Of a DNA stretch of 60,372 nt, positions 1 to 60,372 are shown one piece after another. The position numbers were made by a program, and so were the translations under genes. This stretch comes from an uncultured Prevotellaceae bacterium (lineage in GTDB: Bacteria > Bacteroidota > Bacteroidia > Bacteroidales > Muribaculaceae). The stretch is from contig ONLH01000027.1 in assembly GCA_900318645.1 (NCBI GenBank), forward strand, positions 1-60,372. The letters run 5' to 3'. Positions within the stretch are counted from its first letter, which is position 1; every line of letters starts with the position of its first letter. Below the pieces are notes generated by a model, which saw only the letters and a program-made list of their open reading frames with translations, had not been told where the DNA came from and did not search any database.

Positions 1-40
1 CGAAGACGAACTTCTACATACGCCCAAAGCCTGTCAATCA

Positions 41-164
41 CAAAGTTCCTCTTCGAGGCACTTGCAATATTCAGCTCATGGACCAAGCTGCGAACCTCTA
101 CGAGGTTCTTGCATGGTCTTTCTCATTGAAATCGGTTCTTCGAACCGCTAACATCTTCGATGTT
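41..164. repeat. cluster of four short hairpins with C(GNA)G triloops
   Basis: Four inverted repeats follow one another: 41-51/55-64, 92-98/102-108 (nested in an outer GACCA/TGGTC pair at 81-85/114-118), 133-138/142-147 and 150-155/159-164. Every loop is three bases. Read on the minus strand the loops are GAA, GTA, GAA and GAA, each closed by C and G. C(GNA)G triloops are known to be unusually stable in single-stranded DNA. No convincing gene covers this stretch. I read it as a structured intergenic repeat, possibly the end of a larger element cut by the window edge. Confidence 0.6.
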
Positions 165-218
165 TTCCGCGGACACTGATAATTTTTTTTCATCGAACTC
201 ACGTTATAACAATAACAA

Positions 219-250
219 GCGACGCACCCTCGTTGATGAAGGTGCGCCGC
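219..250 (-). terminator. terminator of rpmE2
   Basis: On the minus strand GCGGCGCACC (250-241) pairs with GGTGCGTCGC (228-219) with one G-T pair, and is followed by a T-rich stretch TTGTTATTG. It lies about 55 bases past the rpmE2 stop codon. Confidence 0.65.
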
Positions 251-268
251 TGTGTTTTCTGAGTCTGG

Positions 269-286
269 GCCGTGAGCGCTCACGGC
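269..286. repeat. 18-base perfect palindrome
   Basis: GCCGTGAGCGCTCACGGC is a perfect palindrome between the rpmE2 stop codon and its terminator. It has no T run, so it may be an extra 3' hairpin or a protein site. Its function is unknown. Confidence 0.4.
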
Positions 287-303
287 GATGACGGGATGTC
301 TTC

Positions 304-558
304 TTATTTCTTCTTGCGGTTGCCGTAGCGCTGCATGAACTTGTCCACGCGACCTGCGGTGTCGACGAGCTTCTGCTTACCGGTGAAGAACGGGTGTGAG
401 GTGTTGGTAATCTCAAGCTTCACCAGGGGATAGGTGGTGCCGTCAATCTCAATGGTCTCCTTGGTGTTCACCGTGCTGCGGGTGATGAAGACCTCCTCAT
501 TAGACATGTCCTTGAAAGCAACCTCGCGATAGTTGCTGGGATGGATATCCTTCTTCAT
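304..558 (-). CDS. rpmE2: 50S ribosomal protein L31 type B
   Basis: The 84-residue product begins [19 protein letters not shown], the usual opening of type B L31, and ends in a basic RYGNRKKK tail. L31 sits on the large ribosomal subunit at the bridge to the small subunit. The zinc-binding cysteines of type A L31 are absent, which is what defines the type B, zinc-independent form. Length matches the family. The gene is monocistronic: it has its own TAnnTTTG promoter element upstream and a hairpin terminator downstream. In many bacteria the C-minus form is used under zinc limitation, but no Zur site could be recognised here. Confidence 0.95.
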
Positions 559-633
559 TGTTTCGATATATCTTTAAATGTTAAACTTACAATATTTTGG
601 CGGTGGTAAACGCCTATTTTTTGTAATGGCGTG

Positions 634-665
634 CAAAGGTACAACCATTTTTTGAACTGGAAAAA
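634..665 (-). promoter_or_regulatory. rpmE2 promoter (Bacteroidota type)
   Basis: TACCTTTG lies at 641-634 on the minus strand, matching the Bacteroidota -7 element TAnnTTTG. The -33 region near 661-665 is only T-rich, without an exact TTTG. The expected RNA start leaves a leader of about 65 bases before the rpmE2 ATG. Confidence 0.6.
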
Positions 666-689
666 CTTTTTCGCTCTTTTTTTTGATTA

Positions 690-2150
690 TCAGTGGTTTT
701 TCCAGAACGAGGGGGTGAAGATGACCAGGACAGTGAAGATCTCAAGACGTCCCATCAGCATCAGGAGCGATAGAATCCACTTGACCATGGCTGGCAGGAC
801 GCTCCACGACATGGTGGGCCCGATTTCCAGGCCCAAAGTGGGACCCACGTTGCTGCCGCAACTCAGGGCAATGGTAATGGAGTTGGTGCTGTCCACGCCA
901 ACGAGAATCATGATGAAGTAGGCGGTAAAGCACAGGGTGATGTAGGCAAGGAAGAATGCCAGCAGCGTGATTTGCCCTGACGTGTGCACGGTCGAGTTAT
1001 TGACCTTGAGGGGTAGCAGTGCCTTGGGATGCAGCATGTGGCGAATCTCGTTGCGCAGGATTTTCAATGCGATCACCCCGCGAGCGCACTTGAATCCACC
1101 AGCCGTGCTCCCTGCACATCCACCGAAGAACATGCACAAGCTCAGAATTACCCACGTGATGTGGTGCCACTGGGCGGCGTCCTCGTTAAACATTCCGGTA
1201 GTGGTCAGGAACGACACGACCTGGAACAAGGCAACGCGGATGGCGTCGGCGATATCGTAGTTGTTGTACCGCAGCAGGAAAAAGACGATGAGGACGGTGG
1301 ATGCTAGCGCCAGCGCTCCATAGAGACGGACCTCGGCATTCTTGAGCAATTGTTTGACTTTGCCCTTGAACAACGCTGCGTAGAGCAAGGCGAAACTCAT
1401 GCCCGAGAGGAACATGAACACGATGGCTGTGTAATCGATGGCGGCATTGTTGAAGTAGCCCGTGCTGGCGTCGTGAGTGGCAAAGCCCCCAGTGGCAGTG
1501 ATTGTCATGGCATAGTTGATGGCGTCAAACGGACCCATGCCGAAGACGAAGAACAGTGCGGCACAAACAGCAGTCAGCAGCAGATAGATGCCCCACAGTG
1601 CCTTGGCGCTGGTCGTCAATCGGGGATGCATCTTGCTCTTGATGGGGCCAGTCGCTTCGGCGGCAAAGACCTTGACCGAACCGCCGACAAAGGACGGGAT
1701 AATGGCGATAGTGAAAAACACGATACCCAAACCGCCTATCCATTGTGTCAATGAACGCCAGAAGAGCAGGCCGTGAGGCAGGCCTTCCACCTTGTCGATG
1801 CATGTCGCTCCTGTCGTCGTCAGTCCTGACATTGTCTCAAAAAAAGCGTCCGTAGCATTGTCGATATATCCTCCGATGAGAAACGGCAGCATCCCGAATA
1901 ACGCAAAGGCTATCCAGACGACCGTGACCAGCAGATAGGCGTCTCGGCGACTCAATGCACTGTCGGCATGGCGTCCAAGCAGGAGCCTCAGTCCCGTTCC
2001 GACTAGTGCGGTGAGGGCGATTGTCACGGCAAAAGGCATGATGTCACTCTCCTGGTAGCACAGGGCTAAGATGAGGCTCATCATCATGAATGCTGCCTCA
2101 ATCCAGAGCAGTGTGCCTAGAATTTTGAATATCAATCGGCTATTGAACAT
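690..2150 (-). CDS. trkH: Trk-type potassium uptake channel subunit TrkH
   Basis: A 486-residue polytopic inner-membrane protein of the Trk/Ktr/HKT family, the pore that imports K+. Four pore-loop selectivity-filter segments are visible: TTTGAT near residue 111, TATGGFAT near 218, TTTGMF near 316 and SCGSNVGP near 430. A glycine-rich GGCAGSTAGGFK lies near 343-354 in the region that gates the pore in TrkH structures. Length is normal for TrkH. It begins 8 bases after trkA on the same strand, so the two form a trkA-trkH operon and TrkA is its cytoplasmic regulator. No separate promoter is visible between them. Confidence 0.95.
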   Translation of the reverse strand: MFNSRLIFKILGTLLWIEAAFMMMSLILALCYQESDIMPFAVTIALTALVGTGLRLLLGRHADSALSRRDAYLLVTVVWIAFALFGMLPFLIGGYIDNATDAFFETMSGLTTTGATCIDKVEGLPHGLLFWRSLTQWIGGLGIVFFTIAIIPSFVGGSVKVFAAEATGPIKSKMHPRLTTSAKALWGIYLLLTAVCAALFFVFGMGPFDAINYAMTITATGGFATHDASTGYFNNAAIDYTAIVFMFLSGMSFALLYAALFKGKVKQLLKNAEVRLYGALALASTVLIVFFLLRYNNYDIADAIRVALFQVVSFLTTTGMFNEDAAQWHHITWVILSLCMFFGGCAGSTAGGFKCARGVIALKILRNEIRHMLHPKALLPLKVNNSTVHTSGQITLLAFFLAYITLCFTAYFIMILVGVDSTNSITIALSCGSNVGPTLGLEIGPTMSWSVLPAMVKWILSLLMLMGRLEIFTVLVIFTPSFWKNH

Positions 2151-2158
2151 GGTAGGGC

Positions 2159-3505
2159 TCAGATGAAATACTTTTCAATGCGGCTGATTTCCGTTCCGTG
2201 GCAGAAGACAACCACGATATCGCCTGGCTCAATCAGTGTGTTGCCGTTCACGAGTAAACCCTTGCCGCCGCGGACGATGCCACCCAACTCGGCTTCGACA
2301 GGAAAGTCAAGGTCACGCACGCGCTTGCGGGTGATGCGTGAACCGGGATGGGCTGTGAATTCTGCTACGTCGGCATTGACGGTCAGCAGGTTACGCATGT
2401 TGCGGACGTCTCCGTTGAGTAGCAGTTGGTAGATGTGGCTGGCAGTGAGGGCCTGCTTGTTGATGATGGTCCCGATATCGACATTGCCGGCGATGTCCAT
2501 GTAGTCCATGTTTTCGATCATGGCAATGGTCTTGCTCACGCCGAGTTGCTTGGCGGTGAGACATGCCAGGATGTTGGCCTCGGCGTTTCCGGTTAGTGCG
2601 ATAAAGGCCTGTGCGCTCTTGATGTTTTCTTCCAGCAAGTTGGCTACCGAGCGTCCGTCGGCATTGATAATCATCACACGGTCGGTGTCCACCAGTTCGA
2701 TGAGCTCCTCGCAGCGATGAGTGTCGGTCTCAAATATCTTGGCACGCATTCCGCTGGGCAGCATGTTGACGACCCTGACAGCCGTCTTGCCTCCACCCAC
2801 GATGATAATGTCCTTTACATCGGGATAATGGCTCTTGCCCATGATGCTTTTCATGTTGGGCACATATTCCTTGGTAGTCATGAAATAGGCGTAATCCCCC
2901 TCAATAAGCATGTCGTTGCCTGTAGGGATGATGGTTGCCGTGCCGCGCTTGATGGCGACAACATGGTAGGGCGAATCGGGCTTGAAGATGTCCTTGAACG
3001 GCTGGTTGAGGATTTCGCAGCCGTTCCTGAGCTTGATGCCCAACAGGGTGAGTAGGCCGCCATGCACCTCCCACCGCTGGCGGGCCCATGTCGTCTGCAG
3101 TCCGTTCACGATGTCGTTTGCTGCCAGCTGGTCAGGGTAGATAATTGACGAGATGCCTGCAGCCTTAAATGAGTTGACAATCTGCGAGTCGGTGAACTCG
3201 GCGTTTTCGACCTTGGCTACCGTTTGGCGGGCTCCCATCGATTTGGCCAGTACACACAGGCTCAGGTTCAGGTTCTCGTCACGGGTCACGGCGATGAACA
3301 GGTCGGCATTCTTCACGCCGGCATCCTTGAGCGATTTGATAGGGGTGTTGGAAGAGGCGTGTATGGTCATCAGGTCACTGTCGGCCTGGATGCGCTCCAG
3401 CTTTTCCTCGTCGTCATCAATGATGACAATATCCTGCCTGATTTTAGAAAACAGGTCAGCAAGATGGGCTCCTATGGCTCCTGCGCCTACGATAATGACT
3501 TTCAT
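2159..3505 (-). CDS. trkA: Trk system potassium uptake regulator TrkA
   Basis: A 448-residue cytoplasmic protein with two tandem RCK modules, each a Rossmann NAD-binding domain plus a TrkA_C ligand domain. The first dinucleotide motif is GAGAIG at residues 7-12; the second half begins near residue 232 with IIIVGGGKTAVRVV. An acidic IIDDDEE follows the second strand of the first Rossmann fold, as expected for NAD(H) binding. TrkA forms a ring on the cytoplasmic face of TrkH and gates it in response to nucleotides. It is the first gene of trkA-trkH, with a TACCTTTG promoter element about 60 bases upstream. Confidence 0.95.
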   Translation of the reverse strand: MKVIIVGAGAIGAHLADLFSKIRQDIVIIDDDEEKLERIQADSDLMTIHASSNTPIKSLKDAGVKNADLFIAVTRDENLNLSLCVLAKSMGARQTVAKVENAEFTDSQIVNSFKAAGISSIIYPDQLAANDIVNGLQTTWARQRWEVHGGLLTLLGIKLRNGCEILNQPFKDIFKPDSPYHVVAIKRGTATIIPTGNDMLIEGDYAYFMTTKEYVPNMKSIMGKSHYPDVKDIIIVGGGKTAVRVVNMLPSGMRAKIFETDTHRCEELIELVDTDRVMIINADGRSVANLLEENIKSAQAFIALTGNAEANILACLTAKQLGVSKTIAMIENMDYMDIAGNVDIGTIINKQALTASHIYQLLLNGDVRNMRNLLTVNADVAEFTAHPGSRITRKRVRDLDFPVEAELGGIVRGGKGLLVNGNTLIEPGDIVVVFCHGTEISRIEKYFI

Positions 3506-3567
3506 TTGTTTGAATCTAGGTTAGTTCGATAATCTGTAATGCGCGCATTTGTGCAACTTCTCGCTGG

Positions 3568-3597
3568 CAAAGGTAAAGATATTTTTTATCTTGCAAT
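3568..3597 (-). promoter_or_regulatory. trkA promoter (Bacteroidota type)
   Basis: TACCTTTG at 3575-3568 on the minus strand, with TTGC around 3596-3593 as a partial -33 element. The rest of the trkA/phosphatase intergenic region (3506-3782) is AT-rich and holds only this promoter and the divergent one. Confidence 0.65.
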
Positions 3598-3713
3598 ACA
3601 ATGTCTCGTTTTTTCATATACTGTAACACTTATTTTGTTTTTATCGGTATGGATGATGGCGACTTTTGTATGTTGTATTGGTGAGTTGTAGATAAATAAA
3701 TGGGCTTCATGAG

Positions 3714-3742
3714 TTGTATAAGAAAAAAAAATACTATTTTTG
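3714..3742 (+). promoter_or_regulatory. promoter of the CpsB-like phosphatase gene
   Basis: TATTTTTG at 3735-3742 with a partial TTG -33 element at 3714-3716. Its position shows that translation cannot begin at the in-frame ATG at 3714; the ATG at 3783 is the start. Confidence 0.55.
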
Positions 3743-3782
3743 CAGGTCAATTTGTTACATAGAAATACTACGTAGATACAAT

Positions 3783-4532
3783 ATGGGCCTATTTGGCAAT
3801 TTTTTCAAAAGTAAGAGAGAGCAGGTAAAGCTCTTTTATAATACCGACATCCATTGCCACATCCTACCGGGTGTGGATCACGGGTCACGGTCAATAGAGG
3901 ACTCGTTGGAAATGCTGCAGGCTGAGCAGGAAATGGGTATCAGCAACATTATCCTCACGTCTCATGTGACGGCAGTGACTTTTGAGAACACGCGTGAGAG
4001 TCTGATGGATGCTTTCCTCAAGCTCCAGGATGCGGTTACCGACGCCGGACTTGACATCAAGCTTCACTTGAGCGCCGAGTATCGCATGGATGAGTACTTT
4101 GACAAGGAATATGCAGCCGACCACCTGCTGCCATTCCCTGGCAAGTACATTCTTCTGGAGAATTCTTTCCAACAAGAGCTGATGAACCTTGACGAATTGC
4201 TGTTTGACATGCAGGTGAAGGGCTACAAGACGATTCTGGCACATCCTGAACGTTATACCTATTACTCACGTCGCCGCAAACGCTATGAACAACTCCATAA
4301 TGCTGGGGCGAGGTTCCAAGTCAATATCCTCTCGTTCACTGGATACTTTGGTGAGGAAGTGCGTGACAGTGCCCTGTGGTTTGCCAAGAATGGAATGATC
4401 GATTTCCTGGGCAGCGACATGCACAATGTGAAGCATGCCCACATCATCATGGACTACATCAACTCCAAGGAATGGCGTCGCCTGAGTCAGGAAATCATGC
4501 CGACTGTCAAGAATGACCTGATTGTCTGGTAA
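3783..4532 (+). CDS. CpsB/YwqE-like PHP-type tyrosine-protein phosphatase
   Basis: A 249-residue PHP-fold protein. Metal-ligand motifs are DIHCHILPGVDHGS near the N-terminus, a central LTSHV, HPERY, and SDMHN near the C-terminus, the set seen in the Mn2+-dependent CpsB/YwqE tyrosine phosphatases. These dephosphorylate bacterial tyrosine kinases controlling polysaccharide export. The start at 3783 (MGLFGNFF) is chosen because an in-frame ATG 69 bases upstream lies inside the promoter. No kinase or capsule genes are adjacent, so the substrate cannot be read from context. A perfect hairpin terminator follows 28 bases after the stop. Confidence 0.88.
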   Translation: MGLFGNFFKSKREQVKLFYNTDIHCHILPGVDHGSRSIEDSLEMLQAEQEMGISNIILTSHVTAVTFENTRESLMDAFLKLQDAVTDAGLDIKLHLSAEYRMDEYFDKEYAADHLLPFPGKYILLENSFQQELMNLDELLFDMQVKGYKTILAHPERYTYYSRRRKRYEQLHNAGARFQVNILSFTGYFGEEVRDSALWFAKNGMIDFLGSDMHNVKHAHIIMDYINSKEWRRLSQEIMPTVKNDLIVW

Positions 4533-4560
4533 CCTGAGAATCAATTTAGAGAAGAATTAA

Positions 4561-4603
4561 ACAAACCCTACGTTTGTGCTGTGAAGTCAAACGTAGGGTT
4601 TGT
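4561..4603. terminator. bidirectional terminator between converging genes
   Basis: A 16-base perfect inverted repeat (4561-4576 with 4588-4603, 11-base loop) lies between the phosphatase gene and the converging acyltransferase gene. T-rich sequence follows on both strands. Its stem and loop resemble the hairpins at 23889-23930 and 39624-39666. Confidence 0.85.
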
Positions 4604-4630
4604 TATTTAGTTTTTCTCTTGCGTCTCGTA

Positions 4631-5362
4631 TCATTGTGGAGTGTCGCGCTGTTCAGGGGGCAAGTCCTGCTGGATGACTTCACGGCACTGTGTGCTCACT
4701 TGAGCGATGTCGTTGCCGCCGGTGTGCTGAATGGGCTCATGGAAAGTAAGGGTGATGGTGCCAGGCGTTACATTGAAGGTGCTGCGTGGCATGACGCGAT
4801 AGCTGCCATCGATGGTGATAGGCACGACTGGCAAGCCAAACTCCAGTGCGAGTTTGAAAGCACCGTTCTTGAACGGACCCATGAGGCCTGTATCGGTGCG
4901 GCGTCCCTCGGGGAATACCACAATTGACATGCCGCTGTGAAGCTTCTTTTTGGCTGCTGCCATCGTGTCGCGTAGGCCTTGGGTGGAGTGGGTGTCCACC
5001 ATGATGTGTCCGGCCATACGACAGGCGGTGCCGATGATGGGAATGTTGGTGATGCCTTTGCGCATCATCCACTTGAAGTTATGTCCTAGGAAGCCGTAGA
5101 TGGAAAAGATATCGTATGCTCCCTGATGATTGGCAACAAATACATAACTTGTCTCGTGGTCAATGAGTTCGCGACCCACGACGCGTACGCGGACAAGGTG
5201 AAGCCAGCACCACACACGCGCCCACCACTTGGCAGGGAAATAGCCCCAGTAGTCCTGGTTGAACAGGCATCCTGCCATGGTAATCAAAGCGGTAATGATG
5301 CTGTAAATTAACATGATGGGTGCCACAATGCACCACTGGTATATCCTGTATAGATAGATCAT
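4631..5362 (-). CDS. plsC: 1-acyl-sn-glycerol-3-phosphate acyltransferase (PlsC family)
   Basis: A 243-residue membrane-associated acyltransferase that makes phosphatidic acid in phospholipid synthesis. An N-terminal hydrophobic segment (IVAPIMLIYSIITALITM) precedes the acceptor motif NHQGAYD, which is the NHxxxxD form with catalytic His and Asp. The later blocks FPEGRR and GLPVVPITI bind glycerol phosphate. The start at 5362 (MIYLYRIYQ) is preferred to an ATG at 5425 because the promoter TACCTTTG lies at 5402-5395, between the two. The gene stands alone and converges on the CpsB-like gene with a shared terminator. Confidence 0.9.
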   Translation of the reverse strand: MIYLYRIYQWCIVAPIMLIYSIITALITMAGCLFNQDYWGYFPAKWWARVWCWLHLVRVRVVGRELIDHETSYVFVANHQGAYDIFSIYGFLGHNFKWMMRKGITNIPIIGTACRMAGHIMVDTHSTQGLRDTMAAAKKKLHSGMSIVVFPEGRRTDTGLMGPFKNGAFKLALEFGLPVVPITIDGSYRVMPRSTFNVTPGTITLTFHEPIQHTGGNDIAQVSTQCREVIQQDLPPEQRDTPQ

Positions 5363-5394
5363 TACTTGATAATTCACTTTTTTAAAAAACCTCA

Positions 5395-5426
5395 CAAAGG
5401 TAGTGCATTTGTCGCTAAAATGCAAA
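5395..5426 (-). promoter_or_regulatory. plsC promoter (full Bacteroidota consensus)
   Basis: On the minus strand TTTG (5426-5423), a 20-base spacer, then TACCTTTG (5402-5395). This near-ideal promoter fixes the plsC start downstream at 5362. Confidence 0.75.
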
Positions 5427-5496
5427 AATATGGTAGATGAGCACGGAAATAGGACCCATATTTAACGCCATTTAATACAGGAACACGATGAAACTC

Positions 5497-5531
5497 AACG
5501 CCATTCCCGAATGTCTGGCGGGAATGGCGTT
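5497..5531 (-). terminator. rprY terminator
   Basis: AACGCCATTCCCG (5497-5509) and CGGGAATGGCGTT (5519-5531) form a 13-base perfect stem with a 9-base loop, 37 bases past the rprY stop. Confidence 0.75.
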
Positions 5532-5567
5532 TTGAATGATGAATGATATCGCGATAAGGCGATGTAA

Positions 5568-6275
5568 TTACTCCTCGGTCTCCACTTCGGGGGCAATGAG
5601 CTTGTAACCCTTGCCGTGGATGTTGATGATCTCGATGCTGGGATCCTCTTTGAGTTTCTTGCGCAGCTTGGTGATATAGACATCCATTGAGCGGGCGTTG
5701 AAGTAGTTGTCGTCAATCCAGATGGTCTTCAATGCGAAGTTGCGCTCCAGAATCTCGTTGAGGTGGGCACACAGCAGACTCAGCAGTTCGCTCTCCTTGG
5801 TGGTGAGGTTCTCGCTGCGGTCATCGGTAAAGAGGACTTGGCGCTGGGTGTCGAAAGTGAATTTACCGATCTTATAAACGGTGACCTCTTTCCCCTTCTT
5901 GCCCTTAACACGGCGCAGGATGGCCTCGATACGCATCACGAGCTCCTCCATCGAGAAGGGCTTGGTGATGTAGTCGTCGGCACCGATCTTGAAGCCCTCG
6001 AGGATATCCTCTTTCAGGGCCTTGGCGGTGAGGAAGATGATGGGCACGTCGCTGTTGACGGCACGGATTTCCTGTGCGAGCTGGTATCCGTCCTTTTTGG
6101 GCATCATCACGTCTAACAGGCAGATGTCATACTTGCCTTTGAGGAAGGCTTTGTAGCCAGCCTCACCATCGGCAAACAGTTCGGCCTTGAACCCCTTATC
6201 CTCAAGATACTCGCGGGTGAGGGTTCCCAGGTTCTCGTCATCTTCGCACAACAGAATTTTCAGCTTGTCTTCCAT
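5568..6275 (-). CDS. rprY: response regulator RprY (OmpR family)
   Basis: A 235-residue response regulator: receiver domain at residues 1-120 and OmpR/PhoB winged-helix DNA-binding domain at about 135-230. The receiver has the acidic CEDDEN, phosphoacceptor Asp in DICLLDVMMP, the Thr/Ser switch in FLTAK and Lys in ITKPFS. The effector ends in ITKLRKKLKEDPSIEI and GKGYKL, typical of the wing. It lies 16 bases after the kinase gene in the same operon. Similarity to Bacteroides RprY, first described for its effect on porin expression, is high, but the targets here are not known. Confidence 0.93.
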   Translation of the reverse strand: MEDKLKILLCEDDENLGTLTREYLEDKGFKAELFADGEAGYKAFLKGKYDICLLDVMMPKKDGYQLAQEIRAVNSDVPIIFLTAKALKEDILEGFKIGADDYITKPFSMEELVMRIEAILRRVKGKKGKEVTVYKIGKFTFDTQRQVLFTDDRSENLTTKESELLSLLCAHLNEILERNFALKTIWIDDNYFNARSMDVYITKLRKKLKEDPSIEIINIHGKGYKLIAPEVETEE

Positions 6276-6291
6276 AATGTTTTTGTTTTAA

Positions 6292-7791
6292 TTATTTGTA
6301 TAGTGGTAATGTAATAATGAATTTCGATCCTTGGTTGACCTCGCTCTCGGCGCGGATCGAGCCGCCGAAGAGGTCTATCATCTTGTGGACGTAAGCCAGA
6401 CCGAGGCCGAAGCCCTTCACGTTGTGAAGGTTGCCGGTGGACACGCGGTAGAACTTTTCAAAGATTTTCTTCAGGTCTTCGCGTTTCATGCCGATACCGT
6501 TGTCGGCGACAGTAATCTGGATGTGGTCCTCATCGGGGTTGACCGTGGTGACGGTGAGCTCGGGTGGCACATCCTCGCGGCGGTACTTGACGGCATTGTC
6601 CAGCAGGTTGAAAATCACATTGGTGAAATGCATGCGGTCCACATTGATAATGGGATCCTCGGCGTCAAGGTTGGCGTTGATGTGGCCTCCATATTTTTCG
6701 ACCTTCAGTTTGAAGGTGTTGATGACACTATAGATGTTGGCGTTGGCATCCTCTTCCTCAAGGCGCATGGTGGCGTTCTTGCGGTCAAACAGCGAGAGTT
6801 GCAACACCTTCTCGACTTGGAAACGCAGGCGCTTGGTCTCGTCATTGATGACGCCCGACACGTGCTTGAGCATTTCAGGGCTCTTGCGCACACTGTCGTC
6901 GTTGAGCATCTGAGCCGCAATCGAAATGGACGAGATGGGTGTCTTGAACTCGTGCGTCATGTTGTTGATGAAGTCGTTCTTGATCTCGCTCAGTTTCTTC
7001 TGCTTGAAAGCTACCGAGATGGTGTACAGGAACACGCCCAGCAACAGGAATGTGAAGGCAAGCGAGGGAACGAGGAACTTCACCGACGAGAAGATGTAGT
7101 CGCTCTTGTTGGGGAACGTGACACACAGGGTGTTCTGTTTGCTCTTGGGGTCGTTGGGGAACAGCACCTGAGGATAAACGTCCTGTTGGGACATGGGGGA
7201 GTAGCCGCTGGTCTTATACACCACGCCGTTAGAGCGGTTCACGATGGCGAACTCAAAGGGCAGTGTCAGCCCGTTGAATTCGAGTTCCGACCTCAGGTAG
7301 TTTGCTACCGTGGCACTGTCGGCGCGCTCCTGGATGGGGCGGTCGCTGGAGTGGTTCAGGATGGTCAAGATGACTTCGTAGAGCAAACTCTTCTGGTACA
7401 GGAATTGGCCCCTGAGGATTTCTTGCTTATGCTGGTAACTGTCGTTCAAGTCCTTTAACGTGTTGCGGTTGGCAGGACGCAGACTGGCGGGATCCTCGGT
7501 GTTGAGTGTCGTGTCGATGTTGGCCTCTTTACTTTCGCCGAAGGTAAAACTGTTCTCGCTGATGCCTGAATACATCTGCTCGGCTTCGGCCAGATCCTTG
7601 TCAAGGAAATACTTGGTCTCGTTCTGTTCCAGCATCGTCGAGACGCTGTAGAGACTACGCATCACAATCTCGCTGAACTGGCTGTTGCGCATAGCGACCA
7701 TCTTTTCCATATAGACGATCTGCATGGCGAGCAGTCCCAGCAGGGCTATCGCCATCACAACAGTCAATATCCATATCGTCGATCTCTTCAT
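6292..7791 (-). CDS. rprX: sensor histidine kinase RprX
   Basis: A 499-residue membrane histidine kinase. An N-terminal transmembrane segment (residues about 7-25) and a second near 240-260 enclose a periplasmic sensor region of about 210 residues with no recognisable domain. The dimerisation domain follows with the H-box NNMTHEFKTPISS, then the ATPase domain with N-box FNLLDNAVKY, G1 VADNGIGM, F-box FEKFYRV and G2 GFGLGLAYV, all intact. It pairs with RprY directly downstream. It is the first gene of the operon and has a full consensus promoter. Confidence 0.93.
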   Translation of the reverse strand: MKRSTIWILTVVMAIALLGLLAMQIVYMEKMVAMRNSQFSEIVMRSLYSVSTMLEQNETKYFLDKDLAEAEQMYSGISENSFTFGESKEANIDTTLNTEDPASLRPANRNTLKDLNDSYQHKQEILRGQFLYQKSLLYEVILTILNHSSDRPIQERADSATVANYLRSELEFNGLTLPFEFAIVNRSNGVVYKTSGYSPMSQQDVYPQVLFPNDPKSKQNTLCVTFPNKSDYIFSSVKFLVPSLAFTFLLLGVFLYTISVAFKQKKLSEIKNDFINNMTHEFKTPISSISIAAQMLNDDSVRKSPEMLKHVSGVINDETKRLRFQVEKVLQLSLFDRKNATMRLEEEDANANIYSVINTFKLKVEKYGGHINANLDAEDPIINVDRMHFTNVIFNLLDNAVKYRREDVPPELTVTTVNPDEDHIQITVADNGIGMKREDLKKIFEKFYRVSTGNLHNVKGFGLGLAYVHKMIDLFGGSIRAESEVNQGSKFIITLPLYK

Positions 7792-7838
7792 GAGATTATA
7801 TTGGTCTATTCTAAATTCTTGTTTTTAACAATCAACGG

Positions 7839-7869
7839 CAAAATTAACACTTTATTGTGAAAAAACAAA
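7839..7869 (-). promoter_or_regulatory. rprXY promoter (full Bacteroidota consensus)
   Basis: On the minus strand TTTG (7869-7866), 19 bases, then TAATTTTG (7846-7839). The leader before rprX is about 40 bases. Confidence 0.75.
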
Positions 7870-8030
7870 ATTTTCTTTCACTTTTTGCTGAAAAATTTAA
7901 CGCCAAATGTTAAAACGCCCACTTTTCCGCCCAAATGGAACACACTTTCCCCTCTTATTATATTCGTTTGTAGGAACTCTCCGTTTTTTCCGTTATCCCC
8001 GTTTTTCTCCGTTCTATCCGTACGGGAAAA

Positions 8031-8066
8031 AATAATGGGCGGCCCGTGGTGGGTCGCCCATATTAT
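8031..8066 (-). terminator. terminator of the EF-G2 gene
   Basis: Inverted repeat around ATGGGCG/CGCCCAT with extended GGCCC/GGGTC arms, followed on the minus strand by TTATTTTTTCCC, 21 bases past the EF-G2 stop. The adjoining stretch 7930-8030 is otherwise empty apart from pyrimidine-rich CCGTT repeats. Confidence 0.75.
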
Positions 8067-8086
8067 ATAATGTAGAGGGGAGGGGA

Positions 8087-10147
8087 TTAATCCTCGTCCT
8101 GCTTGCTCTCCTCGTACTCCTTGAGCAGCTGAGCCTGCACATCGGCGGGCACGAGCTCGTAGCTCGAGAACTTCATGCTGAATGAAGCGCGACCACCTGA
8201 GATAGAGCTCAGAGAGGTGCTGTAGCTCGACATCTCCTTCAAGGGGATGCGTGCCTTAACGCGCTCCAGACCGTTGGCGCTCGACATATCCATCATGATG
8301 CCGCGGCGGCCCTGCAGGTCGCTCTGTACACCACCCATGCAGTCGGCGGGCAACAGGATCTCAACGTCATAGACGGGCTCCAACACCTTGGGGTTAGCAT
8401 CGCGGAATGCGGTGGAGAAGGCGTTACGGGCTGCCAGACGGAAGGAGATTTCGTTACTGTCAACCGGGTGCATCTTACCATCGTAGATGCAGACGCGCAC
8501 GTCGCGAGCGTAGCTACCGGTCAACGGGCCCTGCTCCATGCGGTCCATGATACCCTTAACGATGGCGGGGATGAAGCGTGCATCGATAGCACCACCGACG
8601 ATGCAGTTATAGACAACCAGCATACCGCCCCATTCCAGGGGGATTTCCTGCTTGTCCTTGATGTTCATCTTGTACTCCTGGTTACCGAACTTGTAGGTGT
8701 CGGGCTCAGGCATACCCTCGCGATAGGGCTCGACGATCAGGTGAACCTCACCGAACTGGCCGCTACCACCTGACTGCTTCTTGTGACGATAGTCGGCACG
8801 GGCGGCCTTGGTAATGGTCTCGCGGTAGGGGATGCGGGGCTCCTGATACTCGATCTGGATCTTATCGTTGTTCTCGATGTTCCACTTCAGAGTGCGCAGG
8901 TGGAATTCGCCCTGACCTGAAACGATGGTCTGGCGCAACTCCTTGCTCTGCTCGATCAACAGCGTGGGATCCTCCTCGTGCATGCGGTTGCAACCCTTCT
9001 CGTTGAGGGTGTTGCCGCAGCGAACGTCTTTCAGCTTCACAGCAGCACCGATGTCACCAGCGTGGAGCTCGTCGATCGGGGTCTTGTTCTGACCACAAAC
9101 CACGTTGATCTGGGCAAGGCGCTCCTTGCTACCTCGGTTCATGTTGGTCAGGTCGGCACCAGCCTTGAGGGTACCGCTCATTACCTTGAAGTAAGAAACC
9201 TCACCGATGTGGCTCTCTACCGAAGTCTTGAAGAAGAATATGCTGACGGCTGCGTTCTCGTCGTAGGGAACCTCGTCGCCGTTGGTGTTCTTGGGAGCGG
9301 GCATCTCGGTCACGTCAGGAACGATGATGCTCATGATGTCGAGCATACGGTCGGTGCCGATGTTGTTCTCGGCGCTTACCAGTACGACGGGGAAGATGCT
9401 GCGGTCAACCATACCCAGGCGGATACCCTTGATGGTCTCCTCCTCGGTCAGGGTCATCTCGTCGAGGAACTTCATCATCAGCTCCTCATCGTTCTCGGCA
9501 GCCATCTCGAGCAGAGCCATGCGGAACTCCTCGGCCTTGTCGGCGTGAGCACCGTCGATGTCACTGGCGGTAGCCTTGCCACCATCCTTGGGCCAGGTGT
9601 ACTGCTTCATGGCCAGCACGTCAACAACACTGTTGAAGCCAGGGCCTGCATTCACGGGGAACTGCAGAGCAACGACCTTGTTGCCGTAGGTCTCGCGCAG
9701 TTGGTTATAAACGTTGTCAAAGTCACACTTCTCGTCCTCGAGGCGGTTGATGACGAACATCAGCGGCTTGCCGATGCGCTCAACGGTGCGGAAGTTGTTC
9801 TGGGTACCTACCTCAACGCCATTGCGGCCGTCAACGACCAGAGCGGCGGCGTCGGTAACGCTCAGTGCGGTCACTGCATTGCCCACAAAGTCGTCACTGC
9901 CCGGGCAGTCAAAGAAGTTGAGCTTCTTGCCGTTCTTCTCGGCATAGAATACGGTTGAGGAAACAGAATAACCATACTCTTTCTCAACGGGGGTGTTGTC
10001 GCTCACGGTGTTACCGCCGTCAACAGAACCCCTGCGGCTGATTGCGCCGCCCTCAAGGAGAATAGACTCGGTGAGAGTGGTCTTACCAGCGCCCTTGCCA
10101 CCGACGAGAGAGATGTTCTTAATCTCGTTTGTTTTGTAAACCTTCAT
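8087..10147 (-). CDS. fusA2: EF-G paralog EF-G2
   Basis: A 686-residue translational GTPase-fold protein with EF-G domains I-V. The P-loop is GGKGAGKT (about residues 16-23), but the G3 motif, DTPGH in canonical EF-G, reads DCPGSDD, so the catalytic His is replaced by Ser. G4 reads NRLED instead of NKxD. Bacteroides thetaiotaomicron EF-G2 is a translocation factor lacking ribosome-stimulated GTPase activity and needed for gut colonisation; this protein shows the same type of motif loss and I infer the same role. The usual EF-G would be expected in the str operon, which begins at the right edge of the window. The gene is monocistronic. Confidence 0.9.
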   Translation of the reverse strand: MKVYKTNEIKNISLVGGKGAGKTTLTESILLEGGAISRRGSVDGGNTVSDNTPVEKEYGYSVSSTVFYAEKNGKKLNFFDCPGSDDFVGNAVTALSVTDAAALVVDGRNGVEVGTQNNFRTVERIGKPLMFVINRLEDEKCDFDNVYNQLRETYGNKVVALQFPVNAGPGFNSVVDVLAMKQYTWPKDGGKATASDIDGAHADKAEEFRMALLEMAAENDEELMMKFLDEMTLTEEETIKGIRLGMVDRSIFPVVLVSAENNIGTDRMLDIMSIIVPDVTEMPAPKNTNGDEVPYDENAAVSIFFFKTSVESHIGEVSYFKVMSGTLKAGADLTNMNRGSKERLAQINVVCGQNKTPIDELHAGDIGAAVKLKDVRCGNTLNEKGCNRMHEEDPTLLIEQSKELRQTIVSGQGEFHLRTLKWNIENNDKIQIEYQEPRIPYRETITKAARADYRHKKQSGGSGQFGEVHLIVEPYREGMPEPDTYKFGNQEYKMNIKDKQEIPLEWGGMLVVYNCIVGGAIDARFIPAIVKGIMDRMEQGPLTGSYARDVRVCIYDGKMHPVDSNEISFRLAARNAFSTAFRDANPKVLEPVYDVEILLPADCMGGVQSDLQGRRGIMMDMSSANGLERVKARIPLKEMSSYSTSLSSISGGRASFSMKFSSYELVPADVQAQLLKEYEESKQDED

Positions 10148-10213
10148 TAGTTTGATTTTGTTGTTAATTGGTTGTTATATAGTGAATTGTTGTTCAGTTC
10201 GCTAAACAGCCTG

Positions 10214-10221
10214 CAAAATTA
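10214..10221 (-). promoter_or_regulatory. promoter element of the EF-G2 gene
   Basis: TAATTTTG at 10221-10214 on the minus strand fits the -7 element. No exact TTTG is present at -33. The leader is about 60 bases. The rest of 10222-10406 shows nothing recognisable. Confidence 0.55.
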
Positions 10222-10406
10222 CTACTTTTTATTGAGAATCTCAACATTATTAAAAAGAATTTTTTAACAATGCCCAAAATAATGGCAAATCGGGCCCTCT
10301 CCCCATGAAATGGACGAAGATTACCCGCTGAGTTTTTAGGATGTTAGCTTACTTGCGGAATTGCTGTTGACCAAGTACCTTAAGGTCGGTTCTCCCGCTT
10401 TTCTCC

Positions 10407-10438
10407 TTTGGCGGTGTCATGAGAATATTGTATCTTTG
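10407..10438 (+). promoter_or_regulatory. hemW promoter placing the RNA start at the ATG
   Basis: TTTG (10407-10410), 20 bases, then TATCTTTG (10431-10438). The ATG at 10446 follows the end of the -7 element by only 7 bases, so the RNA should start at or within a few bases of the start codon. Confidence 0.75.
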
Positions 10439-10445
10439 CATCGCT

Positions 10446-11582
10446 ATGGCAGGAGTTTATGTCCATATTCCATTTTGTGCGAGTCGTTGTAGCTACTGCG
10501 ACTTCTTCTCCACATTGCAATTAGCCGATATGGGTGGCCCTTACGTTGAGGCCCTGATTGCTGAGGCAAGATTGCGAAAGGGGGAGCTGCATGGTGAATC
10601 CATCAAGACGCTCTATCTGGGTGGTGGCACGCCTTCACAACTGCCTTTGCCCTTGTTGTCACGGTTGGTCGATGGCTTGCGAGGTGCGCTTGACCTATCT
10701 GGTGTTGAGGAGTTTACCGTCGAGGCCAACCCCGACGATGTGACTCCCGATTGGTGCCGTGCTGTGGCAGCACTCGGCGTGAACCGAGTGAGTATGGGTG
10801 TGCAGTCGTTTGAGGATCCGATTCTGCGTTTGATCGGTCGTCGTCACACGGCACGCCAGGCGATGGATGCTGTTGCCCATCTGCGGGAAGCGGGCATCAA
10901 TAACATCAGCATCGACCTCATCTTCGGCCTGCCGGGGCAGACGGTCTCCTCGTGGACGGCTTCGGTGGAGCAGGCCATCGCTTTGGCTCCGCAACACATT
11001 TCAGCTTATGGCTTGACCTATGAGGAAGGCACTCGCTTGTGGCGTCAGCGCGAGCTAGGCGAGATTGTTGAGGTGCCTGAGGAGCAGTGCCTGGAGATGT
11101 ACCGCATCCTAGTAGATGACCTGCAGGCTGCTGGTTATGAGCATTATGAGATTTCCAACTTTGCCCTGCCCGGTTATCATTCCCGCCACAATTCATCTTA
11201 TTGGAACGACACCCCTTATTTGGGCTTGGGCGCTGCGGCACACAGCTATGACGGCAAGGTCAGGAAATGGAACCCGCACGATATGCACCAGTACATCGAT
11301 AAGGTCATGGCTGGTGAATTGCCTTGTGAGTTTGAGGAATTATCGCGCAGTGAGCGCTATGACGAACGTGTGATGTTGGGCTTGAGGACGGCTCGCGGAG
11401 TAGATGCCGAGCGATTGCGCGATGAGTTTGGCAACGAGGCTTGGCGATACTTCACCCGCGAGGCGGCACGACATCTTGAGGCAGGAAATCTGCGACTGAC
11501 CGAGGATGGCCGATACGTTTTGACACGTGACGGTATCATGCTCAGCGACAGTATCATCCGCGACCTCCTGTGGGATGAATAG
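10446..11582 (+). CDS. hemW: HemW-like radical SAM protein (coproporphyrinogen III oxidase-like)
   Basis: A 378-residue radical SAM protein. Residues 1-8 are MAGVYVHI, followed by the cluster motif CASRCSYC (CxxxCxxC with the extra HemN/HemW-type cysteine partner in CDF), then GGGTPS for SAM binding. The C-terminal HemN_C region follows. HemW is now regarded as a heme chaperone rather than the coproporphyrinogen dehydrogenase HemN, and the single SAM-site arrangement fits HemW. The start at 10446 is chosen over an in-frame ATG at 10419 because the promoter -7 element covers 10431-10438. It converges with the AlkD-like gene, 6 bases between stops. Confidence 0.92.
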   Translation: MAGVYVHIPFCASRCSYCDFFSTLQLADMGGPYVEALIAEARLRKGELHGESIKTLYLGGGTPSQLPLPLLSRLVDGLRGALDLSGVEEFTVEANPDDVTPDWCRAVAALGVNRVSMGVQSFEDPILRLIGRRHTARQAMDAVAHLREAGINNISIDLIFGLPGQTVSSWTASVEQAIALAPQHISAYGLTYEEGTRLWRQRELGEIVEVPEEQCLEMYRILVDDLQAAGYEHYEISNFALPGYHSRHNSSYWNDTPYLGLGAAAHSYDGKVRKWNPHDMHQYIDKVMAGELPCEFEELSRSERYDERVMLGLRTARGVDAERLRDEFGNEAWRYFTREAARHLEAGNLRLTEDGRYVLTRDGIMLSDSIIRDLLWDE

Positions 11583-11588
11583 GAGGGA

Positions 11589-12161
11589 CTACGCCAACTC
11601 TTCCAGAATATCTTTTAGAAGTGACTTTAGTGGTTGCTGGGCTTGCTCGGCATCGGTCTCGACGATGGCCTTAAGTGAGCCGTTAGTTTGTACTTTTCCC
11701 AGCAAGAGCAGATTGAGCAAGAGGCGGTAACCGGTGTATTTAACCAACGGCTTGTCCTGGGCAATGAGCTGGCGGAAGAGGGCGTCCGCATCGGGCATGT
11801 GGCGCAGCAGTTTATGGCACAGGTTGTCAGCTACTTCAACGGTCTCAACACTCTGGCTCCATTGCATCGCCTGTTCCAATGTCATCAAGTCGGCAGGGTA
11901 GAGCATGGGGGCCGCAAGACGACATTCGCGTGAATTGGTATCGCTCCACAGTTCGCCGGCAATGGCAGCTAATTGCTCTGCCTCGCCGATAGACTCACTA
12001 AAACGTGTAGCAATGCCGCTGATGTCCACCAGCAGGCATCCCATAATCATAGAGTGCGGGTCACCTGCTTTCCTGAGTGTGTCGGCCACAATACCGTTAC
12101 GAAAGGCAAAAAACTCCTTCCGTATACTACGTAATATTTCTAGCTTGTTGTCAGTGTCCAT
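11589..12161 (-). CDS. AlkD-like HEAT-repeat protein (possible DNA alkylation repair)
   Basis: A 190-residue all-helical protein. The segments DTLRKAGDPHSMIMGCLLVD and LWSDTNSRECRLAAPMLYP resemble the helical HEAT-like repeats of AlkD-type DNA glycosylases, in which an LW(x)ExRxLA-like stretch carries DNA-contacting residues. It is shorter than AlkD (about 230 residues), and I cannot place the catalytic Asp and Trp with certainty, so glycosylase activity is only a possibility. The gene is between hemW (convergent) and uvrA (same strand, upstream by 137 bases), which makes a repair role plausible. No clear promoter was found immediately upstream. Confidence 0.6.
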   Translation of the reverse strand: MDTDNKLEILRSIRKEFFAFRNGIVADTLRKAGDPHSMIMGCLLVDISGIATRFSESIGEAEQLAAIAGELWSDTNSRECRLAAPMLYPADLMTLEQAMQWSQSVETVEVADNLCHKLLRHMPDADALFRQLIAQDKPLVKYTGYRLLLNLLLLGKVQTNGSLKAIVETDAEQAQQPLKSLLKDILEELA

Positions 12162-12194
12162 AAAAATTATTGTGAATTGTTGTCGTCGCTTGTG

Positions 12195-12216
12195 GAACGC
12201 AAGATTTTGCGTCTCT
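12195..12216. repeat. palindromic GAGACGCAAAATCTTGCGT-type repeat, copy 1
   Basis: GGAACGCAAGATTTTGCGTCTC is a near palindrome in the gap between the AlkD-like gene and uvrA; its reverse complement matches the copy at 15211-15232. A fragment resembling the end of the 37164-37289 repeat (CTTAGCGTCTTAGCGTG) follows at 12246-12262. Confidence 0.6.
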
Positions 12217-12298
12217 ACATTACGGATGCTTTATTAAAAAAAAACTTAGCGTCTTAGCGTGGGGCAATAAAAAGCGGATGCCAACTAGAAACTAGCAA

Positions 12299-15106
12299 CT
12301 AAGTACCAGCAAGTTTCTCGGCAAGGAAGCGGCCTGTGTAACTCTCCTTGCACTGGGCGACCTGTTCGGGTGTGCCCTCGACGACAATGTTGCCTCCATT
12401 GTCACCGCCCTCAGGACCGAGGTCAATGATGTGGTCGGCACACTTGATCACATCCAGGTTGTGCTCGATGATGACCACCGTGTGGCCATTGCCGATGAGC
12501 TGGTCAAATGAGCGCATCAGCGTGTTGATGTCGTGGAAATGCAGACCCGTCGTTGGCTCGTCGAAGATGAACAGCGTGTTGCCCTGGCGTTCGCCGCTAA
12601 GGTAGTAGGCCAACTTCACACGCTGGTTCTCACCGCCCGAAAGGGTAGAGGACGACTGTCCCAGCTTGATGTAGCCTAGGCCGACGTCCTGCAGCGGCTT
12701 CAGACGGCGCACAATCTTGTGCTCGTTATAGGTGTTGGATTCGCCGAAGAACTCAATGGCCTGGTTCACGGTCATATCAAGCACGTCACTGATGGTCTTG
12801 TCGCGGAAGGTCACGTCCAGTGCATTTCGACTGAAGCGCTTGCCGTGGCATGCCTCACACGTGAGGGTAATGTCCGCCATGAACTGCATCTCGATGGTGA
12901 TGGTGCCTTCGCCCTTACACTCCTCGCAACGGCCGCCAGGCGAGTTGAACGAGAAGAAGCCGGCGTTATAGCCCATCTGCTTGGAGAGTTGTTGCTGGGC
13001 AAACAGCTGGCGTATCTCGTCAAAGGCCTTCAGGTAGGTCGCAGGGTTGCTGCGCGTGCTCTTACCGATGGGGCCCTGGTCGATAAATTCTACGGCCTGT
13101 AGGCGACTCAGGTCACCACCGATGCCGCTGAAACTGCCAGGGGCATCAGCGGTCTGGTCCAGCTGGCGGGCCAGGGCCGGGTAGAGGATTTTGCCCACGA
13201 GGGTAGATTTACCCGAGCCGCTCACTCCGGTAACCACTGTCATCACGCCCAACGGGAACTTGACGTTGATGTTCTTGAGGTTGTTGTGCGTTGCGCCCTT
13301 GACCTCAATATACTGGTTCCACGGGCGACGCCGCTTGGGCACGGGGATGGTCATGGCTCCCGTGAGGTAGCGGGCGGTGTAGCTCTCGGTGGCTTCGGCA
13401 AGACGGTCCACTGGACCTTGATAGGTGATTCTGCCACCCTTGCGCCCGGCCTCTGGGCCCACGTCGATGAGGTAGTCGGCGCTGCGGATGATGTCTTCGT
13501 CGTGCTCGACGACGACCACCGTGTTGCCCAACTGCTGCAGCATGCGCAGCACGTGGATCAAGCGGTGGGTGTCGCGTGGATGCAAGCCAATGGAAGGCTC
13601 GTCGAGGATATAGACCGAGCCGACGAGCGAGCTGCCCAGGGCTGTTGCCAGGTTGATGCGCTGGCTCTCGCCGCCCGACAGAGTCGCCGACAGGCGATCG
13701 AGCGTGAGGTAGCCCACGCCGACCTCACACAGGTAGTCCAGGCGGCTGTTGATCTCGGTAAGCAGACGTTTTGCTATCAGTGTATCGGTCTCGTCAAGTG
13801 TCAGTTGGGCAAACCATTGTGTCAGGTCCTTGACAGGCATGCGCACCAGGTCACTGATGGTCATTCCGCCCACCTTGACGTACTGGGCATGGGGCTTGAG
13901 CCTCGTGCCGTGGCAGACGGGGCATACGGTCTTGCCGCGGTAGCGGGCCAGCAACACGCGAAATTGGATGGCATAGGATTTACTTTTTACCCACTCAAAG
14001 AAGCCGTCGATGCCGCTCCACTCGCCATCGCCCGTGCCGTGCCATAGCAGGTCGCGTTGAGCCTGCGTCAGTTCGTGGTAGGGCTTGTGGATGGGGAAGT
14101 TGTGCCGTGCCGCAACATGGATGAACTCTCGTTTCCATTCGCCCATCACCTGTCCACGCCAGCACATCACGGCATCGTCATACACCGAGCGACTCCTGTC
14201 GGGAATCACCAGGTTCTCGTCAATGCCGATTACGCTGCCGAAGCCTTCGCACGTTGGGCACGCCCCGATGGGGTTGTTGAAGTTGAACATCAAGTCGCTC
14301 GGCTCGTCAAAGGACATCCCGTCCAGTTCAAAGCGCTTCGAGAAGCGGTGCTCGACCATGGAGCCGTCCTGCTGCCACACCACGACGATGCACTCGTCCT
14401 TGCCCTCGTAAAAGGCCGTCTGCAATGAGTCCAACAGGCGCATCTCGTCGTCGCGGCTGTGGGTCACTGCCATGCGGTCAATGAGCAGGCGGTAGTCGGC
14501 TGCATTGATGTCGCCCTCGGTTTCCATGACCTGGGAGATATCAACAAAACGTCCGTCGCGAGTCATCAGTCTGGAGTAACCGCCCTTGACAAGGATGTCG
14601 AGCTGAGTTCGCAGGTCGCGGCCCTCAGGGACGATGACTTCGGTCAACAGCGCCAGGCGGGTGCCGTCGGGATAAGTGTTGATGGTGTCAATGACATCGT
14701 TAGCGGTGTGTTTCTTGACAATATCTCCCGAGATGGGCGAATAGGTCTTGCCCACGCGGGCAAAAAGCAACCTGAGGTAGTCGTAGATCTCGGTGCTCGT
14801 GCCCACAGTGCTGCGCGAGTTGCGTGTCACAGTACGCTGCTCCACCGCTATGGCGGGCGGCAGGCCGCGGATGAAGTCACAGTCGGGCTTGGTCATGCGT
14901 CCCATGAACTGGCGCGCATAGGATGACAGACTCTCGACATAGCGACGTTGTCCCTCGGCATAGAGTGTGTCGAAGGCCAGTGACGACTTGCCGCTGCCAG
15001 ACAGGCCCGTCACGACGACAAACTTGCCGCGCGGAATCGCCACGTCAACGTCCTTCAGGTTATTGACGCGGGCACCCTTGATGATGATGTCTCCTCTGGT
15101 AGCCAT
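12299..15106 (-). CDS. uvrA: excinuclease ABC subunit A
   Basis: A 935-residue UvrA, the damage-recognition ATPase of nucleotide excision repair. Both ABC ATPase halves are complete: Walker [10 protein letters not shown] near residue 34 and GVSGSGKST near 640, signatures [12 protein letters not shown] and [12 protein letters not shown], each followed by a Walker B with DEP. Zinc modules are visible as [16 protein letters not shown] and the [17 protein letters not shown] pair. Length is normal. The UvrB partner is not in this window. Its promoter is a full consensus one close to the ATG, giving a leader of only about 15 bases. Confidence 0.97.
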
Positions 15107-15125
15107 TGCAGAAAAATTGAGCCCG

Positions 15126-15157
15126 CAAAGGTACGAATTTTTCGCGAAAAAACCAAA
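15126..15157 (-). promoter_or_regulatory. uvrA promoter (full Bacteroidota consensus)
   Basis: On the minus strand TTTG (15157-15154), 20 bases, then TACCTTTG (15133-15126). No LexA-type operator is recognisable. Confidence 0.78.
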
Positions 15158-15160
15158 TTG

Positions 15161-15195
15161 TTTAGGCTTTAGACTTTAGGTTTTAGGCTTTAGGT
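15161..15195. repeat. five tandem heptamers TTTAGRY
   Basis: Five 7-base units follow without gaps: TTTAGGC, TTTAGAC, TTTAGGT, TTTAGGC, TTTAGGT. Part of the heptamer-periodic family also seen at 30547, 37812-37884, 39436-39498 and 47567-47604. Confidence 0.8.
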
Positions 15196-15210
15196 TGTGT
15201 CCTCCCTGTC

Positions 15211-15232
15211 GAGACGCAAAATCTTGCATCTC
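15211..15232. repeat. palindromic GAGACGCAAAATCTTGC repeat, copy 2
   Basis: GAGACGCAAAATCTTGC followed by ATCTC, an imperfect palindrome, upstream of uvrA. The following stretch 15233-15560 has no gene I can support; it holds AT-rich DNA and no clear signals until the sigma-54-type promoter. Confidence 0.6.
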
Positions 15233-15585
15233 TTGTACCCGCCCAGTAGAGCCTCGCCTTGGCATGGCCGCCTTCCCAACGGAAAACTTCACGCAAATGC
15301 ACTGAGGCTTTTAAGATGACAAGAAGAGTGGTGAAGACAAATACATGATTATCAATAAAATAAGATCTTTCCTCCTTTCTTGCCTTCCAAACCATTGATG
15401 CGAGCTAGACCGTATTAGGCCTAGCGGTTTGGAATTTTAGCGTGCTATCCAGAGTGCAGATGCAGGATGAAGGCTGTGAGGGTGCCTTGCGTGCTTGTAA
15501 AAAGTAGTTTTTTTTGAAAAAGTTTGCATGAATGGAAAAGAAGGAGTAATTTTATAGCCTCAAACTGGCAGATAATCGCCTGTCA

Positions 15586-15601
15586 TGGCATGATATTTGC
15601 A
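15586..15601 (+). promoter_or_regulatory. sigma-54-type (-24/-12) promoter of the ytxH operon
   Basis: TGGCATGATATTTGCA matches the RpoN consensus TGGCAC-N5-TTGCA at every key base (GG at -24, GC at -12, exact spacing); only the sixth base differs. No TAnnTTTG follows at the distance a normal Bacteroidota promoter would need. Expected RNA start about 15612, giving a leader of about 40 bases. The 11-mer ATCGCCTGTCA sits immediately upstream. Confidence 0.65.
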
Positions 15602-15651
15602 GGTTGAGACCATAACTAAGTCATTATTAATTCTTAAATTTACAGACAGAT

Positions 15652-15858
15652 ATGAAACCGATTAACATTATGATGGCTGTAGTAGGCGGTGCAATCGCCG
15701 GTGCAGCAGTGGGCCTGCTTTTTGCCCCAGAGAAAGGTGATGACACCCGCAAGCGCATTGCCGATGCACTGCGTGAACAGGGCGTGAAGCTCAAAGGCAC
15801 CAAGCTCGACAACCTTGTTGACGACATTGCCGAGGAAATCAAGGACAAGTTAGACTAA
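15652..15858 (+). CDS. YtxH-domain small membrane protein
   Basis: A 68-residue protein with a glycine/alanine-rich N-terminal transmembrane segment (residues about 5-22), then the YtxH hallmark LLFAPEKGDDTRKRI and a charged helical tail. YtxH proteins are stress-associated in Firmicutes; their biochemical function is not known. It is the first of four genes read together and lies about 40 bases from the predicted start site of the sigma-54-type promoter. The second gene is a diverged copy of it, so the pair likely arose by duplication. Confidence 0.85.
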   Translation: MKPINIMMAVVGGAIAGAAVGLLFAPEKGDDTRKRIADALREQGVKLKGTKLDNLVDDIAEEIKDKLD

Positions 15859-15880
15859 TATTTTAATACAGGAACGTAAA

Positions 15881-16078
15881 ATGAAAGGATTAAGCTTATT
15901 GTACGCATTCCTCGGTGGTGCTCTGGTAGGCGCTTCGGCAGCCATCCTGTTCGCTCCCGAGAAGGGCTCGGACCTGCGTTCGCGCATCAAGGAGATGTTG
16001 AAGAAGAACGGCATCGACTTCAGCGACGATGAGGTGGAGCAGCTGGTAAAACAGATCAGCGCCCAGATCGAGGACTGA
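15881..16078 (+). CDS. second YtxH-domain small membrane protein
   Basis: A 65-residue paralog of the preceding gene: transmembrane segment at about residues 5-22, ILFAPEKGSDLRSRIKEML hallmark, and an acidic amphipathic C-terminus (ISDDEVEQLVKQI-like). It begins 22 bases after the first YtxH stop, so both are cotranscribed. The tail is probably cytoplasmic and helical. Nothing in it suggests an enzymatic role. A strong hairpin follows at 16095-16137, which may reduce read-through into the next two genes. Confidence 0.85.
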   Translation: MKGLSLLYAFLGGALVGASAAILFAPEKGSDLRSRIKEMLKKNGIDFSDDEVEQLVKQISAQIED

Positions 16079-16094
16079 CAAAATTACATGCACC

Positions 16095-16137
16095 CTGACA
16101 GGCGATGTCGCATAATAGAAATGACATCGCCTGCCAG
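16095..16137 (+). terminator. hairpin after the ytxH pair (attenuator or terminator)
   Basis: CTGACAGGCGATGTC (16095-16109) pairs with GACATCGCCTGCCAG (16123-16137), 14 of 15 bases, 13-base loop. There is no T run directly after, so it may stabilise RNA or attenuate. Its right arm contains ATCGCCTGCCA, the element also found upstream of the sigma-54-type promoter. Confidence 0.5.
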
Positions 16138-16153
16138 TGGTTATGTTCTTGCT
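16138..16153 (+). promoter_or_regulatory. possible second sigma-54-type promoter
   Basis: TGGTTATGTTCTTGCT keeps GG and GC at the right spacing and a good -12 half, but the -24 half lacks CA. It is preceded by ATCGCCTGCCAG just as the stronger site at 15586 is preceded by ATCGCCTGTCA. Confidence 0.3.
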
Positions 16154-16228
16154 GGTACCCTCATCACAAACCTCTTAAACTCTAAACTTTTATATTCAAG
16201 TCCTTCATGGCGGGCTTGACCGAAAAGT

Positions 16229-16579
16229 ATGAATGAGATAGATTACAAAAAACTGTTTAACGAGGCGCGCAAGTTCTTCGCCCTCGAGTGGGACTATACC
16301 AAGCTCACCGCGGTCGAGAAGCTGGCAGTATTGCTGTCGGCAACTGCGTTTGTCGCAGTGGTCCTCATCATCTCCACCATTGCGCTGAGCTATCTGTTTT
16401 CGGCACTGATCACCGTGCTGGCGTCGGCACTGGGCTGTGAATGGGGTGCCCAACTCATTGCTGCGGCGTTGCTGCTCTTGTTGCTGCTCGTCGTGGTTGC
16501 CTTCAAGCAACGCATCATTGTGGATCCTATCACCCGTTTTGTGAGCAAACTGTTCCTAAAACCTGAAGACAATGAGTGA
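16229..16579 (+). CDS. phage-holin-family (DUF1469-like) membrane protein
   Basis: A 116-residue protein with two transmembrane segments (about residues 30-60 and 73-93) in the pattern of the superfamily III holin-like proteins that are common beside ytxH in Bacteroidota. The N-terminal 25 residues are charged and amphipathic. Despite the family name there are no phage genes nearby, and the operon partner proteins suggest a membrane or envelope stress role. It overlaps the next gene by 8 bases, so the two are translationally linked. Membership is judged from topology and neighbours, so the family call is moderate. Confidence 0.7.
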   Translation: MNEIDYKKLFNEARKFFALEWDYTKLTAVEKLAVLLSATAFVAVVLIISTIALSYLFSALITVLASALGCEWGAQLIAAALLLLLLLVVVAFKQRIIVDPITRFVSKLFLKPEDNE

Positions 16580-16883
16580 CCTCAACACCAACACCACCAA
16601 TAGCGCTGCCATCACCAACGAGTCGGGCGAATGGCAGGGGATGACGCTCGAGCAACTCAGGCGTGCCCGCGCCAAGGCCCTGGTGCGCCGTGAGGTGGGA
16701 CGCGCCACTATGCAATACAGCCTCGACAATGTCAAGGACAATGTGTCGAACAACGGCATCCGTGCGCTCATGTTCAGCGCTGATACCGTCAACCACCTCA
16801 AGACGGCCGACTATGTGTTGTTGGGCTTCAGGCTCACGCGCTGGCTTCTGTCATTGAGAGGTAACCGCCGCCGTCGCCGTTGA
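16572..16883 (+). CDS. conserved hypothetical protein of the ytxH operon
   Basis: A 103-residue protein not assignable to a named family. It has an Asn/Thr-rich N-terminus, a basic helix (LEQLRRARAKALVRREVGR), a hydrophobic patch near residues 80-95 and an extreme basic tail of consecutive arginines. Its start overlaps the holin-like gene by 8 bases, which supports cotranslation. The basic tail and hydrophobic patch suggest membrane or nucleic-acid association, but no function can be stated. It is the last gene of the four-gene unit. Confidence 0.75.
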   Translation: MSDLNTNTTNSAAITNESGEWQGMTLEQLRRARAKALVRREVGRATMQYSLDNVKDNVSNNGIRALMFSADTVNHLKTADYVLLGFRLTRWLLSLRGNRRRRR

Positions 16884-16960
16884 GCGACCGATATTCCCCC
16901 GAAATCCGTGAATCATGGCTTCTTTTTGACCTGAAAAAAACACTTTTTTTATAAAAAAAG

Positions 16961-16990
16961 TTTGTGTTTTTCTGATTTTGCCTATATTTG
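16961..16990 (+). promoter_or_regulatory. promoter of the ECF sigma gene
   Basis: TTTG (16961-16964), 18 bases, TATATTTG (16983-16990). The leader to the ATG at 17108 is long, about 110 bases, and has no evident fold. Confidence 0.65.
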
Positions 16991-17107
16991 CAGCCTGAAA
17001 TCTCCGGATTTCACCCGAGTGAGTAATAAATTTTAATGAAAATAAACTACTAAAAATAGACTGCCTATCGACAAACATTACCTATTATTGACCAATAACT
17101 AAGAGTA

Positions 17108-17698
17108 ATGAAAGTATATAGAGACAAGAGCGATGAGCAACTCATTTCGCTGTATGTCGATGGCAAGAACGAGGCCTTTGATGCGCTGCTAGAGCGACAC
17201 AAGGACCGACTTTTCATGTATATATACCACGCAGTGAAAAACGAGGATGTTGCTAACGACATCTTCCAGGATACTTTTGTCAAGGCCATCATGACCATCA
17301 AGCAGGGACGATATGTTGAGAACGGACATTTCCCCGCCTGGATTACACGCATCGCACACAATCACATTATCGACTACTACCGCCAGCTCAAGGCCGAGAA
17401 CCTGCAGTCAACCGATGACGATGAGGTGAACATTCTCAACCGCAAGGAACTCTCGGCACAGACCATCGAGGACGACATCATCACTTCACAGATTCATAAC
17501 GATGTCAAACGCCTCATCAAGGCGCTGCCCGACAGCCAGCGCGAGGTCCTGGTCATGCGTTATTACAAGAACATGAGTTTCAAGGAAATAGCCGACACTA
17601 CTGGCGTGAGCATCAATACGGCTCTGGGGCGTATGCGCTATGCGATCCTCAACCTGCGTCGCATTGCCGAGGAGCATGACATTATCCTCACGATGTAA
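17108..17698 (+). CDS. ECF-type RNA polymerase sigma factor
   Basis: A 196-residue sigma-70 family protein. Region 2 covers residues about 20-90 with LLERHKDRLFMYIYH and the promoter-melting part DIFQDTFVKA; region 4 covers about 135-190 with LPDSQREVLVMRYYKNMS and a helix-turn-helix FKEIADTTGVSINTALGRMR. There is no region 1 or 3. No anti-sigma gene is adjacent: the downstream gene is tig with its own promoter. This form is widespread as a single gene in Bacteroidales; its regulon here is unknown. Confidence 0.92.
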   Translation: MKVYRDKSDEQLISLYVDGKNEAFDALLERHKDRLFMYIYHAVKNEDVANDIFQDTFVKAIMTIKQGRYVENGHFPAWITRIAHNHIIDYYRQLKAENLQSTDDDEVNILNRKELSAQTIEDDIITSQIHNDVKRLIKALPDSQREVLVMRYYKNMSFKEIADTTGVSINTALGRMRYAILNLRRIAEEHDIILTM

Positions 17699-17801
17699 TG
17701 GCCCGCAGCTGATAAGACAGGCACTCATAACAACATCATAAAAAACCGTTGTTTATCCAAACGAACTTCACGCAGAGCCGCGAAGTGGCAAGGATTTTAA
17801 G

Positions 17802-17842
17802 TTAGGCATCTGAATTCCAACAAATGGAATGCTGATGCCTAA
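17802..17842 (+). terminator. terminator-like hairpin after the ECF sigma gene
   Basis: TTAGGCATC (17802-17810) pairs with GATGCCTAA (17834-17842), with an inner ATTCCA/TGGAAT stem, then TCTTTTT. It lies about 100 bases past the stop. A fragment ACGCAGAGCCGCGAAG at 17770-17785 resembles the repeat at 37164. Confidence 0.65.
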
Positions 17843-17876
17843 TTCGGTATCTTTTTAAAAAAAGAAGCGGCGAAAT

Positions 17877-17907
17877 TTTGTGTATCGTGTTAAAAGTAGT
17901 ACCTTTG
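17877..17907 (+). promoter_or_regulatory. tig promoter (full Bacteroidota consensus)
   Basis: TTTG (17877-17880), 19 bases, TACCTTTG (17900-17907). It rules out the upstream in-frame ATG at 17878 as the tig start. Confidence 0.8.
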
Positions 17908-17958
17908 CAGCCGCTTTTTGAGAACATTATATATTTAATAGACAATACAAACCAAGTA

Positions 17959-19332
17959 ATGAACGTAAGTTTTGAACAGATTGATGCGGTGAACGCTATT
18001 GTCACCGTGGATGTCAAGAGAGAAGATTTTGCAGCCGACGTGGCAAAGGAAGTAGCCAAGATGGGCGTTAAGCACCCGTTGAAGGGTTTCCGCCCCGGTA
18101 AGGCTCCCAAGTCGTTGCTGATGAAGTTTTACGGTCCCAGCGTGACCGCCGATGTAGTGGACCGCATGGTTGGTAGGGCACTGTATGACCACATTCGCGA
18201 GAATAATCTGCACGTGCTGGGTGAGCCTCTGCCCAATGAGGATACCAAGGTGGATATCATGAACGACGAGGAGATGGCGTTCAAGTTTGACCTGGGTCTG
18301 GCTCCCGCCATCGAGTTGAAACTCAACAAGCGCATCAATGTGCCTTATTACAATATCGAAGTGACCGACCAAATGGTCGATGACGCTATCGCCCACGACC
18401 GCAAGCGCCTGGGTACCCTTGTTGACGGCGAGGTGAGCGACAAGGAGTCGATGCTGCGTGGCTCGATGATCGAGCTCGACGAGGAAGGCAACGACAAGCA
18501 GGACGGCATCAAGGTGGAGCGCACCGTGATCTCGCCCCGCTACATGGTCGATGACGATGAGGCTGCCAAGTTTGTTGGCGTCAAGGTGGGTGACACCTTC
18601 GTGTTCAACCCCCACAAGGCCAACGGTGGCAACATTGCCGAGCTGGCTGCCATGCTCAATGTGGATCGCAAAGAGGCCGACGTGAAGAGCGACTTCCGCG
18701 TTACCATCGAGGAGATCAAGGTCAACCAGGAGGCCGAGATGAACGAGGAGTTCTTTAAGGGCGTTCTTGGCACCGAGACCGAGGTGAAGGACGAGGCTGC
18801 CTTCCGCGAGGCCGTACGTGAGATGATTGGCCGTGCCAACGTTCCCGAGAGCAACTACCGCTTCACGGTTGACGCACAGCGCATCCTCACCGAGAAGGCT
18901 GGCGAACTGCCCTTGCCCGAGGAGTTCCTGAAGCGCTTCCTCAAGCTCCGTCGCGAGCAGGACGAGAAGGAGAACACCGAGGTGACCGACGAGGAGATTC
19001 AGCGCATGTTCAAGCAGCTGCGCTGGCAGCTCGTTAAGGACTACCTGGCACAGGAACTGGGTATTAAGGTAGAGAAGGAAGACATCGACACCGCCGCCTT
19101 CATCTTTGCCCAGGAGCAGCTGTCACAGTATGGCATCTACAATGCCCCCGAGGATCTCGTGCGTCAGCAGGCCGAGCGCTTCATGCAGGACGACCGCGCC
19201 CGTGAGGCCATCCAGGAGCATGCCATCGACAACAAGTTCTATGCAGCTGTCAAGGAGGCCGTAAAGGTTAACGAGAAGACGATCAGCGTTGAGGAGTTCC
19301 GCAAGCTCTACGAGAAGGAAGAAGAGAAGTAA
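17959..19332 (+). CDS. tig: trigger factor
   Basis: A 457-residue ribosome-associated chaperone for nascent chains. The N-terminal ribosome-binding domain includes GFRPGKAPKSLL, a variant of the GFRxGKxP signature that contacts ribosomal protein L23. A PPIase-like middle region and a long helical C-terminal arm region follow, the latter rich in Glu/Lys and ending EKEEEK. The start at 17959 (MNVSFEQIDAV) is set by the promoter at 17900-17907. The gene is monocistronic, closed by a strong terminator, and sits directly upstream of clpP-clpX, the common tig-clpP-clpX order of bacteria. Confidence 0.95.
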   Translation: MNVSFEQIDAVNAIVTVDVKREDFAADVAKEVAKMGVKHPLKGFRPGKAPKSLLMKFYGPSVTADVVDRMVGRALYDHIRENNLHVLGEPLPNEDTKVDIMNDEEMAFKFDLGLAPAIELKLNKRINVPYYNIEVTDQMVDDAIAHDRKRLGTLVDGEVSDKESMLRGSMIELDEEGNDKQDGIKVERTVISPRYMVDDDEAAKFVGVKVGDTFVFNPHKANGGNIAELAAMLNVDRKEADVKSDFRVTIEEIKVNQEAEMNEEFFKGVLGTETEVKDEAAFREAVREMIGRANVPESNYRFTVDAQRILTEKAGELPLPEEFLKRFLKLRREQDEKENTEVTDEEIQRMFKQLRWQLVKDYLAQELGIKVEKEDIDTAAFIFAQEQLSQYGIYNAPEDLVRQQAERFMQDDRAREAIQEHAIDNKFYAAVKEAVKVNEKTISVEEFRKLYEKEEEK

Positions 19333-19359
19333 CTTCACAATTCATAGTTAATAAATGGG

Positions 19360-19387
19360 GCAGGGCCGACGATTGCGTCGACCCTGC
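19360..19387 (+). terminator. tig terminator
   Basis: GCAGGGCCGAC (19360-19370) and GTCGACCCTGC (19377-19387) form an 11-base stem with a 6-base loop, then ATTTTTGTTT. Confidence 0.88.
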
Positions 19388-19508
19388 ATTTTTGTTTAAT
19401 GGGTTAGTCTCGGTTTACAAAAGTGACAATTTGTCGGTTGGTGCAGTTTTTGTGTAGTATCCGATAAAAATTGTTTCTCAAGATGGCGGAGGAATGAGAA
19501 AAATATTG

Positions 19509-19516
19509 TATCTTTG
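19509..19516 (+). promoter_or_regulatory. clpP promoter element
   Basis: TATCTTTG fits the -7 element; no TTTG is found 19-20 bases upstream. The leader is about 45 bases. Confidence 0.6.
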
Positions 19517-19567
19517 CCTAACGACATAGAGAAACTAACATTCATACATTAATTATATACTTCAATT

Positions 19568-20278
19568 ATGGAAAACGATTTCAGAAAATTTGCTGTTCAC
19601 CACTTGGGTATGAACGGCCTGGCACTGGACCAGTTTGCCGCTGGCGTGTCTAACAACTACATTTCCCCTACCATCATGGAGGAGCGCAAGCTCAACGTGA
19701 CGCAGCTTGACGTGTTCTCGCGTCTGATGATGGACCGCATTATCTTCCTGGGTACCCAGGTCGATGACTATAGTGCTAATGTTGTCCAAGCTCAGCTGCT
19801 GTATCTTGATAGTGCTGACCCTGGCAAGGATATCTCGCTGTACATCAATTCTCCTGGCGGCTCGGTATATGCCGGACTGGGTATCTATGACACTATGCAG
19901 TATATCCAGAGCGACGTTTCAACCATCTGTACCGGTATGGCCGCTTCGATGGCTGCCGTGCTGCTCGTGGCTGGCCAAAAGGACAAACGCTTTGCCTTGA
20001 AACACAGCCGCGTGATGATTCACCAGCCGATGGGTGGCATCAGTGGCCAGGCATCTGATATTGAAATCACTTCACGAGAGATTCTCAAGCTCAAGCAGGA
20101 ACTTTATACCATTATCAGCGACCATTCGGGTCAGCCCTATGATAAGGTTTATGCCGACAGCGACCGCGACTATTGGATGACGGCAGACGAAGCCAAGGAG
20201 TATGGCATGATTGACAGAGTGCTCATCCGCCAGACTCCAGCTGCTGAAACTCCTGCCGCCGAAACTTCCGACAAGTAA
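19568..20278 (+). CDS. clpP: ATP-dependent Clp protease proteolytic subunit
   Basis: A 236-residue serine protease subunit that assembles into a double heptamer ring docked by ClpX or ClpA. The catalytic Ser is in [10 protein letters not shown] and the His in [11 protein letters not shown]; the substrate-binding glycines [10 protein letters not shown] are present. It is longer than E. coli ClpP (207), with an extended N-terminus of about 35 residues and an Ala/Glu/Thr-rich C-terminal tail (AETPAAET). It is followed 8 bases later by clpX, so both are one operon. The proteases ClpA and ClpS of the same system lie at 53.7-56.3 kb. Confidence 0.97.
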
Positions 20279-20286
20279 GTTAATTC

Positions 20287-21534
20287 ATGGCCAAGAAGAA
20301 AGATTCATCTGTATTATACTGCAGCTTCTGTGGTCGCAGTGACCGCGAAGTGGAACTGATGTTGCCCGGCATGAACGGCTGCATCTGCAATGAGTGTGCC
20401 GAGCGTGCCGTTGAGTTGTCTCACGAGTATCTCAATAAGATACAGAAGGCACGCTTGACGGACCTCGACATGGATTCCCTGCCCAAACCCGAGGAAATCA
20501 AGGCTTATCTTGACCAGTATGTCATCGGTCAGGAAACGGCCAAGCGTTACCTCTCGGTGGCGGTTTATAACCACTACAAGCGCCTGAACCAGAACCGTGA
20601 GGACGACATCGACATCGAGAAGAGCAATATCATCATCGTGGGACCGACGGGAACAGGCAAGACGTTGCTGGCCAAGACCATCGCACGCATGTTGAGGGTG
20701 CCCTTTGCCATCGTTGACGCCACGGTGCTTACCGAGGCCGGCTACGTGGGCGAGGATATCGAGAGCCTGTTGACGCGTCTGTTGGCAGCTTGTGACTACA
20801 ACGTGGCCGAGGCCGAACGCGGCATCGTCTTTATTGACGAGATTGACAAGATTGCCCGTAAGGGCGACAATCCCAGCATCACGCGTGACGTGAGCGGCGA
20901 GGGCGTCCAGCAGGGACTGTTGAAACTGCTGGAAGGCTCTGTTGTCAACGTGCCGCCCCAGGGTGGCCGCAAGCATCCCGAGCAGAAGATGATTGCTGTC
21001 GATACTAAGAACATCCTCTTCATCTGCGGTGGTGCCTTTGAAGGCATTGAGCGCAAGATTGCCCAACGCTTGAACACCCATGTCGTGGGCTTTGGTGCAG
21101 GCAATCACGTGAGCAAAGCCGATCGGGACAAGTTGTTGCATTTTGTCGCTCCTCAGGACTTGCGCAGCTATGGCCTGATTCCCGAAATCATCGGCCGTTT
21201 GCCCATTCTCACCAATCTGGAACCGCTCGACCGTGACGCCCTGCTGCGCATCCTTACCGAGCCCAAGAACGCCATCGTACGTCAGTACAAGAAACTGCTC
21301 GATATGGATGGGGTAGAGCTCGTTATCGAGGACGACGTGCTAGGTTTTGTCGTGGACAAGGCCATCGAGTATAAATTGGGCGCTCGTGGCTTGCGTAGCC
21401 TGTTTGAGACGATTATGATCGATGTGATGTATCAGGCTCCTTCGTTAAAAGAAAAACGCTTCGTGCTCACCCGTGAGTTTGCTGAAAACCAGCTGTCGAA
21501 ATCCAATTTTGAACTTTTGGCCGAAAGCCGTTAG
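20287..21534 (+). CDS. clpX: ATP-dependent Clp protease ATPase subunit ClpX
   Basis: A 415-residue AAA+ unfoldase. The N-terminal zinc-binding domain has CSFC (residues about 11-14) and CNEC near 38-41, which bind substrates and adaptors. Walker A is GPTGTGKT (about 122-129), Walker [11 protein letters not shown], and the pore loop GYVGED is present. The ClpP-binding loop carries the IGF-like segment VVGFGAG, as in other ClpX. It is cotranscribed with clpP. Length is standard. Confidence 0.97.
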
Positions 21535-21649
21535 TTTTGATGGTGTCTCTCACAGCTTGTAAAGGCTTTTTGAGCATTCTGGCTTGTTTAAGGTCTTTAA
21601 AAAGAAGTGTTATTTTTTGAAAAAAGTTGTGCAGTTCACAAAATCATAG

Positions 21650-21657
21650 TATATTTG
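21650..21657 (+). promoter_or_regulatory. recQ promoter element
   Basis: TATATTTG with a partial GTTG about 20 bases upstream (21626-21629). The leader before the ATG at 21689 is about 25 bases. Confidence 0.6.
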
Positions 21658-21688
21658 TGAAATCATTGAAACCCTAAACCTGATAAAT

Positions 21689-23866
21689 ATGGCGAAGAAC
21701 AGTAAGTTGACAACGGCATTAAAGGAATACTTCGGTTTTGATTCGTTCAAGGGCAACCAGGAGGCAATCATTGAGAATCTGTTGGCCGAGCATGATACTT
21801 TTGTGCTCATGCCCACAGGTGGCGGTAAGTCGCTGTGTTACCAGTTGCCGGCCCGTCTTATGGACGGTATTGCCATTGTCATATCACCGCTCATCGCGTT
21901 GATGAAGAACCAAGTGGATGCCATGCGCAGCTATAGCGAGGAGGATGGCATCGCTCATTTCATGAATTCCTCGCTGACCAAGCAGGCCATTGAGGTCGTG
22001 AAAAATGACGTCCGCAGCGGGCGCACCAAGTTGCTGTATGTCGCTCCGGAGTCACTTACCAAGGAGGAGAATGTGGCTTTCCTGAAGGATGTGCCCATTT
22101 CCTTCTATGCCGTTGACGAGGCACACTGTATCTCGGAGTGGGGACATGATTTCCGCCCTGAGTATCGCAATATACGTCCCATCATCAACCGCATCGGCGA
22201 GCGTCCCATCATTGCCTTGACGGCGACAGCGACGCCCAAGGTGCAGCACGATATCCAGAAGAACCTGGGCATGACCGATGCTGCAGTGTTCAAGTCCTCG
22301 TTTAACCGTCCTAACCTGTACTATGAAGTACGGCCCAAGACCAAGGATGTGGACCGCGAAATCATCAAGTTTATTAAGGCTAACGAGGGCAAGTCGGGCA
22401 TCATCTATTGCCTGAGCCGTAAGAAGGTAGAGGAACTTGCCGAGGTCTTGCGTCTTAACGATATCAAGGCGTTGCCTTATCATGCCGGCATGGAGAGTGC
22501 CGTGCGTAGCGCCAATCAGGATGCCTTCCTGAGCGAGGATGTGGACGTCATTGTGGCGACCATCGCATTCGGCATGGGCATTGATAAACCTGATGTGAGG
22601 TTTGTCATCCATTACGATATTCCCAAGAGCTTGGAAGGTTACTACCAGGAGACAGGACGCGCCGGCCGAGACGGTGGCGAGGGCAAGTGTATCACCTTCT
22701 ATTCACGCAAGGACTTGGACAAGCTGGAGAAATTCATGCAGGGAAAGCCCATTTCAGAGCAGGAAATCGGCAAGCAGCTGCTGCTTGAGACGCGGGATTA
22801 TGCCGAGTCGTCAGTCTGCAGGCGCCGCTCGCTGCTGCATTACTTCGGTGAGACCTACGATCAGGATAATTGCGGTAACTGTGACAACTGCCTGAAGCCC
22901 AAGAAACGTGTCGAAGCCAGTGAGGAACTGAGGGCTGCCATTGATACGATTTTGACCCTGCGTGAAAGGTTCAAACCCGATTATATCGCCCATGTGATGA
23001 TGGGAGATGCCACTCAAGAAATTCTAGGTTACAAGCATAACGAGCTCGAAGTGTTCGGCTGTGCCGAAGAACGTGACGAGAAGTTCCTCATGGCTGTCAT
23101 CCGTCAGGGCGTCTTCGCCGACTATCTTGCCAAGGATATTGAGAACTATGGCGTGATCAAGGTCACCAAGGAGGGTAAGAAATTCCTCAACAGCCGTGAG
23201 AAATTCTGGATCGTCGAGGATAACGAATACACCGAGATGCTGGACGAGGAAATGCGTGGCAGCGGCAGTGGTGCCGTGGATAGCCAGCTATTCAGCATCC
23301 TCAAGGACCTGAGGCGCAAGATTGCCAAGCAGCACGGCTTGCCCACCTACGTTATTTTCCAGGAACCGTCGCTTGATGCCATGGCAACCACCTATCCCAT
23401 CACCATCGAGGAGTTGCAGAACATCCCTGGTGTGGGACCGGGTAAGGCCAAACGATATGGTCAGGATTTTATCGACCTCATCAAGAAGTATGTCGAGGAG
23501 AACGAGATAGAACGTCCCGAGGACATGCGCGTGCGTACGGTGGCCAACAAGAGCAAGAACAAGATCGAACTCATTACTGCCATCGACCGCAAGGTGCCGC
23601 TTGATGCCCTGGCCGAGAGCAAAGACCTGGAGTTTGACGAATTGCTTGACGAGCTGGAAGCCATCGTCTATAGCGGTACCAAAATCAATGTATCCTACTA
23701 CATTGAGGAGGCTATTGATGCCGACATCGAGGAGGATATCTTTGAGTACTTCAAGGAGAGCGATACCGACGACATTGAGACCGCTATGCAGGAACTGGGC
23801 GACGACTTCACCGAGGAGGAGATACGACTTGTCCGCATCAAGTTCCTCAGCGAGATGGGCAACTGA
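21689..23866 (+). CDS. recQ: ATP-dependent DNA helicase RecQ
   Basis: A 725-residue superfamily 2 helicase that acts in recombination and fork repair. Visible in order: motif I MPTGGGKSLCYQLPA (about 40-54), DEAH box DEAHCISEWGHDFRPEY, motif VI QETGRAGRDG, RecQ C-terminal zinc module with CGNCDNC, and an HRDC domain with GVGPGKAKRYG. It carries about 130 residues beyond the HRDC domain, rich in Asp/Glu, which is longer than E. coli RecQ (609) and common in Bacteroidota. It has its own promoter, though it follows clpX on the same strand. Confidence 0.95.
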   Translation: MAKNSKLTTALKEYFGFDSFKGNQEAIIENLLAEHDTFVLMPTGGGKSLCYQLPARLMDGIAIVISPLIALMKNQVDAMRSYSEEDGIAHFMNSSLTKQAIEVVKNDVRSGRTKLLYVAPESLTKEENVAFLKDVPISFYAVDEAHCISEWGHDFRPEYRNIRPIINRIGERPIIALTATATPKVQHDIQKNLGMTDAAVFKSSFNRPNLYYEVRPKTKDVDREIIKFIKANEGKSGIIYCLSRKKVEELAEVLRLNDIKALPYHAGMESAVRSANQDAFLSEDVDVIVATIAFGMGIDKPDVRFVIHYDIPKSLEGYYQETGRAGRDGGEGKCITFYSRKDLDKLEKFMQGKPISEQEIGKQLLLETRDYAESSVCRRRSLLHYFGETYDQDNCGNCDNCLKPKKRVEASEELRAAIDTILTLRERFKPDYIAHVMMGDATQEILGYKHNELEVFGCAEERDEKFLMAVIRQGVFADYLAKDIENYGVIKVTKEGKKFLNSREKFWIVEDNEYTEMLDEEMRGSGSGAVDSQLFSILKDLRRKIAKQHGLPTYVIFQEPSLDAMATTYPITIEELQNIPGVGPGKAKRYGQDFIDLIKKYVEENEIERPEDMRVRTVANKSKNKIELITAIDRKVPLDALAESKDLEFDELLDELEAIVYSGTKINVSYYIEEAIDADIEEDIFEYFKESDTDDIETAMQELGDDFTEEEIRLVRIKFLSEMGN

Positions 23867-23888
23867 TCCTACATGCCTGTAAGATTTA

Positions 23889-23930
23889 CAAGTCCTGTGC
23901 TTGTGCTGCAAGAGCCAAGCATAGGGCTTG
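23889..23930 (+). terminator. recQ terminator
   Basis: A 15-base inverted repeat (23889-23903 with 23916-23930) with G-T pairs, then TTTCG, 22 bases after the stop. It is related in sequence to the hairpins at 4561 and 39624. Confidence 0.75.
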
Positions 23931-24046
23931 TTTCGTGCTGTGAATGAAAAAAATGTAGCATGATATATAATTTTTCTCGCGTGCGTGCGTTATATAGGAG
24001 TAAATAAGAATGAAAAAACGTAAAATATAGATTTCAAACCAACAAA

Positions 24047-25969
24047 ATGAAAGCAAAACTTTTGATTTCTTCGTTGCTGTTGGGAACTGCGATCCTCGCT
24101 ATAGCCAAGGGGGATCCTGTTCTTATGACCATCAACGGCAAAGACATCAAACTCTCTGAGTTTGAGTACCTTTATCACAAGAACAATCAGCAACAGGTCG
24201 AGAAAGAGACCCTTGAGCAGTACATTGACCGATTTGTGCTCTATAAGCAGAAGGTCGCTGATGCCGAGGCGGCAGGCATTGACACAACCGAAGCCTTCCG
24301 CAAGGAATTTGAGGGTTACCAGAAGGATCTTGCTACCCCCTATATGGTTGAAGACACGACTTATCACTGGCAGATGGTAGCAGAGGCCTATGACCGCTAC
24401 AAGAAAGAAATCGATATTGACCACTTCATGCTGCCGTTAGGCTCATCGGTTGCGGCAACGCAGGCTAGTTTGAACCGCATGGACAGCATCCGCAACTGTG
24501 TTCTCGCTGGTGAGGATTGGGAAGCTCTGGTAGGTCAGTATTCCAGTGATCCTTCCAAGGCACGCAACAATGGCCATTATGGCTACGTCAGTGCTGGAAT
24601 GTTCCCCTATTCGTTTGAGAACGAGGTCTATAATACCGCTATCGGCAATGTGTCAGAGCCTTTCAAGACTCCCTTTGGTGTCCACATGATTCGTGTCAAC
24701 AATGTTCGCGACCGTAACGATGTCCATGCCAAGCACATCCTCAAGCTCTTCCCGCAGAATGCCACCGATGAGCAGAAAGCAGTGTGCAAGCAGCAGATAG
24801 ATTCCATCTATAACCTCTTGAAGGCTGGTGCCAACTTTGAGGAAATGGCCAAGGCTGAGTCCCAGGATGGTAGTGCCCGCAATGGCGGTGAGCTCGGCTG
24901 GTTTGGCCGTGGCCGCATGGTGCAGCCCTTTGAGGATATCGCCTTCAGCCTTGCTGACGGTGAAATCAGTGAGCCTTTTGCCACCAAGTTCGGCTACCAC
25001 ATCATCAAGAAGGTGGGTCATGGTGTTGCCCCCCTCAGTGAGGTTCGTCCCAATATCGAGAATGCCATCAGCCGTGACGAGCGCGCTACCCTGATCAAGG
25101 AACGCCGCTTGAGCGACTTGAAGAACAAGTACGGTTATCGTTTGAATCCCGCTTTTGATAAATACTTGACTGATAAGCTCGCCGAGAATGAAAACAGGTA
25201 TGACTCGACTTTCATCGCCAACAGCATCAAGGGCTGTACGATGCCGATGTTTACCTATGGTGGCAAGCAGTCAGTTGCTGTGAAGGAATTGGAGAAGCAG
25301 CTCAATCCCAAGGCTCGCTTCATCAGAGTTGACGATGCTAAGTCCTATATCCTCAAGTGCGTGGATCCTCTTGCCGAGAAGGCCCTGACCGACTACCATG
25401 CACGCGAGCTGGTGAAGAGCAATCCCGAGTACCGCAACCTGCTCAACGAGTATCGCGACGGTATGATGCTGTTCGAAATCAGCAACCGCCGCGTCTGGAA
25501 GGCCGCCAACAAGGACACCCTGGGTCTGGAGAACTATTTCGCTGAGCACCGTGCCAACTACAACTGGGATGAGCCTCACTTCAAGGGTATCATTCTCAGC
25601 GCCAAGAACGACAGCGTCTTGAACCTTGTCAAGGCTGATGCATTGGCAATGTCGAGCGACACACTGACCGACGGCCTCCACCACAAGTATGGTAACGACA
25701 TCCGCATGGAGCGCATGGTGGTCAAGAAGGGTGAGAACTCGCTGGCCGACTATCTTGCCTTCCATGAGGGCGACAAGCCCGAGCGCAAGGGATATGAAGA
25801 GTTTATTATCCTTGAGGGTGGCGTCATTGCCCAGCCCGAGGAAATGGCCGATGTGCGTGGTGCTGTCACCAGCGACTACCAGGACGTACTGGAGCAGCGC
25901 TGGAAAGAGGAACTCGCCCGCAAGTATCCTGCTAAGATCAACAAGAAAGTCTTGAAGCAAGTAAAGTAA
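24047..25969 (+). CDS. SurA-like periplasmic peptidyl-prolyl isomerase (two PPIC domains)
   Basis: A 640-residue periplasmic protein with a signal peptide (MKAKLLISSLLLGTAILAIA) and two parvulin-type rotamase domains. The first spans about residues 120-235 (IDIDHFMLPLG to VHMIRVN), the second about 225-330 (HAKHILKLF, GELGWFGRGRMVQPFEDIAF, FGYHIIKKV). The C-terminal 300 residues have no domain I recognise. SurA-type proteins chaperone outer membrane proteins through the periplasm. It opens an envelope-assembly run containing a second SurA-like PPIase and an OstA-like protein. A terminator-like hairpin separates it from the M16 gene. Confidence 0.88.
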   Translation: MKAKLLISSLLLGTAILAIAKGDPVLMTINGKDIKLSEFEYLYHKNNQQQVEKETLEQYIDRFVLYKQKVADAEAAGIDTTEAFRKEFEGYQKDLATPYMVEDTTYHWQMVAEAYDRYKKEIDIDHFMLPLGSSVAATQASLNRMDSIRNCVLAGEDWEALVGQYSSDPSKARNNGHYGYVSAGMFPYSFENEVYNTAIGNVSEPFKTPFGVHMIRVNNVRDRNDVHAKHILKLFPQNATDEQKAVCKQQIDSIYNLLKAGANFEEMAKAESQDGSARNGGELGWFGRGRMVQPFEDIAFSLADGEISEPFATKFGYHIIKKVGHGVAPLSEVRPNIENAISRDERATLIKERRLSDLKNKYGYRLNPAFDKYLTDKLAENENRYDSTFIANSIKGCTMPMFTYGGKQSVAVKELEKQLNPKARFIRVDDAKSYILKCVDPLAEKALTDYHARELVKSNPEYRNLLNEYRDGMMLFEISNRRVWKAANKDTLGLENYFAEHRANYNWDEPHFKGIILSAKNDSVLNLVKADALAMSSDTLTDGLHHKYGNDIRMERMVVKKGENSLADYLAFHEGDKPERKGYEEFIILEGGVIAQPEEMADVRGAVTSDYQDVLEQRWKEELARKYPAKINKKVLKQVK

Positions 25970-25991
25970 ATCAATCGTTTTGAAATAACGG

Positions 25992-26027
25992 GAATCTCGC
26001 ATGTCCATTATTGTACACGCGGGATTC
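25992..26027 (+). terminator. hairpin after the two-domain PPIase gene
   Basis: GGAATCTCGCATGT and ACACGCGGGATTC pair with a G-T and one mismatch, followed by TTTTT. It lies just before the M16 start codon, so it may limit read-through. Confidence 0.7.
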
Positions 26028-26060
26028 TTTTTAAAGAATAGCATTAACTTGATAACCAAA

Positions 26061-28964
26061 ATGTATATGAAAAGAATTACAGTGTTTACTCTGTTGTGCC
26101 TTGGGGCTTTAATTGCACTGAAGGCGCAAGTGAACCCTGCTGTTCAGGTGCAGGAGCTGGAATTGAGCAACGGCATGAAGGTGTGGCTCAATGTGGACCA
26201 TAGCCAGCCCAAGGTGTTCGGTGCCGTGGTTGTTGGTGCCGGAGCGGTGGATTGCCCCGACACGGGTATCGCCCACTACTTTGAGCACATTATGTTTAAG
26301 GGGACCGACGAGTTGGGCTCTGTCGATTATGCAGCCGAGAAGGTTTTCTTGGACTCGATCTCGATGAAATATGACGAGTTGTCGCGCACGACCGATGTGA
26401 AGGCGCGCAAGGCCATACAGCATGACATCAACCAGTTGAACATCAAGGCATCGCAATATGCTATCCCCAACGAGTTCAACCGCCTGATTACCAAGTATGG
26501 AGGTTCGGATTTGAATGCCGGTACATCTTACGATTTCACCTTTTATCACAACACTTTCTCGCCTCAGTTCATCGAGCAGTGGTGTGAGCTGAACAGCCAT
26601 CGCCTCGTGCATCCCGTTTTCCGCCTTTTCCAGGGCGAGTTGGAGACAGTATATGAGGAAAAGAACATGTACAGTGACGATCCCGCCTCGATGATGCTTG
26701 AACAGATTTCGAGCAAGTTCTTTGCAGGCACCCCGTACGCTTATCCCATCGTCGGCAGCACCGAAAACCTGAAGAATCCGCGCCAGTCCGATATGGAGGC
26801 GTTCTACAAGAAATATTATGTGGCATCCAACATGGGTCTGATCCTCTCGGGCGATATCAATCCCGAGACGTTAATGCCCGTTTTGGAGCGCACTTTCGGC
26901 CAACTTGATCGTGGTGTGAAGCCCGTGCGAAACAAGATTGTCGCCCCTGCTATTGTGGGCCAGCCCGAGGAGCAATTTCTTTTCCCGATGCCCATCATCG
27001 GTATGAGTGCGATGGTATTCCGTGGCCCTACCGACTATGATGTCGATGCTCCCGCCATGAAGGTGGCACTGGCCCTGCTCAGCAACGATAACAAGACGGG
27101 TCTGCTCGATGAGCTGACCAACAAGAATCGTGTCTATCTGTCGATGGCACAGAATATAGGTATGAACCAGGCATCGGCCCTTGCGGTGATGGTTGTACCC
27201 AAACTGCTCTGTAAGGTAAAGACTGCCGAGAACCTGTGCCTTGAGCAGATTGGGAAACTCAAGAACGGCGACTTTACCGATGAGCAGCTGGATGCAATCA
27301 AGAAGATGATTGCTCGTGACAACGAGAAAGAACTGGAGAGTATCTCCAAGCGCAGTGAGCTGATGGTGGAAGTGATGTCGGCAGGCGTGTCGTGGGAAGA
27401 TTATTTGCGACTGAACTCTAACATTGCAGGTATCACCCGTGACGATGTGACCCGTGTGGCCAAAAAATACTTTACCGACAATTTCTATCGTTTCCACAAG
27501 AAGAACGGCCGTGTGCCTGCCGAGCAGATTGCCAAGCCCGAGTACACGCCTGTCAAGCCCCAGCATGCGGCCGACAAGTCGACCTATGCCCAGCGTTTGG
27601 AGCAGCTCCCTGTCAAGGATGTCGCACCACGCCTGCTGGACTTCGGCAATGATGCTGTCAAGGTGAAGATGCAAGGAGGCAACACGCTCTATGCGGGTCC
27701 CAATCCGCTGAACGACTATTTCACCCTCATCATCAGTTTCCACAAGGGCACCATGCAGGACAAGCTGCTGGAGACTGCTGCCGAATATGTGGGTGAACTG
27801 GGTACCGATTCGCTTGATGTTAAGGACTTTGGCGCGGCTATGCAACGTTTGGGAGCACAGTTGAGTATCACTGCCGACGAGCAGATGACAATGCTCGCGC
27901 TCAGGGGTGAGGAAGTCAACCTGGAATCGACGCTGCGTCTGCTGGGTCACTTCCTTGACCACATGAAGGCCGATGAGGAGAAACTGGAATCCCTCAAGGA
28001 CGCGGCAGGCCCAGGTGAGAAATCCTTCTGGGATGACAACACCGATGTGTTTGCCGCTTTGGCACAAAAAGTCATGTTGGGTGAACGCTCTTCCTATCTT
28101 ACCCGATTGACTGCCAAAGAGTTCAAGAAGATAAAGGCTGATGCGCTTGTCTCTGCGTTCAAGCAGGCGCTGGATTGCCGTTGCGAAATCAGTTACAGTG
28201 GAAAACTCTCCGCTTCAAAGGTAGCAGGAATCATTGCTGACCAGCTGCCACAACTCACTGGTGCCCATGAGAATGCGTTTCAAGAGAAGGTGCTGAATAC
28301 ACCGCAAGAGCGCACGGTATATGTCTTTGATCTGCCCAACTCTCGACAGACCATGATTGGTCTTTACCGTCCGTTGACAGGTGTGACAAGTGACCGTGAC
28401 CAAGCTTGTCTGAATATGTGGGGCGAGTACTTCGGCGGTGGCATGTCATCGGTGATGTTCCAGGAGGTGCGTGAATTCCGCTCAATGGCCTATGCTGCAC
28501 AGGGTGTCGCTATGACGCCAGCGCTGGCACATTCTACTACCCCGTCAGGTTATTTGGCCCTTGTCGCCACTCAGGGTGACAAGTCCATGCAGGCGATTGC
28601 TTTGCTTGACTCGCTCATCAATGATATGCCCGTCAATGTTGAGAACATGAGTGTGGCCCGTCAGAGTCTGCTCAACGACATCAACAACAGCTATCCGACC
28701 TTCCGTGGCAAGCCTCTGATGATTGCCCTGTCGGAGCGTAATGGCTACACCAGCGATTCCCAAACAGCGCTGGCTGAGCAACTGCCCACCTTGACCCAGG
28801 CCGATGTTGAAGCCTTCTATCGCCAGCACATCAAGGGGCAGCCCTATCAGCTGATGATTGTCGGCAACGTCAAGAAGCTCGACATGAAGGCACTTGCCCG
28901 CTATGGTAACATTGTCAAGGTTAAGAAAGATGATATCTACCGCACCAAGCCCGTCAAGAAATAG
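26061..28964 (+). CDS. M16 family zinc metallopeptidase (pitrilysin-like)
   Basis: A 967-residue secreted peptidase made of two M16 halves. After a signal peptide (ITVFTLLCLGALIALKAQ) the N-terminal half holds the inverted zinc motif HYFEH in IAHYFEHIMFKG, with the distal zinc Glu in the ELETVYEEKNM region about 75-80 residues on. The C-terminal half lacks HxxEH and is the usual inactive clamp half. It is a periplasmic peptidase for small peptides or unfolded fragments. ATG codons at 26061 and 26067 are both possible starts; an ATG at 26001 is inside the hairpin of the preceding gene and is rejected. It lies between two SurA-like genes. Confidence 0.92.
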   Translation: MYMKRITVFTLLCLGALIALKAQVNPAVQVQELELSNGMKVWLNVDHSQPKVFGAVVVGAGAVDCPDTGIAHYFEHIMFKGTDELGSVDYAAEKVFLDSISMKYDELSRTTDVKARKAIQHDINQLNIKASQYAIPNEFNRLITKYGGSDLNAGTSYDFTFYHNTFSPQFIEQWCELNSHRLVHPVFRLFQGELETVYEEKNMYSDDPASMMLEQISSKFFAGTPYAYPIVGSTENLKNPRQSDMEAFYKKYYVASNMGLILSGDINPETLMPVLERTFGQLDRGVKPVRNKIVAPAIVGQPEEQFLFPMPIIGMSAMVFRGPTDYDVDAPAMKVALALLSNDNKTGLLDELTNKNRVYLSMAQNIGMNQASALAVMVVPKLLCKVKTAENLCLEQIGKLKNGDFTDEQLDAIKKMIARDNEKELESISKRSELMVEVMSAGVSWEDYLRLNSNIAGITRDDVTRVAKKYFTDNFYRFHKKNGRVPAEQIAKPEYTPVKPQHAADKSTYAQRLEQLPVKDVAPRLLDFGNDAVKVKMQGGNTLYAGPNPLNDYFTLIISFHKGTMQDKLLETAAEYVGELGTDSLDVKDFGAAMQRLGAQLSITADEQMTMLALRGEEVNLESTLRLLGHFLDHMKADEEKLESLKDAAGPGEKSFWDDNTDVFAALAQKVMLGERSSYLTRLTAKEFKKIKADALVSAFKQALDCRCEISYSGKLSASKVAGIIADQLPQLTGAHENAFQEKVLNTPQERTVYVFDLPNSRQTMIGLYRPLTGVTSDRDQACLNMWGEYFGGGMSSVMFQEVREFRSMAYAAQGVAMTPALAHSTTPSGYLALVATQGDKSMQAIALLDSLINDMPVNVENMSVARQSLLNDINNSYPTFRGKPLMIALSERNGYTSDSQTALAEQLPTLTQADVEAFYRQHIKGQPYQLMIVGNVKKLDMKALARYGNIVKVKKDDIYRTKPVKK

Positions 28965-28997
28965 TGGTTTCTTGATAGGGACATGAATGCCCGCGAT

Positions 28998-29042
28998 TGC
29001 CCACGAATGGTCAAAAAATGAATTCATGATCATTCGTGGGCA
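28998..29042 (+). terminator. terminator of the M16 gene
   Basis: TGCCCACGAATG (28998-29009) and CATTCGTGGGCA (29031-29042) form a 12-base perfect stem, then TTTTG. Confidence 0.85.
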
Positions 29043-29125
29043 TTTTGTAGCCATTCATGTTTTATTGCTCACTTTACATGAATTCCATTTTGCCTCTGGT
29101 TTTAACAAAGATTTTGTCAATACAT

Positions 29126-29156
29126 TTTGTTCTGCAGAGGACTTTCAGTAATTTTG
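29126..29156 (+). promoter_or_regulatory. promoter of the second SurA-like gene (full consensus)
   Basis: TTTG (29126-29129), 19 bases, TAATTTTG (29149-29156). The gene starts at GTG 29188. Confidence 0.78.
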
Positions 29157-29187
29157 CAGTTTGAAATAAACCAAAACGACGATACAA

Positions 29188-30543
29188 GTGAAACTGAGAT
29201 TTTTTACAGCATTGACACTGGTCATGACCGTCTTGGCCATGATGGCACAAAACAATGTAGCAGAGGAAGTTGCGTGGGTAATCGGTGATGAGCCCATTTT
29301 CAAGAGCGATATCGAGGAACAGTACCAGCAGGCGTTGATGGAACGCATTCCCATCGACGGCAATCCTTATTGCGTCATCCCTGAAAAGATGGCGATTGAC
29401 AAACTCTTCCTGGATCAGGCCCGCATCGACACCGTTGAGGTGCAGCAATCGGCCATCTCTGCCGAGGTAGAAAACCGTATCAACTTCTTTATTGCCAATC
29501 TGGGCAGCAAGGAAAAGGTCGAGGAATATTTCCGCATGCCATTGCCGCGGTTGCGCGAGAAGCTCGGCGAGGTTTACAGTGACCAGTACTGCATCCAGCA
29601 GGTGCAGAGTGATCTGACCAAGAATGTCAAGGCTACTCCTGCCGAGGTACAACGTTTCTACAATAACCTTTCTAAGGATTCACTTCCTTATATCCCCATG
29701 CAGGTCGAGGTTCAGATTATTACCATCAATCCTGTCATCCCCCAGCAAGAGATAGACGAAGTGAAAGCCCGTCTGCGCGATTACGCCCAGCAGGTCAATT
29801 CAGGCGAACGTGAGTTCTCGACCCTGGCCATCCTCTACAGTCAGGACCAATCGACTGCAGTCTATGGCGGTGAAACGGGATTCCAGAGCCGCTCGGTGCT
29901 CTTGCCCGAGTATGCCACTGCAGCTTTCAACCTCAATGACAACAAGCGCGTTTCCAACATTGTTGAGACCGACGACGGTTATCATATCATCCAGCTCATC
30001 GAGAAGCGTGGTGATCGCATCAACACTCGCCACATCCTGTTGCGTCCCAAGGTGAGTGACAAGGATTTGACCGATGCTCTGACGCGTCTGGATTCGGTAC
30101 GAAGCGACATCCTCGCTGGCAAGCATACCTTCGACCAGATGGCACTGTATATCTCCCAAGACAAGGACTCGCGTAACAACAATGGTAACATGCTCAACGA
30201 GAAGAGCCACAGCAGCCGTTTTGAGATGGCCGACCTGCCTGCCGAAGTGGGCAAGAAGGTCTATACGATGCAAGCGGGCGATGTCAGCGAGCCGTTTGTC
30301 ATGGTTAATCCCAAGACTCGCCGTGAGCAGGTCGCTATGGTCAAGCTCGTCAAGCGCATCGACGGACATAAAGCAGACCTTGCCGACGATTACATGATCA
30401 TCAAGGATATGTGTGAGGCTCAGGCTAAGGAAAAGATTATCCATGACTGGGTTGCCAAGAAGCAGAAGAGCGTCTATGTCTATATCGAGGAGGGTTGGCG
30501 CAACTGTGAATTCGAGTACGACTGGCTCAAGAAGGGAAAGTAA
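29188..30543 (+). CDS. surA: SurA-like periplasmic peptidyl-prolyl isomerase
   Basis: A 451-residue PPIase starting with GTG, which I accept because the signal peptide (LRFFTALTLVMTVLAMMAQ) begins at once and a full promoter lies 32 bases upstream. An N-terminal SurA-type chaperone region (residues about 25-165) is followed by parvulin-like domains at about 175-270 (VQIITINPVIP to YHIIQLIEK) and 275-380 (TRHILLRPK). This is closer to classical SurA than the two-domain protein at 24047. It heads a run with an OstA-like gene and mutL, an order seen in other Bacteroidales, pointing to outer membrane biogenesis. Confidence 0.88.
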   Translation: MKLRFFTALTLVMTVLAMMAQNNVAEEVAWVIGDEPIFKSDIEEQYQQALMERIPIDGNPYCVIPEKMAIDKLFLDQARIDTVEVQQSAISAEVENRINFFIANLGSKEKVEEYFRMPLPRLREKLGEVYSDQYCIQQVQSDLTKNVKATPAEVQRFYNNLSKDSLPYIPMQVEVQIITINPVIPQQEIDEVKARLRDYAQQVNSGEREFSTLAILYSQDQSTAVYGGETGFQSRSVLLPEYATAAFNLNDNKRVSNIVETDDGYHIIQLIEKRGDRINTRHILLRPKVSDKDLTDALTRLDSVRSDILAGKHTFDQMALYISQDKDSRNNNGNMLNEKSHSSRFEMADLPAEVGKKVYTMQAGDVSEPFVMVNPKTRREQVAMVKLVKRIDGHKADLADDYMIIKDMCEAQAKEKIIHDWVAKKQKSVYVYIEEGWRNCEFEYDWLKKGK

Positions 30544-30546
30544 GGC

Positions 30547-30574
30547 TTTAGCGGTTAGGCTTTGAGCTATAAGG
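30547..30574. repeat. heptamer-periodic repeat after surA
   Basis: Four 7-base steps: TTTAGCG, GTTAGGC, TTTGAGC, TATAAGG. They are a weaker member of the heptamer family. Confidence 0.5.
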
Positions 30575-30611
30575 CTTCTGTCCAACCATTTATCCATATC
30601 ATATAATTCAC

Positions 30612-32480
30612 ATGTTTGCCTCACACAATAAGCGACATTCAACAGTTAACAGCCGTCTCAGGCACGTCATTGTGGCGTGTTGCCTGATGGCGTTGATGAT
30701 GTCACCGGTCGTGTTGGCGCAAAATCCTGTGAAATCTGTCAAGACACGATCGGTTCAGACGGTAAATAAGCATAAACCCTCCAATCCTCAACCACCTCAA
30801 GCGGCGCGCAAGGGAGCCAAGGGGCCCAAGGTGACCCGTATCACTCCCCAGATTCCCAAGGCCAACCGCAACCAGACGAACAAGGTCTTTCTGGAGAATG
30901 CCGACCTGCTCAAGGCTGACGAGAACATCAGCCGTGACTATCAGGTGCTGAAAGGCAATGTGCGTTTCCGTCGCGGCGATATGTACATGTTCTGTGACAG
31001 TGCCTATTTCTATGCCGAGACTAGTTCGCTTGATGCATTCGGCCACGTGCGTATGACCCAGGGCGATACCCTGTGGGTCTATAGCGATGTGCTGCACTAT
31101 TATGGTGACCAGGGCGTTGCCGAGTTGAGGAGCAATGTTCGCCTGGAGAATCGCAGCACCACATTGCTGACCGATGCGCTGGACTATGAGATCAATTCTA
31201 ACGTGGGCTACTACTTTGATGGTGGAACCATTGTTGATAACCGCAACAATACTGAGTTGAGTTCCGCCTATGGTCGCTATGAGTTGGATACCAAACAGGC
31301 TGAGTTTTCGCGTGATGTCCATCTCGTAAACGACCGTTACGAGATGTTTACCGATCTGCTTGACTATAACACACAGAGCCATATCGCCCATATCACGAGC
31401 GAAACACTCATTGTGAGCGACAGCAACACGATCAATACGACCAACGGCTGGTACAATACCAGTGCCGACGATGCCACCCTCTATGAGCGCGCTCTGATTA
31501 CCGCCAAGGATGGCAAGACCCTGCTGGGCGATACGGTCTATTATAACCGTAGCCGCAACTATGGCGAGGCTCGTGGCAATGTCGTGATAACCGATCCAGG
31601 CAACAAGGTCATCCTCGACGGTAACTATGGCTATCACGATGATAATGCACACTACAGCTTTGTGACGGGTCGCGCTAGGGCCCGCGAGTTTTCCCAGAAG
31701 GATACCATTTACTTGCATGCCGATACATTGTGCACGCTGATCAACCACATCGTCACCGATTCGGTCAATGATTCTGTGCGTGTGCTGCGGGCGTTTAATC
31801 AGGTACGGTTCTATCGTAATGATGTTCAGGGCATCTGTGACTCGTTGCAACTGAGTGAGGCCGACACGATCATCAACATGTACAATCATGCGGTGGTGTG
31901 GAACCTCGAGCGTCAAATCTTCGGCGACGAAATCAACGTCCATCTCAATGACAGTGCCGCCGACTGGGCAACGTTGCCAACTGGCGGATTTATGGCCGAG
32001 CACTTGGGAGAAACCTATTACGACCAGTTGAGCGGAAAGAAGATGAAGGCATGGTTTGAGGACAAGGAACTGCGCCGTCTCGATGTTGATGGCAATGTGC
32101 AGGTAATCATGTTCCCGCAGGAAAAAGACTCGACTTACAATAAAATGGTCAATGCCGAGTCCAGTTTCATGCGCCTCAACCTCAAGGCCAAGCAGGAGGT
32201 GGACCGCATTATCATGTGGCCCGAGGTCTCAGGTCGTGTGACTCCTCTATATTTGGCTAAGAAGTCTGATATGTACTTGCCTCAGTTCCAGTGGTATGAC
32301 GCGCTGCGTCCCAAGACACCCGATGATATCTTTGACGTGAGCGAGGAACTCAAGCAGGTCATGAAATCCATCCAGGGTGGTACACGCCGCCGTTCAGGCA
32401 GCAATGCCAACGCTGTCGTGCCCGAGAATACCAGTGTGTCCACCGAATTGTCAACCCCTAAAACCGACGAGATGCCATGA
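30612..32480 (+). CDS. OstA-like (LptA-domain) envelope protein
   Basis: A 622-residue secreted protein with a signal region (residues about 20-37, ending VVLAQ), a Lys/Pro-rich linker, and from about residue 95 a long stack of short beta repeats such as FCDSAYFY, TLLTDALDYE and GDTVYYNRS, the pattern of OstA/LptA jellyroll proteins. LptA bridges lipopolysaccharide from inner to outer membrane; this protein is far longer than LptA (about 185) and lacks an LptD-like barrel, so it is a Bacteroidota OstA-like protein of uncertain exact role. Its stop overlaps the mutL start (ATGA), so the two are translationally coupled. Confidence 0.85.
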   Translation: MFASHNKRHSTVNSRLRHVIVACCLMALMMSPVVLAQNPVKSVKTRSVQTVNKHKPSNPQPPQAARKGAKGPKVTRITPQIPKANRNQTNKVFLENADLLKADENISRDYQVLKGNVRFRRGDMYMFCDSAYFYAETSSLDAFGHVRMTQGDTLWVYSDVLHYYGDQGVAELRSNVRLENRSTTLLTDALDYEINSNVGYYFDGGTIVDNRNNTELSSAYGRYELDTKQAEFSRDVHLVNDRYEMFTDLLDYNTQSHIAHITSETLIVSDSNTINTTNGWYNTSADDATLYERALITAKDGKTLLGDTVYYNRSRNYGEARGNVVITDPGNKVILDGNYGYHDDNAHYSFVTGRARAREFSQKDTIYLHADTLCTLINHIVTDSVNDSVRVLRAFNQVRFYRNDVQGICDSLQLSEADTIINMYNHAVVWNLERQIFGDEINVHLNDSAADWATLPTGGFMAEHLGETYYDQLSGKKMKAWFEDKELRRLDVDGNVQVIMFPQEKDSTYNKMVNAESSFMRLNLKAKQEVDRIIMWPEVSGRVTPLYLAKKSDMYLPQFQWYDALRPKTPDDIFDVSEELKQVMKSIQGGTRRRSGSNANAVVPENTSVSTELSTPKTDEMP

Positions 32481-34330
32481 GCGATGTGATTAAACTCTTG
32501 CCCGACTCGGTTGCCAATCAGATTGCCGCTGGTGAGGTGATCCAGCGTCCTGCCAGCGTCATTAAGGAGTTGGTGGAGAATGCTATTGACGCTCAGGCTA
32601 CCCACATCCAGATTATTCTCAAGGATGCGGGCCGCACCTTGATCCAAATCATTGACGATGGGGTGGGGATGAGCGATACCGATGCACGACTGGCGTTTGA
32701 GCGCCACAGCACGAGCAAGATACGCACTGCCGACGACCTGTTCACCCTTCACACGATGGGTTTCCGCGGCGAGGCCTTGGCTTCCATTGCTGCCATCTCA
32801 CAGGTGGAATTGCGTACGCGTCGTCATGACGCCCAGTTGGGAACACGTCTGGTCATCAATGCCTCGCAGTGCGAGAGCCAGGAGCCGGACATGTGCCCAG
32901 TGGGGAGCAACTTTATGATTAAGAATATCTTCTTTAATGTCCCTGCACGCCGCAAATTCCTCAAGACCAATCAGGTAGAGTTGAGTAATATAGTCAAGGA
33001 GTTTGAGAAGTTGGCCCTTGTCAACCACAATGTGGAATTTACCCTCATGCACAACGGCAACGTGATGTATAAGTTGATGAAAGGCACCTTCCGTCAGCGC
33101 ATCGCTGCCTTGATGGGCAACAGCATTGACCAGCAACTGCTGCCTGTCAGCATTGAAACATCGCTGGTCAAGGTGCAGGGCTATGTGGGTAAACCCGAGA
33201 ATGCCCGCAAGCGCAATGCCTTGCAATTCATGTTTGTCAACGAGCGCTACATGCGGCATCCCTATTTCCACAAGGCGGTGATGTCGGCCTATGAGCAACT
33301 TATTCCTGAGGGAGAACAGCCTAACTATTTCTTGCGATTCACTGTTGACCCGCAGTCGATAGACGTCAATATCCATCCCACAAAGACCGAGATCAAGTTT
33401 GAGGATGAGATGCCTATCTGGCAGATTCTTGCTGCCGGGGTGAAAGAGGCTTTGGGCCGCTTTAGCGTTGCTCCTGCTATCGACTTTGACACGCAGGGTG
33501 CTCCATCCATACCTGCCTTCAATACCCATGTTGAGGTTCATCATCCCGAGATTGAGGTGGATACTTCCTATAACCCTTTCAAGACCTCTTCGGGCGGCGG
33601 CTCAGGACAATCACGTCACCAAGCCCCTGAGCGTCAGACGATGAGCAATTGGGACGAATTGTTCGCCAACTTTGAGCGCAAGAAACGCGAGGGCATGGAG
33701 TCGTCTCAGCAATCAGCAGGTGAGAGCGTTGATGAAGTCTCTCAGGAGCCAGTGCTGCCACTGGGCGATCTACAGTCGGTTTACCTGCAGCTCAAGGGCC
33801 GCTATATCTTGTCACCTGCCAAGTCGGGGCTGATGGTCATTGACCAGCACCGCGCCCATGTGCGCATCCTGTTTGACCGCTACATTAGTCGCCTTCACAC
33901 GGGCAGCATGTCATCCCAAGCAATCCTCTTTCCCGAGGTGCTCCACCTGAGCCCAGCCCAGAGTGTGGCGTTGCAGGAACTCCTGCCCGAGATGGAGCAG
34001 ATGGGGTTTGTCTTGTCGCCCTTGAGTGGCAATGACTGGTCGGTGAACGCTATTCCTGCCGGGCTCGATGGCGTTGACCCCACGTCGATGGTCCATCAGA
34101 TTCTTGACTCGGTGGAAAACGGTGGTATGCCGCTCAAAAAGCGCATCCTTGATCACCTGGCACTCACTGTGGCGCGTTCGGCAGCGATTCCTGTCGGACG
34201 TTCGCTCATGCAGGAGGAAATGGACATTCTGGTGGCAGACCTGTTGCGCCTGCCTGAGCCCAACTTTACACCTGATGGGAAGACCATCATCACGGTCATC
34301 CCGATGGAACAGATCAATAAAATGTTTTAA
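32477..34330 (+). CDS. mutL: DNA mismatch repair protein MutL, endonuclease motif degenerate
   Basis: A 617-residue MutL. The GHKL ATPase motifs are complete: ELVENAIDA, IDDGVGMS and FRGEALASI, each within residues 20-105. The C-terminal domain starts near residue 420. The endonuclease motif of many MutL proteins is DQHAxxExxxxE; here the matching stretch reads DQHRAHVRILFD, with Ala, both Glu and the usual later Cys metal ligands replaced. This suggests a MutL without nicking activity. Its start overlaps the OstA-like stop by four bases, and the PHP phosphatase gene follows after 2 bases. The strand-nicking enzyme is not in this window. Confidence 0.96.
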   Translation: MSDVIKLLPDSVANQIAAGEVIQRPASVIKELVENAIDAQATHIQIILKDAGRTLIQIIDDGVGMSDTDARLAFERHSTSKIRTADDLFTLHTMGFRGEALASIAAISQVELRTRRHDAQLGTRLVINASQCESQEPDMCPVGSNFMIKNIFFNVPARRKFLKTNQVELSNIVKEFEKLALVNHNVEFTLMHNGNVMYKLMKGTFRQRIAALMGNSIDQQLLPVSIETSLVKVQGYVGKPENARKRNALQFMFVNERYMRHPYFHKAVMSAYEQLIPEGEQPNYFLRFTVDPQSIDVNIHPTKTEIKFEDEMPIWQILAAGVKEALGRFSVAPAIDFDTQGAPSIPAFNTHVEVHHPEIEVDTSYNPFKTSSGGGSGQSRHQAPERQTMSNWDELFANFERKKREGMESSQQSAGESVDEVSQEPVLPLGDLQSVYLQLKGRYILSPAKSGLMVIDQHRAHVRILFDRYISRLHTGSMSSQAILFPEVLHLSPAQSVALQELLPEMEQMGFVLSPLSGNDWSVNAIPAGLDGVDPTSMVHQILDSVENGGMPLKKRILDHLALTVARSAAIPVGRSLMQEEMDILVADLLRLPEPNFTPDGKTIITVIPMEQINKMF

Positions 34331-34332
34331 CC

Positions 34333-35148
34333 ATGTTTGACTTCCAGAAAATAACGCGAGAAACCGATTTATATAATCTGCATACTCATACCCAGTATTG
34401 TGACGGTCATGCAACGATCGAAGAATTTGTACACGAGGCGATAGCTCAGGGTTTTACCCATTTGGGCTTTACGCCTCATTCGCCCATTTCGGTCGAGAGT
34501 CCCGTCAATATGAGCCGTGAGAGCGTGCAGCAGTATTTTGATGAGGTGGAGCGTATGAGAAAGGTTTATGGTAACCGCATCAACCTTTACACGTCGATGG
34601 AAATTGACTACGTGAGTGTGGGCGACGGTCCTGCCAACGAGTATTTCCAGAGCCTTCCGCTGGATTACCGCATCGGGTCGGTGCATTTCATCCCTGCCCT
34701 TGACAATCCCAGTGAGATGGTGGATATCGACGGCAAGTTTCCTGCCTTCAAGGTCCGCATGGCAAAGCACTTCAACGGTGATATCGAGTATGTGGTCAGG
34801 ACATTCTTTGCCCAGATGATGGCGATGGTCGAGGAGGGCGGTTTTGAAATCGTCGGTCACATGGACAAGATCGGGTTCAATGCCAGCCAGTACCGCGATG
34901 GCATCGATGAGGAACCGTGGTATGACAAACTGGTGATTGACTTGTTTGAAAACATCATGGACCATCATCTCGTTATCGAGATCAATACCAAGGCTTGGCT
35001 GCAGCGCAATCGTTTCTATCCCAATCTCAAGTATTTCGGGATGCTCAAGCGCTTCAACGCACCAGTCGTTGTCAATAGCGATGCCCACTATCCCACATTG
35101 CTCAACAACGGCCGCCTGGAGGCCATTAAACTCCTTTCAGTGCTGTAA
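34333..35148 (+). CDS. PHP-domain histidinol-phosphatase-like protein
   Basis: A 271-residue PHP-family phosphoesterase. Metal-binding motifs are NLHTHTQYCDGH, GFTPHSP, MEIDYV, GHMDKI and NSDAHYP, in the order of HisK-type histidinol phosphatases, which complete histidine synthesis from histidinol phosphate. No other his gene is nearby and PHP proteins act on many phosphates, so the substrate is inferred from family only. It follows mutL by 2 bases, the tightest coupling in the run. Confidence 0.82.
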   Translation: MFDFQKITRETDLYNLHTHTQYCDGHATIEEFVHEAIAQGFTHLGFTPHSPISVESPVNMSRESVQQYFDEVERMRKVYGNRINLYTSMEIDYVSVGDGPANEYFQSLPLDYRIGSVHFIPALDNPSEMVDIDGKFPAFKVRMAKHFNGDIEYVVRTFFAQMMAMVEEGGFEIVGHMDKIGFNASQYRDGIDEEPWYDKLVIDLFENIMDHHLVIEINTKAWLQRNRFYPNLKYFGMLKRFNAPVVVNSDAHYPTLLNNGRLEAIKLLSVL

Positions 35149-35174
35149 TTTATCGATTATCAAGTTTAATTGTT

Positions 35175-36353
35175 ATGAAATTCAATTCCAAGATATTAGG
35201 CCTGACGATGCTGGTGCTCGCCATGCTGCCTGTAGCCTTGCGGGCCCAGGACTTTACCAATAAGGACACGTTGCGCTATGTGGATGCAATGCATTATCGC
35301 ATGATTAACTGGGCATTTGACCGGACTTTGGCATCACGCATCCCGTTGAATTTCAAGGACTCGGTGCGTCCCACGCTTTGGGACCGTGCCTACTGCACCA
35401 GCGGCAAGGCCTTCCGCTTTGCCACCAACTCGCGTGCTGTTGCCGTGCGTTATAACCTGTTGACCAACATGCACATGATGCACATGGCCGACACGGGTAT
35501 CAAGGGCACCGACCTCTACATCTGGGACGAAGACACAAGGAGTTGGCAGTTTGTGAACTGCAACCGCCCCGTCCGCATTGACAACGATATCCGTCCCCGT
35601 CAGGACTCTATTCAGAGCAAGGTCTATGTGGACCGTCTTGATGGCGAGATGCATGAGTATATGATTTATCTGCCGCTGTATGATGGCGTACGTTGGATTG
35701 AAATCGGCGTGGACAGCACTGCCGTCATCAAGCAACCGGTGTTGGATTCTCCCAGCCACGGAAAGAAGTTTGTTTTCTATGGCACGAGCATCCTGCAAGG
35801 CGGCTGTGCCTGCCGTCCCGGTATGGTGGCCACGAGCATCATCCAGCGCGATCTGGATGTGGAGTGCGTGAATCTGGGCTTCAGTGGCGAGGGCAAGATG
35901 GATTCCTGCATGGCACGGGCGATGGCGTCGATTCCCGATGTGGCCGCCTATATCCTTGATCCCATCCCCAACTGCACCAAGGACATGTGCGACACGGTCA
36001 CCTATGGCTTCGTCAACATCCTGCGCACGCTGCGCCCCGAGGTGCCCATCTTTATGGTCGAGGGTCAGATGTACAGCTATGCCAAGTACAGTGCCTTCTA
36101 TAGCGAGTATCTGCCTGCCAAGAATAATGAGTACCATAAGAATTACCTGAAACTCAAGGCCGATAATCCTAACAACCTTTACTATATCACCTGCAAGGAC
36201 CTCTACGGCCCCAACAACGAGGGCACTGTTGACGGTATCCACCTGACTGACATCGGTTTCTGGTGGTATGCCCAGAAACTGGAACCCTACCTGCGTGCCG
36301 TACTCAATGGCACCACCATCCCGCAGGAGCCTGGCGTGGACGATCCCCGCTAA
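35175..36353 (+). CDS. secreted SGNH/GDSL hydrolase
   Basis: A 392-residue protein with a signal peptide (residues 1-24, ending LRAQ). An N-terminal beta-rich domain of about 150 residues, similar to the accessory domain of SGNH esterases acting on carbohydrates, precedes the SGNH hydrolase from about residue 190: nucleophile block FYGTSILQGG and the final His block DGIHLTDIGF. It probably deacylates acetylated sugars or glycans in the periplasm or at the surface. It follows the PHP gene by 26 bases, on the same strand, and ends the run. A hairpin-tipped repeat lies directly after it. Confidence 0.85.
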   Translation: MKFNSKILGLTMLVLAMLPVALRAQDFTNKDTLRYVDAMHYRMINWAFDRTLASRIPLNFKDSVRPTLWDRAYCTSGKAFRFATNSRAVAVRYNLLTNMHMMHMADTGIKGTDLYIWDEDTRSWQFVNCNRPVRIDNDIRPRQDSIQSKVYVDRLDGEMHEYMIYLPLYDGVRWIEIGVDSTAVIKQPVLDSPSHGKKFVFYGTSILQGGCACRPGMVATSIIQRDLDVECVNLGFSGEGKMDSCMARAMASIPDVAAYILDPIPNCTKDMCDTVTYGFVNILRTLRPEVPIFMVEGQMYSYAKYSAFYSEYLPAKNNEYHKNYLKLKADNPNNLYYITCKDLYGPNNEGTVDGIHLTDIGFWWYAQKLEPYLRAVLNGTTIPQEPGVDDPR

Positions 36354-36367
36354 CTCACTGCTGATCA

Positions 36368-36472
36368 ATCATCGTGCTTCGCACGAGAAATTAAACAAAA
36401 TTATTAATAAAATTTGTGTTTAGTTTTTTATCAAATTTTTGCTTAATTTCTCGCCCGTAGGGCGATAATCAT
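36368..36472. repeat. MITE-like inverted element with C(GNA)G hairpin tips
   Basis: About 38-base inverted arms share ATYATCG, a hairpin and CGAGAAATTAARCAAAA. The left hairpin (36373-36385) reads CGTGC-TTC-GCACG; the right one (36452-36464) reads CGCCC-GTA-GGGCG. Read from the same end they have different stem bases but both pair fully, with GAA and GTA loops. The centre is AT-rich. It looks like a small mobile or structured element with no coding capacity. Confidence 0.75.
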
Positions 36473-36483
36473 TCGTTAATACT

Positions 36484-37134
36484 ATGATAAAGAAGAAGAG
36501 CCATTATATACAAGACTTGATAGAACAGGGAGAACACGAGCATCAGGACTTTAAGTACCAGATTACCGATGCCCGCAAGATTGCCCGTTCGATAGCCGCC
36601 TTTGCCAATAACAGCGGCGGCCACCTGCTCATCGGTGTGAAGGACAACGGCAACATTGCCGGGGTGCGTAGCGAGGAGGAAATCTACATGATTGAGACGG
36701 CTGCACAGATGTATTGTCGCCCCGAGCAGAAGGTGAGCTTCAAGGTCTTCAACATCAACGGCAAGTCGGTGGTCAAGGCCGACATCCCCGAAGCCATGGA
36801 AAAGCCCGTTGAGGCTCCTGACGACAACGGCAACTGGCATGCCTATTACCGTGTTGCTGACGAGAACGTCCTCGCCAGTCGCCTGCATGAACGCATCCTG
36901 AGCCAGGAAACCGAGAGTGCCGAAGAACACACGGCCGAAACCATCAGCTTCAGCGAGCGTGAGCAGGTATTGCTAGACTATCTGCGCACCCATGGAGGCA
37001 TCACGCTGGACGCCTATATGCGCCTGGCCCACATCAGCGAGGAGACGGCTACCAAGATTGTTGTCGCCCTCCACAGCATGGGCGTTGTCAATCTCCAATA
37101 CCACGACGGCAGCTGTCTCATCGTGGGCGATTAA
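36484..37134 (+). CDS. AlbA_2 (Schlafen-like) domain protein
   Basis: A 216-residue protein. The N-terminal 130 residues match the AlbA_2 domain: an E-x-x-x-x-E/DFK start (EHEHQDFKYQ), SIAAFANNSGGHLLIGVKDNGNIAGV and the later YRVADENV. This domain occurs in putative transcription regulators and in Schlafen-type nucleases; here the C-terminal 80 residues look like a winged helix (LDYLRTHGGITLDAYMRLA), which favours DNA binding. The gene is bracketed by two repeat elements (36368-36472 and 37164-37289) and has no operon partner. Confidence 0.8.
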   Translation: MIKKKSHYIQDLIEQGEHEHQDFKYQITDARKIARSIAAFANNSGGHLLIGVKDNGNIAGVRSEEEIYMIETAAQMYCRPEQKVSFKVFNINGKSVVKADIPEAMEKPVEAPDDNGNWHAYYRVADENVLASRLHERILSQETESAEEHTAETISFSEREQVLLDYLRTHGGITLDAYMRLAHISEETATKIVVALHSMGVVNLQYHDGSCLIVGD

Positions 37135-37163
37135 TTCCATCCGCTTTATTCGCCCTTGGATAA

Positions 37164-37289
37164 TTCACGCAAAGCCGCTAAGAATCTGATAATTGCTCGC
37201 AAGAGGCTCGCAAGTATTATTAATAGATTGTTTTGTGAGCTCTTGCGAGCAATCCTTTATATCTTAGCGACTTTGCGGCTTAGCGTGAG
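37164..37289. repeat. inverted repeat of the GCTCGCAAGAG family, two-arm copy
   Basis: Left arm 37164-37213 and right arm 37235-37289 are imperfect inverted copies: TTCACGC...AAAGCCGCTAAG, then TTGCTCGCAAGAG.CTCGCAA. Each arm has a GCTC-GCAA-GAG hairpin with a GNRA-type loop. Related single or partial copies lie at 56320-56377, 12246 and 17770. Confidence 0.75.
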
Positions 37290-37312
37290 CATTGAATAAC
37301 GAACAATAACAA

Positions 37313-37342
37313 ACCGCTCGGGACGATGAAGCCTCGAGCGGT
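37313..37342 (-). terminator. terminator of the DUF3127 gene
   Basis: ACCGCTCG (37313-37320) pairs with CGAGCGGT (37335-37342), extended by GG/CC, and is followed on the minus strand by TTTGTTATTG, 33 bases past the stop. Confidence 0.7.
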
Positions 37343-37374
37343 CGTGTTAGAAGTGTAGTCGTTTCGTCTTCTGG

Positions 37375-37791
37375 TTAGAAGGGCAGGTCATCTTCTGCGT
37401 TAGGTTGACCGAATGTGTCCGGTCCGGGCGCAGGAGCGGGTGCGGGCTCACCAGGCGCAGGTGCAGGCGCAGGCTCGCCGGGAGCGGGGTAGGGGGCTGC
37501 AGCAGCGGGAGCGATGGCATTGGGATCCTCCTTCACGGCCTTGAAGCCGCGGATGTCGGTGTACCAGCGGCCGTTAAACTCGCGGCTCTCGATATCGTAG
37601 CTCAGCGTGATGATGTCACCCACCTCAAAGACGAATTGGTCGGCACGGTCCCCGAAGAAGTCGAACTTCACCTTACGAGGATAGCTGTCCAGCGTCTCCA
37701 GCACATATTCCTGCTTCTTCCACTGGTTGCCAGCCTTGGACACGCCGCCCTGGGGCTCCAGTTTCTGGATGATTTTACCTTTAATGTCCAT
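37375..37791 (-). CDS. DUF3127 OB-fold-like protein with an SSB-type acidic tip
   Basis: A 138-residue protein. Residues 1-90 match DUF3127, a Bacteroidota family of small beta-rich proteins (MDIKGKIIQKLEPQGGVSK, NQWKKQEYVLET). A Pro/Ala/Gly-rich, low-complexity linker of repeats PAPAPGE covers about 92-128, and the chain ends AEDDLPF. That tail is close to the DDDIPF tip of single-stranded DNA-binding protein, which binds repair and replication partners. I infer an SSB-like role, but DNA binding has not been shown by sequence alone. The gene stands alone with a terminator at its end. Confidence 0.85.
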   Translation of the reverse strand: MDIKGKIIQKLEPQGGVSKAGNQWKKQEYVLETLDSYPRKVKFDFFGDRADQFVFEVGDIITLSYDIESREFNGRWYTDIRGFKAVKEDPNAIAPAAAAPYPAPGEPAPAPAPGEPAPAPAPGPDTFGQPNAEDDLPF

Positions 37792-37811
37792 TGTATTGTT
37801 TCAGTTTATAA

Positions 37812-37884
37812 AGTTTAGAACTTAGAGTTTAGTGATTAAACGATGGCGGATGCCTCATTAAACTTTAACCACTAAACTCTAAAC
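37812..37884. repeat. inverted heptamer arms around a GGCGGATGCC core
   Basis: Left arm 37812-37839 steps every 7 bases (TTTAG, CTTAG, TTTAG, ATTAA). Right arm 37857-37884 steps every 7 (TTAAAC, TTTAAC, CTAAAC, CTAAAC), in inverted sense. Between them is GATGGCGGATGCCTC. The same layout, with a nearly identical core, occurs at 39436-39498. Confidence 0.75.
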
Positions 37885-37905
37885 AGCGAGCAACGCTCGC
37901 ATCAA

Positions 37906-39384
37906 TTACTTGCTCTCCTCGGCAATAACCTTGAGGATGTTCTGAACTTGCTTCCAGGCCTTCTCCACAGCGGGGATGTGGCAGCGCTCGGCGGGCGAGT
38001 GAACGTCACGCAGCGTGGGACCGAAGCTGATCATCTCCATGTCGGGACGGGCCTTCAGGAACAGACCGCACTCCAGACCAGCGTGGATGGCGCGAACCTC
38101 GGGACGTACGCCGAAGAGCTTCTCCCACGAGTCCTTAGCAACTGAGAGCAGGTGGCTGTCGCTGATGGGCTCCCAGCCCTGGTAACCACCCTCGCTGATG
38201 ATTTCGTTGGCACCAGCCATGCGGAAGATGGTTTCGCACCTGTGGGTCAGGTCATATTTGCCACTTTCAACCGACGAGCGATGGAACATCTCGACAACAA
38301 TCTGGTTGCCTGGACGCATCTTTACGCTGGCGAGGTTGGTCGAGGTCTCAACAAGGCCGGGAATCTCCATGCTCATGGCGTCGATGCCGTGAGGAGCTAC
38401 ATAGACTGCATTGACAACGCGGCGAGCGGTGTCGGTGTCGATGATGGTCTCGGGAGCGTCAACGCTATTGCAGGTGATCTCCATCTTGGGCTCGGTGCGC
38501 TTGTACTCGTTCTTCACCTCGGCGATGAAGGTGTTGAGCACGACACTCAGCTTCTCCTTGTCCTCGGGCTTGATACCGATAACGATGGTAGCGGCGTGAG
38601 CGATGGCATTGTGCAGGTTACCGGCGTCGATTTTGGCCAGTACATAGTCCATATTATCACCGATGTTCCACAGCAGACGGCTGCTCAGCTTGGTCGTGGT
38701 AGCGAAGCCCAGATGAATGTCGGCACCGCTGTGACCGCCATGGAGGTGCTCAAACTTAATCTCGAAATAGGTGAGATCCTTGGGTGCAGCCTCGGGCTTG
38801 TAGTTGAACTTGAAGAGGCTTACCAGACCACCGGCGCAACCCATGGTGATGACACCGTCTTCCTCCTCGTCGAGGTTGAGCAGATAGTCACCCACGAGCA
38901 TGTCGGCCTCGATGTTGCTGGCACCGGTCAGGCCGGTCTCCTCGTCAACGGTAGCGAGGGCCTCCAGGGGACCGCACTGCAGCGTCGGCTCGATAACGGC
39001 AGCCAGAGCGATAGCCAGGCCCATACCGTCGTCGGCACCCAGGGTGGTGTTGTTGGCGCGAACCCATTCGCCATCGATGATGGTCTCGATGGGATCGGTG
39101 TCAAAGTTGTGGTTTGAGCCGGGACCTTTCTCGGCAACCATATCCATGTGACCTTGCAGCACGATGCCCTTGCACTTCTCGTAGCCAGGAGCGGCGGGCC
39201 TGAAGATGGCCACGTTGCCGGTCTTGTCGATTTTGTACTCCAGATTGTGTTTCTTGGCGAAGTCCACGAGCCATGCGCGGATCTTGTCTAACTTGCCTTC
39301 TTCGTTGCCACTGGGACGGGGCACCTTGGTGATCTCGTCAAAGATTGACCACACTGCCTGCGGATTCAAATCTCTTACTTGCAT
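37906..39384 (-). CDS. pepD: aminoacyl-histidine dipeptidase (M20C, PepD)
   Basis: A 492-residue cytoplasmic metallodipeptidase. Motifs in order: LQGHMDMVAEK near residue 75, TTLGADDGMGLA (bridging Asp) near 113, ATVDEETGLTGA with the general-base Glu near 143, and the dimerisation lid residues GGHSGADIH near 217. PepD cuts Xaa-His dipeptides such as carnosine and other dipeptides. Length is normal for the family (about 485). No promoter could be placed: the upstream gap 39385-39666 is filled by heptamer repeats and AT-rich DNA. It ends 114 bases before the DUF3127 gene. Confidence 0.93.
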   Translation of the reverse strand: MQVRDLNPQAVWSIFDEITKVPRPSGNEEGKLDKIRAWLVDFAKKHNLEYKIDKTGNVAIFRPAAPGYEKCKGIVLQGHMDMVAEKGPGSNHNFDTDPIETIIDGEWVRANNTTLGADDGMGLAIALAAVIEPTLQCGPLEALATVDEETGLTGASNIEADMLVGDYLLNLDEEEDGVITMGCAGGLVSLFKFNYKPEAAPKDLTYFEIKFEHLHGGHSGADIHLGFATTTKLSSRLLWNIGDNMDYVLAKIDAGNLHNAIAHAATIVIGIKPEDKEKLSVVLNTFIAEVKNEYKRTEPKMEITCNSVDAPETIIDTDTARRVVNAVYVAPHGIDAMSMEIPGLVETSTNLASVKMRPGNQIVVEMFHRSSVESGKYDLTHRCETIFRMAGANEIISEGGYQGWEPISDSHLLSVAKDSWEKLFGVRPEVRAIHAGLECGLFLKARPDMEMISFGPTLRDVHSPAERCHIPAVEKAWKQVQNILKVIAEESK

Positions 39385-39435
39385 TGTAAAAAAATAATGG
39401 TTTAAATTGTTAGTGAATATTATGGTTTATAAACA

Positions 39436-39498
39436 TTTCAGTTTTCAGTTTTCAGTTTTCAGTTGAGGGCGGAAGCCACTGACAACTGAGAACTGACA
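39436..39498. repeat. inverted heptamer arms (TTTCAGT / ACTGACA) around a GGGCGGAAGCC core
   Basis: Left arm: four exact TTTCAGT units (39436-39463). Right arm: ACTGACA, ACTGAGA, ACTGACA (39478-39498). The 14-base spacer TGAGGGCGGAAGCC has the same core as the repeat at 37812-37884. Confidence 0.82.
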
Positions 39499-39623
39499 AC
39501 TTTTAAATACACCGCTAAGTTACAACTTTTTCTCGAAACCTCATTCGATTGTTAATAAAAAAATCAAGTTTTCAACATCTCTTCGTGCCAGTGATGCTTT
39601 GACAACACGCTGTACAGGAAAAA

Positions 39624-39666
39624 TAAGTCCGATGTTTGGCTTTGAAGGGGCAAAACATAGGGCTTG
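39624..39666 (-). terminator. terminator after the YafQ-type toxin gene
   Basis: AAGTCCGATGTTTG (39624-39637) pairs imperfectly with CAAAACATAGGGCTTG (39651-39666), and the minus strand continues TTATTTTTCC. It begins right at the toxin stop codon and resembles the hairpins at 4561 and 23889. Confidence 0.6.
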
Positions 39667-39960
39667 TTATTTCTTTTTCTTGTTAAAGAGGTCAGAATGG
39701 ATTCCCGTACGGTAAAGTGTTATGATTCGTATTACAGTATCTTTTAAATATATAAGCAGCCAATCAGGGGATATGTGGCATTCACGGTAACCTTCATAGT
39801 CGCCATGCAAGTTGTGGTCATGGTTGCTTTCAGGCAATGGCTCGTCATTTGCCAATAACTCCACGACATGAATTAGGTCTTGCAGATTCAGACCGCGTTT
39901 CTTTGCGCGTTTTAGATCTTTCTTAAACTGGCCTGTGGCGGAAACTTGATACTTTGCCAT
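39667..39960 (-). CDS. YafQ-type mRNA interferase toxin (RelE superfamily)
   Basis: A 97-residue RelE-fold toxin. All YafQ active residues are in place: the segment NLHGDYEGYRECHI with a catalytic His, SPDWLL with Asp-Trp, and RTGIHSDLF with His and Phe at the C-terminus. YafQ cuts mRNA on the ribosome at in-frame codons. The gene follows the antitoxin gene by 3 bases and is last in a two-gene module with its own promoter. The intact active site argues for a working toxin kept in check by its antitoxin. Confidence 0.9.
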   Translation of the reverse strand: MAKYQVSATGQFKKDLKRAKKRGLNLQDLIHVVELLANDEPLPESNHDHNLHGDYEGYRECHISPDWLLIYLKDTVIRIITLYRTGIHSDLFNKKKK

Positions 39961-39963
39961 CCT

Positions 39964-40197
39964 TTAAAGCGCTTCAGCCCATTGATTAAACTCGTCAACA
40001 CTGCCAGTGAATTCAATGCCCTTACCGTCGCGCGCGTCCTCGATGACTTTCATCGTCTTTTCGTTCAAGCTGTCTCCTGTTTCGGGATCGATGATTTGGG
40101 GCTTGCTCATGACCTGATAAGACCATCCCAGTTTCTCCATTATTTTCTTGAAGAAACCGATTTCATTATTGGGAATATGAACTGTAATTGAAGTCAT
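39964..40197 (-). CDS. antitoxin of the YafQ-type module
   Basis: A 77-residue acidic protein upstream of the toxin and cotranscribed with it. The start MTSITVHIPNNEIGFFKKIMEKLGW is typical of short Bacteroidota antitoxins of the DUF2683 kind that precede RelE/YafQ toxins. The N-terminal half probably holds dimerisation and DNA-binding elements, and the rest (PETGDSLNEKTMKVIEDARDG) wraps the toxin. Assignment rests on neighbourhood and size as much as on motifs. A TATCTTTG promoter is about 30 bases upstream, where self-repression would be expected. Confidence 0.8.
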   Translation of the reverse strand: MTSITVHIPNNEIGFFKKIMEKLGWSYQVMSKPQIIDPETGDSLNEKTMKVIEDARDGKGIEFTGSVDEFNQWAEAL

Positions 40198-40225
40198 GAT
40201 GTATTTATGGTTTTATTCTCTGATG

Positions 40226-40255
40226 CAAAGATAGTACAATTTCTTCAATACCCAA
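40226..40255 (-). promoter_or_regulatory. toxin-antitoxin promoter
   Basis: TATCTTTG at 40233-40226 on the minus strand with TTGG (40255-40252) as a partial -33 element. Confidence 0.6.
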
Positions 40256-40333
40256 TTGAAAGCAGGAGATATTTTGCGATTAAATAAACCCGTTTTTGTG
40301 CGAAATGTATCAACAGTTACCGGTTTTTTCCCG

Positions 40334-41155
40334 TTATTGGCTCAATTCGTAGCCCGACAGGGTGATGACGGGGCCAGCAGGCAACTTTCGTGTCTTGCCT
40401 GTGGACAAGCGGCGTGCAATGCAGTTCCTGAGCTGAGAATTGAATTCCAGAATCCCGCTCTCATCGCTGTCAACAATGGTGACACTGACGTAATACTGCC
40501 TTCCTGCTTTAAGAATGATATTCTCGTTAGGTTGGATAGCAAGTTTAGTCTTTTGAGCAGTCGTGGTTACTGTTTTATAAATGGGCTTGTTGAGAATGTT
40601 GACATATTCCTTACCTCTGACCTCATAGATGGTGAAACTGAGAACACATCGGCTGAAAGTGCTTTTCTTGATGTAGAAAAAAATGACACTCACGACCCAA
40701 TTCTTCTTGACCTTGAAAGTTGGTCCCCATTCCAGCCAGTTTTGTTGTCCTTTACCTCGAAAACTGGCCGTCGGTCCCGGCAATTTCTTGCCCAGAATGG
40801 TTTTCATCTTGTTCTTCTTGCCAACGACCACTTCGTCCAGCTTTACGTTTTTGTCCTTGACGATGATAGACAACGGCTTACCTGCGCTATAGGACGAGAA
40901 GGGGATTGATGCCTTGTCATAGGAAACGTGCGTGATGACCAGGTCTTTCCTTTTACCTTTGGGAATCGTTAGGGAAAATCGCCCCTGGGCATCGGCAAGA
41001 GTACCGATGGTATCACTCTCTAGCGCAACAGTAGCATATTCAACACCCTCGCCCCGTTCGTTGGTAATCTGCCCCGTGATGGTGGTTTGTGCCAAAGAGG
41101 AAAACGAGAAAAGAGCGGCAAGAGCAGTCAGCAAAAAAGTGGTCGCTTTTTTCAT
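40334..41155 (-). CDS. secreted protein with a carboxypeptidase-D-regulatory-like domain
   Basis: A 273-residue exported protein. After the signal peptide (KATTFLLTALAALFSFSSLAQ) residues about 23-105 form a CarboxypepD_reg-like beta-sandwich (ITGQITNERGEGVEYATV, ADAQGRFSLTIPKG) of the kind found at the start of TonB-dependent transporters. Instead of a plug and barrel, a 170-residue region of unknown function follows, with Lys/Thr-rich stretches and no recognisable domain. The start at 41155 is preferred to an ATG at 41281 because it begins the signal peptide and lies downstream of a TACATTTG element. Its role could be surface or periplasmic binding. Confidence 0.75.
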   Translation of the reverse strand: MKKATTFLLTALAALFSFSSLAQTTITGQITNERGEGVEYATVALESDTIGTLADAQGRFSLTIPKGKRKDLVITHVSYDKASIPFSSYSAGKPLSIIVKDKNVKLDEVVVGKKNKMKTILGKKLPGPTASFRGKGQQNWLEWGPTFKVKKNWVVSVIFFYIKKSTFSRCVLSFTIYEVRGKEYVNILNKPIYKTVTTTAQKTKLAIQPNENIILKAGRQYYVSVTIVDSDESGILEFNSQLRNCIARRLSTGKTRKLPAGPVITLSGYELSQ

Positions 41156-41186
41156 CTTGTAGAGTTTGCTGTTGATTACGTTGCCG

Positions 41187-41194
41187 CAAATGTA
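41187..41194 (-). promoter_or_regulatory. promoter element of the regulatory-like-domain gene
   Basis: TACATTTG at 41194-41187 on the minus strand; no TTTG at -33. Confidence 0.45.
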
Positions 41195-41338
41195 GAACAA
41201 AAAACTGGTAGGGCTGGCGTATAGTACTGTCCCGTCGTTGATATTTAAGGATAAATAAGACTTATTGGATGTGGTTAACACCTTTTTATGGATTACCGAC
41301 TAATTGTCATAAAAAAACCTTGGAATAAAAAAATTGGT

Positions 41339-41346
41339 TATCTTTG
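41339..41346 (+). promoter_or_regulatory. guanine deaminase promoter element
   Basis: TATCTTTG; the only upstream partner is TTGG at 41320-41323, with a short spacer of 15 bases. The leader is about 45 bases. Confidence 0.5.
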
Positions 41347-41393
41347 CAACAAGCAATTCATCATAATCAAGATTCACAAGTAAACTGACTTTT

Positions 41394-42668
41394 ATGAAAC
41401 TATACAAAGCTAACATCATCTTTACTCGCGATAAGGATCACTTTGAGGTCGTGGAACATGGCTATGTGGGCGTCGAGAACGGGCGCGTCGTGGACGTGGC
41501 CAGTAGTGCCGACGCTTTTGGTCAGCAGCCCGAAGAGGTGATAGATTACGGCGACTGTCTGCTCATCCCTGTCATGAACGACATGCACGTGCATGCGGGG
41601 CAGTACCGCAACCAGGGCATCTCCATGGACATGGAGCTGCTGGAGTGGCTCAACAACTACACCTTCCCCGAGGAAGCGAAATACAGTGACACGCGCTACG
41701 CAAGGCGTATGTACAGCCGCTTCGTGCACGACCTGTGGCGCTATGGCACGATGCGCACCGCTACCTTCGCCACAACCCATCTGGAGAGCACGCGTCTGCT
41801 CATGGAATTGTTCCGCGACGCTGGCATGGGTGCATTGGTCGGAAAGGTAAATATGGACCGCAACTCCATCGATGCCCTGCTTGAAAGCGTTGATGAGGCC
41901 GTGGCAAGGAACGAGGCGCTCATCACCGAATGGAACGACCCGGATGGCCTCGTCAGACCCATTATCACGCCACGTTTCATACCCTCATGCTCGCCAGCCA
42001 TGTTGCGGGCCTGCGGCGAACAGGCACAGAAGTTCCAGGTGCCCGTGCAGTCCCACTTGTCGGAGAATCCGAGTGAAGTTGCCTTGGTGCGTGAGTTGGA
42101 ACCCGAGAGTCGTTTTTATGGCGATGCCTACGACCGCTATGGCCTCTTCGGGCAGACACCTACCATCATGGCACACTGCGTCTTCAGTGAAGGCGAAGAG
42201 CTGGAACTGATGAGCCGTCGCAACGTGATGGTAGCACATTGTCCCACGTCGAACATCAACCTGAAGACTGGCATCGCGCCCATCCGCTCCTTCATCGAGA
42301 AGGGCGTGAAGGTGGGATTTGGCAGCGACATCAGCGGAGGCCATGACATGAGCATTATGCACGTGATGGTCTATGCCATCCAGGTAAGCAAACTTTACGA
42401 CCAGAAGTATAAGGGCAAGCACTTCCTCACGCTCCCTGAGGCTTTCTGGATCGCCACCAAGTCGGCAGGCAGCTTCTTCGGGCGCGTGGGCAGCTTTGAG
42501 CCAGGCTACGAGTTTGATGCACTCGTTATTGACGACAGCGACCTGAACCATAGCAACTACACGCTGCCCCAACGACTCGAACGCTTCATCTACTCGGGTG
42601 ACGACCGCCACATCGCCGTCCGCTTCTGCCGCGGCCAAGAAATCCCCGAGCCCAGCATCCTGGACTAA
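41394..42668 (+). CDS. guaD: guanine deaminase
   Basis: A 424-residue zinc amidohydrolase converting guanine to xanthine. Metal ligands are HVH in MNDMHVHAGQ near residue 66, His in SHLSENPSEV, His in MAHCVFSEGE, and Asp in GFGSDISGGHDMS. The segments EWLNNYTFPEEAKYSD, TFATTHLESTRLL and VGKVNMDRN are those of guanine deaminases rather than other amidohydrolases. Length is normal (about 430-450). It stands alone with its own promoter, and no other purine-salvage gene is nearby. Confidence 0.9.
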   Translation: MKLYKANIIFTRDKDHFEVVEHGYVGVENGRVVDVASSADAFGQQPEEVIDYGDCLLIPVMNDMHVHAGQYRNQGISMDMELLEWLNNYTFPEEAKYSDTRYARRMYSRFVHDLWRYGTMRTATFATTHLESTRLLMELFRDAGMGALVGKVNMDRNSIDALLESVDEAVARNEALITEWNDPDGLVRPIITPRFIPSCSPAMLRACGEQAQKFQVPVQSHLSENPSEVALVRELEPESRFYGDAYDRYGLFGQTPTIMAHCVFSEGEELELMSRRNVMVAHCPTSNINLKTGIAPIRSFIEKGVKVGFGSDISGGHDMSIMHVMVYAIQVSKLYDQKYKGKHFLTLPEAFWIATKSAGSFFGRVGSFEPGYEFDALVIDDSDLNHSNYTLPQRLERFIYSGDDRHIAVRFCRGQEIPEPSILD

Positions 42669-42690
42669 ACCACAAATTGACGATAAGACA

Positions 42691-43719
42691 TTATCCCATA
42701 ATCTTGTCTATCAGTATTAGTGTCGGTTCAACGGATTGAAGGTCGGTAAGGACATTCGCTTTCTTTCCCTCAATGGCGTTGACAAAGGTGGAGATCTCTT
42801 GGAAGAAGCCTTGGGTGTAAATGGAGTTGCCTGCAATGGTGGGGGAGAAACTGTCGTGACGGTACAGGTATTCGAGCGATTGATGTTGGGGACGGATTTT
42901 TTCCACAGGGATACCTGCGATGACAGGTCGCTTGTGAACAAAACTCAGTTCTTCGCATTGATTTAGATGGTAAGAGCCCGAGTGGGTGTGGACGATGAGT
43001 GATTGCTGAGCGTCTTGCCAACAGTGGCAGATGGACAACTCTATCGTGCCGACAATGTGTTGGTGCCGAAGCATCAGGATATAGGAATGTTCATCAATCT
43101 CTAAATAGGAAACGATTTCGGCCTTACCAAACAGCCACGTTGTCAAGTCCAATGGGTGGATGTACAAGTCGAGCAGGGCATCGCCCTCTGGGTAAGCACC
43201 AGTGAGATAATGCAGGTCATAGTTGAGCGGTCGCTCGCGTTTTAGCCGCTTCTTGAGCAGTTGGACTGCAGGCGCATAACGCTGTTGAAGTCCCACCATC
43301 GCTACCCGTGACCCGAATTCTTGTTGCAACTCGATAAGTTTTTGCAGTTGGGAGATCGATTGGCAAGGCGGTTTCTCTATGAACAGTGATTTGCCGCTTT
43401 GCAACACTTGTGAGGCAATGGAAAAATGGGCATTAGGTGATGCGGCAACAAGAACGCCTTTAATCTCCTTGTCATTGAGGATGTCATCAAGCTTGGTTGT
43501 TGCTTTTATACCCTTAAATTTGCGTTCAATCAGTCTTGCCTTGCGCCCATTGGTCACGCAGATGTATTTCAATGGCACTTGCAGATAGTGAAGCACGGGG
43601 TAGAGGTTGGTCAAGCTATGTTGGCCCATACCGACGAAGGCATATTGGCAATGATAGGTCTCGTTGAGATAGCGCTCGGTGCGCATACGCTTATAGCGGT
43701 TAATGAGTTGCTGTATCAT
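42691..43719 (-). CDS. Gfo/Idh/MocA family oxidoreductase
   Basis: A 342-residue NAD(P)-dependent dehydrogenase. The Rossmann motif is YAFVGMGQHS near residue 29, and the family EKP motif (catalytic Lys) is in LFIEKPPCQS. The C-terminal alpha/beta domain has LLDLYIHPLDL. Family members oxidise or isomerise sugars and inositols. The start at 43719 overlaps the stop of the upstream radical SAM gene by four bases (ATGA), so the two are translationally coupled and probably act in one pathway. The preceding in-frame ATG at 43767 would overlap more and is rejected. Confidence 0.87.
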   Translation of the reverse strand: MIQQLINRYKRMRTERYLNETYHCQYAFVGMGQHSLTNLYPVLHYLQVPLKYICVTNGRKARLIERKFKGIKATTKLDDILNDKEIKGVLVAASPNAHFSIASQVLQSGKSLFIEKPPCQSISQLQKLIELQQEFGSRVAMVGLQQRYAPAVQLLKKRLKRERPLNYDLHYLTGAYPEGDALLDLYIHPLDLTTWLFGKAEIVSYLEIDEHSYILMLRHQHIVGTIELSICHCWQDAQQSLIVHTHSGSYHLNQCEELSFVHKRPVIAGIPVEKIRPQHQSLEYLYRHDSFSPTIAGNSIYTQGFFQEISTFVNAIEGKKANVLTDLQSVEPTLILIDKIMG

Positions 43720-44771
43720 AATGATTGAAGATGTTTGCGATAAGTGAATTTGGGATTGTTGCACCATTGATAAGGGCCATAGAATCGTTCAATTATCTGT
43801 TTGGGTATGAAGCGTTCAAGGTTGCGCATCAGGATGATGTCATACTTGCGATGGAAATTAATCCAGCAACCGTTACACTGCCTGGAGTATCGGCACTGAG
43901 TGAGCGCATTAGCTTGACCGTTGAAAATATCATCCAGCGACTGATTGTGGATATTGCCCAACTTGGCATCAAGATTTTGGCACAAGGGTACATCACCATT
44001 ACTGTGAATGACCAGACTGCTCATGATGCTTTGGCAGCGAAGTCGCAGGTTGCCACTCCGCCATTGATCATAAAGTGCTACAAAGTCATAGTTCTCTTGT
44101 GTCTTGTGGATGTTAGAGGGAATACGGCCCACAAAATCGGTCGCCTCAATCAGCTCGCTCGTGGTGTCAAAGAACGCCATCGTGCCATAGATGCCGATGC
44201 GCACGTCAATGCCGTAATGCAAGGCCACATCGATGACATGCTCCATGTCCTTGAACGAGTTCCACGGCGACAGGCAGAACATGAGCGACAGTGGTACGTC
44301 GTCCTTCAAGGTCTCAACGACCTCAATCACCTTGTCAAATCCGTCGCAGCCGCGCATCCTCTTGTAGGTCTCCTTGTCTCCGTCGAGTGAGACATACAGG
44401 TGGCGCGGTTGGAATTGCCTCACGGCATCGATAACCCGTTGAGGAGCGAGGCCATTAGTCAGCAGCGTGTAATTAAGGTGGTGCTCATGGAACCATTCTA
44501 AGATTTCATTTGCTTGAGGATGCAGGATGAATTCACCGCCTTCGAGCCCGACGGTCGTCCTGCTCGTGATGCAACGGCTCTGCATGATGCGCTTGATGTC
44601 ATCGAGCGACAGGTGCTCACGCTTTTTCTGCCAGATATTGCAGTGCTTGCAATGTGACTGGCATGCCGTTGTGGCATATATCATCAGTTGGCTCAACCGC
44701 TTGTGGCGTGGTCGGGACATATTGTTGACATACAATAGCCCGTTGAATAGGTAATCCGTCAGTTTGTACAT
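43716..44771 (-). CDS. radical SAM protein with SPASM-like C-terminus
   Basis: A 351-residue radical SAM enzyme. The 4Fe-4S motif CQSHCKHC (CxxxCxxC) is near residue 38, with GLEGGEFILHP and LYVSLDGDKETYKRMRG as the SAM and barrel segments. The C-terminal cysteines CQNLDAKLGNIHN, CRYSRQCNGCW resemble a SPASM auxiliary-cluster domain, as in peptide or sugar-modifying enzymes. It is coupled to the oxidoreductase gene downstream and follows a strong hairpin upstream. No precursor peptide gene was found within 200 bases, so a substrate cannot be named. Confidence 0.88.
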   Translation of the reverse strand: MYKLTDYLFNGLLYVNNMSRPRHKRLSQLMIYATTACQSHCKHCNIWQKKREHLSLDDIKRIMQSRCITSRTTVGLEGGEFILHPQANEILEWFHEHHLNYTLLTNGLAPQRVIDAVRQFQPRHLYVSLDGDKETYKRMRGCDGFDKVIEVVETLKDDVPLSLMFCLSPWNSFKDMEHVIDVALHYGIDVRIGIYGTMAFFDTTSELIEATDFVGRIPSNIHKTQENYDFVALYDQWRSGNLRLRCQSIMSSLVIHSNGDVPLCQNLDAKLGNIHNQSLDDIFNGQANALTQCRYSRQCNGCWINFHRKYDIILMRNLERFIPKQIIERFYGPYQWCNNPKFTYRKHLQSL

Positions 44772-44777
44772 TATAAA

Positions 44778-44829
44778 TCCATGATGGTTTGGTTCTCTAC
44801 AAGTGTAGATGCCGCCAGACCATCATGGA
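44778..44829 (-). promoter_or_regulatory. hairpin directly upstream of the radical SAM start
   Basis: TCCATGATGGT (44778-44788) and ACCATCATGGA (44819-44829) form an 11-base perfect stem, extended inward by TGG/CCA-like pairs and an inner CTACA/TGTAG hairpin. On the RNA it ends 7 bases before the ATG at 44771, so it could act as terminator for the upstream gene or as a translation-control element. Confidence 0.6.
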
Positions 44830-44877
44830 CTGCATAGGAAGTGCGATAAAACAGTATTTCGTGCTAATGTGGAGGAT

Positions 44878-45690
44878 TTAACGTCCCAGCAAGATATCTA
44901 TCAAGGTTGTGACATCTGAGATGCTGACTTCACCATCCTCGTTGACATCACCACGCTTGTTCTCCAAAATGCTCTCGTCAAACTTCTGTCCCTTATAGAC
45001 TATTTCACCGCCTTCGACAACATGGCTCAAGCCAAAATAGGTACCGTAACCCGTTGGCAACACCATGAAGAAATCAAGTGTGTAACTTGAAAAAGCATCG
45101 ATGCCCACTCCCTCAATAATGCGGAAATCACCCCCACATAGGCTACCAACATATTGCTTGGCCAGATGAGCGCCAAGTGCTATTGTGTCGGTGTAGCAAT
45201 GCTGATACTGGTCATCATAACCTGATTGGTTCACAAGTTTATCCCAAAAGGCTACGGGATCATTGAAATCGTATAAGATAAACTCCTTGCCTTCACTGAT
45301 GAGGTCATAAATGTCGGGTGAAAAGGAGTTGCCGATAGGACAATCGGGATACATTTTGCCATCTGGCACTATCGCGTATACGATCTTGTCTGCCTCACGC
45401 ATGTAGATAGGCATTGTGTCATTATTGGCGTTAATGGCACCGCCGTGGTACTTGTGCATGGCTTTGTAGGTGAGTCCGTTGATGACGGTGTCGCCCTTGA
45501 ATTCAAGGTTCATATAGACTTTGCCTTTTCCCAATATGGTGTCAGCAGGATAGAAACCATCCTCATTGACATAATAGTAAACCCATTTTACGCCTTCGCG
45601 TACAAAAGGCGTATACATGTACTCGTTTGCCGCAACCTGTGACACTGCCATCAAGGCAAGGGCTACTAGCAGAATGCTTCTTTTCATCAT
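44878..45690 (-). CDS. secreted protein with a single C-terminal dockerin-type repeat
   Basis: A 270-residue exported protein: signal peptide (residues 1-22, ILLVALALMAVSQVAA), a central 220-residue region of unknown fold that is Tyr/Asp-rich (YTPFVREGVKWVYYYVNE), and a final dockerin-type I repeat, GDVNEDGEVSISDVTTLID, with Ca-binding Asp spacing. Such single-repeat tails recur at the ends of secreted proteins in Prevotella- and Muribaculum-like genomes and may serve as an attachment or sorting module. I cannot assign an enzymatic role. A second start at 45687 is equally possible. No promoter is clear. Confidence 0.82.
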   Translation of the reverse strand: MMKRSILLVALALMAVSQVAANEYMYTPFVREGVKWVYYYVNEDGFYPADTILGKGKVYMNLEFKGDTVINGLTYKAMHKYHGGAINANNDTMPIYMREADKIVYAIVPDGKMYPDCPIGNSFSPDIYDLISEGKEFILYDFNDPVAFWDKLVNQSGYDDQYQHCYTDTIALGAHLAKQYVGSLCGGDFRIIEGVGIDAFSSYTLDFFMVLPTGYGTYFGLSHVVEGGEIVYKGQKFDESILENKRGDVNEDGEVSISDVTTLIDILLGR

Positions 45691-45787
45691 AGCAGTTATT
45701 TTTTTAGGTTATTAAAGATGATAATATCGTTCTATAACCTATGATACCATAAGGCGATAAAAGACTGCATCATTTTGCTGATTTTAA

Positions 45788-47458
45788 CTACCAGGTGAAT
45801 CGCAATCCGGCGGGAATTGTGATGGTGAACGGATGCTGTGTGCGGTAGGTTTCAAAGCCGCTGCCGTCAGGGATATAGTACTGTACGCCAGGCTCTGCAA
45901 AGATGCTGATGCTGGGAGTGATATTGTACTGAACACCGATGCCAATGCCGGTTGACCACTGCAGCGGCACATCCAGGTGATGGCTGTCACGCAGTTGTGG
46001 CTGGTTGTTCAATATATACTCTGTCGTGACTGTTGACTTGACTGGAATCTCCAGCGTCACGCCTGCCGAGGTATAGATGCCGACATGTTTGCCGCTCCAA
46101 ATGCGATAAGAGACTTTCAACGGCACGCCCAGGTAATCGATGCGCTGTTTCTCATCGATGCGGTTGATCCCCTCACCCGTTTGGAACAACGAGTTGAGTC
46201 TTGTGTACTGGAGGCCGCTCTCCAAGCCGATTCTCTTGTTGGCTTGATACCTCAACGACAAGGAATAGGTTAGAGGCAGGCTGTGGTGAGTCTTGCGAAC
46301 GATTTGGCCATTGTTGAGCGGCTCGTTGCTCATTGCAATCTGTCGCATGATGCGATCCTCTTCAGACAGTCCACTCGTGATGTCACTCTTTTCCTCAAGA
46401 TAAGCGATATAATCGCTCCAGTTGTCAATCGATAAGGTGGGATCAGGCTCTCCTGGAACAGTTGGCGCAATATAATCGGGTACGACAAAGTTGTGAGTAT
46501 TCATTCGGTCAGCCTCTCGAGATGGTTGGCCAGTATAAGCCAAATCTGCCGACCAGCGCTTGAAAGCGTCTTTCTTTGGCCGGATGGTGGTGCCTTGACG
46601 AACGTCTGCAAAGTGGATGTCACCATTCAGTTTGAGATGAGGAAGAGTGTTTTCAACAGGAACAGTAGTAGTGTCAACCATCTGTCTTGGAACTTCCTCA
46701 TGATGAGCCGTGTCTGTGGTGCTCACATTTGGTTGCTCGTATCTCTCGGGGACAGTAATGGCCATGTTGCGGCTTTCTTTACGTTGCTGACTGGCGGGCT
46801 TAGCCGCTTGTGGAATGTCATCGGTGACTATGGGTTCATTTGTTTCGGCTGTCTTTGGCTGCTTCTCCTCAATTGTTTTGGGCTGGCGCAGGAGTAACAA
46901 TGCCAGGGGCGTGAGCAGCGTAAGCAGCACGATGGCCCAATACTTGGCCAGCGAGTGTTGCAACATCTTCTTGGCTCTTGCCAGTTGTGATGATGAGGAA
47001 TGGGCGGCAATACCCAGGATTTCGCCGATTTCCTTATGAGACATGTCCTGCATGACCGCCATCTTGAACACCTTGCCATAACCGTTTGGCAGTGCGTTCA
47101 CTGCAGCTATGATTTCGGCCATCGTCGGTATGTCGGTAGGCTCCTCTGCAATCCAAGTTTCATCTGGAATGTCATCAACAGGAACAGTGACTAGGGCATG
47201 ATTTCGTTGCTTGTAGCGCAATGCCACATTGGCCGCAATGCTTGACACCCAAGCGTCAAAACGGTTAGGGTTGTGCAGATGATCCAGTTTGGAGAAGGCC
47301 AGCACAAAGGCATCATGGGACAATTCTTCAGCCACGGCACGATTGCCCACAATGTTATAGCATATCCCCAACACCTTGTGGGAATACGCGTTATAGAGCT
47401 TGGCGATAGCCTGTTGGTCACCAGCCAGAGCCGCCCCGATGACATGCTCCATGTCCAT
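45788..47458 (-). CDS. ECF sigma factor fused to TM segment and outer-membrane-type beta-barrel
   Basis: A 556-residue continuous reading frame. Residues about 10-85 are sigma-70 region 2 (AIAKLYNAYSHKVLGICY, AEELSHDAFVLAFSKL); about 105-170 are region 4 (LPNGYGKVFKMAVMQDMS, HKEIGEILGIAAHSSSSQLA). A transmembrane helix follows at about 173-190 (AIVLLTLLTPLALLLL), then a Pro/Thr/Lys-rich linker of about 200 residues, then from about 395 an alternating-hydrophobicity barrel region (YSLSLRYQANKRIGLESGL) that ends in RFTW, an aromatic terminus typical of outer membrane proteins. There is no stop or frameshift. The start at 47458 is chosen because the 18 preceding residues are not sigma-like. I infer a one-chain trans-envelope transcription regulator. 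Confidence 0.82.
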   Translation of the reverse strand: MDMEHVIGAALAGDQQAIAKLYNAYSHKVLGICYNIVGNRAVAEELSHDAFVLAFSKLDHLHNPNRFDAWVSSIAANVALRYKQRNHALVTVPVDDIPDETWIAEEPTDIPTMAEIIAAVNALPNGYGKVFKMAVMQDMSHKEIGEILGIAAHSSSSQLARAKKMLQHSLAKYWAIVLLTLLTPLALLLLRQPKTIEEKQPKTAETNEPIVTDDIPQAAKPASQQRKESRNMAITVPERYEQPNVSTTDTAHHEEVPRQMVDTTTVPVENTLPHLKLNGDIHFADVRQGTTIRPKKDAFKRWSADLAYTGQPSREADRMNTHNFVVPDYIAPTVPGEPDPTLSIDNWSDYIAYLEEKSDITSGLSEEDRIMRQIAMSNEPLNNGQIVRKTHHSLPLTYSLSLRYQANKRIGLESGLQYTRLNSLFQTGEGINRIDEKQRIDYLGVPLKVSYRIWSGKHVGIYTSAGVTLEIPVKSTVTTEYILNNQPQLRDSHHLDVPLQWSTGIGIGVQYNITPSISIFAEPGVQYYIPDGSGFETYRTQHPFTITIPAGLRFTW

Positions 47459-47541
47459 CCAATAAAGTTGTCCTTTATTGTTATGATGCCATATTGGATG
47501 AAAAGACTGCATGGAACCGAATAATTCTTTGTTAAAACTAA

Positions 47542-47604
47542 TTAGCCGTTAACAGATGGATGTCCGCTAACGGCTAATCGTCTAACGTCTAACGTCTAAC
47601 GTCT
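47542..47604. repeat. palindrome plus CTAACGT heptamer repeats
   Basis: TTAGCCGTTA (47542-47551) and TAACGGCTAA (47568-47577) form a 10-base inverted repeat. Then CTAACGT repeats every 7 bases (47567-47604, with one 8-base step). It is another member of the heptamer family and lies between pepO and the sigma-barrel gene. Confidence 0.7.
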
Positions 47605-47607
47605 ATA

Positions 47608-49620
47608 TTACCAAATGATGACGCGGTCGGCGGGGTCACGCCACATGGGCATCTCGGGCTGGATGTTGAAGGCGTTGAAGAACTCCTCCAGGTTGCGGAT
47701 GGCGACGTTCACACGATTCACACCCAGGCTGTGGGGATCTACCTTGGTGCGGCGCAGCTTTTCCTCCTTGGTGATGTTGGCTGCCCATACGTTGGCATAG
47801 CTCAGGAAGAAACGCTGATCGGGGGTGAAGCCGTCAATCTTCTTGTCGCCCTTACCTTGGTCGGTGTTCTTGAAAGCGCTGTAGGCTACGCGCAGTCCAC
47901 CGTGGTCGGCGATGTTCTCGCCCATGGTGAAGGTGCCGTTGGCATGGATATCGTCGGCAACAATCTCGGCACTGTACTGTGCGCCCAGTTTGTCGGCCAG
48001 CTGCTGGAACTTGGCTGCGTCCTCGGGGGTCCACCAGTCCACCATGTTGCCGTTGGCGTCGAAGTTACGGCCTTGGTCGTCAAAGCCGTGGGTCATCTCG
48101 TGGCCGATCACCACGCCGATAGCGCCATAGTTACAAGCGTCGTCGGCATTGGGGTCGAAGTAGGGTGCTTGGAGAATGCCGGCGGGGAAGCAGATCTCGT
48201 TGGTCGAGGGCTCATAGTAGGCGTTGACCGTCTGGGGCGTCATGTACCAGCGCTCCTTGTCGACCGGCTTGCCCAGCTGACTGTATTCATACTCGGCCTG
48301 GAAGCGGCGAGCAGCCATGATGTTCTCCCAATAACTCTTGGCGGGATCGATGTCCAGGGCGCTGTAGTCGCGCCACTTGTCGGGATAACCGATTTTGACG
48401 GTGAAGCTGTTAAGTTTCACGAGTGCATTGACCTTGGTCTTGGGGCTCATCCACGACAGGGTAGCGATGTGCTCGCCAAGGGCGCGCTTCAGGTTATCTA
48501 CGAGCTGTTGCATCTTCTTTTTGCTGTCGGCAGGGAAGTACTTCTCTACATAGAGCTGGCCAACGGCCTCGCCCAGCATCGTGTTGGGCACGTCGAGGGC
48601 ATGTTTCCAGCGCGGCATCTTCACCTGCTTGCCACTCATGGCGCGGCTGTACATGTCGAAATTTGCGTCGGCAAAGGCATCGCTAAGGTAGGGCGAAGCG
48701 GCATCGATATACTTGAAGATGAGGTATTCTCTCACGCTTGCTTCCTTGAGTGTGGCCATCATCTCGTTGACCTTGGCCAGCGACTTGGGCTGGAAGACGC
48801 ACACCTTGTCAAGTTCGCTGATGTCCAGTCCGGCAAAGTACTGGCTCCAGTTGATGTTGGGATAGTCGGCGCGCAGCTGGTCCAGGGTCACCACGTTGTA
48901 GAGCTTGCTGTAGTCACGGGTCTCCTCGCGAGTCATGGCGACGCGAGCCAGGGCGGTCTCGATAGACATTACGTGCTGCGAAGCCTTCATGGCAGCAGCC
49001 TTCTTGTAGCCGATGAGTTGGAACAACTGCTGAATGTATTTGGCGTAGGCGTCGCGCACCTTGACGGTGTTGGCGTCTTTCTCGAGGTAGTAGTCGCGGT
49101 CGCCCATTCCCAGGCCGCCCTGCATCAGGTAGAACATGTTGGTGTTCGAGTCCTTCAGGTCGGCCATGACTGCCGAGTTGAAGAAGGGGGCTGCGATGCC
49201 GCGATGCTGGTCGGCGATGGCGGCCATAAACTGGTCGCGTGGGAGTGACTTGAGTTGGTCGATGTAGTCCTTAAGCGGAGCCATGCCCTCGCTGTTGAGG
49301 CGAATGCTGTCCATACCCTGGGCATAGAGGTCACCCACCTTCTGCTTGATGCTGCCGCGCGGGTTGTTGTTGCCCAGCGTAGTGATAATGTCCTTGACCT
49401 GGTTGCGGCTGTTCTCTGCCAGCTGGTCAAAGGTGCCGAAACGGGCATACTGCGGGTCTAGCGGGTGGTTGAACATCCAGCCGCCACAGGCATATTGATA
49501 AAAGTTGATGCCTGGAGCCGTGCTCGGGTCCAGGTTCTCACGGTCCACCGCCTTGATGGGAGTGGCGGCAACCGCTGTCATTGCAGCAAGTGCCATGATG
49601 ATAACAGTGATTTTTCTCAT
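47608..49620 (-). CDS. pepO: M13 family metallopeptidase (PepO/neprilysin-like)
   Basis: A 670-residue exported zinc peptidase. The signal peptide (ITVIIMALAAMTAVAA) is followed by the M13 N-terminal helical domain and the catalytic motif VIGHEMTHGFDDQGRNFD (HExxH) near residue 510, with the third ligand in ENIADHGGLR. Neprilysin-type enzymes cut short peptides. The C-terminal RVNVAIRNLEEFFNAFNI and RDPADRVIIW ending is typical of M13. The gene begins 23 bases after an SGNH hydrolase gene, so the two likely share a transcript. Confidence 0.95.
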   Translation of the reverse strand: MRKITVIIMALAAMTAVAATPIKAVDRENLDPSTAPGINFYQYACGGWMFNHPLDPQYARFGTFDQLAENSRNQVKDIITTLGNNNPRGSIKQKVGDLYAQGMDSIRLNSEGMAPLKDYIDQLKSLPRDQFMAAIADQHRGIAAPFFNSAVMADLKDSNTNMFYLMQGGLGMGDRDYYLEKDANTVKVRDAYAKYIQQLFQLIGYKKAAAMKASQHVMSIETALARVAMTREETRDYSKLYNVVTLDQLRADYPNINWSQYFAGLDISELDKVCVFQPKSLAKVNEMMATLKEASVREYLIFKYIDAASPYLSDAFADANFDMYSRAMSGKQVKMPRWKHALDVPNTMLGEAVGQLYVEKYFPADSKKKMQQLVDNLKRALGEHIATLSWMSPKTKVNALVKLNSFTVKIGYPDKWRDYSALDIDPAKSYWENIMAARRFQAEYEYSQLGKPVDKERWYMTPQTVNAYYEPSTNEICFPAGILQAPYFDPNADDACNYGAIGVVIGHEMTHGFDDQGRNFDANGNMVDWWTPEDAAKFQQLADKLGAQYSAEIVADDIHANGTFTMGENIADHGGLRVAYSAFKNTDQGKGDKKIDGFTPDQRFFLSYANVWAANITKEEKLRRTKVDPHSLGVNRVNVAIRNLEEFFNAFNIQPEMPMWRDPADRVIIW

Positions 49621-49643
49621 TTTTTTGTTGATATAATTTTAAG

Positions 49644-50336
49644 TTAATGTGTAGTAATCGTCTTCAGGACATCCAGCAGCAACCGCTCCATGACATTGTA
49701 GCCTGTAGCATTGGGGTGAACGCCGTCTTCGCTGTAGGCGGGGTTGATGGCACCGCTTTCGTTATAGACCATTGATCCGTAGTAGTCGATATAGGGGAGA
49801 TGCAACCTCTCGGCCAATTCCTGGATGCGCGCGTTCAGTGACTGGATTTTCTCGGGGACATTGCGTACCGACCTGTTCCAGATGAAGTGGCTGCAGGGCA
49901 ATACCGATGAGAGAACCACATTGATGCCGTTGTGCAGGGCCAGTTCGGTCATGGACTGGATGTTGTCCATCGTGATGTCCTCATCATAGGGGCAGAAGTT
50001 CTCGGCTATGTCGTTGGTTCCGCAATTGATGACCACAGCACGCGGCGACAGGGCAATAACGTCCTGTCTGAAACGGGCCAGCATCTCGTAGGACTCCTGG
50101 CCGCTGATGCCACGCCCCACAAGGTGGTTGTCGGTGAAAAACTGCGGGTGAGTATCCATCCAGAACTCGGTGATGGAATTGCCCATGAGGACAATGCGCT
50201 GCGGGTCACGGGCGCCCTGCTGCAACTCGAGATTGGCTTGGTGGTAACGGGTCTTGCCGGCCCAGTCCTGAGCCATCATGTCATGCCCGCCGAGGATGTT
50301 CCATAACAACATAATGATCAATAGCGTACGCTTCAT
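49644..50336 (-). CDS. secreted SGNH/GDSL hydrolase, cotranscribed with pepO
   Basis: A 230-residue exported esterase. The start at 50336 (MKRTLLIIMLLW) gives a signal peptide; a start further upstream would be blocked by the TACCTTTG element at 50376-50369. Catalytic blocks are complete: MGNSITEFW (Ser), GRGISGQES (Gly), NCGTNDIAE (Asn) and DGVHPNATGY (Asp, His). It probably removes acyl groups from glycans or lipids. It is the first gene of an SGNH-pepO unit, though no functional link with the peptidase is evident. Confidence 0.87.
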   Translation of the reverse strand: MKRTLLIIMLLWNILGGHDMMAQDWAGKTRYHQANLELQQGARDPQRIVLMGNSITEFWMDTHPQFFTDNHLVGRGISGQESYEMLARFRQDVIALSPRAVVINCGTNDIAENFCPYDEDITMDNIQSMTELALHNGINVVLSSVLPCSHFIWNRSVRNVPEKIQSLNARIQELAERLHLPYIDYYGSMVYNESGAINPAYSEDGVHPNATGYNVMERLLLDVLKTITTH

Positions 50337-50368
50337 GTCGTCAAAAATAGTGATTTGTTTTGAGACCT

Positions 50369-50376
50369 CAAAGGTA
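50369..50376 (-). promoter_or_regulatory. promoter element of the SGNH-pepO unit
   Basis: TACCTTTG at 50376-50369 on the minus strand; no TTTG at the expected -33 distance. Confidence 0.55.
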
Positions 50377-50427
50377 CAAAATATCCGTATATTACCAGCG
50401 AAAAACGCCAAAGAATGCAATACTCTG

Positions 50428-50619
50428 TCATGAAAACAGGCGCCGTAGCCGTTGCCTCCATTGTTGCAGTCGCGATGGCGGATTGGCGCGCTCGATGGTG
50501 GAGCGGTATTCGATATGGGCCTTATCATCCATCGCTGCGATGGATTGGTTGATGAGCTGCTGGGCACGATGATACTCAGTGTCGGGGAGGGGCTTGTTAG
50601 TTTCTTTTGGAGTTGTCAT
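50428..50619 (-). CDS. small hypothetical protein
   Basis: A possible 63-residue protein, hydrophilic, beginning MTTPKETNKPLPDTEYHRAQ and ending in a basic LQQWRQRLRRLFS. It lies on the minus strand between the hybrid regulator gene (stop at 50670) and the SGNH gene, with an ATG 50 bases after the regulator stop, so it could be read from the same transcript. It has no signal peptide or family that I recognise. The basic Trp/Leu/Arg tail suggests an amphipathic helix that may touch membrane or nucleic acid. It could also be non-coding. Confidence 0.45.
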   Translation of the reverse strand: MTTPKETNKPLPDTEYHRAQQLINQSIAAMDDKAHIEYRSTIERANPPSRLQQWRQRLRRLFS

Positions 50620-50669
50620 ATCTATTCAATGTATTATAGGGTTTATATATAGGCTTGTCAGATAGTTCT

Positions 50670-53495
50670 CTACTTGGGTGGGGGTGGGGGACTGATGCTG
50701 TCAGGATTCTTGCGGAATTGCGTCGGGCTCACTCCGAACTGCTGCTTGAAAGCCTTGGAGAAGTGGGACAGATTCTGGAATCCGCATTTGGCAGCTACCG
50801 TGGTCAGCGAGCTGTCGTCGCTAGCGATGATGTGACGGGCATAGTTCAGTCTCACCTGCAGGATATAGGCTACTGGGGTGAGGCCGGTAATTGACATGAC
50901 GCGGGTGCGCAGCTGCTTGGGAGTCAAGGACATGGCGGCGGCAATGTGGTTCATGTCGATGTCTTCCAGCGCAAGCTGTGCATGAATGACCTCTACTAGA
51001 CGGTTGATAAAGTCCTTGTCCTCCTTGCTGATCGAGGTTGTCTTGGACTCGCCCATGGTCTTGGTGATGCGCTCACGCAACTTGGCGCTCTGGTCAATGA
51101 GGTGCTTGGTAACCAGTTCAAGCTCGGTGGAATTAAAGGGCTTGACGAGCACGGTATCGGCACCAGCCTCAATACATGACAGTCGCTCCTGTTCACTGGT
51201 GTCGGAGGTCATCGCGATGATGGGGATATGGCTCAACGTGTTGTTGGCACGCACTCGCCTGATGAAGTCCTTTCCGCCCATGACAGGCATTCTCAGGGTC
51301 GTGATGATAAGCGCCGGTACCAGTTCCAGGGCATTGTTCAACGCTTCACGGCCGTCATGGGCAAAGCGCAGCTCGTAGTTTTCCTTCAGGTGGTTGGCAA
51401 TAAAGAATGCCACATCCTCGTTGTCATCGACGATGAATACCAGGGGACGTTGGCGTTTCCTTCGGGTACCCTTGATACGCTCCTCGGCAAAACTCAGGGA
51501 ATTGGTTAACTCCGTTTGGGCTGGATCGTTACTGGCCTGAACCGGCAGGTTGATGGTAAAGGATGTGCCACGACCCTCCTCGCTGTCAACAGTGATCGTG
51601 CCATTCAAGGCCAGTACAAGCTGGTTGACGAGCGAGAGGTCAACACCCACCTCTGGGCTGTTGTCATCATAAATGAGCGACTGCGACAGCGGTTCAAAGA
51701 TGTGTTCCTTTTCTTTGGCAGGGATACCATTGCCGGTATCGCTCACACTGAACTGGACTCTGCCGTTTTCGGGGAATGTCAGTGCCACCTTGACACTGCC
51801 GTTGCGGGGCGTAAATTTGAAGGCATTGGCAATCAGCCCATGGACGATCTTGCGTACGTATTCGGGTGCAAAAGTCACAGGCATCGTGTTTACCGTCGAT
51901 GAAAATGACAGGTTGATGAACTTCTGGTTGGCGGCAGTGGTGAAGTTATCTACCAGCAGCCGCATAAACATCACGATATCACCTTGTTTCATGATGGGCT
52001 TAGCACCACCCCTGACTTTCTCAATGTCAAGCAGTTGGTTGACGAGCCCCAGCATGTTCTTTCCATGACGGACAATCATTTCGCCCAGCTGTTTGTTGTT
52101 CTCGGCATTGCTTTTGCCGCATTCCAGCAACTCTTGGCCAGCCCCAAGGACAACGGTCAACGGGGTCTGCAGCTCATGGGTGATGTTGGTGAAGAAGTGC
52201 GACCTCATGGCTTGGGTCTGGCGCTGCATGTGCAGGGTCTTCTGACCTCTGCGCCAGGAAATAAAGAGTCCGCCAATCATGGCCGTTAGCATCAAGACAA
52301 GAGATAGGCCGCCCCATTGTATCAGTTTAGTAAAGAGCTTGCTCTTCTTGTTTACCTCGTTCTGCTCATTGTTGATGATTGTCGTTTCCATCACCTGCAT
52401 CCGCATGGAAGACATCTCGCGTTGCATCGAGTCGGTGAGCGCGGTATAGCGTTCCAGATGGATTAAAGCCACATTAGGGTTGCTTTTGCGTAGGGTTTCC
52501 CACAGGCCACGTTCTGCAGTGCGTTCCACCTTGGGCGAGCCGCACAGGACACTCTGGTTCAATGCCTTGTCATACCATGTGGCAGCAGCGTCAATATTGC
52601 CTAGCTTCTGCTCGATAGAGCCTAACTGGTTGTACCCGACGGCCAGGGAATAGGCATTACCGTCTTTCTCCAGTTCGGGTAGCGCTTGCATGATGGTGGC
52701 GCGCGCCTCATCGAGGCGGGACTGATACTCCAGTATGGCACCTTTTTGTACCAGCCTGACTGCCGCTTTCTTCATGCGCCCGTCATTGAGGTCTATTTTG
52801 TAGGCCTCCTCAATGGCCTTCATGGCATTTTCGGGGTCATCGTTGAGCAGGTATAGTTCACTGGCAACTCCCAGCCTGGTGGCGAGACGATCCTTGCGGC
52901 CCAACTCGCGCTCCATGGCAACGGCTTTCTCGATAAATTGGATGCCCGGTTTCGGCTGCCCCACAGCCAGATAGATGGCTCCCAATGAATTGAGGTCACT
53001 ACTGATGAGGCGCTTGTTGTTGAGCTCCTTGTCCACTTGATAGGCGTGCAGCAGAGTCTTTAACGCTTCATCATAGTCTCCAATACGGTATTGGGCGTTG
53101 CTGAGCAGGCCCAGCACGTCGCTCAGGAACTTGTCTGCCTTTCGGTCTTGGGTCAGTTCCTGGGCACGTTGTCCCTCCATGAGAGCTTCCTCATATTTGT
53201 CTTGGTCGTAGTAATGCTCTGACATGAGGTAATGCATCATAGCGTCAACCACATCAGACCTGGTTGCAGGGGAGCACAAGTAGAGCGTATCGGTAACTTC
53301 TTGGTCGTACAGCTGGCGTGACAAGCTGTTGACCATCTCAACTTTCTTACCCTTGTCGGCATTGACATAGATGATGTATAGCGAGTCGGCATTTTCGCCC
53401 ATCATCACAAGATGACATGCGAACACGGAAACGATAGCCACCAGTCTACACAGGAAAGAGCGTTTCAAAAAACGGATGAAGATGTTACCTTTCAT
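50670..53495 (-). CDS. hybrid two-component regulator with degenerate receiver (TPR-HK-REC-AraC)
   Basis: A 941-residue hybrid protein. A signal or TM start (residues 1-35) leads to TPR helices at about 55-340, a TM segment at about 390-412, a histidine kinase with H-box THELQTPLT (His about 440) and N-box IANAFKFT, then a receiver at about 685-796 and an AraC helix-turn-helix at about 830-935. The receiver keeps the acidic pair VDDNE and the KPF lysine, but the phosphoacceptor position reads IITT LRMP, Thr replacing Asp (codon ACC, 51299-51297). The kinase G2 box (EVGVDLSLV) also lacks its outer glycines. TPR replaces the usual propeller sensor. Start 53495 is set by the promoter at 53512-53505. 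Confidence 0.92.
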   Translation of the reverse strand: MKGNIFIRFLKRSFLCRLVAIVSVFACHLVMMGENADSLYIIYVNADKGKKVEMVNSLSRQLYDQEVTDTLYLCSPATRSDVVDAMMHYLMSEHYYDQDKYEEALMEGQRAQELTQDRKADKFLSDVLGLLSNAQYRIGDYDEALKTLLHAYQVDKELNNKRLISSDLNSLGAIYLAVGQPKPGIQFIEKAVAMERELGRKDRLATRLGVASELYLLNDDPENAMKAIEEAYKIDLNDGRMKKAAVRLVQKGAILEYQSRLDEARATIMQALPELEKDGNAYSLAVGYNQLGSIEQKLGNIDAAATWYDKALNQSVLCGSPKVERTAERGLWETLRKSNPNVALIHLERYTALTDSMQREMSSMRMQVMETTIINNEQNEVNKKSKLFTKLIQWGGLSLVLMLTAMIGGLFISWRRGQKTLHMQRQTQAMRSHFFTNITHELQTPLTVVLGAGQELLECGKSNAENNKQLGEMIVRHGKNMLGLVNQLLDIEKVRGGAKPIMKQGDIVMFMRLLVDNFTTAANQKFINLSFSSTVNTMPVTFAPEYVRKIVHGLIANAFKFTPRNGSVKVALTFPENGRVQFSVSDTGNGIPAKEKEHIFEPLSQSLIYDDNSPEVGVDLSLVNQLVLALNGTITVDSEEGRGTSFTINLPVQASNDPAQTELTNSLSFAEERIKGTRRKRQRPLVFIVDDNEDVAFFIANHLKENYELRFAHDGREALNNALELVPALIITTLRMPVMGGKDFIRRVRANNTLSHIPIIAMTSDTSEQERLSCIEAGADTVLVKPFNSTELELVTKHLIDQSAKLRERITKTMGESKTTSISKEDKDFINRLVEVIHAQLALEDIDMNHIAAAMSLTPKQLRTRVMSITGLTPVAYILQVRLNYARHIIASDDSSLTTVAAKCGFQNLSHFSKAFKQQFGVSPTQFRKNPDSISPPPPPK

Positions 53496-53504
53496 TATTT
53501 TCCG

Positions 53505-53512
53505 CAAATATA
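53505..53512 (-). promoter_or_regulatory. promoter element of the hybrid regulator gene
   Basis: TATATTTG at 53512-53505 on the minus strand. The ATG at 53495 is 9 bases beyond, so the RNA may begin within a few bases of the start codon. No TTTG at -33. Confidence 0.5.
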
Positions 53513-53601
53513 GTGTATTTTTTGCAACCTGAGCTTTTCTTCATTCATTTTCTCTCAGGAAATTGTATGATGCCTGTCACGCTTGACCAGTGGCACACTG
53601 T

Positions 53602-53643
53602 TGGCATAGAATTTGCGTAAATGGGATTTATTGAGTAATTTTG
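53602..53643 (+). promoter_or_regulatory. clpS-clpA-aat promoter, overlapping sigma-54-like match
   Basis: TTTG (53612-53615), 20 bases, TAATTTTG (53636-53643) is a full Bacteroidota promoter. The same place also contains TGGCATAGAATTTGCG (53602-53617), which matches the -24/-12 spacing of RpoN promoters. The Bacteroidota promoter is the simpler reading. Confidence 0.7.
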
Positions 53644-53670
53644 TCATGGAAAAACAAGACATCAACAATT

Positions 53671-53988
53671 ATGGCAGGTAATAATCAGCGAGGGACGGGC
53701 ACCGGTGCGGCGACCCGCGAAAAAATACGCATTGAGGAGCCGCGGCAATACAAGGTGGTATTCCATAACGATGACTTCACGACCATGGAATTTGTCACCC
53801 ACGTGCTGCAGGTTGTGTTCGGCAAACCTACCGACGAGGCCGTAATGCTCATGATGAAGGTGCATCGCGAGGGTCAGGCCATCGTGGGCGTGTACTCCTA
53901 TGATATGGCGATGACCAAGGCCAACCAGGCCAGAGCCATGGCGCGTAACGAAGGCTTCCCGCTGCAGATTACCTGTGAACCCGAATAA
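53671..53988 (+). CDS. clpS: ATP-dependent Clp protease adaptor ClpS
   Basis: A 105-residue adaptor that hands N-degron substrates (Leu, Phe, Tyr, Trp N-termini) to ClpA. The core QYKVVFHNDDFTTMEFVTHVL has the conserved N-D-D-x-T-x-x-x-F-V substrate-pocket motif, followed by AVMLMMKVHREGQAIVGVYSYDMA. The start is the ATG at 53671 (MAGNNQRG). It is first of a three-gene operon clpS-clpA-aat, 42 bases before clpA. Length is normal. Confidence 0.95.
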   Translation: MAGNNQRGTGTGAATREKIRIEEPRQYKVVFHNDDFTTMEFVTHVLQVVFGKPTDEAVMLMMKVHREGQAIVGVYSYDMAMTKANQARAMARNEGFPLQITCEPE

Positions 53989-54030
53989 AAGAAACAATCA
54001 CAAGCAAAAGAAAATACACGATAATATACT

Positions 54031-56283
54031 ATGCCTGAAGAAATAAAAGTATCACAAGCATTACAGCGAATGTTGACCGATGCTTCGGTCCTTGCCAGCG
54101 TGAACAAGAACAAGCTGGTTACCCCTGAGCACATCCTGCTGACGGCTCTCAACGACGGCAAGGTGAGGACTGCCCTTACCTTCGTGACAACCGATCTCTT
54201 AATTAATAATGTCATAGAGAAGTTGCGGGAACGCATCGCTGGCATGGAGAGCTACCCTGAAGATGAGCCCGAGCCAGTCATCACTTATTCCTACCAGTAT
54301 GAGCAACTGATGGCTGCCGTGGTAGTGCTTTGTCACAATGCTGAAGTCGGGATGGTCGATGTCTATCACCTGATTCATGAGATGATGGACTTGAAGGATT
54401 CCTATGCTGCAAATTGCCTGCACCTGCTCGTCAGTGACGAAGACAAGGGTGATTTCTTTGAGGCGTTGGGCGAGAATTATCCTGACGCGCCGAATGAGAA
54501 TTATGAGATGAAAACCGATGAAGTGGAAGAAGTGCAGCCAGTTGGCAACGATGCTGTACCGAGCAGCTGGCGTGACTATGTGCTCTGCATCAATGATCAT
54601 CTGGCAGACCACAACCCCCTCATCGGGCGTGAAACGGAATTGGACCGCACTATTCAGGTTTTGTGTCGCAAGGATAAGAACAACCCGCTGCACATCGGTG
54701 AACCGGGCGTGGGCAAGACCAGCATCGTCTATGGATTGGCGCAACGCATCGAGGACGGTAACGTTCCCGAGACTCTGCGTGATGTTAAGATTTACCAACT
54801 GGACCTGGGTTCTCTGATTGCCGGCACACAATTCCGTGGCGACTTTGAGAAACGGCTCAAGACGGTGATGAAAGGCATTGCAGCCGAGAAAGGAGCCATC
54901 CTATACATCGACGAGATTCACAATATCGTAGGGGCCGGGCAGACGGGTGAAGGATCGATGGATGCCAGCAACCTGCTGAAACCCTATCTGGAGGGTGGGC
55001 GAGTGCGCTTCATCGGGGCGACCACCTATGAAGAATATAACCGCTACATCATGCGCAACCGCGGCTTGATGCGCCGTTTCCAGCAGGTGCCCATCGAGGA
55101 GCCTGGCATCGACGAGGCGTTGAAGATTGTGAAGATGCTCAAGGAGGGCTATGAGAAGTTTCATGGGGTAACCTATGACGATGATGCGTTGGAACTTGCA
55201 GTTACGGGTAGCGCTCGCCATATTACCGACCGATACTTGCCCGACAAGGCCATTGACTTGATCGATGAGGCAGGGGCTTGGTTGCAGATGAACCGCAAGG
55301 AAGGGGATGACCGTCACGTGGATAAAGCGCTCATCGCCAGTGTGCTTGCGCGTATCGCCAAGGTGGATTCCCTCACCATGGACGAGGATGACAACGGTCG
55401 CCTTGAAACGCTGGAGCAACGCATCAAGGACAAGATTTACGGTCAAGACGAGGCTGTCAAACAGGTCGTTGATGCCGTGCAGATGTCCAAGGCTGGACTC
55501 GTCGATGAGAATAAACCCTTGGCGTCATTGCTGTTTGTTGGCCCCACGGGCGTAGGAAAAACCGAGGTGGCACGTGTCCTGGCCAAGGAAATGGGTGTGG
55601 AACTGGTGCGCTTCGACATGAGTGAGTATGTCGAGAAGCATACGGTTGCCAAACTTATCGGCTCTCCCGCAGGTTATGTAGGATATGATGACGGTGGCCT
55701 GCTGACCGATGCCGTGCGCAAGCATCCCGACTGTGTGCTCCTGCTTGACGAAATCGAGAAGGCCCACGACGATGTTTTCAATTTGCTCTTGCAGGTGATG
55801 GACTACGGAACCTTGAGCGACAATAAGGGGCGCAAAGCGGTATTCCGCAATGTCGTGCTCATCATGACCAGCAATGCCGGAGCACAGTTCGCAAAACAGG
55901 CTTCGGTGGGCTTTGCTTCTACGGTTACCGCCGGACAGGCTATGCTCAAACAGGTGAAAAAGACGTTCAAGCCCGAATTTATCAACCGTTTGTCCTCCAT
56001 CGTCGTGTTCAACGATATGGACCGCAAGATGGCAGGCATGATTCTGGACAAGAAACTGCGTGAATTGCAGGAAATGCTCGATGCCAAGAAGGTGACCCTC
56101 AAACTTGGAAACCAGGCTCGTGAACAATTGTTGAATGAAGGCTACAGCCAGGAGTATGGAGCACGCGAGATGGACCGTGTGATCCACAACCTCCTCAAGA
56201 CTAGACTTGTGCGAGAAATCTTATTCGGATCCCTCAAGCAGGGCGGCGAGTATGCTATCGACGAGTTGAAACTGGAAGAATGA
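54031..56283 (+). CDS. clpA: ATP-dependent Clp protease ATPase subunit ClpA
   Basis: A 750-residue AAA+ unfoldase that feeds substrates to ClpP. The N-domain (residues about 1-145) binds ClpS. D1 Walker A is GEPGVGKT near residue 225 with Walker B ILYIDEIHNIVGAG; D2 Walker A is GPTGVGKT near 500 with ESP-like sensors. The pore loops are GTQFRGDFE and GYVGYDDGG. The overall length is E. coli-like (758). Its operon partners clpS and aat define the bacterial N-degron route, and clpP is at 19.6 kb. Confidence 0.96.
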   Translation: MPEEIKVSQALQRMLTDASVLASVNKNKLVTPEHILLTALNDGKVRTALTFVTTDLLINNVIEKLRERIAGMESYPEDEPEPVITYSYQYEQLMAAVVVLCHNAEVGMVDVYHLIHEMMDLKDSYAANCLHLLVSDEDKGDFFEALGENYPDAPNENYEMKTDEVEEVQPVGNDAVPSSWRDYVLCINDHLADHNPLIGRETELDRTIQVLCRKDKNNPLHIGEPGVGKTSIVYGLAQRIEDGNVPETLRDVKIYQLDLGSLIAGTQFRGDFEKRLKTVMKGIAAEKGAILYIDEIHNIVGAGQTGEGSMDASNLLKPYLEGGRVRFIGATTYEEYNRYIMRNRGLMRRFQQVPIEEPGIDEALKIVKMLKEGYEKFHGVTYDDDALELAVTGSARHITDRYLPDKAIDLIDEAGAWLQMNRKEGDDRHVDKALIASVLARIAKVDSLTMDEDDNGRLETLEQRIKDKIYGQDEAVKQVVDAVQMSKAGLVDENKPLASLLFVGPTGVGKTEVARVLAKEMGVELVRFDMSEYVEKHTVAKLIGSPAGYVGYDDGGLLTDAVRKHPDCVLLLDEIEKAHDDVFNLLLQVMDYGTLSDNKGRKAVFRNVVLIMTSNAGAQFAKQASVGFASTVTAGQAMLKQVKKTFKPEFINRLSSIVVFNDMDRKMAGMILDKKLRELQEMLDAKKVTLKLGNQAREQLLNEGYSQEYGAREMDRVIHNLLKTRLVREILFGSLKQGGEYAIDELKLEE

Positions 56284-56319
56284 AACTAACACAATGCTCG
56301 CTAATTAGTGATTAAAATG

Positions 56320-56377
56320 TTGCAAGCCTCTTGCGAGCAACAATAGAAGACTTAGCGGCTTGGCGACTTTGCATGAG
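56320..56377. repeat. GCTCGCAAGAG-family repeat, single-arm copy
   Basis: The reverse strand reads AAAGTCGC...AAGCCGCTAAG then TTGCTCGCAAGAGGCTTG, matching one arm of the repeat at 37164-37289. It lies between clpA and aat. Confidence 0.65.
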
Positions 56378-56431
56378 TCCCGTGTGTACCCGAACAAAAC
56401 GAAAAAACGAAAAAAGATATAGAAAAAGTAT

Positions 56432-57160
56432 ATGGTTTTTGAATTGAGTGACGATCTTGTGTTTCCGGATCCCAGGCTGGGTGAGGAGAGCGGACTGTTG
56501 GCAATCGGTGGAGACCTGAGTGAGGAACGACTGATGCTCGCCTACAGCTACGGCATCTTTCCCTGGTTCTCCTTTAGGGATTGGCCTTGTCCTGCATGGT
56601 ATTGCCCCATGCAGCGTTTTGTCATCTTTCCTGACGAGATTCACATCTCTCACTCGATGCGCACGTTGATGAACAAGAAACGCTACCACGTGACGTTTGA
56701 TGATGACTTTGAGGGGGTTATCAAGGGATGTAGCGAGGTGGACGGCCGTTATGATCATGAGGGCGCCTGGTTGGGTGAAGACATGATGGAAGCCTATACC
56801 AATATGTATCTCAGGGGAATGGCCCATAGTATTGAGGTCTGGGACAAGGACCACAATCTGGTGGGGGGACTCTATGGCATGGCAATGGACAGCTGTTTCA
56901 TTGGTGAAAGCATGTTTTCGCGTGAGCCTAACACCTCTAAACTGGCTCTGATTCACCTGGCAAGGGTGATGCAACGTGTCGGCGGAAAACTCATTGACTG
57001 CCAGTTGGAGACAGCTCACCTCAAGTCGATGGGCGGGCGTTTCATCCCCTATGAGGAGTATCTTTCTATCCTTAATCCAGAAGCTCTAAAATACCTTAAG
57101 GATGTCCCGTCGCTCACTGAAATTGATAGCTTAGAGAACACCCTCGACGAGAACGTATAA
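56432..57160 (+). CDS. aat: leucyl/phenylalanyl-tRNA-protein transferase
   Basis: A 242-residue cytoplasmic enzyme that adds Leu or Phe to the N-terminal Arg or Lys of proteins, making them ClpS-ClpA-ClpP substrates. Key segments are the N-terminal FPDPRLGEESGLLAIGGDL, the active-site region YGIFPWFS, and the C-terminal LIDCQLETAHLKSMGGRFIP. Length is a little above E. coli Aat (234). It follows clpA on the same strand after a 149-base gap containing a repeat. Confidence 0.93.
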   Translation: MVFELSDDLVFPDPRLGEESGLLAIGGDLSEERLMLAYSYGIFPWFSFRDWPCPAWYCPMQRFVIFPDEIHISHSMRTLMNKKRYHVTFDDDFEGVIKGCSEVDGRYDHEGAWLGEDMMEAYTNMYLRGMAHSIEVWDKDHNLVGGLYGMAMDSCFIGESMFSREPNTSKLALIHLARVMQRVGGKLIDCQLETAHLKSMGGRFIPYEEYLSILNPEALKYLKDVPSLTEIDSLENTLDENV

Positions 57161-57405
57161 AGAATCAATCAAAACAGGTGAGTCTGTTTGTGGCTGGCTT
57201 CGCAGCTACCTTGGTTAATATAAATGAATCTGCTATAAAGTATGGGTCTACAAGGCGAGTAGCAGGCCAGAGGCCTGCGCAAGGCCAACGGCCTTGACTT
57301 GCGCTAACCCCATGGCGCACAGGCCGAAGGTCTGTGTGGCATGGGGACATGGACACGTAACGGCATGGGCCCTGAATGGGGCCACTAACATCAGTCATTG
57401 CACCA

Positions 57406-57437
57406 TTTGGCACAATGCCTTATTTATTGTAACTTTG
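57406..57437 (+). promoter_or_regulatory. transposase promoter (full Bacteroidota consensus)
   Basis: TTTG (57406-57409), 20 bases, TAACTTTG (57430-57437), between the left inverted repeat and the ATG at 57459. Confidence 0.75.
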
Positions 57438-57458
57438 TCTTCGTAAAATTTATAGATC

Positions 57459-57905
57459 ATGAGTGCAGTAACAGCCATTTATCATATCGTCATTAACACC
57501 TATAGGCGTGAGATGACCTTGCCGCTCACATCGTGCGACCAGTTGTACCGGTACATTGCGCGTGTTGTGCAGAATTCACAGTCAACATTGTATGCCATCA
57601 ATGGCATTGAGAATCACATCCACCTATTGGTCAATCTCCATCCCTCAGTGCGTTTATCTGATCTTGTGCGTGATATCAAGTTGTCAACAAGTCAGTGGAT
57701 AAAACAGAACCGGGACTCTTTTCCGCAATTTGCAGGCTGGGGAAAGGAGTACGGAGCGTTCACCTACGCATTGCGTGACAAAGAGATAGTGGCTAATTAC
57801 ATTAATAACCAGCGCATTCATCATCAACGAGAGAGCTTTGAAAGTGAATACCGCAAACACCTTCAGAATGCCGGTATTGAATGGAATGACTATCGCTTGA
57901 CCTAA
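57459..57905 (+). CDS. IS200-like (REP-associated) tyrosine transposase
   Basis: A 148-residue Y1 transposase of the HUH superfamily. The metal-binding HUH motif is HIH in ENHIHLLV, at residues about 54-56, and the nucleophile is probably the Tyr in IVANYINNQRIHHQR near residue 110. LSDLVRDIKLSTSQWIKQN is the conserved segment between them. Such enzymes cut and join single-stranded DNA at hairpins. It is surrounded by hairpin-bearing inverted repeats and has its own promoter. There is no accessory orfB/TnpB gene. Confidence 0.9.
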   Translation: MSAVTAIYHIVINTYRREMTLPLTSCDQLYRYIARVVQNSQSTLYAINGIENHIHLLVNLHPSVRLSDLVRDIKLSTSQWIKQNRDSFPQFAGWGKEYGAFTYALRDKEIVANYINNQRIHHQRESFESEYRKHLQNAGIEWNDYRLT

Positions 57906-58084
57906 GTGGCCCCATTCTGGGCCCGTTCCATTTCGGGTCTGCATCCCCAGGCCACACGAGGTCTTCGACCTGTGCGCCCTGGGGTTAATTCAAGTCAAGG
58001 CCGCTGGCCTTGCTGTGGTCAAAGACCACTAAATTCCCTACATTTATTGAACCTCTTGAATTTATTTAAAACTATATTGAAATT

Positions 58085-58125
58085 AAGCACTGCAATCTAT
58101 TGTTGTAAAATAGGTTGCAGTGCTT
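58085..58125. terminator. bidirectional terminator
   Basis: AAGCACTGCAATCTATT (58085-58101) and AATAGGTTGCAGTGCTT (58109-58125) form a 17-base stem with one G-T pair, then TTATTT. It lies between the transposase unit and the converging membrane-protein gene. The rest of 58126-58285 is AT-rich and shows nothing else. Confidence 0.8.
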
Positions 58126-58285
58126 TTATTTAAGTGATTGTTTAAATAATAGCCGAATATTGGTATTTTGCTGTGAAAAACCGCCTCTAGAACGCTCTTT
58201 TAGCTCGATAATTAAAATATTTTCTATTTTAATAAATAATTGGAAAATAATTTATTATCATATCTATATTCAATTGACACTTTAA

Positions 58286-58831
58286 TTATTTATTGTCGCT
58301 TGATTTTGTGTCGTTTTCCTCGTTTTTCATGAAGAGTCCCAGCAGCCAGTTGGAGACTATGACGAGTAGGGGAGATATGACTGCACAGAGCAGCATAGCC
58401 TGCGCTGTGTCATAAGTATAGGTCGAATTGATCGTATCCGGGCTCATGCTAAAGCTGACGGCGGCAGGTACTGCAACGGTCGATAGAATTAACGAGCTGC
58501 CGTAAACTCCTATGGCGCGTCCGTTGAAATGTGAGGCATCGGGGCGCTTCTTGGAGAGCAGGTAGATGCCCAAAATGGCAAGTACTACGGCGAGAATGAT
58601 GACGACCATCCAGGACTCTTTCGCCATGGTGGTGATGCTGCCAGCCAGTACCGCGATCGCCGTTAGGCGAGGGACGGTATATAATTCGCCTTTCTCCTGT
58701 AGATGGGAGTTGAAACGGCTGTTGCTGAAGTGGTTGAGTTGCAGCAGGGCGGTGTCCTTGAGTAGCATGCCTATTAAGGTGAGCAACGCTGCGACGCAAA
58801 AGGCGAGGTGAGCAATAAGTGTTGTGTCCAT
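58286..58831 (-). CDS. conserved polytopic membrane protein of unknown function
   Basis: A 181-residue protein with four or five hydrophobic segments (about residues 5-22, 55-65, 72-92, 103-120, 145-165) and a charged C-terminus (NEENDTKSSDNK). I do not recognise the family. The start at 58831 (MDTTLIAHLAF) is chosen since a TATATTTG promoter element lies at 58875-58868. It is on the strand opposite to its neighbours and has no operon partner. Topology suggests an inner-membrane protein. Confidence 0.7.
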   Translation of the reverse strand: MDTTLIAHLAFCVAALLTLIGMLLKDTALLQLNHFSNSRFNSHLQEKGELYTVPRLTAIAVLAGSITTMAKESWMVVIILAVVLAILGIYLLSKKRPDASHFNGRAIGVYGSSLILSTVAVPAAVSFSMSPDTINSTYTYDTAQAMLLCAVISPLLVIVSNWLLGLFMKNEENDTKSSDNK

Positions 58832-58867
58832 TGTCGTGATGATGAGTTGTTGTCTGTGTTGATGTGG

Positions 58868-58875
58868 CAAATATA
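58868..58875 (-). promoter_or_regulatory. promoter element of the membrane-protein gene
   Basis: TATATTTG at 58875-58868 on the minus strand; -33 element not evident. Confidence 0.5.
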
Positions 58876-59257
58876 GTCATAATATCCTGAATACCGACCC
58901 GGATGGGGTGTTTATTTGCTGTTTTAGAACCTTACCGATTGACGGTCGATGCCTCAGTTGGTGCCCCTATATATATTATAATAATGTGTAAATGGTCTTT
59001 TTCTGCTACTTTCATCCTGTTTTGTGGCTTTTTGGCGCTTACAGCTTGCTTTTTATCCTTAATTGGGTGTCCGGTGGAAAACTACCCAAATTGGGCATAT
59101 TATTCGGCTAAATGATGTTAAATAATGTTAAGATTAAATAAAGTTCACTATTTACGAGGGTGCTGATTATCAGACAGTTAGCTTGTTTGGGTCATAAAAA
59201 CCATACTTACTTTGAGGTGCTGGGGGTACATTATATATTAACAAAATCGATTAAATG
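58876..59257. other. gene-free intergenic stretch upstream of rpsL
   Basis: About 380 bases without a supportable gene. Short open frames here lack family-like features and do not start behind a promoter. I see AT-rich DNA and no clear repeat or RNA fold. The region ends at the rpsL promoter. Confidence 0.5.
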
Positions 59258-59289
59258 TTTGGCTGTTACAAAAATTGTTTGTAATTTTG
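59258..59289 (+). promoter_or_regulatory. rpsL (str operon) promoter, full consensus
   Basis: TTTG (59258-59261), 20 bases, TAATTTTG (59282-59289). The leader to the ATG at 59423 is about 127 bases, longer than for most genes in this window, so a ribosomal-protein feedback site is possible. Confidence 0.8.
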
Positions 59290-59422
59290 CATCGCTTTTT
59301 TGCGCCGAAAGAGTCAAAAATCGCGCTAAACGCTTGAAAACGTGGGCGATTAAGTGGTCTCCAGGACAGGGAAGCAAACTGAAAAATTTTTGTCAAATTA
59401 ATTAAAAACTAACAAAAGTAAG

Positions 59423-59803
59423 ATGCCTACTATTCAGCAATTAGTAAGAAAAGGCCGCACTGCGCTGGAATCTGCCAGCAAATCCCCCGCTCTGGATTCT
59501 TGTCCTCAGCGTCGTGGTGTGTGTGTTCGTGTCTACACGACCACGCCTAAGAAGCCGAATTCGGCTATGCGCAAGGTTGCTCGTGTACGCCTGACCAACG
59601 GCAAGGAGGTGAACTCCTACATCCCTGGTGAGGGCCACAACCTGCAGGAGCACTCGATCGTTATGGTACGCGGTGGCCGTGTGAAGGACCTTCCCGGTGT
59701 GCGCTACCACATCATCCGCGGCACCCTCGACACCGCCGGTGTTGAAGGCCGCACCCAGCGCCGCAGCAAGTACGGTGCCAAGCGTCCCAAGAAGAAAAAA
59801 TAA
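59423..59803 (+). CDS. rpsL: 30S ribosomal protein S12
   Basis: A 126-residue S12, part of the decoding centre. [12 protein letters not shown] opens and [14 protein letters not shown] holds the conserved loop. The Lys at the usual streptomycin-resistance position (in KKPNSA) is wild type, and the second resistance site near GVRYHIIRG shows no substitution. A long basic C-terminus ([13 protein letters not shown]) is normal. It is first in the str operon and rpsG follows 183 bases later. Confidence 0.98.
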
Positions 59804-59986
59804 ATCGGTGACGCAACCGGCCCAGACTTACTAAAACAATTCAAAAAGTAAAATTAATTTCAAACTTAGTTTTCAGTTTTATTGGATTGGACATTTGGTT
59901 GAGTAAACGCGCCGCAGCGGCGGGCGTTGAAGAACAAAGCAAGAGACAACCAAGCAGACTTAAAACTACAACTGTGTTTAAAAAAA

Positions 59987-60372
59987 ATGAGAAAGGCTAA
60001 GCCAAAAAAACGGATCATCCTTCCCGATCCCAAGTTCGGTGACGTTCGCGTAACTAAGTTCGTCAACCACCTCATGTATGATGGTAAGAAGAACACGTCT
60101 TACCGCATTTTCTACAGTGCCCTGGATCTCGTGGGCAAGAAGATGGCTAGTGAAGAGAAGACCCCTCTCGAAATCTGGAAAGCCGCGTTGGAGAAGATCA
60201 CTCCCCAAGTGGAGGTGAAGTCCCGTCGCGTGGGTGGTGCAACCTTCCAGGTGCCCACCGAAATTCGCCCCGACCGCAAAGAGTCGGTTTCAATGAAGAA
60301 CATGATCATTTTCGCTCGCAAGCGTGGCGGCAAGACTATGGCCGACAAGCTGGCTGCTGAAATCATGGACGC
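59987..60372 (+). CDS. rpsG: 30S ribosomal protein S7, cut by the window end
   Basis: The first 128 residues are present, from [20 protein letters not shown] to AAEIMDA, where the window ends. S7 nucleates assembly of the 30S head and binds the 16S rRNA 3' major domain. The ATG at 59987 follows an A-rich stretch. The fusA gene of the str operon is expected beyond the window edge. The 183-base gap before rpsG is larger than usual and could hold the S7 regulatory site, but no conserved fold is evident. Confidence 0.95.

Follow-up and report, generated by a model that had tools for sequence, protein, structure and literature searches.

A sigma factor joined in one frame to a membrane helix, a disordered tether and a predicted outer membrane barrel in Bacteroidales

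The fused gene and its surroundings

The window analyzed in this study comprises 60,372 nucleotides (positions 1 to 60,372 of the forward strand of contig ONLH01000027.1, assembly GCA_900318645.1) of an uncultured Prevotellaceae bacterium, which GTDB places in the lineage Bacteria; Bacteroidota; Bacteroidia; Bacteroidales; Muribaculaceae. One open frame on its minus strand joins a sigma factor to a transmembrane (TM) helix, a disordered tether and a C-terminal barrel domain. The coding features and one repeat of the locus are the following:

45788..47458, minus strand: fused sigma-TM-tether-barrel gene, a single open frame of 556 aa
47201..47398, minus strand: sigma-70 region 2, residues 21-86 (Pfam PF04542, Sigma70_r2, E = 2.3e-9)
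46961..47116, minus strand: sigma-70 region 4, residues 115-166 (Pfam PF08281, Sigma70_r4_2, E = 2e-10)
46886..46942, minus strand: TM helix, about residues 173-191 (hydropathy, AlphaFold2 model, alignment)
46568..46885, minus strand: disordered tether, residues 192-297 (AlphaFold2 model, alignment)
45791..46567, minus strand: beta-barrel domain, residues 298-556, with a C-terminal Trp (Pfam, AlphaFold2, Foldseek)
46301..46528, minus strand: variable loop between strands 1 and 2, residues 311-386 (model and alignment)
44878..45690, minus strand: downstream gene of 270 aa, whose product has a signal-peptide-like N-terminus and, at its other end, a weak dockerin-like match (E = 0.0007, below the cut-off)
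43716..44771, minus strand: radical SAM/SPASM enzyme of 351 aa, a recurrent downstream partner
42691..43767, minus strand: Gfo/Idh/MocA oxidoreductase, overlapping the radical SAM gene (approximate start)
47542..47577, no strand assigned: 10-bp inverted repeat TTAGCCGTTA...TAACGGCTAA (loop of 16 nt), flanked by the M13 peptidase gene and the predicted promoter

The preliminary description had proposed a single uninterrupted frame with ECF sigma regions 2 and 4, a TM helix and a barrel-like domain ending in an aromatic residue, and this layout stands. All three Pfam domains of the protein (region 2, region 4 and OMP_b-brl) exceed their cut-offs, the last with a match over residues 397-522 (E = 4.1e-7; 30.8 bits against a cut-off of 28.7). 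The NCBIfam sigma70-ECF superfamily profile, at 59.1 bits against a cut-off of 42.9, places the protein among the ECF sigma factors. Region 4 contains the heptapeptide HSSSSQL, which is frequent across the fused family in the alignment. Hydropathy indicates one TM segment, and in all 77 fused open reading frames (five of the 77 loci were fetched twice) it starts at most nine residues past the sigma match.

An AlphaFold2 model, run on a 56-row alignment of relatives, reached a mean pLDDT of 74.5 and a pTM of 0.47 over the whole chain; at this pTM the placement of the domains relative to each other is therefore not predicted. In the model, the sigma helices are followed by a single unbroken helix (residues 152-190) that runs from the end of sigma region 4 into the TM segment, and residues 191-297 are disordered. 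The predicted barrel, with pLDDT values mostly of about 85-95, consists of a strand at about residues 302-310 and strands within residues 387-555 (eight strands by eye count), and ends in the terminal W. Foldseek matched the model to ECF sigma factors and to OmpA-type barrels, namely the OmpA TM domain (TMt 0.60-0.62), Legionella porin III (TMt 0.61) and Ail (TMt 0.49-0.56). Unlike these OmpA-type barrels, the barrel of the window protein shares its chain with a sigma factor. From the topology, the loop 311-386 would face outside.

The linker was put at 200 residues in the preliminary description. It is in fact a tether of about 106 aa (residues 192-297; 62% P/T/S/E/K/Q/D/N), and the remainder of that stretch belongs to strand 1 and the first loop. 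Over the 56 aligned rows, the distance from the end of the TM helix to strand 1 is 99-155 aa (median 107), and the loop between strands 1 and 2 measures 21-86 aa. Among 48 diverse rows, mean pairwise identity amounts to 0.13 in the tether and 0.155 in the loop, against 0.36 in the barrel (residues 387-556) and 0.55 in sigma region 4. A constant length combined with a free sequence is what would be expected of a tether that spans the periplasm, although it is no proof of one.

The fused gene is adjoined in the window by genes for an M13 peptidase, the 270-aa protein, the radical SAM enzyme and the Gfo/Idh oxidoreductase. The 270-aa gene sits between the fused and the radical SAM genes in some genomes of the genus and is absent from others. 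A radical SAM/SPASM gene with an overlapping Gfo/Idh/MocA gene directly follows the fused gene in other genera and in family f53; the window has one extra gene before this pair, and genome G377 of family f101 has one small gene there. Alternative genes after the fused gene encode methyltransferases, CotH proteins, a glycosyltransferase pair or an MBOAT acyltransferase. At locus L264 (5236-7908), the fused gene is followed by genes for a family 2 glycosyltransferase and a PMT_2-type protein. We read these downstream enzymes as modifying the cell surface. On the other side of the fused gene, the inverted repeat at 47542..47577 was not listed by the terminator scan, and a short tandem repeat of the GTTAGAC/GTCTAAC type lies at 47578-47607, in the stretch that separates the M13 peptidase gene from the fused gene; it also occurs at locus L038 and, in altered form, at L039.

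Fused family members and two-gene relatives

A match to any part of the protein at E 1e-15 is present in 72 of the 101 genomes of the genus. Among the matches listed there, 15 besides the window are full length with 82-91% identity and 25 are full length with 30-36% identity; the copy in G052 is partial, and those in G064 and G081 are interrupted. Eighteen relatives come from uncultured Prevotellaceae, Muribaculaceae and Bacteroidales, three of the records mentioning sheep or roe deer. Further fused genes were found elsewhere in the family and in at least three other families of the order (f5, f53 and f101), in a search that scored the best three candidates per genome. Family f53 (248 genomes) yielded at least 70 matches at E < 1e-109; of the 70 listed, 68 span the model from position 20 or earlier to position 547 or later, and two carry an internal stop. 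The Bacteroides-like genus g78 has a full-length fused match in 8 of its 95 genomes, and no full-length fused match is among those listed for family f96 (40 genomes). The fused family is thus widespread in the order, which is Bacteroidales going by the named relatives, and the two halves are not separate genes in every genome.

Substitutions among six of seven chosen orthologs (the seventh was left out for an indel) fall at third codon positions with a share of 0.72 in the sigma part, 0.51 in the TM helix, 0.60 in the tether and 0.70 in the barrel, and this bias runs in one frame over all four parts. A frame error at the TM junction is rejected because of this bias and the full-length, one-frame homologs in the genus, the family and other families; none was seen.

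Interrupted copies of the fused gene occur at loci L025, L026, L128 and L130, where the interruption falls between the halves, and on contigs G734:C10 and G794:C105. Their break points differ, and they represent either decay or draft-assembly errors. A phage origin of the gene was also considered and rejected: a tblastn search against phages returned 26 records, none of which covers 80% of the query, and the five phage matches listed cover the sigma part alone.

Two-gene pairs, in which a separate sigma gene is accompanied by a TM/tether/barrel gene, are also found in the same genus and in others. The split sigma gene encodes 163-222 aa, depending on the start chosen, and the second gene overlaps it or starts within about 65 nt downstream; at one locus (L145) the sigma gene alone was seen. 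The product of the second gene begins with 42-68 residues that precede the TM helix, the tether and the same barrel. In genus g78, one split pair adjoins a gene whose product presumably resembles NigD. In the order of their parts, the split pairs fit the Das/Dma pairs of Bacteroides thetaiotaomicron. Das1/Dma1 and Das2/Dma2 share with the window protein the sigma factor, TM helix, disordered tether and C-terminal barrel, whereas they are encoded by two genes and the Dma protein carries an N-terminal anti-sigma domain.

A tree of 111 sigma domains separates 63 fused-family rows (59 fused and four interrupted copies) from 48 split rows by one branch (UFBoot 100, SH-aLRT 99). When three ECF sigma factors from the source genome are added as outgroups, the fused clade (SH-aLRT 99) lies nested among the split sequences, with a weakly supported root (47). 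The trees omit 11 near-identical orthologs or duplicate loci, and the 111-row tree also omits the three outgroups and two very long rows. The fusion therefore seems, from these trees, to have a single origin among two-gene pairs of the Das/Dma type.

The N-terminal domain of the split proteins is missing from the fused ones. A profile of this anti-sigma domain detects all 45 split proteins (44 of 45 when held out) and none of the 77 fused open reading frames, the window included, below E 1e-3; the best fused value is E 0.71. The interrupted loci L025, L026, L128 and L130, two duplicates and L149 are omitted from this comparison. An anti-sigma gene acting in trans was sought beside the fused genes and rejected, with no match at E 0.01 among 4362 stop-to-stop frames of at least 40 aa at the fused loci. 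Since the domain is absent from both the reading frames and their flanks, the fused form is not a sigma factor and an anti-sigma factor in one chain; as far as the sequences indicate, the covalent link occupies the former place of the anti-sigma domain.

A different arrangement was observed in the Bacteroides-like genome G886 (locus L256, 1483-2757), where the sigma frame continues without a stop into an anti-sigma-like segment and a TM helix and subsequently enters a masked stretch. It perhaps represents another type of fusion, one in which the anti-sigma domain is retained.

A predicted promoter before and after the fused gene

Three promoter-like sites were predicted at the locus:

47482..47511, minus strand: ECF-type promoter before the fused gene, TGCAGTCTTT-13-CATCATA (score 22.8), overlapping the 574-aa reading
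45740..45769, minus strand: second promoter copy, before the 270-aa downstream gene (score 21.5)
44805..44834, minus strand: third, weak promoter-like site, ahead of the radical SAM gene (score 9.9)

The score of the third site is no better than that of chance sites elsewhere in the window. The first site bears on the start of the fused gene, which could also be read from an ATG at 47512 as a 574-aa protein. A block just 5' of the 556-aa start is common to the orthologs, while the DNA further upstream diverges. We prefer the 556-aa start, without regarding it as proven, because the extra codons overlap the conserved predicted promoter and the changes among orthologs there look non-coding by eye.

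To count the site across the family, 123 loci were reduced to 75 by removing close orthologs, upstream regions more than 80% alike and short ones. A TGCAGTCTTT-N12-CATCTAT-like site is found upstream in 58 of the 75 diverse loci, against one of 75 in reversed sequence, by a matrix trained on the same upstream set on which it is counted; the remaining 17 have no site above the threshold, which is the level passed by 1% of shuffles. The spacer measures 11-13 nt, and 12 nt in 46 of the 58 sites. The predicted promoter begins about 50 nt ahead of the fused gene and its end lies at a median of 21 nt before the approximate start.

The site recurs after the gene. In this independent count, 49 of 74 loci have a site in a 160-nt region around the fused gene's stop and 25 have none, compared with 18 of 1480 shuffles and one of 74 inside the gene. 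A tally by the next gene covers 70 loci, with groups formed by similarity and named from scanned members or by eye: the site precedes all 16 radical SAM genes, 9 of 15 methyltransferase genes, 6 of 8 CotH genes, all seven genes of a small lipoprotein-like family and none of the four MBOAT genes, the others forming groups of one or two. Before split sigma genes, a site is present in 10 of 50 cases (two of the 10 being one gene fetched twice), and seven of these are of the TGCAGTATTTTT form. This related but different TGCAGTATTTTT site lies upstream of the split sigma genes of L123, L131, L133, L140, L142, L148 and L150.

Searches beyond the locus returned few sites. A strict pattern has 31 sites in 20 chosen genomes, against eight for its backward control; control matches occur in seven of the 20 genomes, the source genome among them, and three genomes lack strict sites. 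Eighteen of the 31 strict sites are at the fused locus and 13 elsewhere, one of these without an assigned locus. The off-locus sites look like chance matches, 11 of the 12 readable ones lying inside open reading frames of at least 150 aa. One off-locus match, at L304 (G084:C3:133847-133872), lies 15 nt before an open reading frame of 253 aa and is a possible distant target. The strict pattern misses the second site of the window and has no match in G553, G884 and G862 despite their fused genes. When up to three mismatches are allowed, the window contains 11 matches against 6.8 expected, and eight of 100 shuffles reach 11; only the window sites with no or one mismatch are trusted for this reason. 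The matrix also gives a score of 13.9 at 58358-58385, inside an open reading frame.

Conservation of the predicted promoter together with the gene makes it probable that the sigma part is a functional sigma factor. It probably controls itself and its neighbors, because the predicted promoter precedes the fused gene and recurs after its stop.

A possible route from the outer membrane to RNA polymerase

The preliminary description knew of no example of such a fusion, a statement that fails since Dma3 of B. thetaiotaomicron (locus bt_2778-2779) is reported (PMC13088901) as a Dma-family protein with its own N-terminal sigma domain and no neighboring ECF21 sigma factor. The same paper describes Dma proteins as having domains that reach from the outer membrane into the cytosol, and a chain with this domain order, as in the window protein, would span both membranes as first suggested. 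It is further stated that deletion of dma3 left the hypervesiculation of dma1 and dma2 mutants unchanged and that no function of Dma3 is known (PMC13088901). A 2023 paper (PMC10434189) names BT2778 as a sigma-70 family factor in the iron-dependent stimulon. We call a protein Dma3-like if it is built like a Dma protein and bears the sigma domain at the N-terminus of the same chain; in comparison with the published description, the window protein has this organization. The Dma3 locus consists of two genes; three of four fused loci of g78 (L261, L262 and L263) have one following gene, a methyltransferase gene in the one scanned.

In IutY of Pseudomonas putida, the C-terminal part is FecR-like and acts together with a separate outer membrane receptor. 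Unlike IutY, the window protein carries a barrel in its own chain and has no FecR match, this family not being among its eight Pfam matches up to E 1; it is accordingly not of the IutY type. What the two share is a sigma factor fused to a membrane-bound part, which in IutY (ECF243) is an anti-sigma factor, and a review (PMC8999054) reports that IutY is freed by Prc and RseP. The same review describes ECF52, the group of SCO4117 from Streptomyces coelicolor, as having C-terminal TM extensions and a proline-rich extracytoplasmic region; SCO4117 ends in a carbohydrate-binding domain, whereas the window protein ends in a predicted outer membrane barrel.

We consider it fairly probable that the window protein is a sigma factor of the Dma3-like, dual-membrane-spanning type and serves as a one-component switch linking the outer membrane to RNA polymerase. 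The barrel would lie in the outer membrane and the sigma domain on the cytoplasmic side, where fixation against the inner membrane, in place of anti-sigma binding, would hold it off. If the barrel or its outer loops undergo a change, the chain would become accessible to an initial protease and afterwards to an RseP-like site-2 protease. The released sigma factor would activate its own gene, giving positive feedback, and the adjacent genes; in the window, these would be the gene of the 270-aa secreted-type protein and possibly also the radical SAM/SPASM and Gfo/Idh genes. Against the switch speak the lack of effect of the dma3 deletion on hypervesiculation, the upstream and downstream regions without a site above the threshold, the four MBOAT genes without a site and the weak site ahead of the radical SAM gene of the window. 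The source genome encodes an M50 peptidase of 477 aa, which we read as RseP-like; it lends no specific support to this mechanism, because all 14 control genomes have a site-2 protease as well.

A fuller version, in which the sigma factor has no anti-sigma factor at all, is silenced only by inner membrane fixation on a barrel-ended tether, connects the cell surface with RNA polymerase through a single protein, uses its own promoter type, governs little beyond its own locus and has repeatedly exchanged its enzyme cargo (as read from the variety of neighbors, not from tree counts), is offered tentatively, at slightly short of an even chance.

The protein might instead be a sentinel of outer membrane assembly that senses nothing outside and is cut to free the sigma factor when its barrel fails to insert. 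Unfolded outer membrane proteins set off the sigma-E cascade in Escherichia coli, and both a barrel with a C-terminal aromatic residue on a sigma chain and an M50 protease in the genome would suit such a role. The scanned neighbors, however, are enzymes or secreted proteins with none named as a chaperone or BAM part, and the long, variable first loop is of a more ligand-facing kind, so that we hold this explanation to be unlikely.

The sigma domain could also be active while tethered, without cleavage, in the manner of the membrane-bound transcription factors ToxR and CadC. The lack of an anti-sigma domain covering the sigma surfaces and the conservation of the promoter with the gene agree with this. 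It is nevertheless quite improbable, as the last helix of sigma region 4 continues into the TM helix in the model and at most nine residues separate the sigma match from the TM segment in 77 of 77 reading frames, so that a tethered sigma factor would have little space for RNA polymerase and DNA; moreover, the sole tested fused membrane sigma factor named in the review PMC8999054 is freed by proteolysis.

That the chain is always cut and the fusion merely couples the expression of two halves acting apart is very improbable: a few copies are indeed interrupted between the halves (L025, L026, L128 and L130), but these are few and broken at differing places, the tether has kept its length and not its sequence, and the fusion persists through one large clade. 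An artefact joining two genes, conceivable in a draft assembly of 75 contigs, is refuted by the recurrence of the same frame in many assemblies at 82-91% and about 30-36% identity and in other families.

The fusion of a sigma factor to a barrel is already described for Dma3, and we place it in a widespread family. New in this study are the apparent single origin, the loss of the anti-sigma domain, the predicted promoter and the kept tether length, the novelty of the loss and the promoter being relative to the open-licence literature, as a 2024 PNAS paper on Dma1 (cited in PMC12596196) may say more about Dma3. If the Dma3-like switch is true, it would be about the simplest route from the outer membrane to transcription, with sensor, tether and sigma factor in one chain; a sigma factor may, as the missing anti-sigma domain suggests, be regulated by tethering alone.
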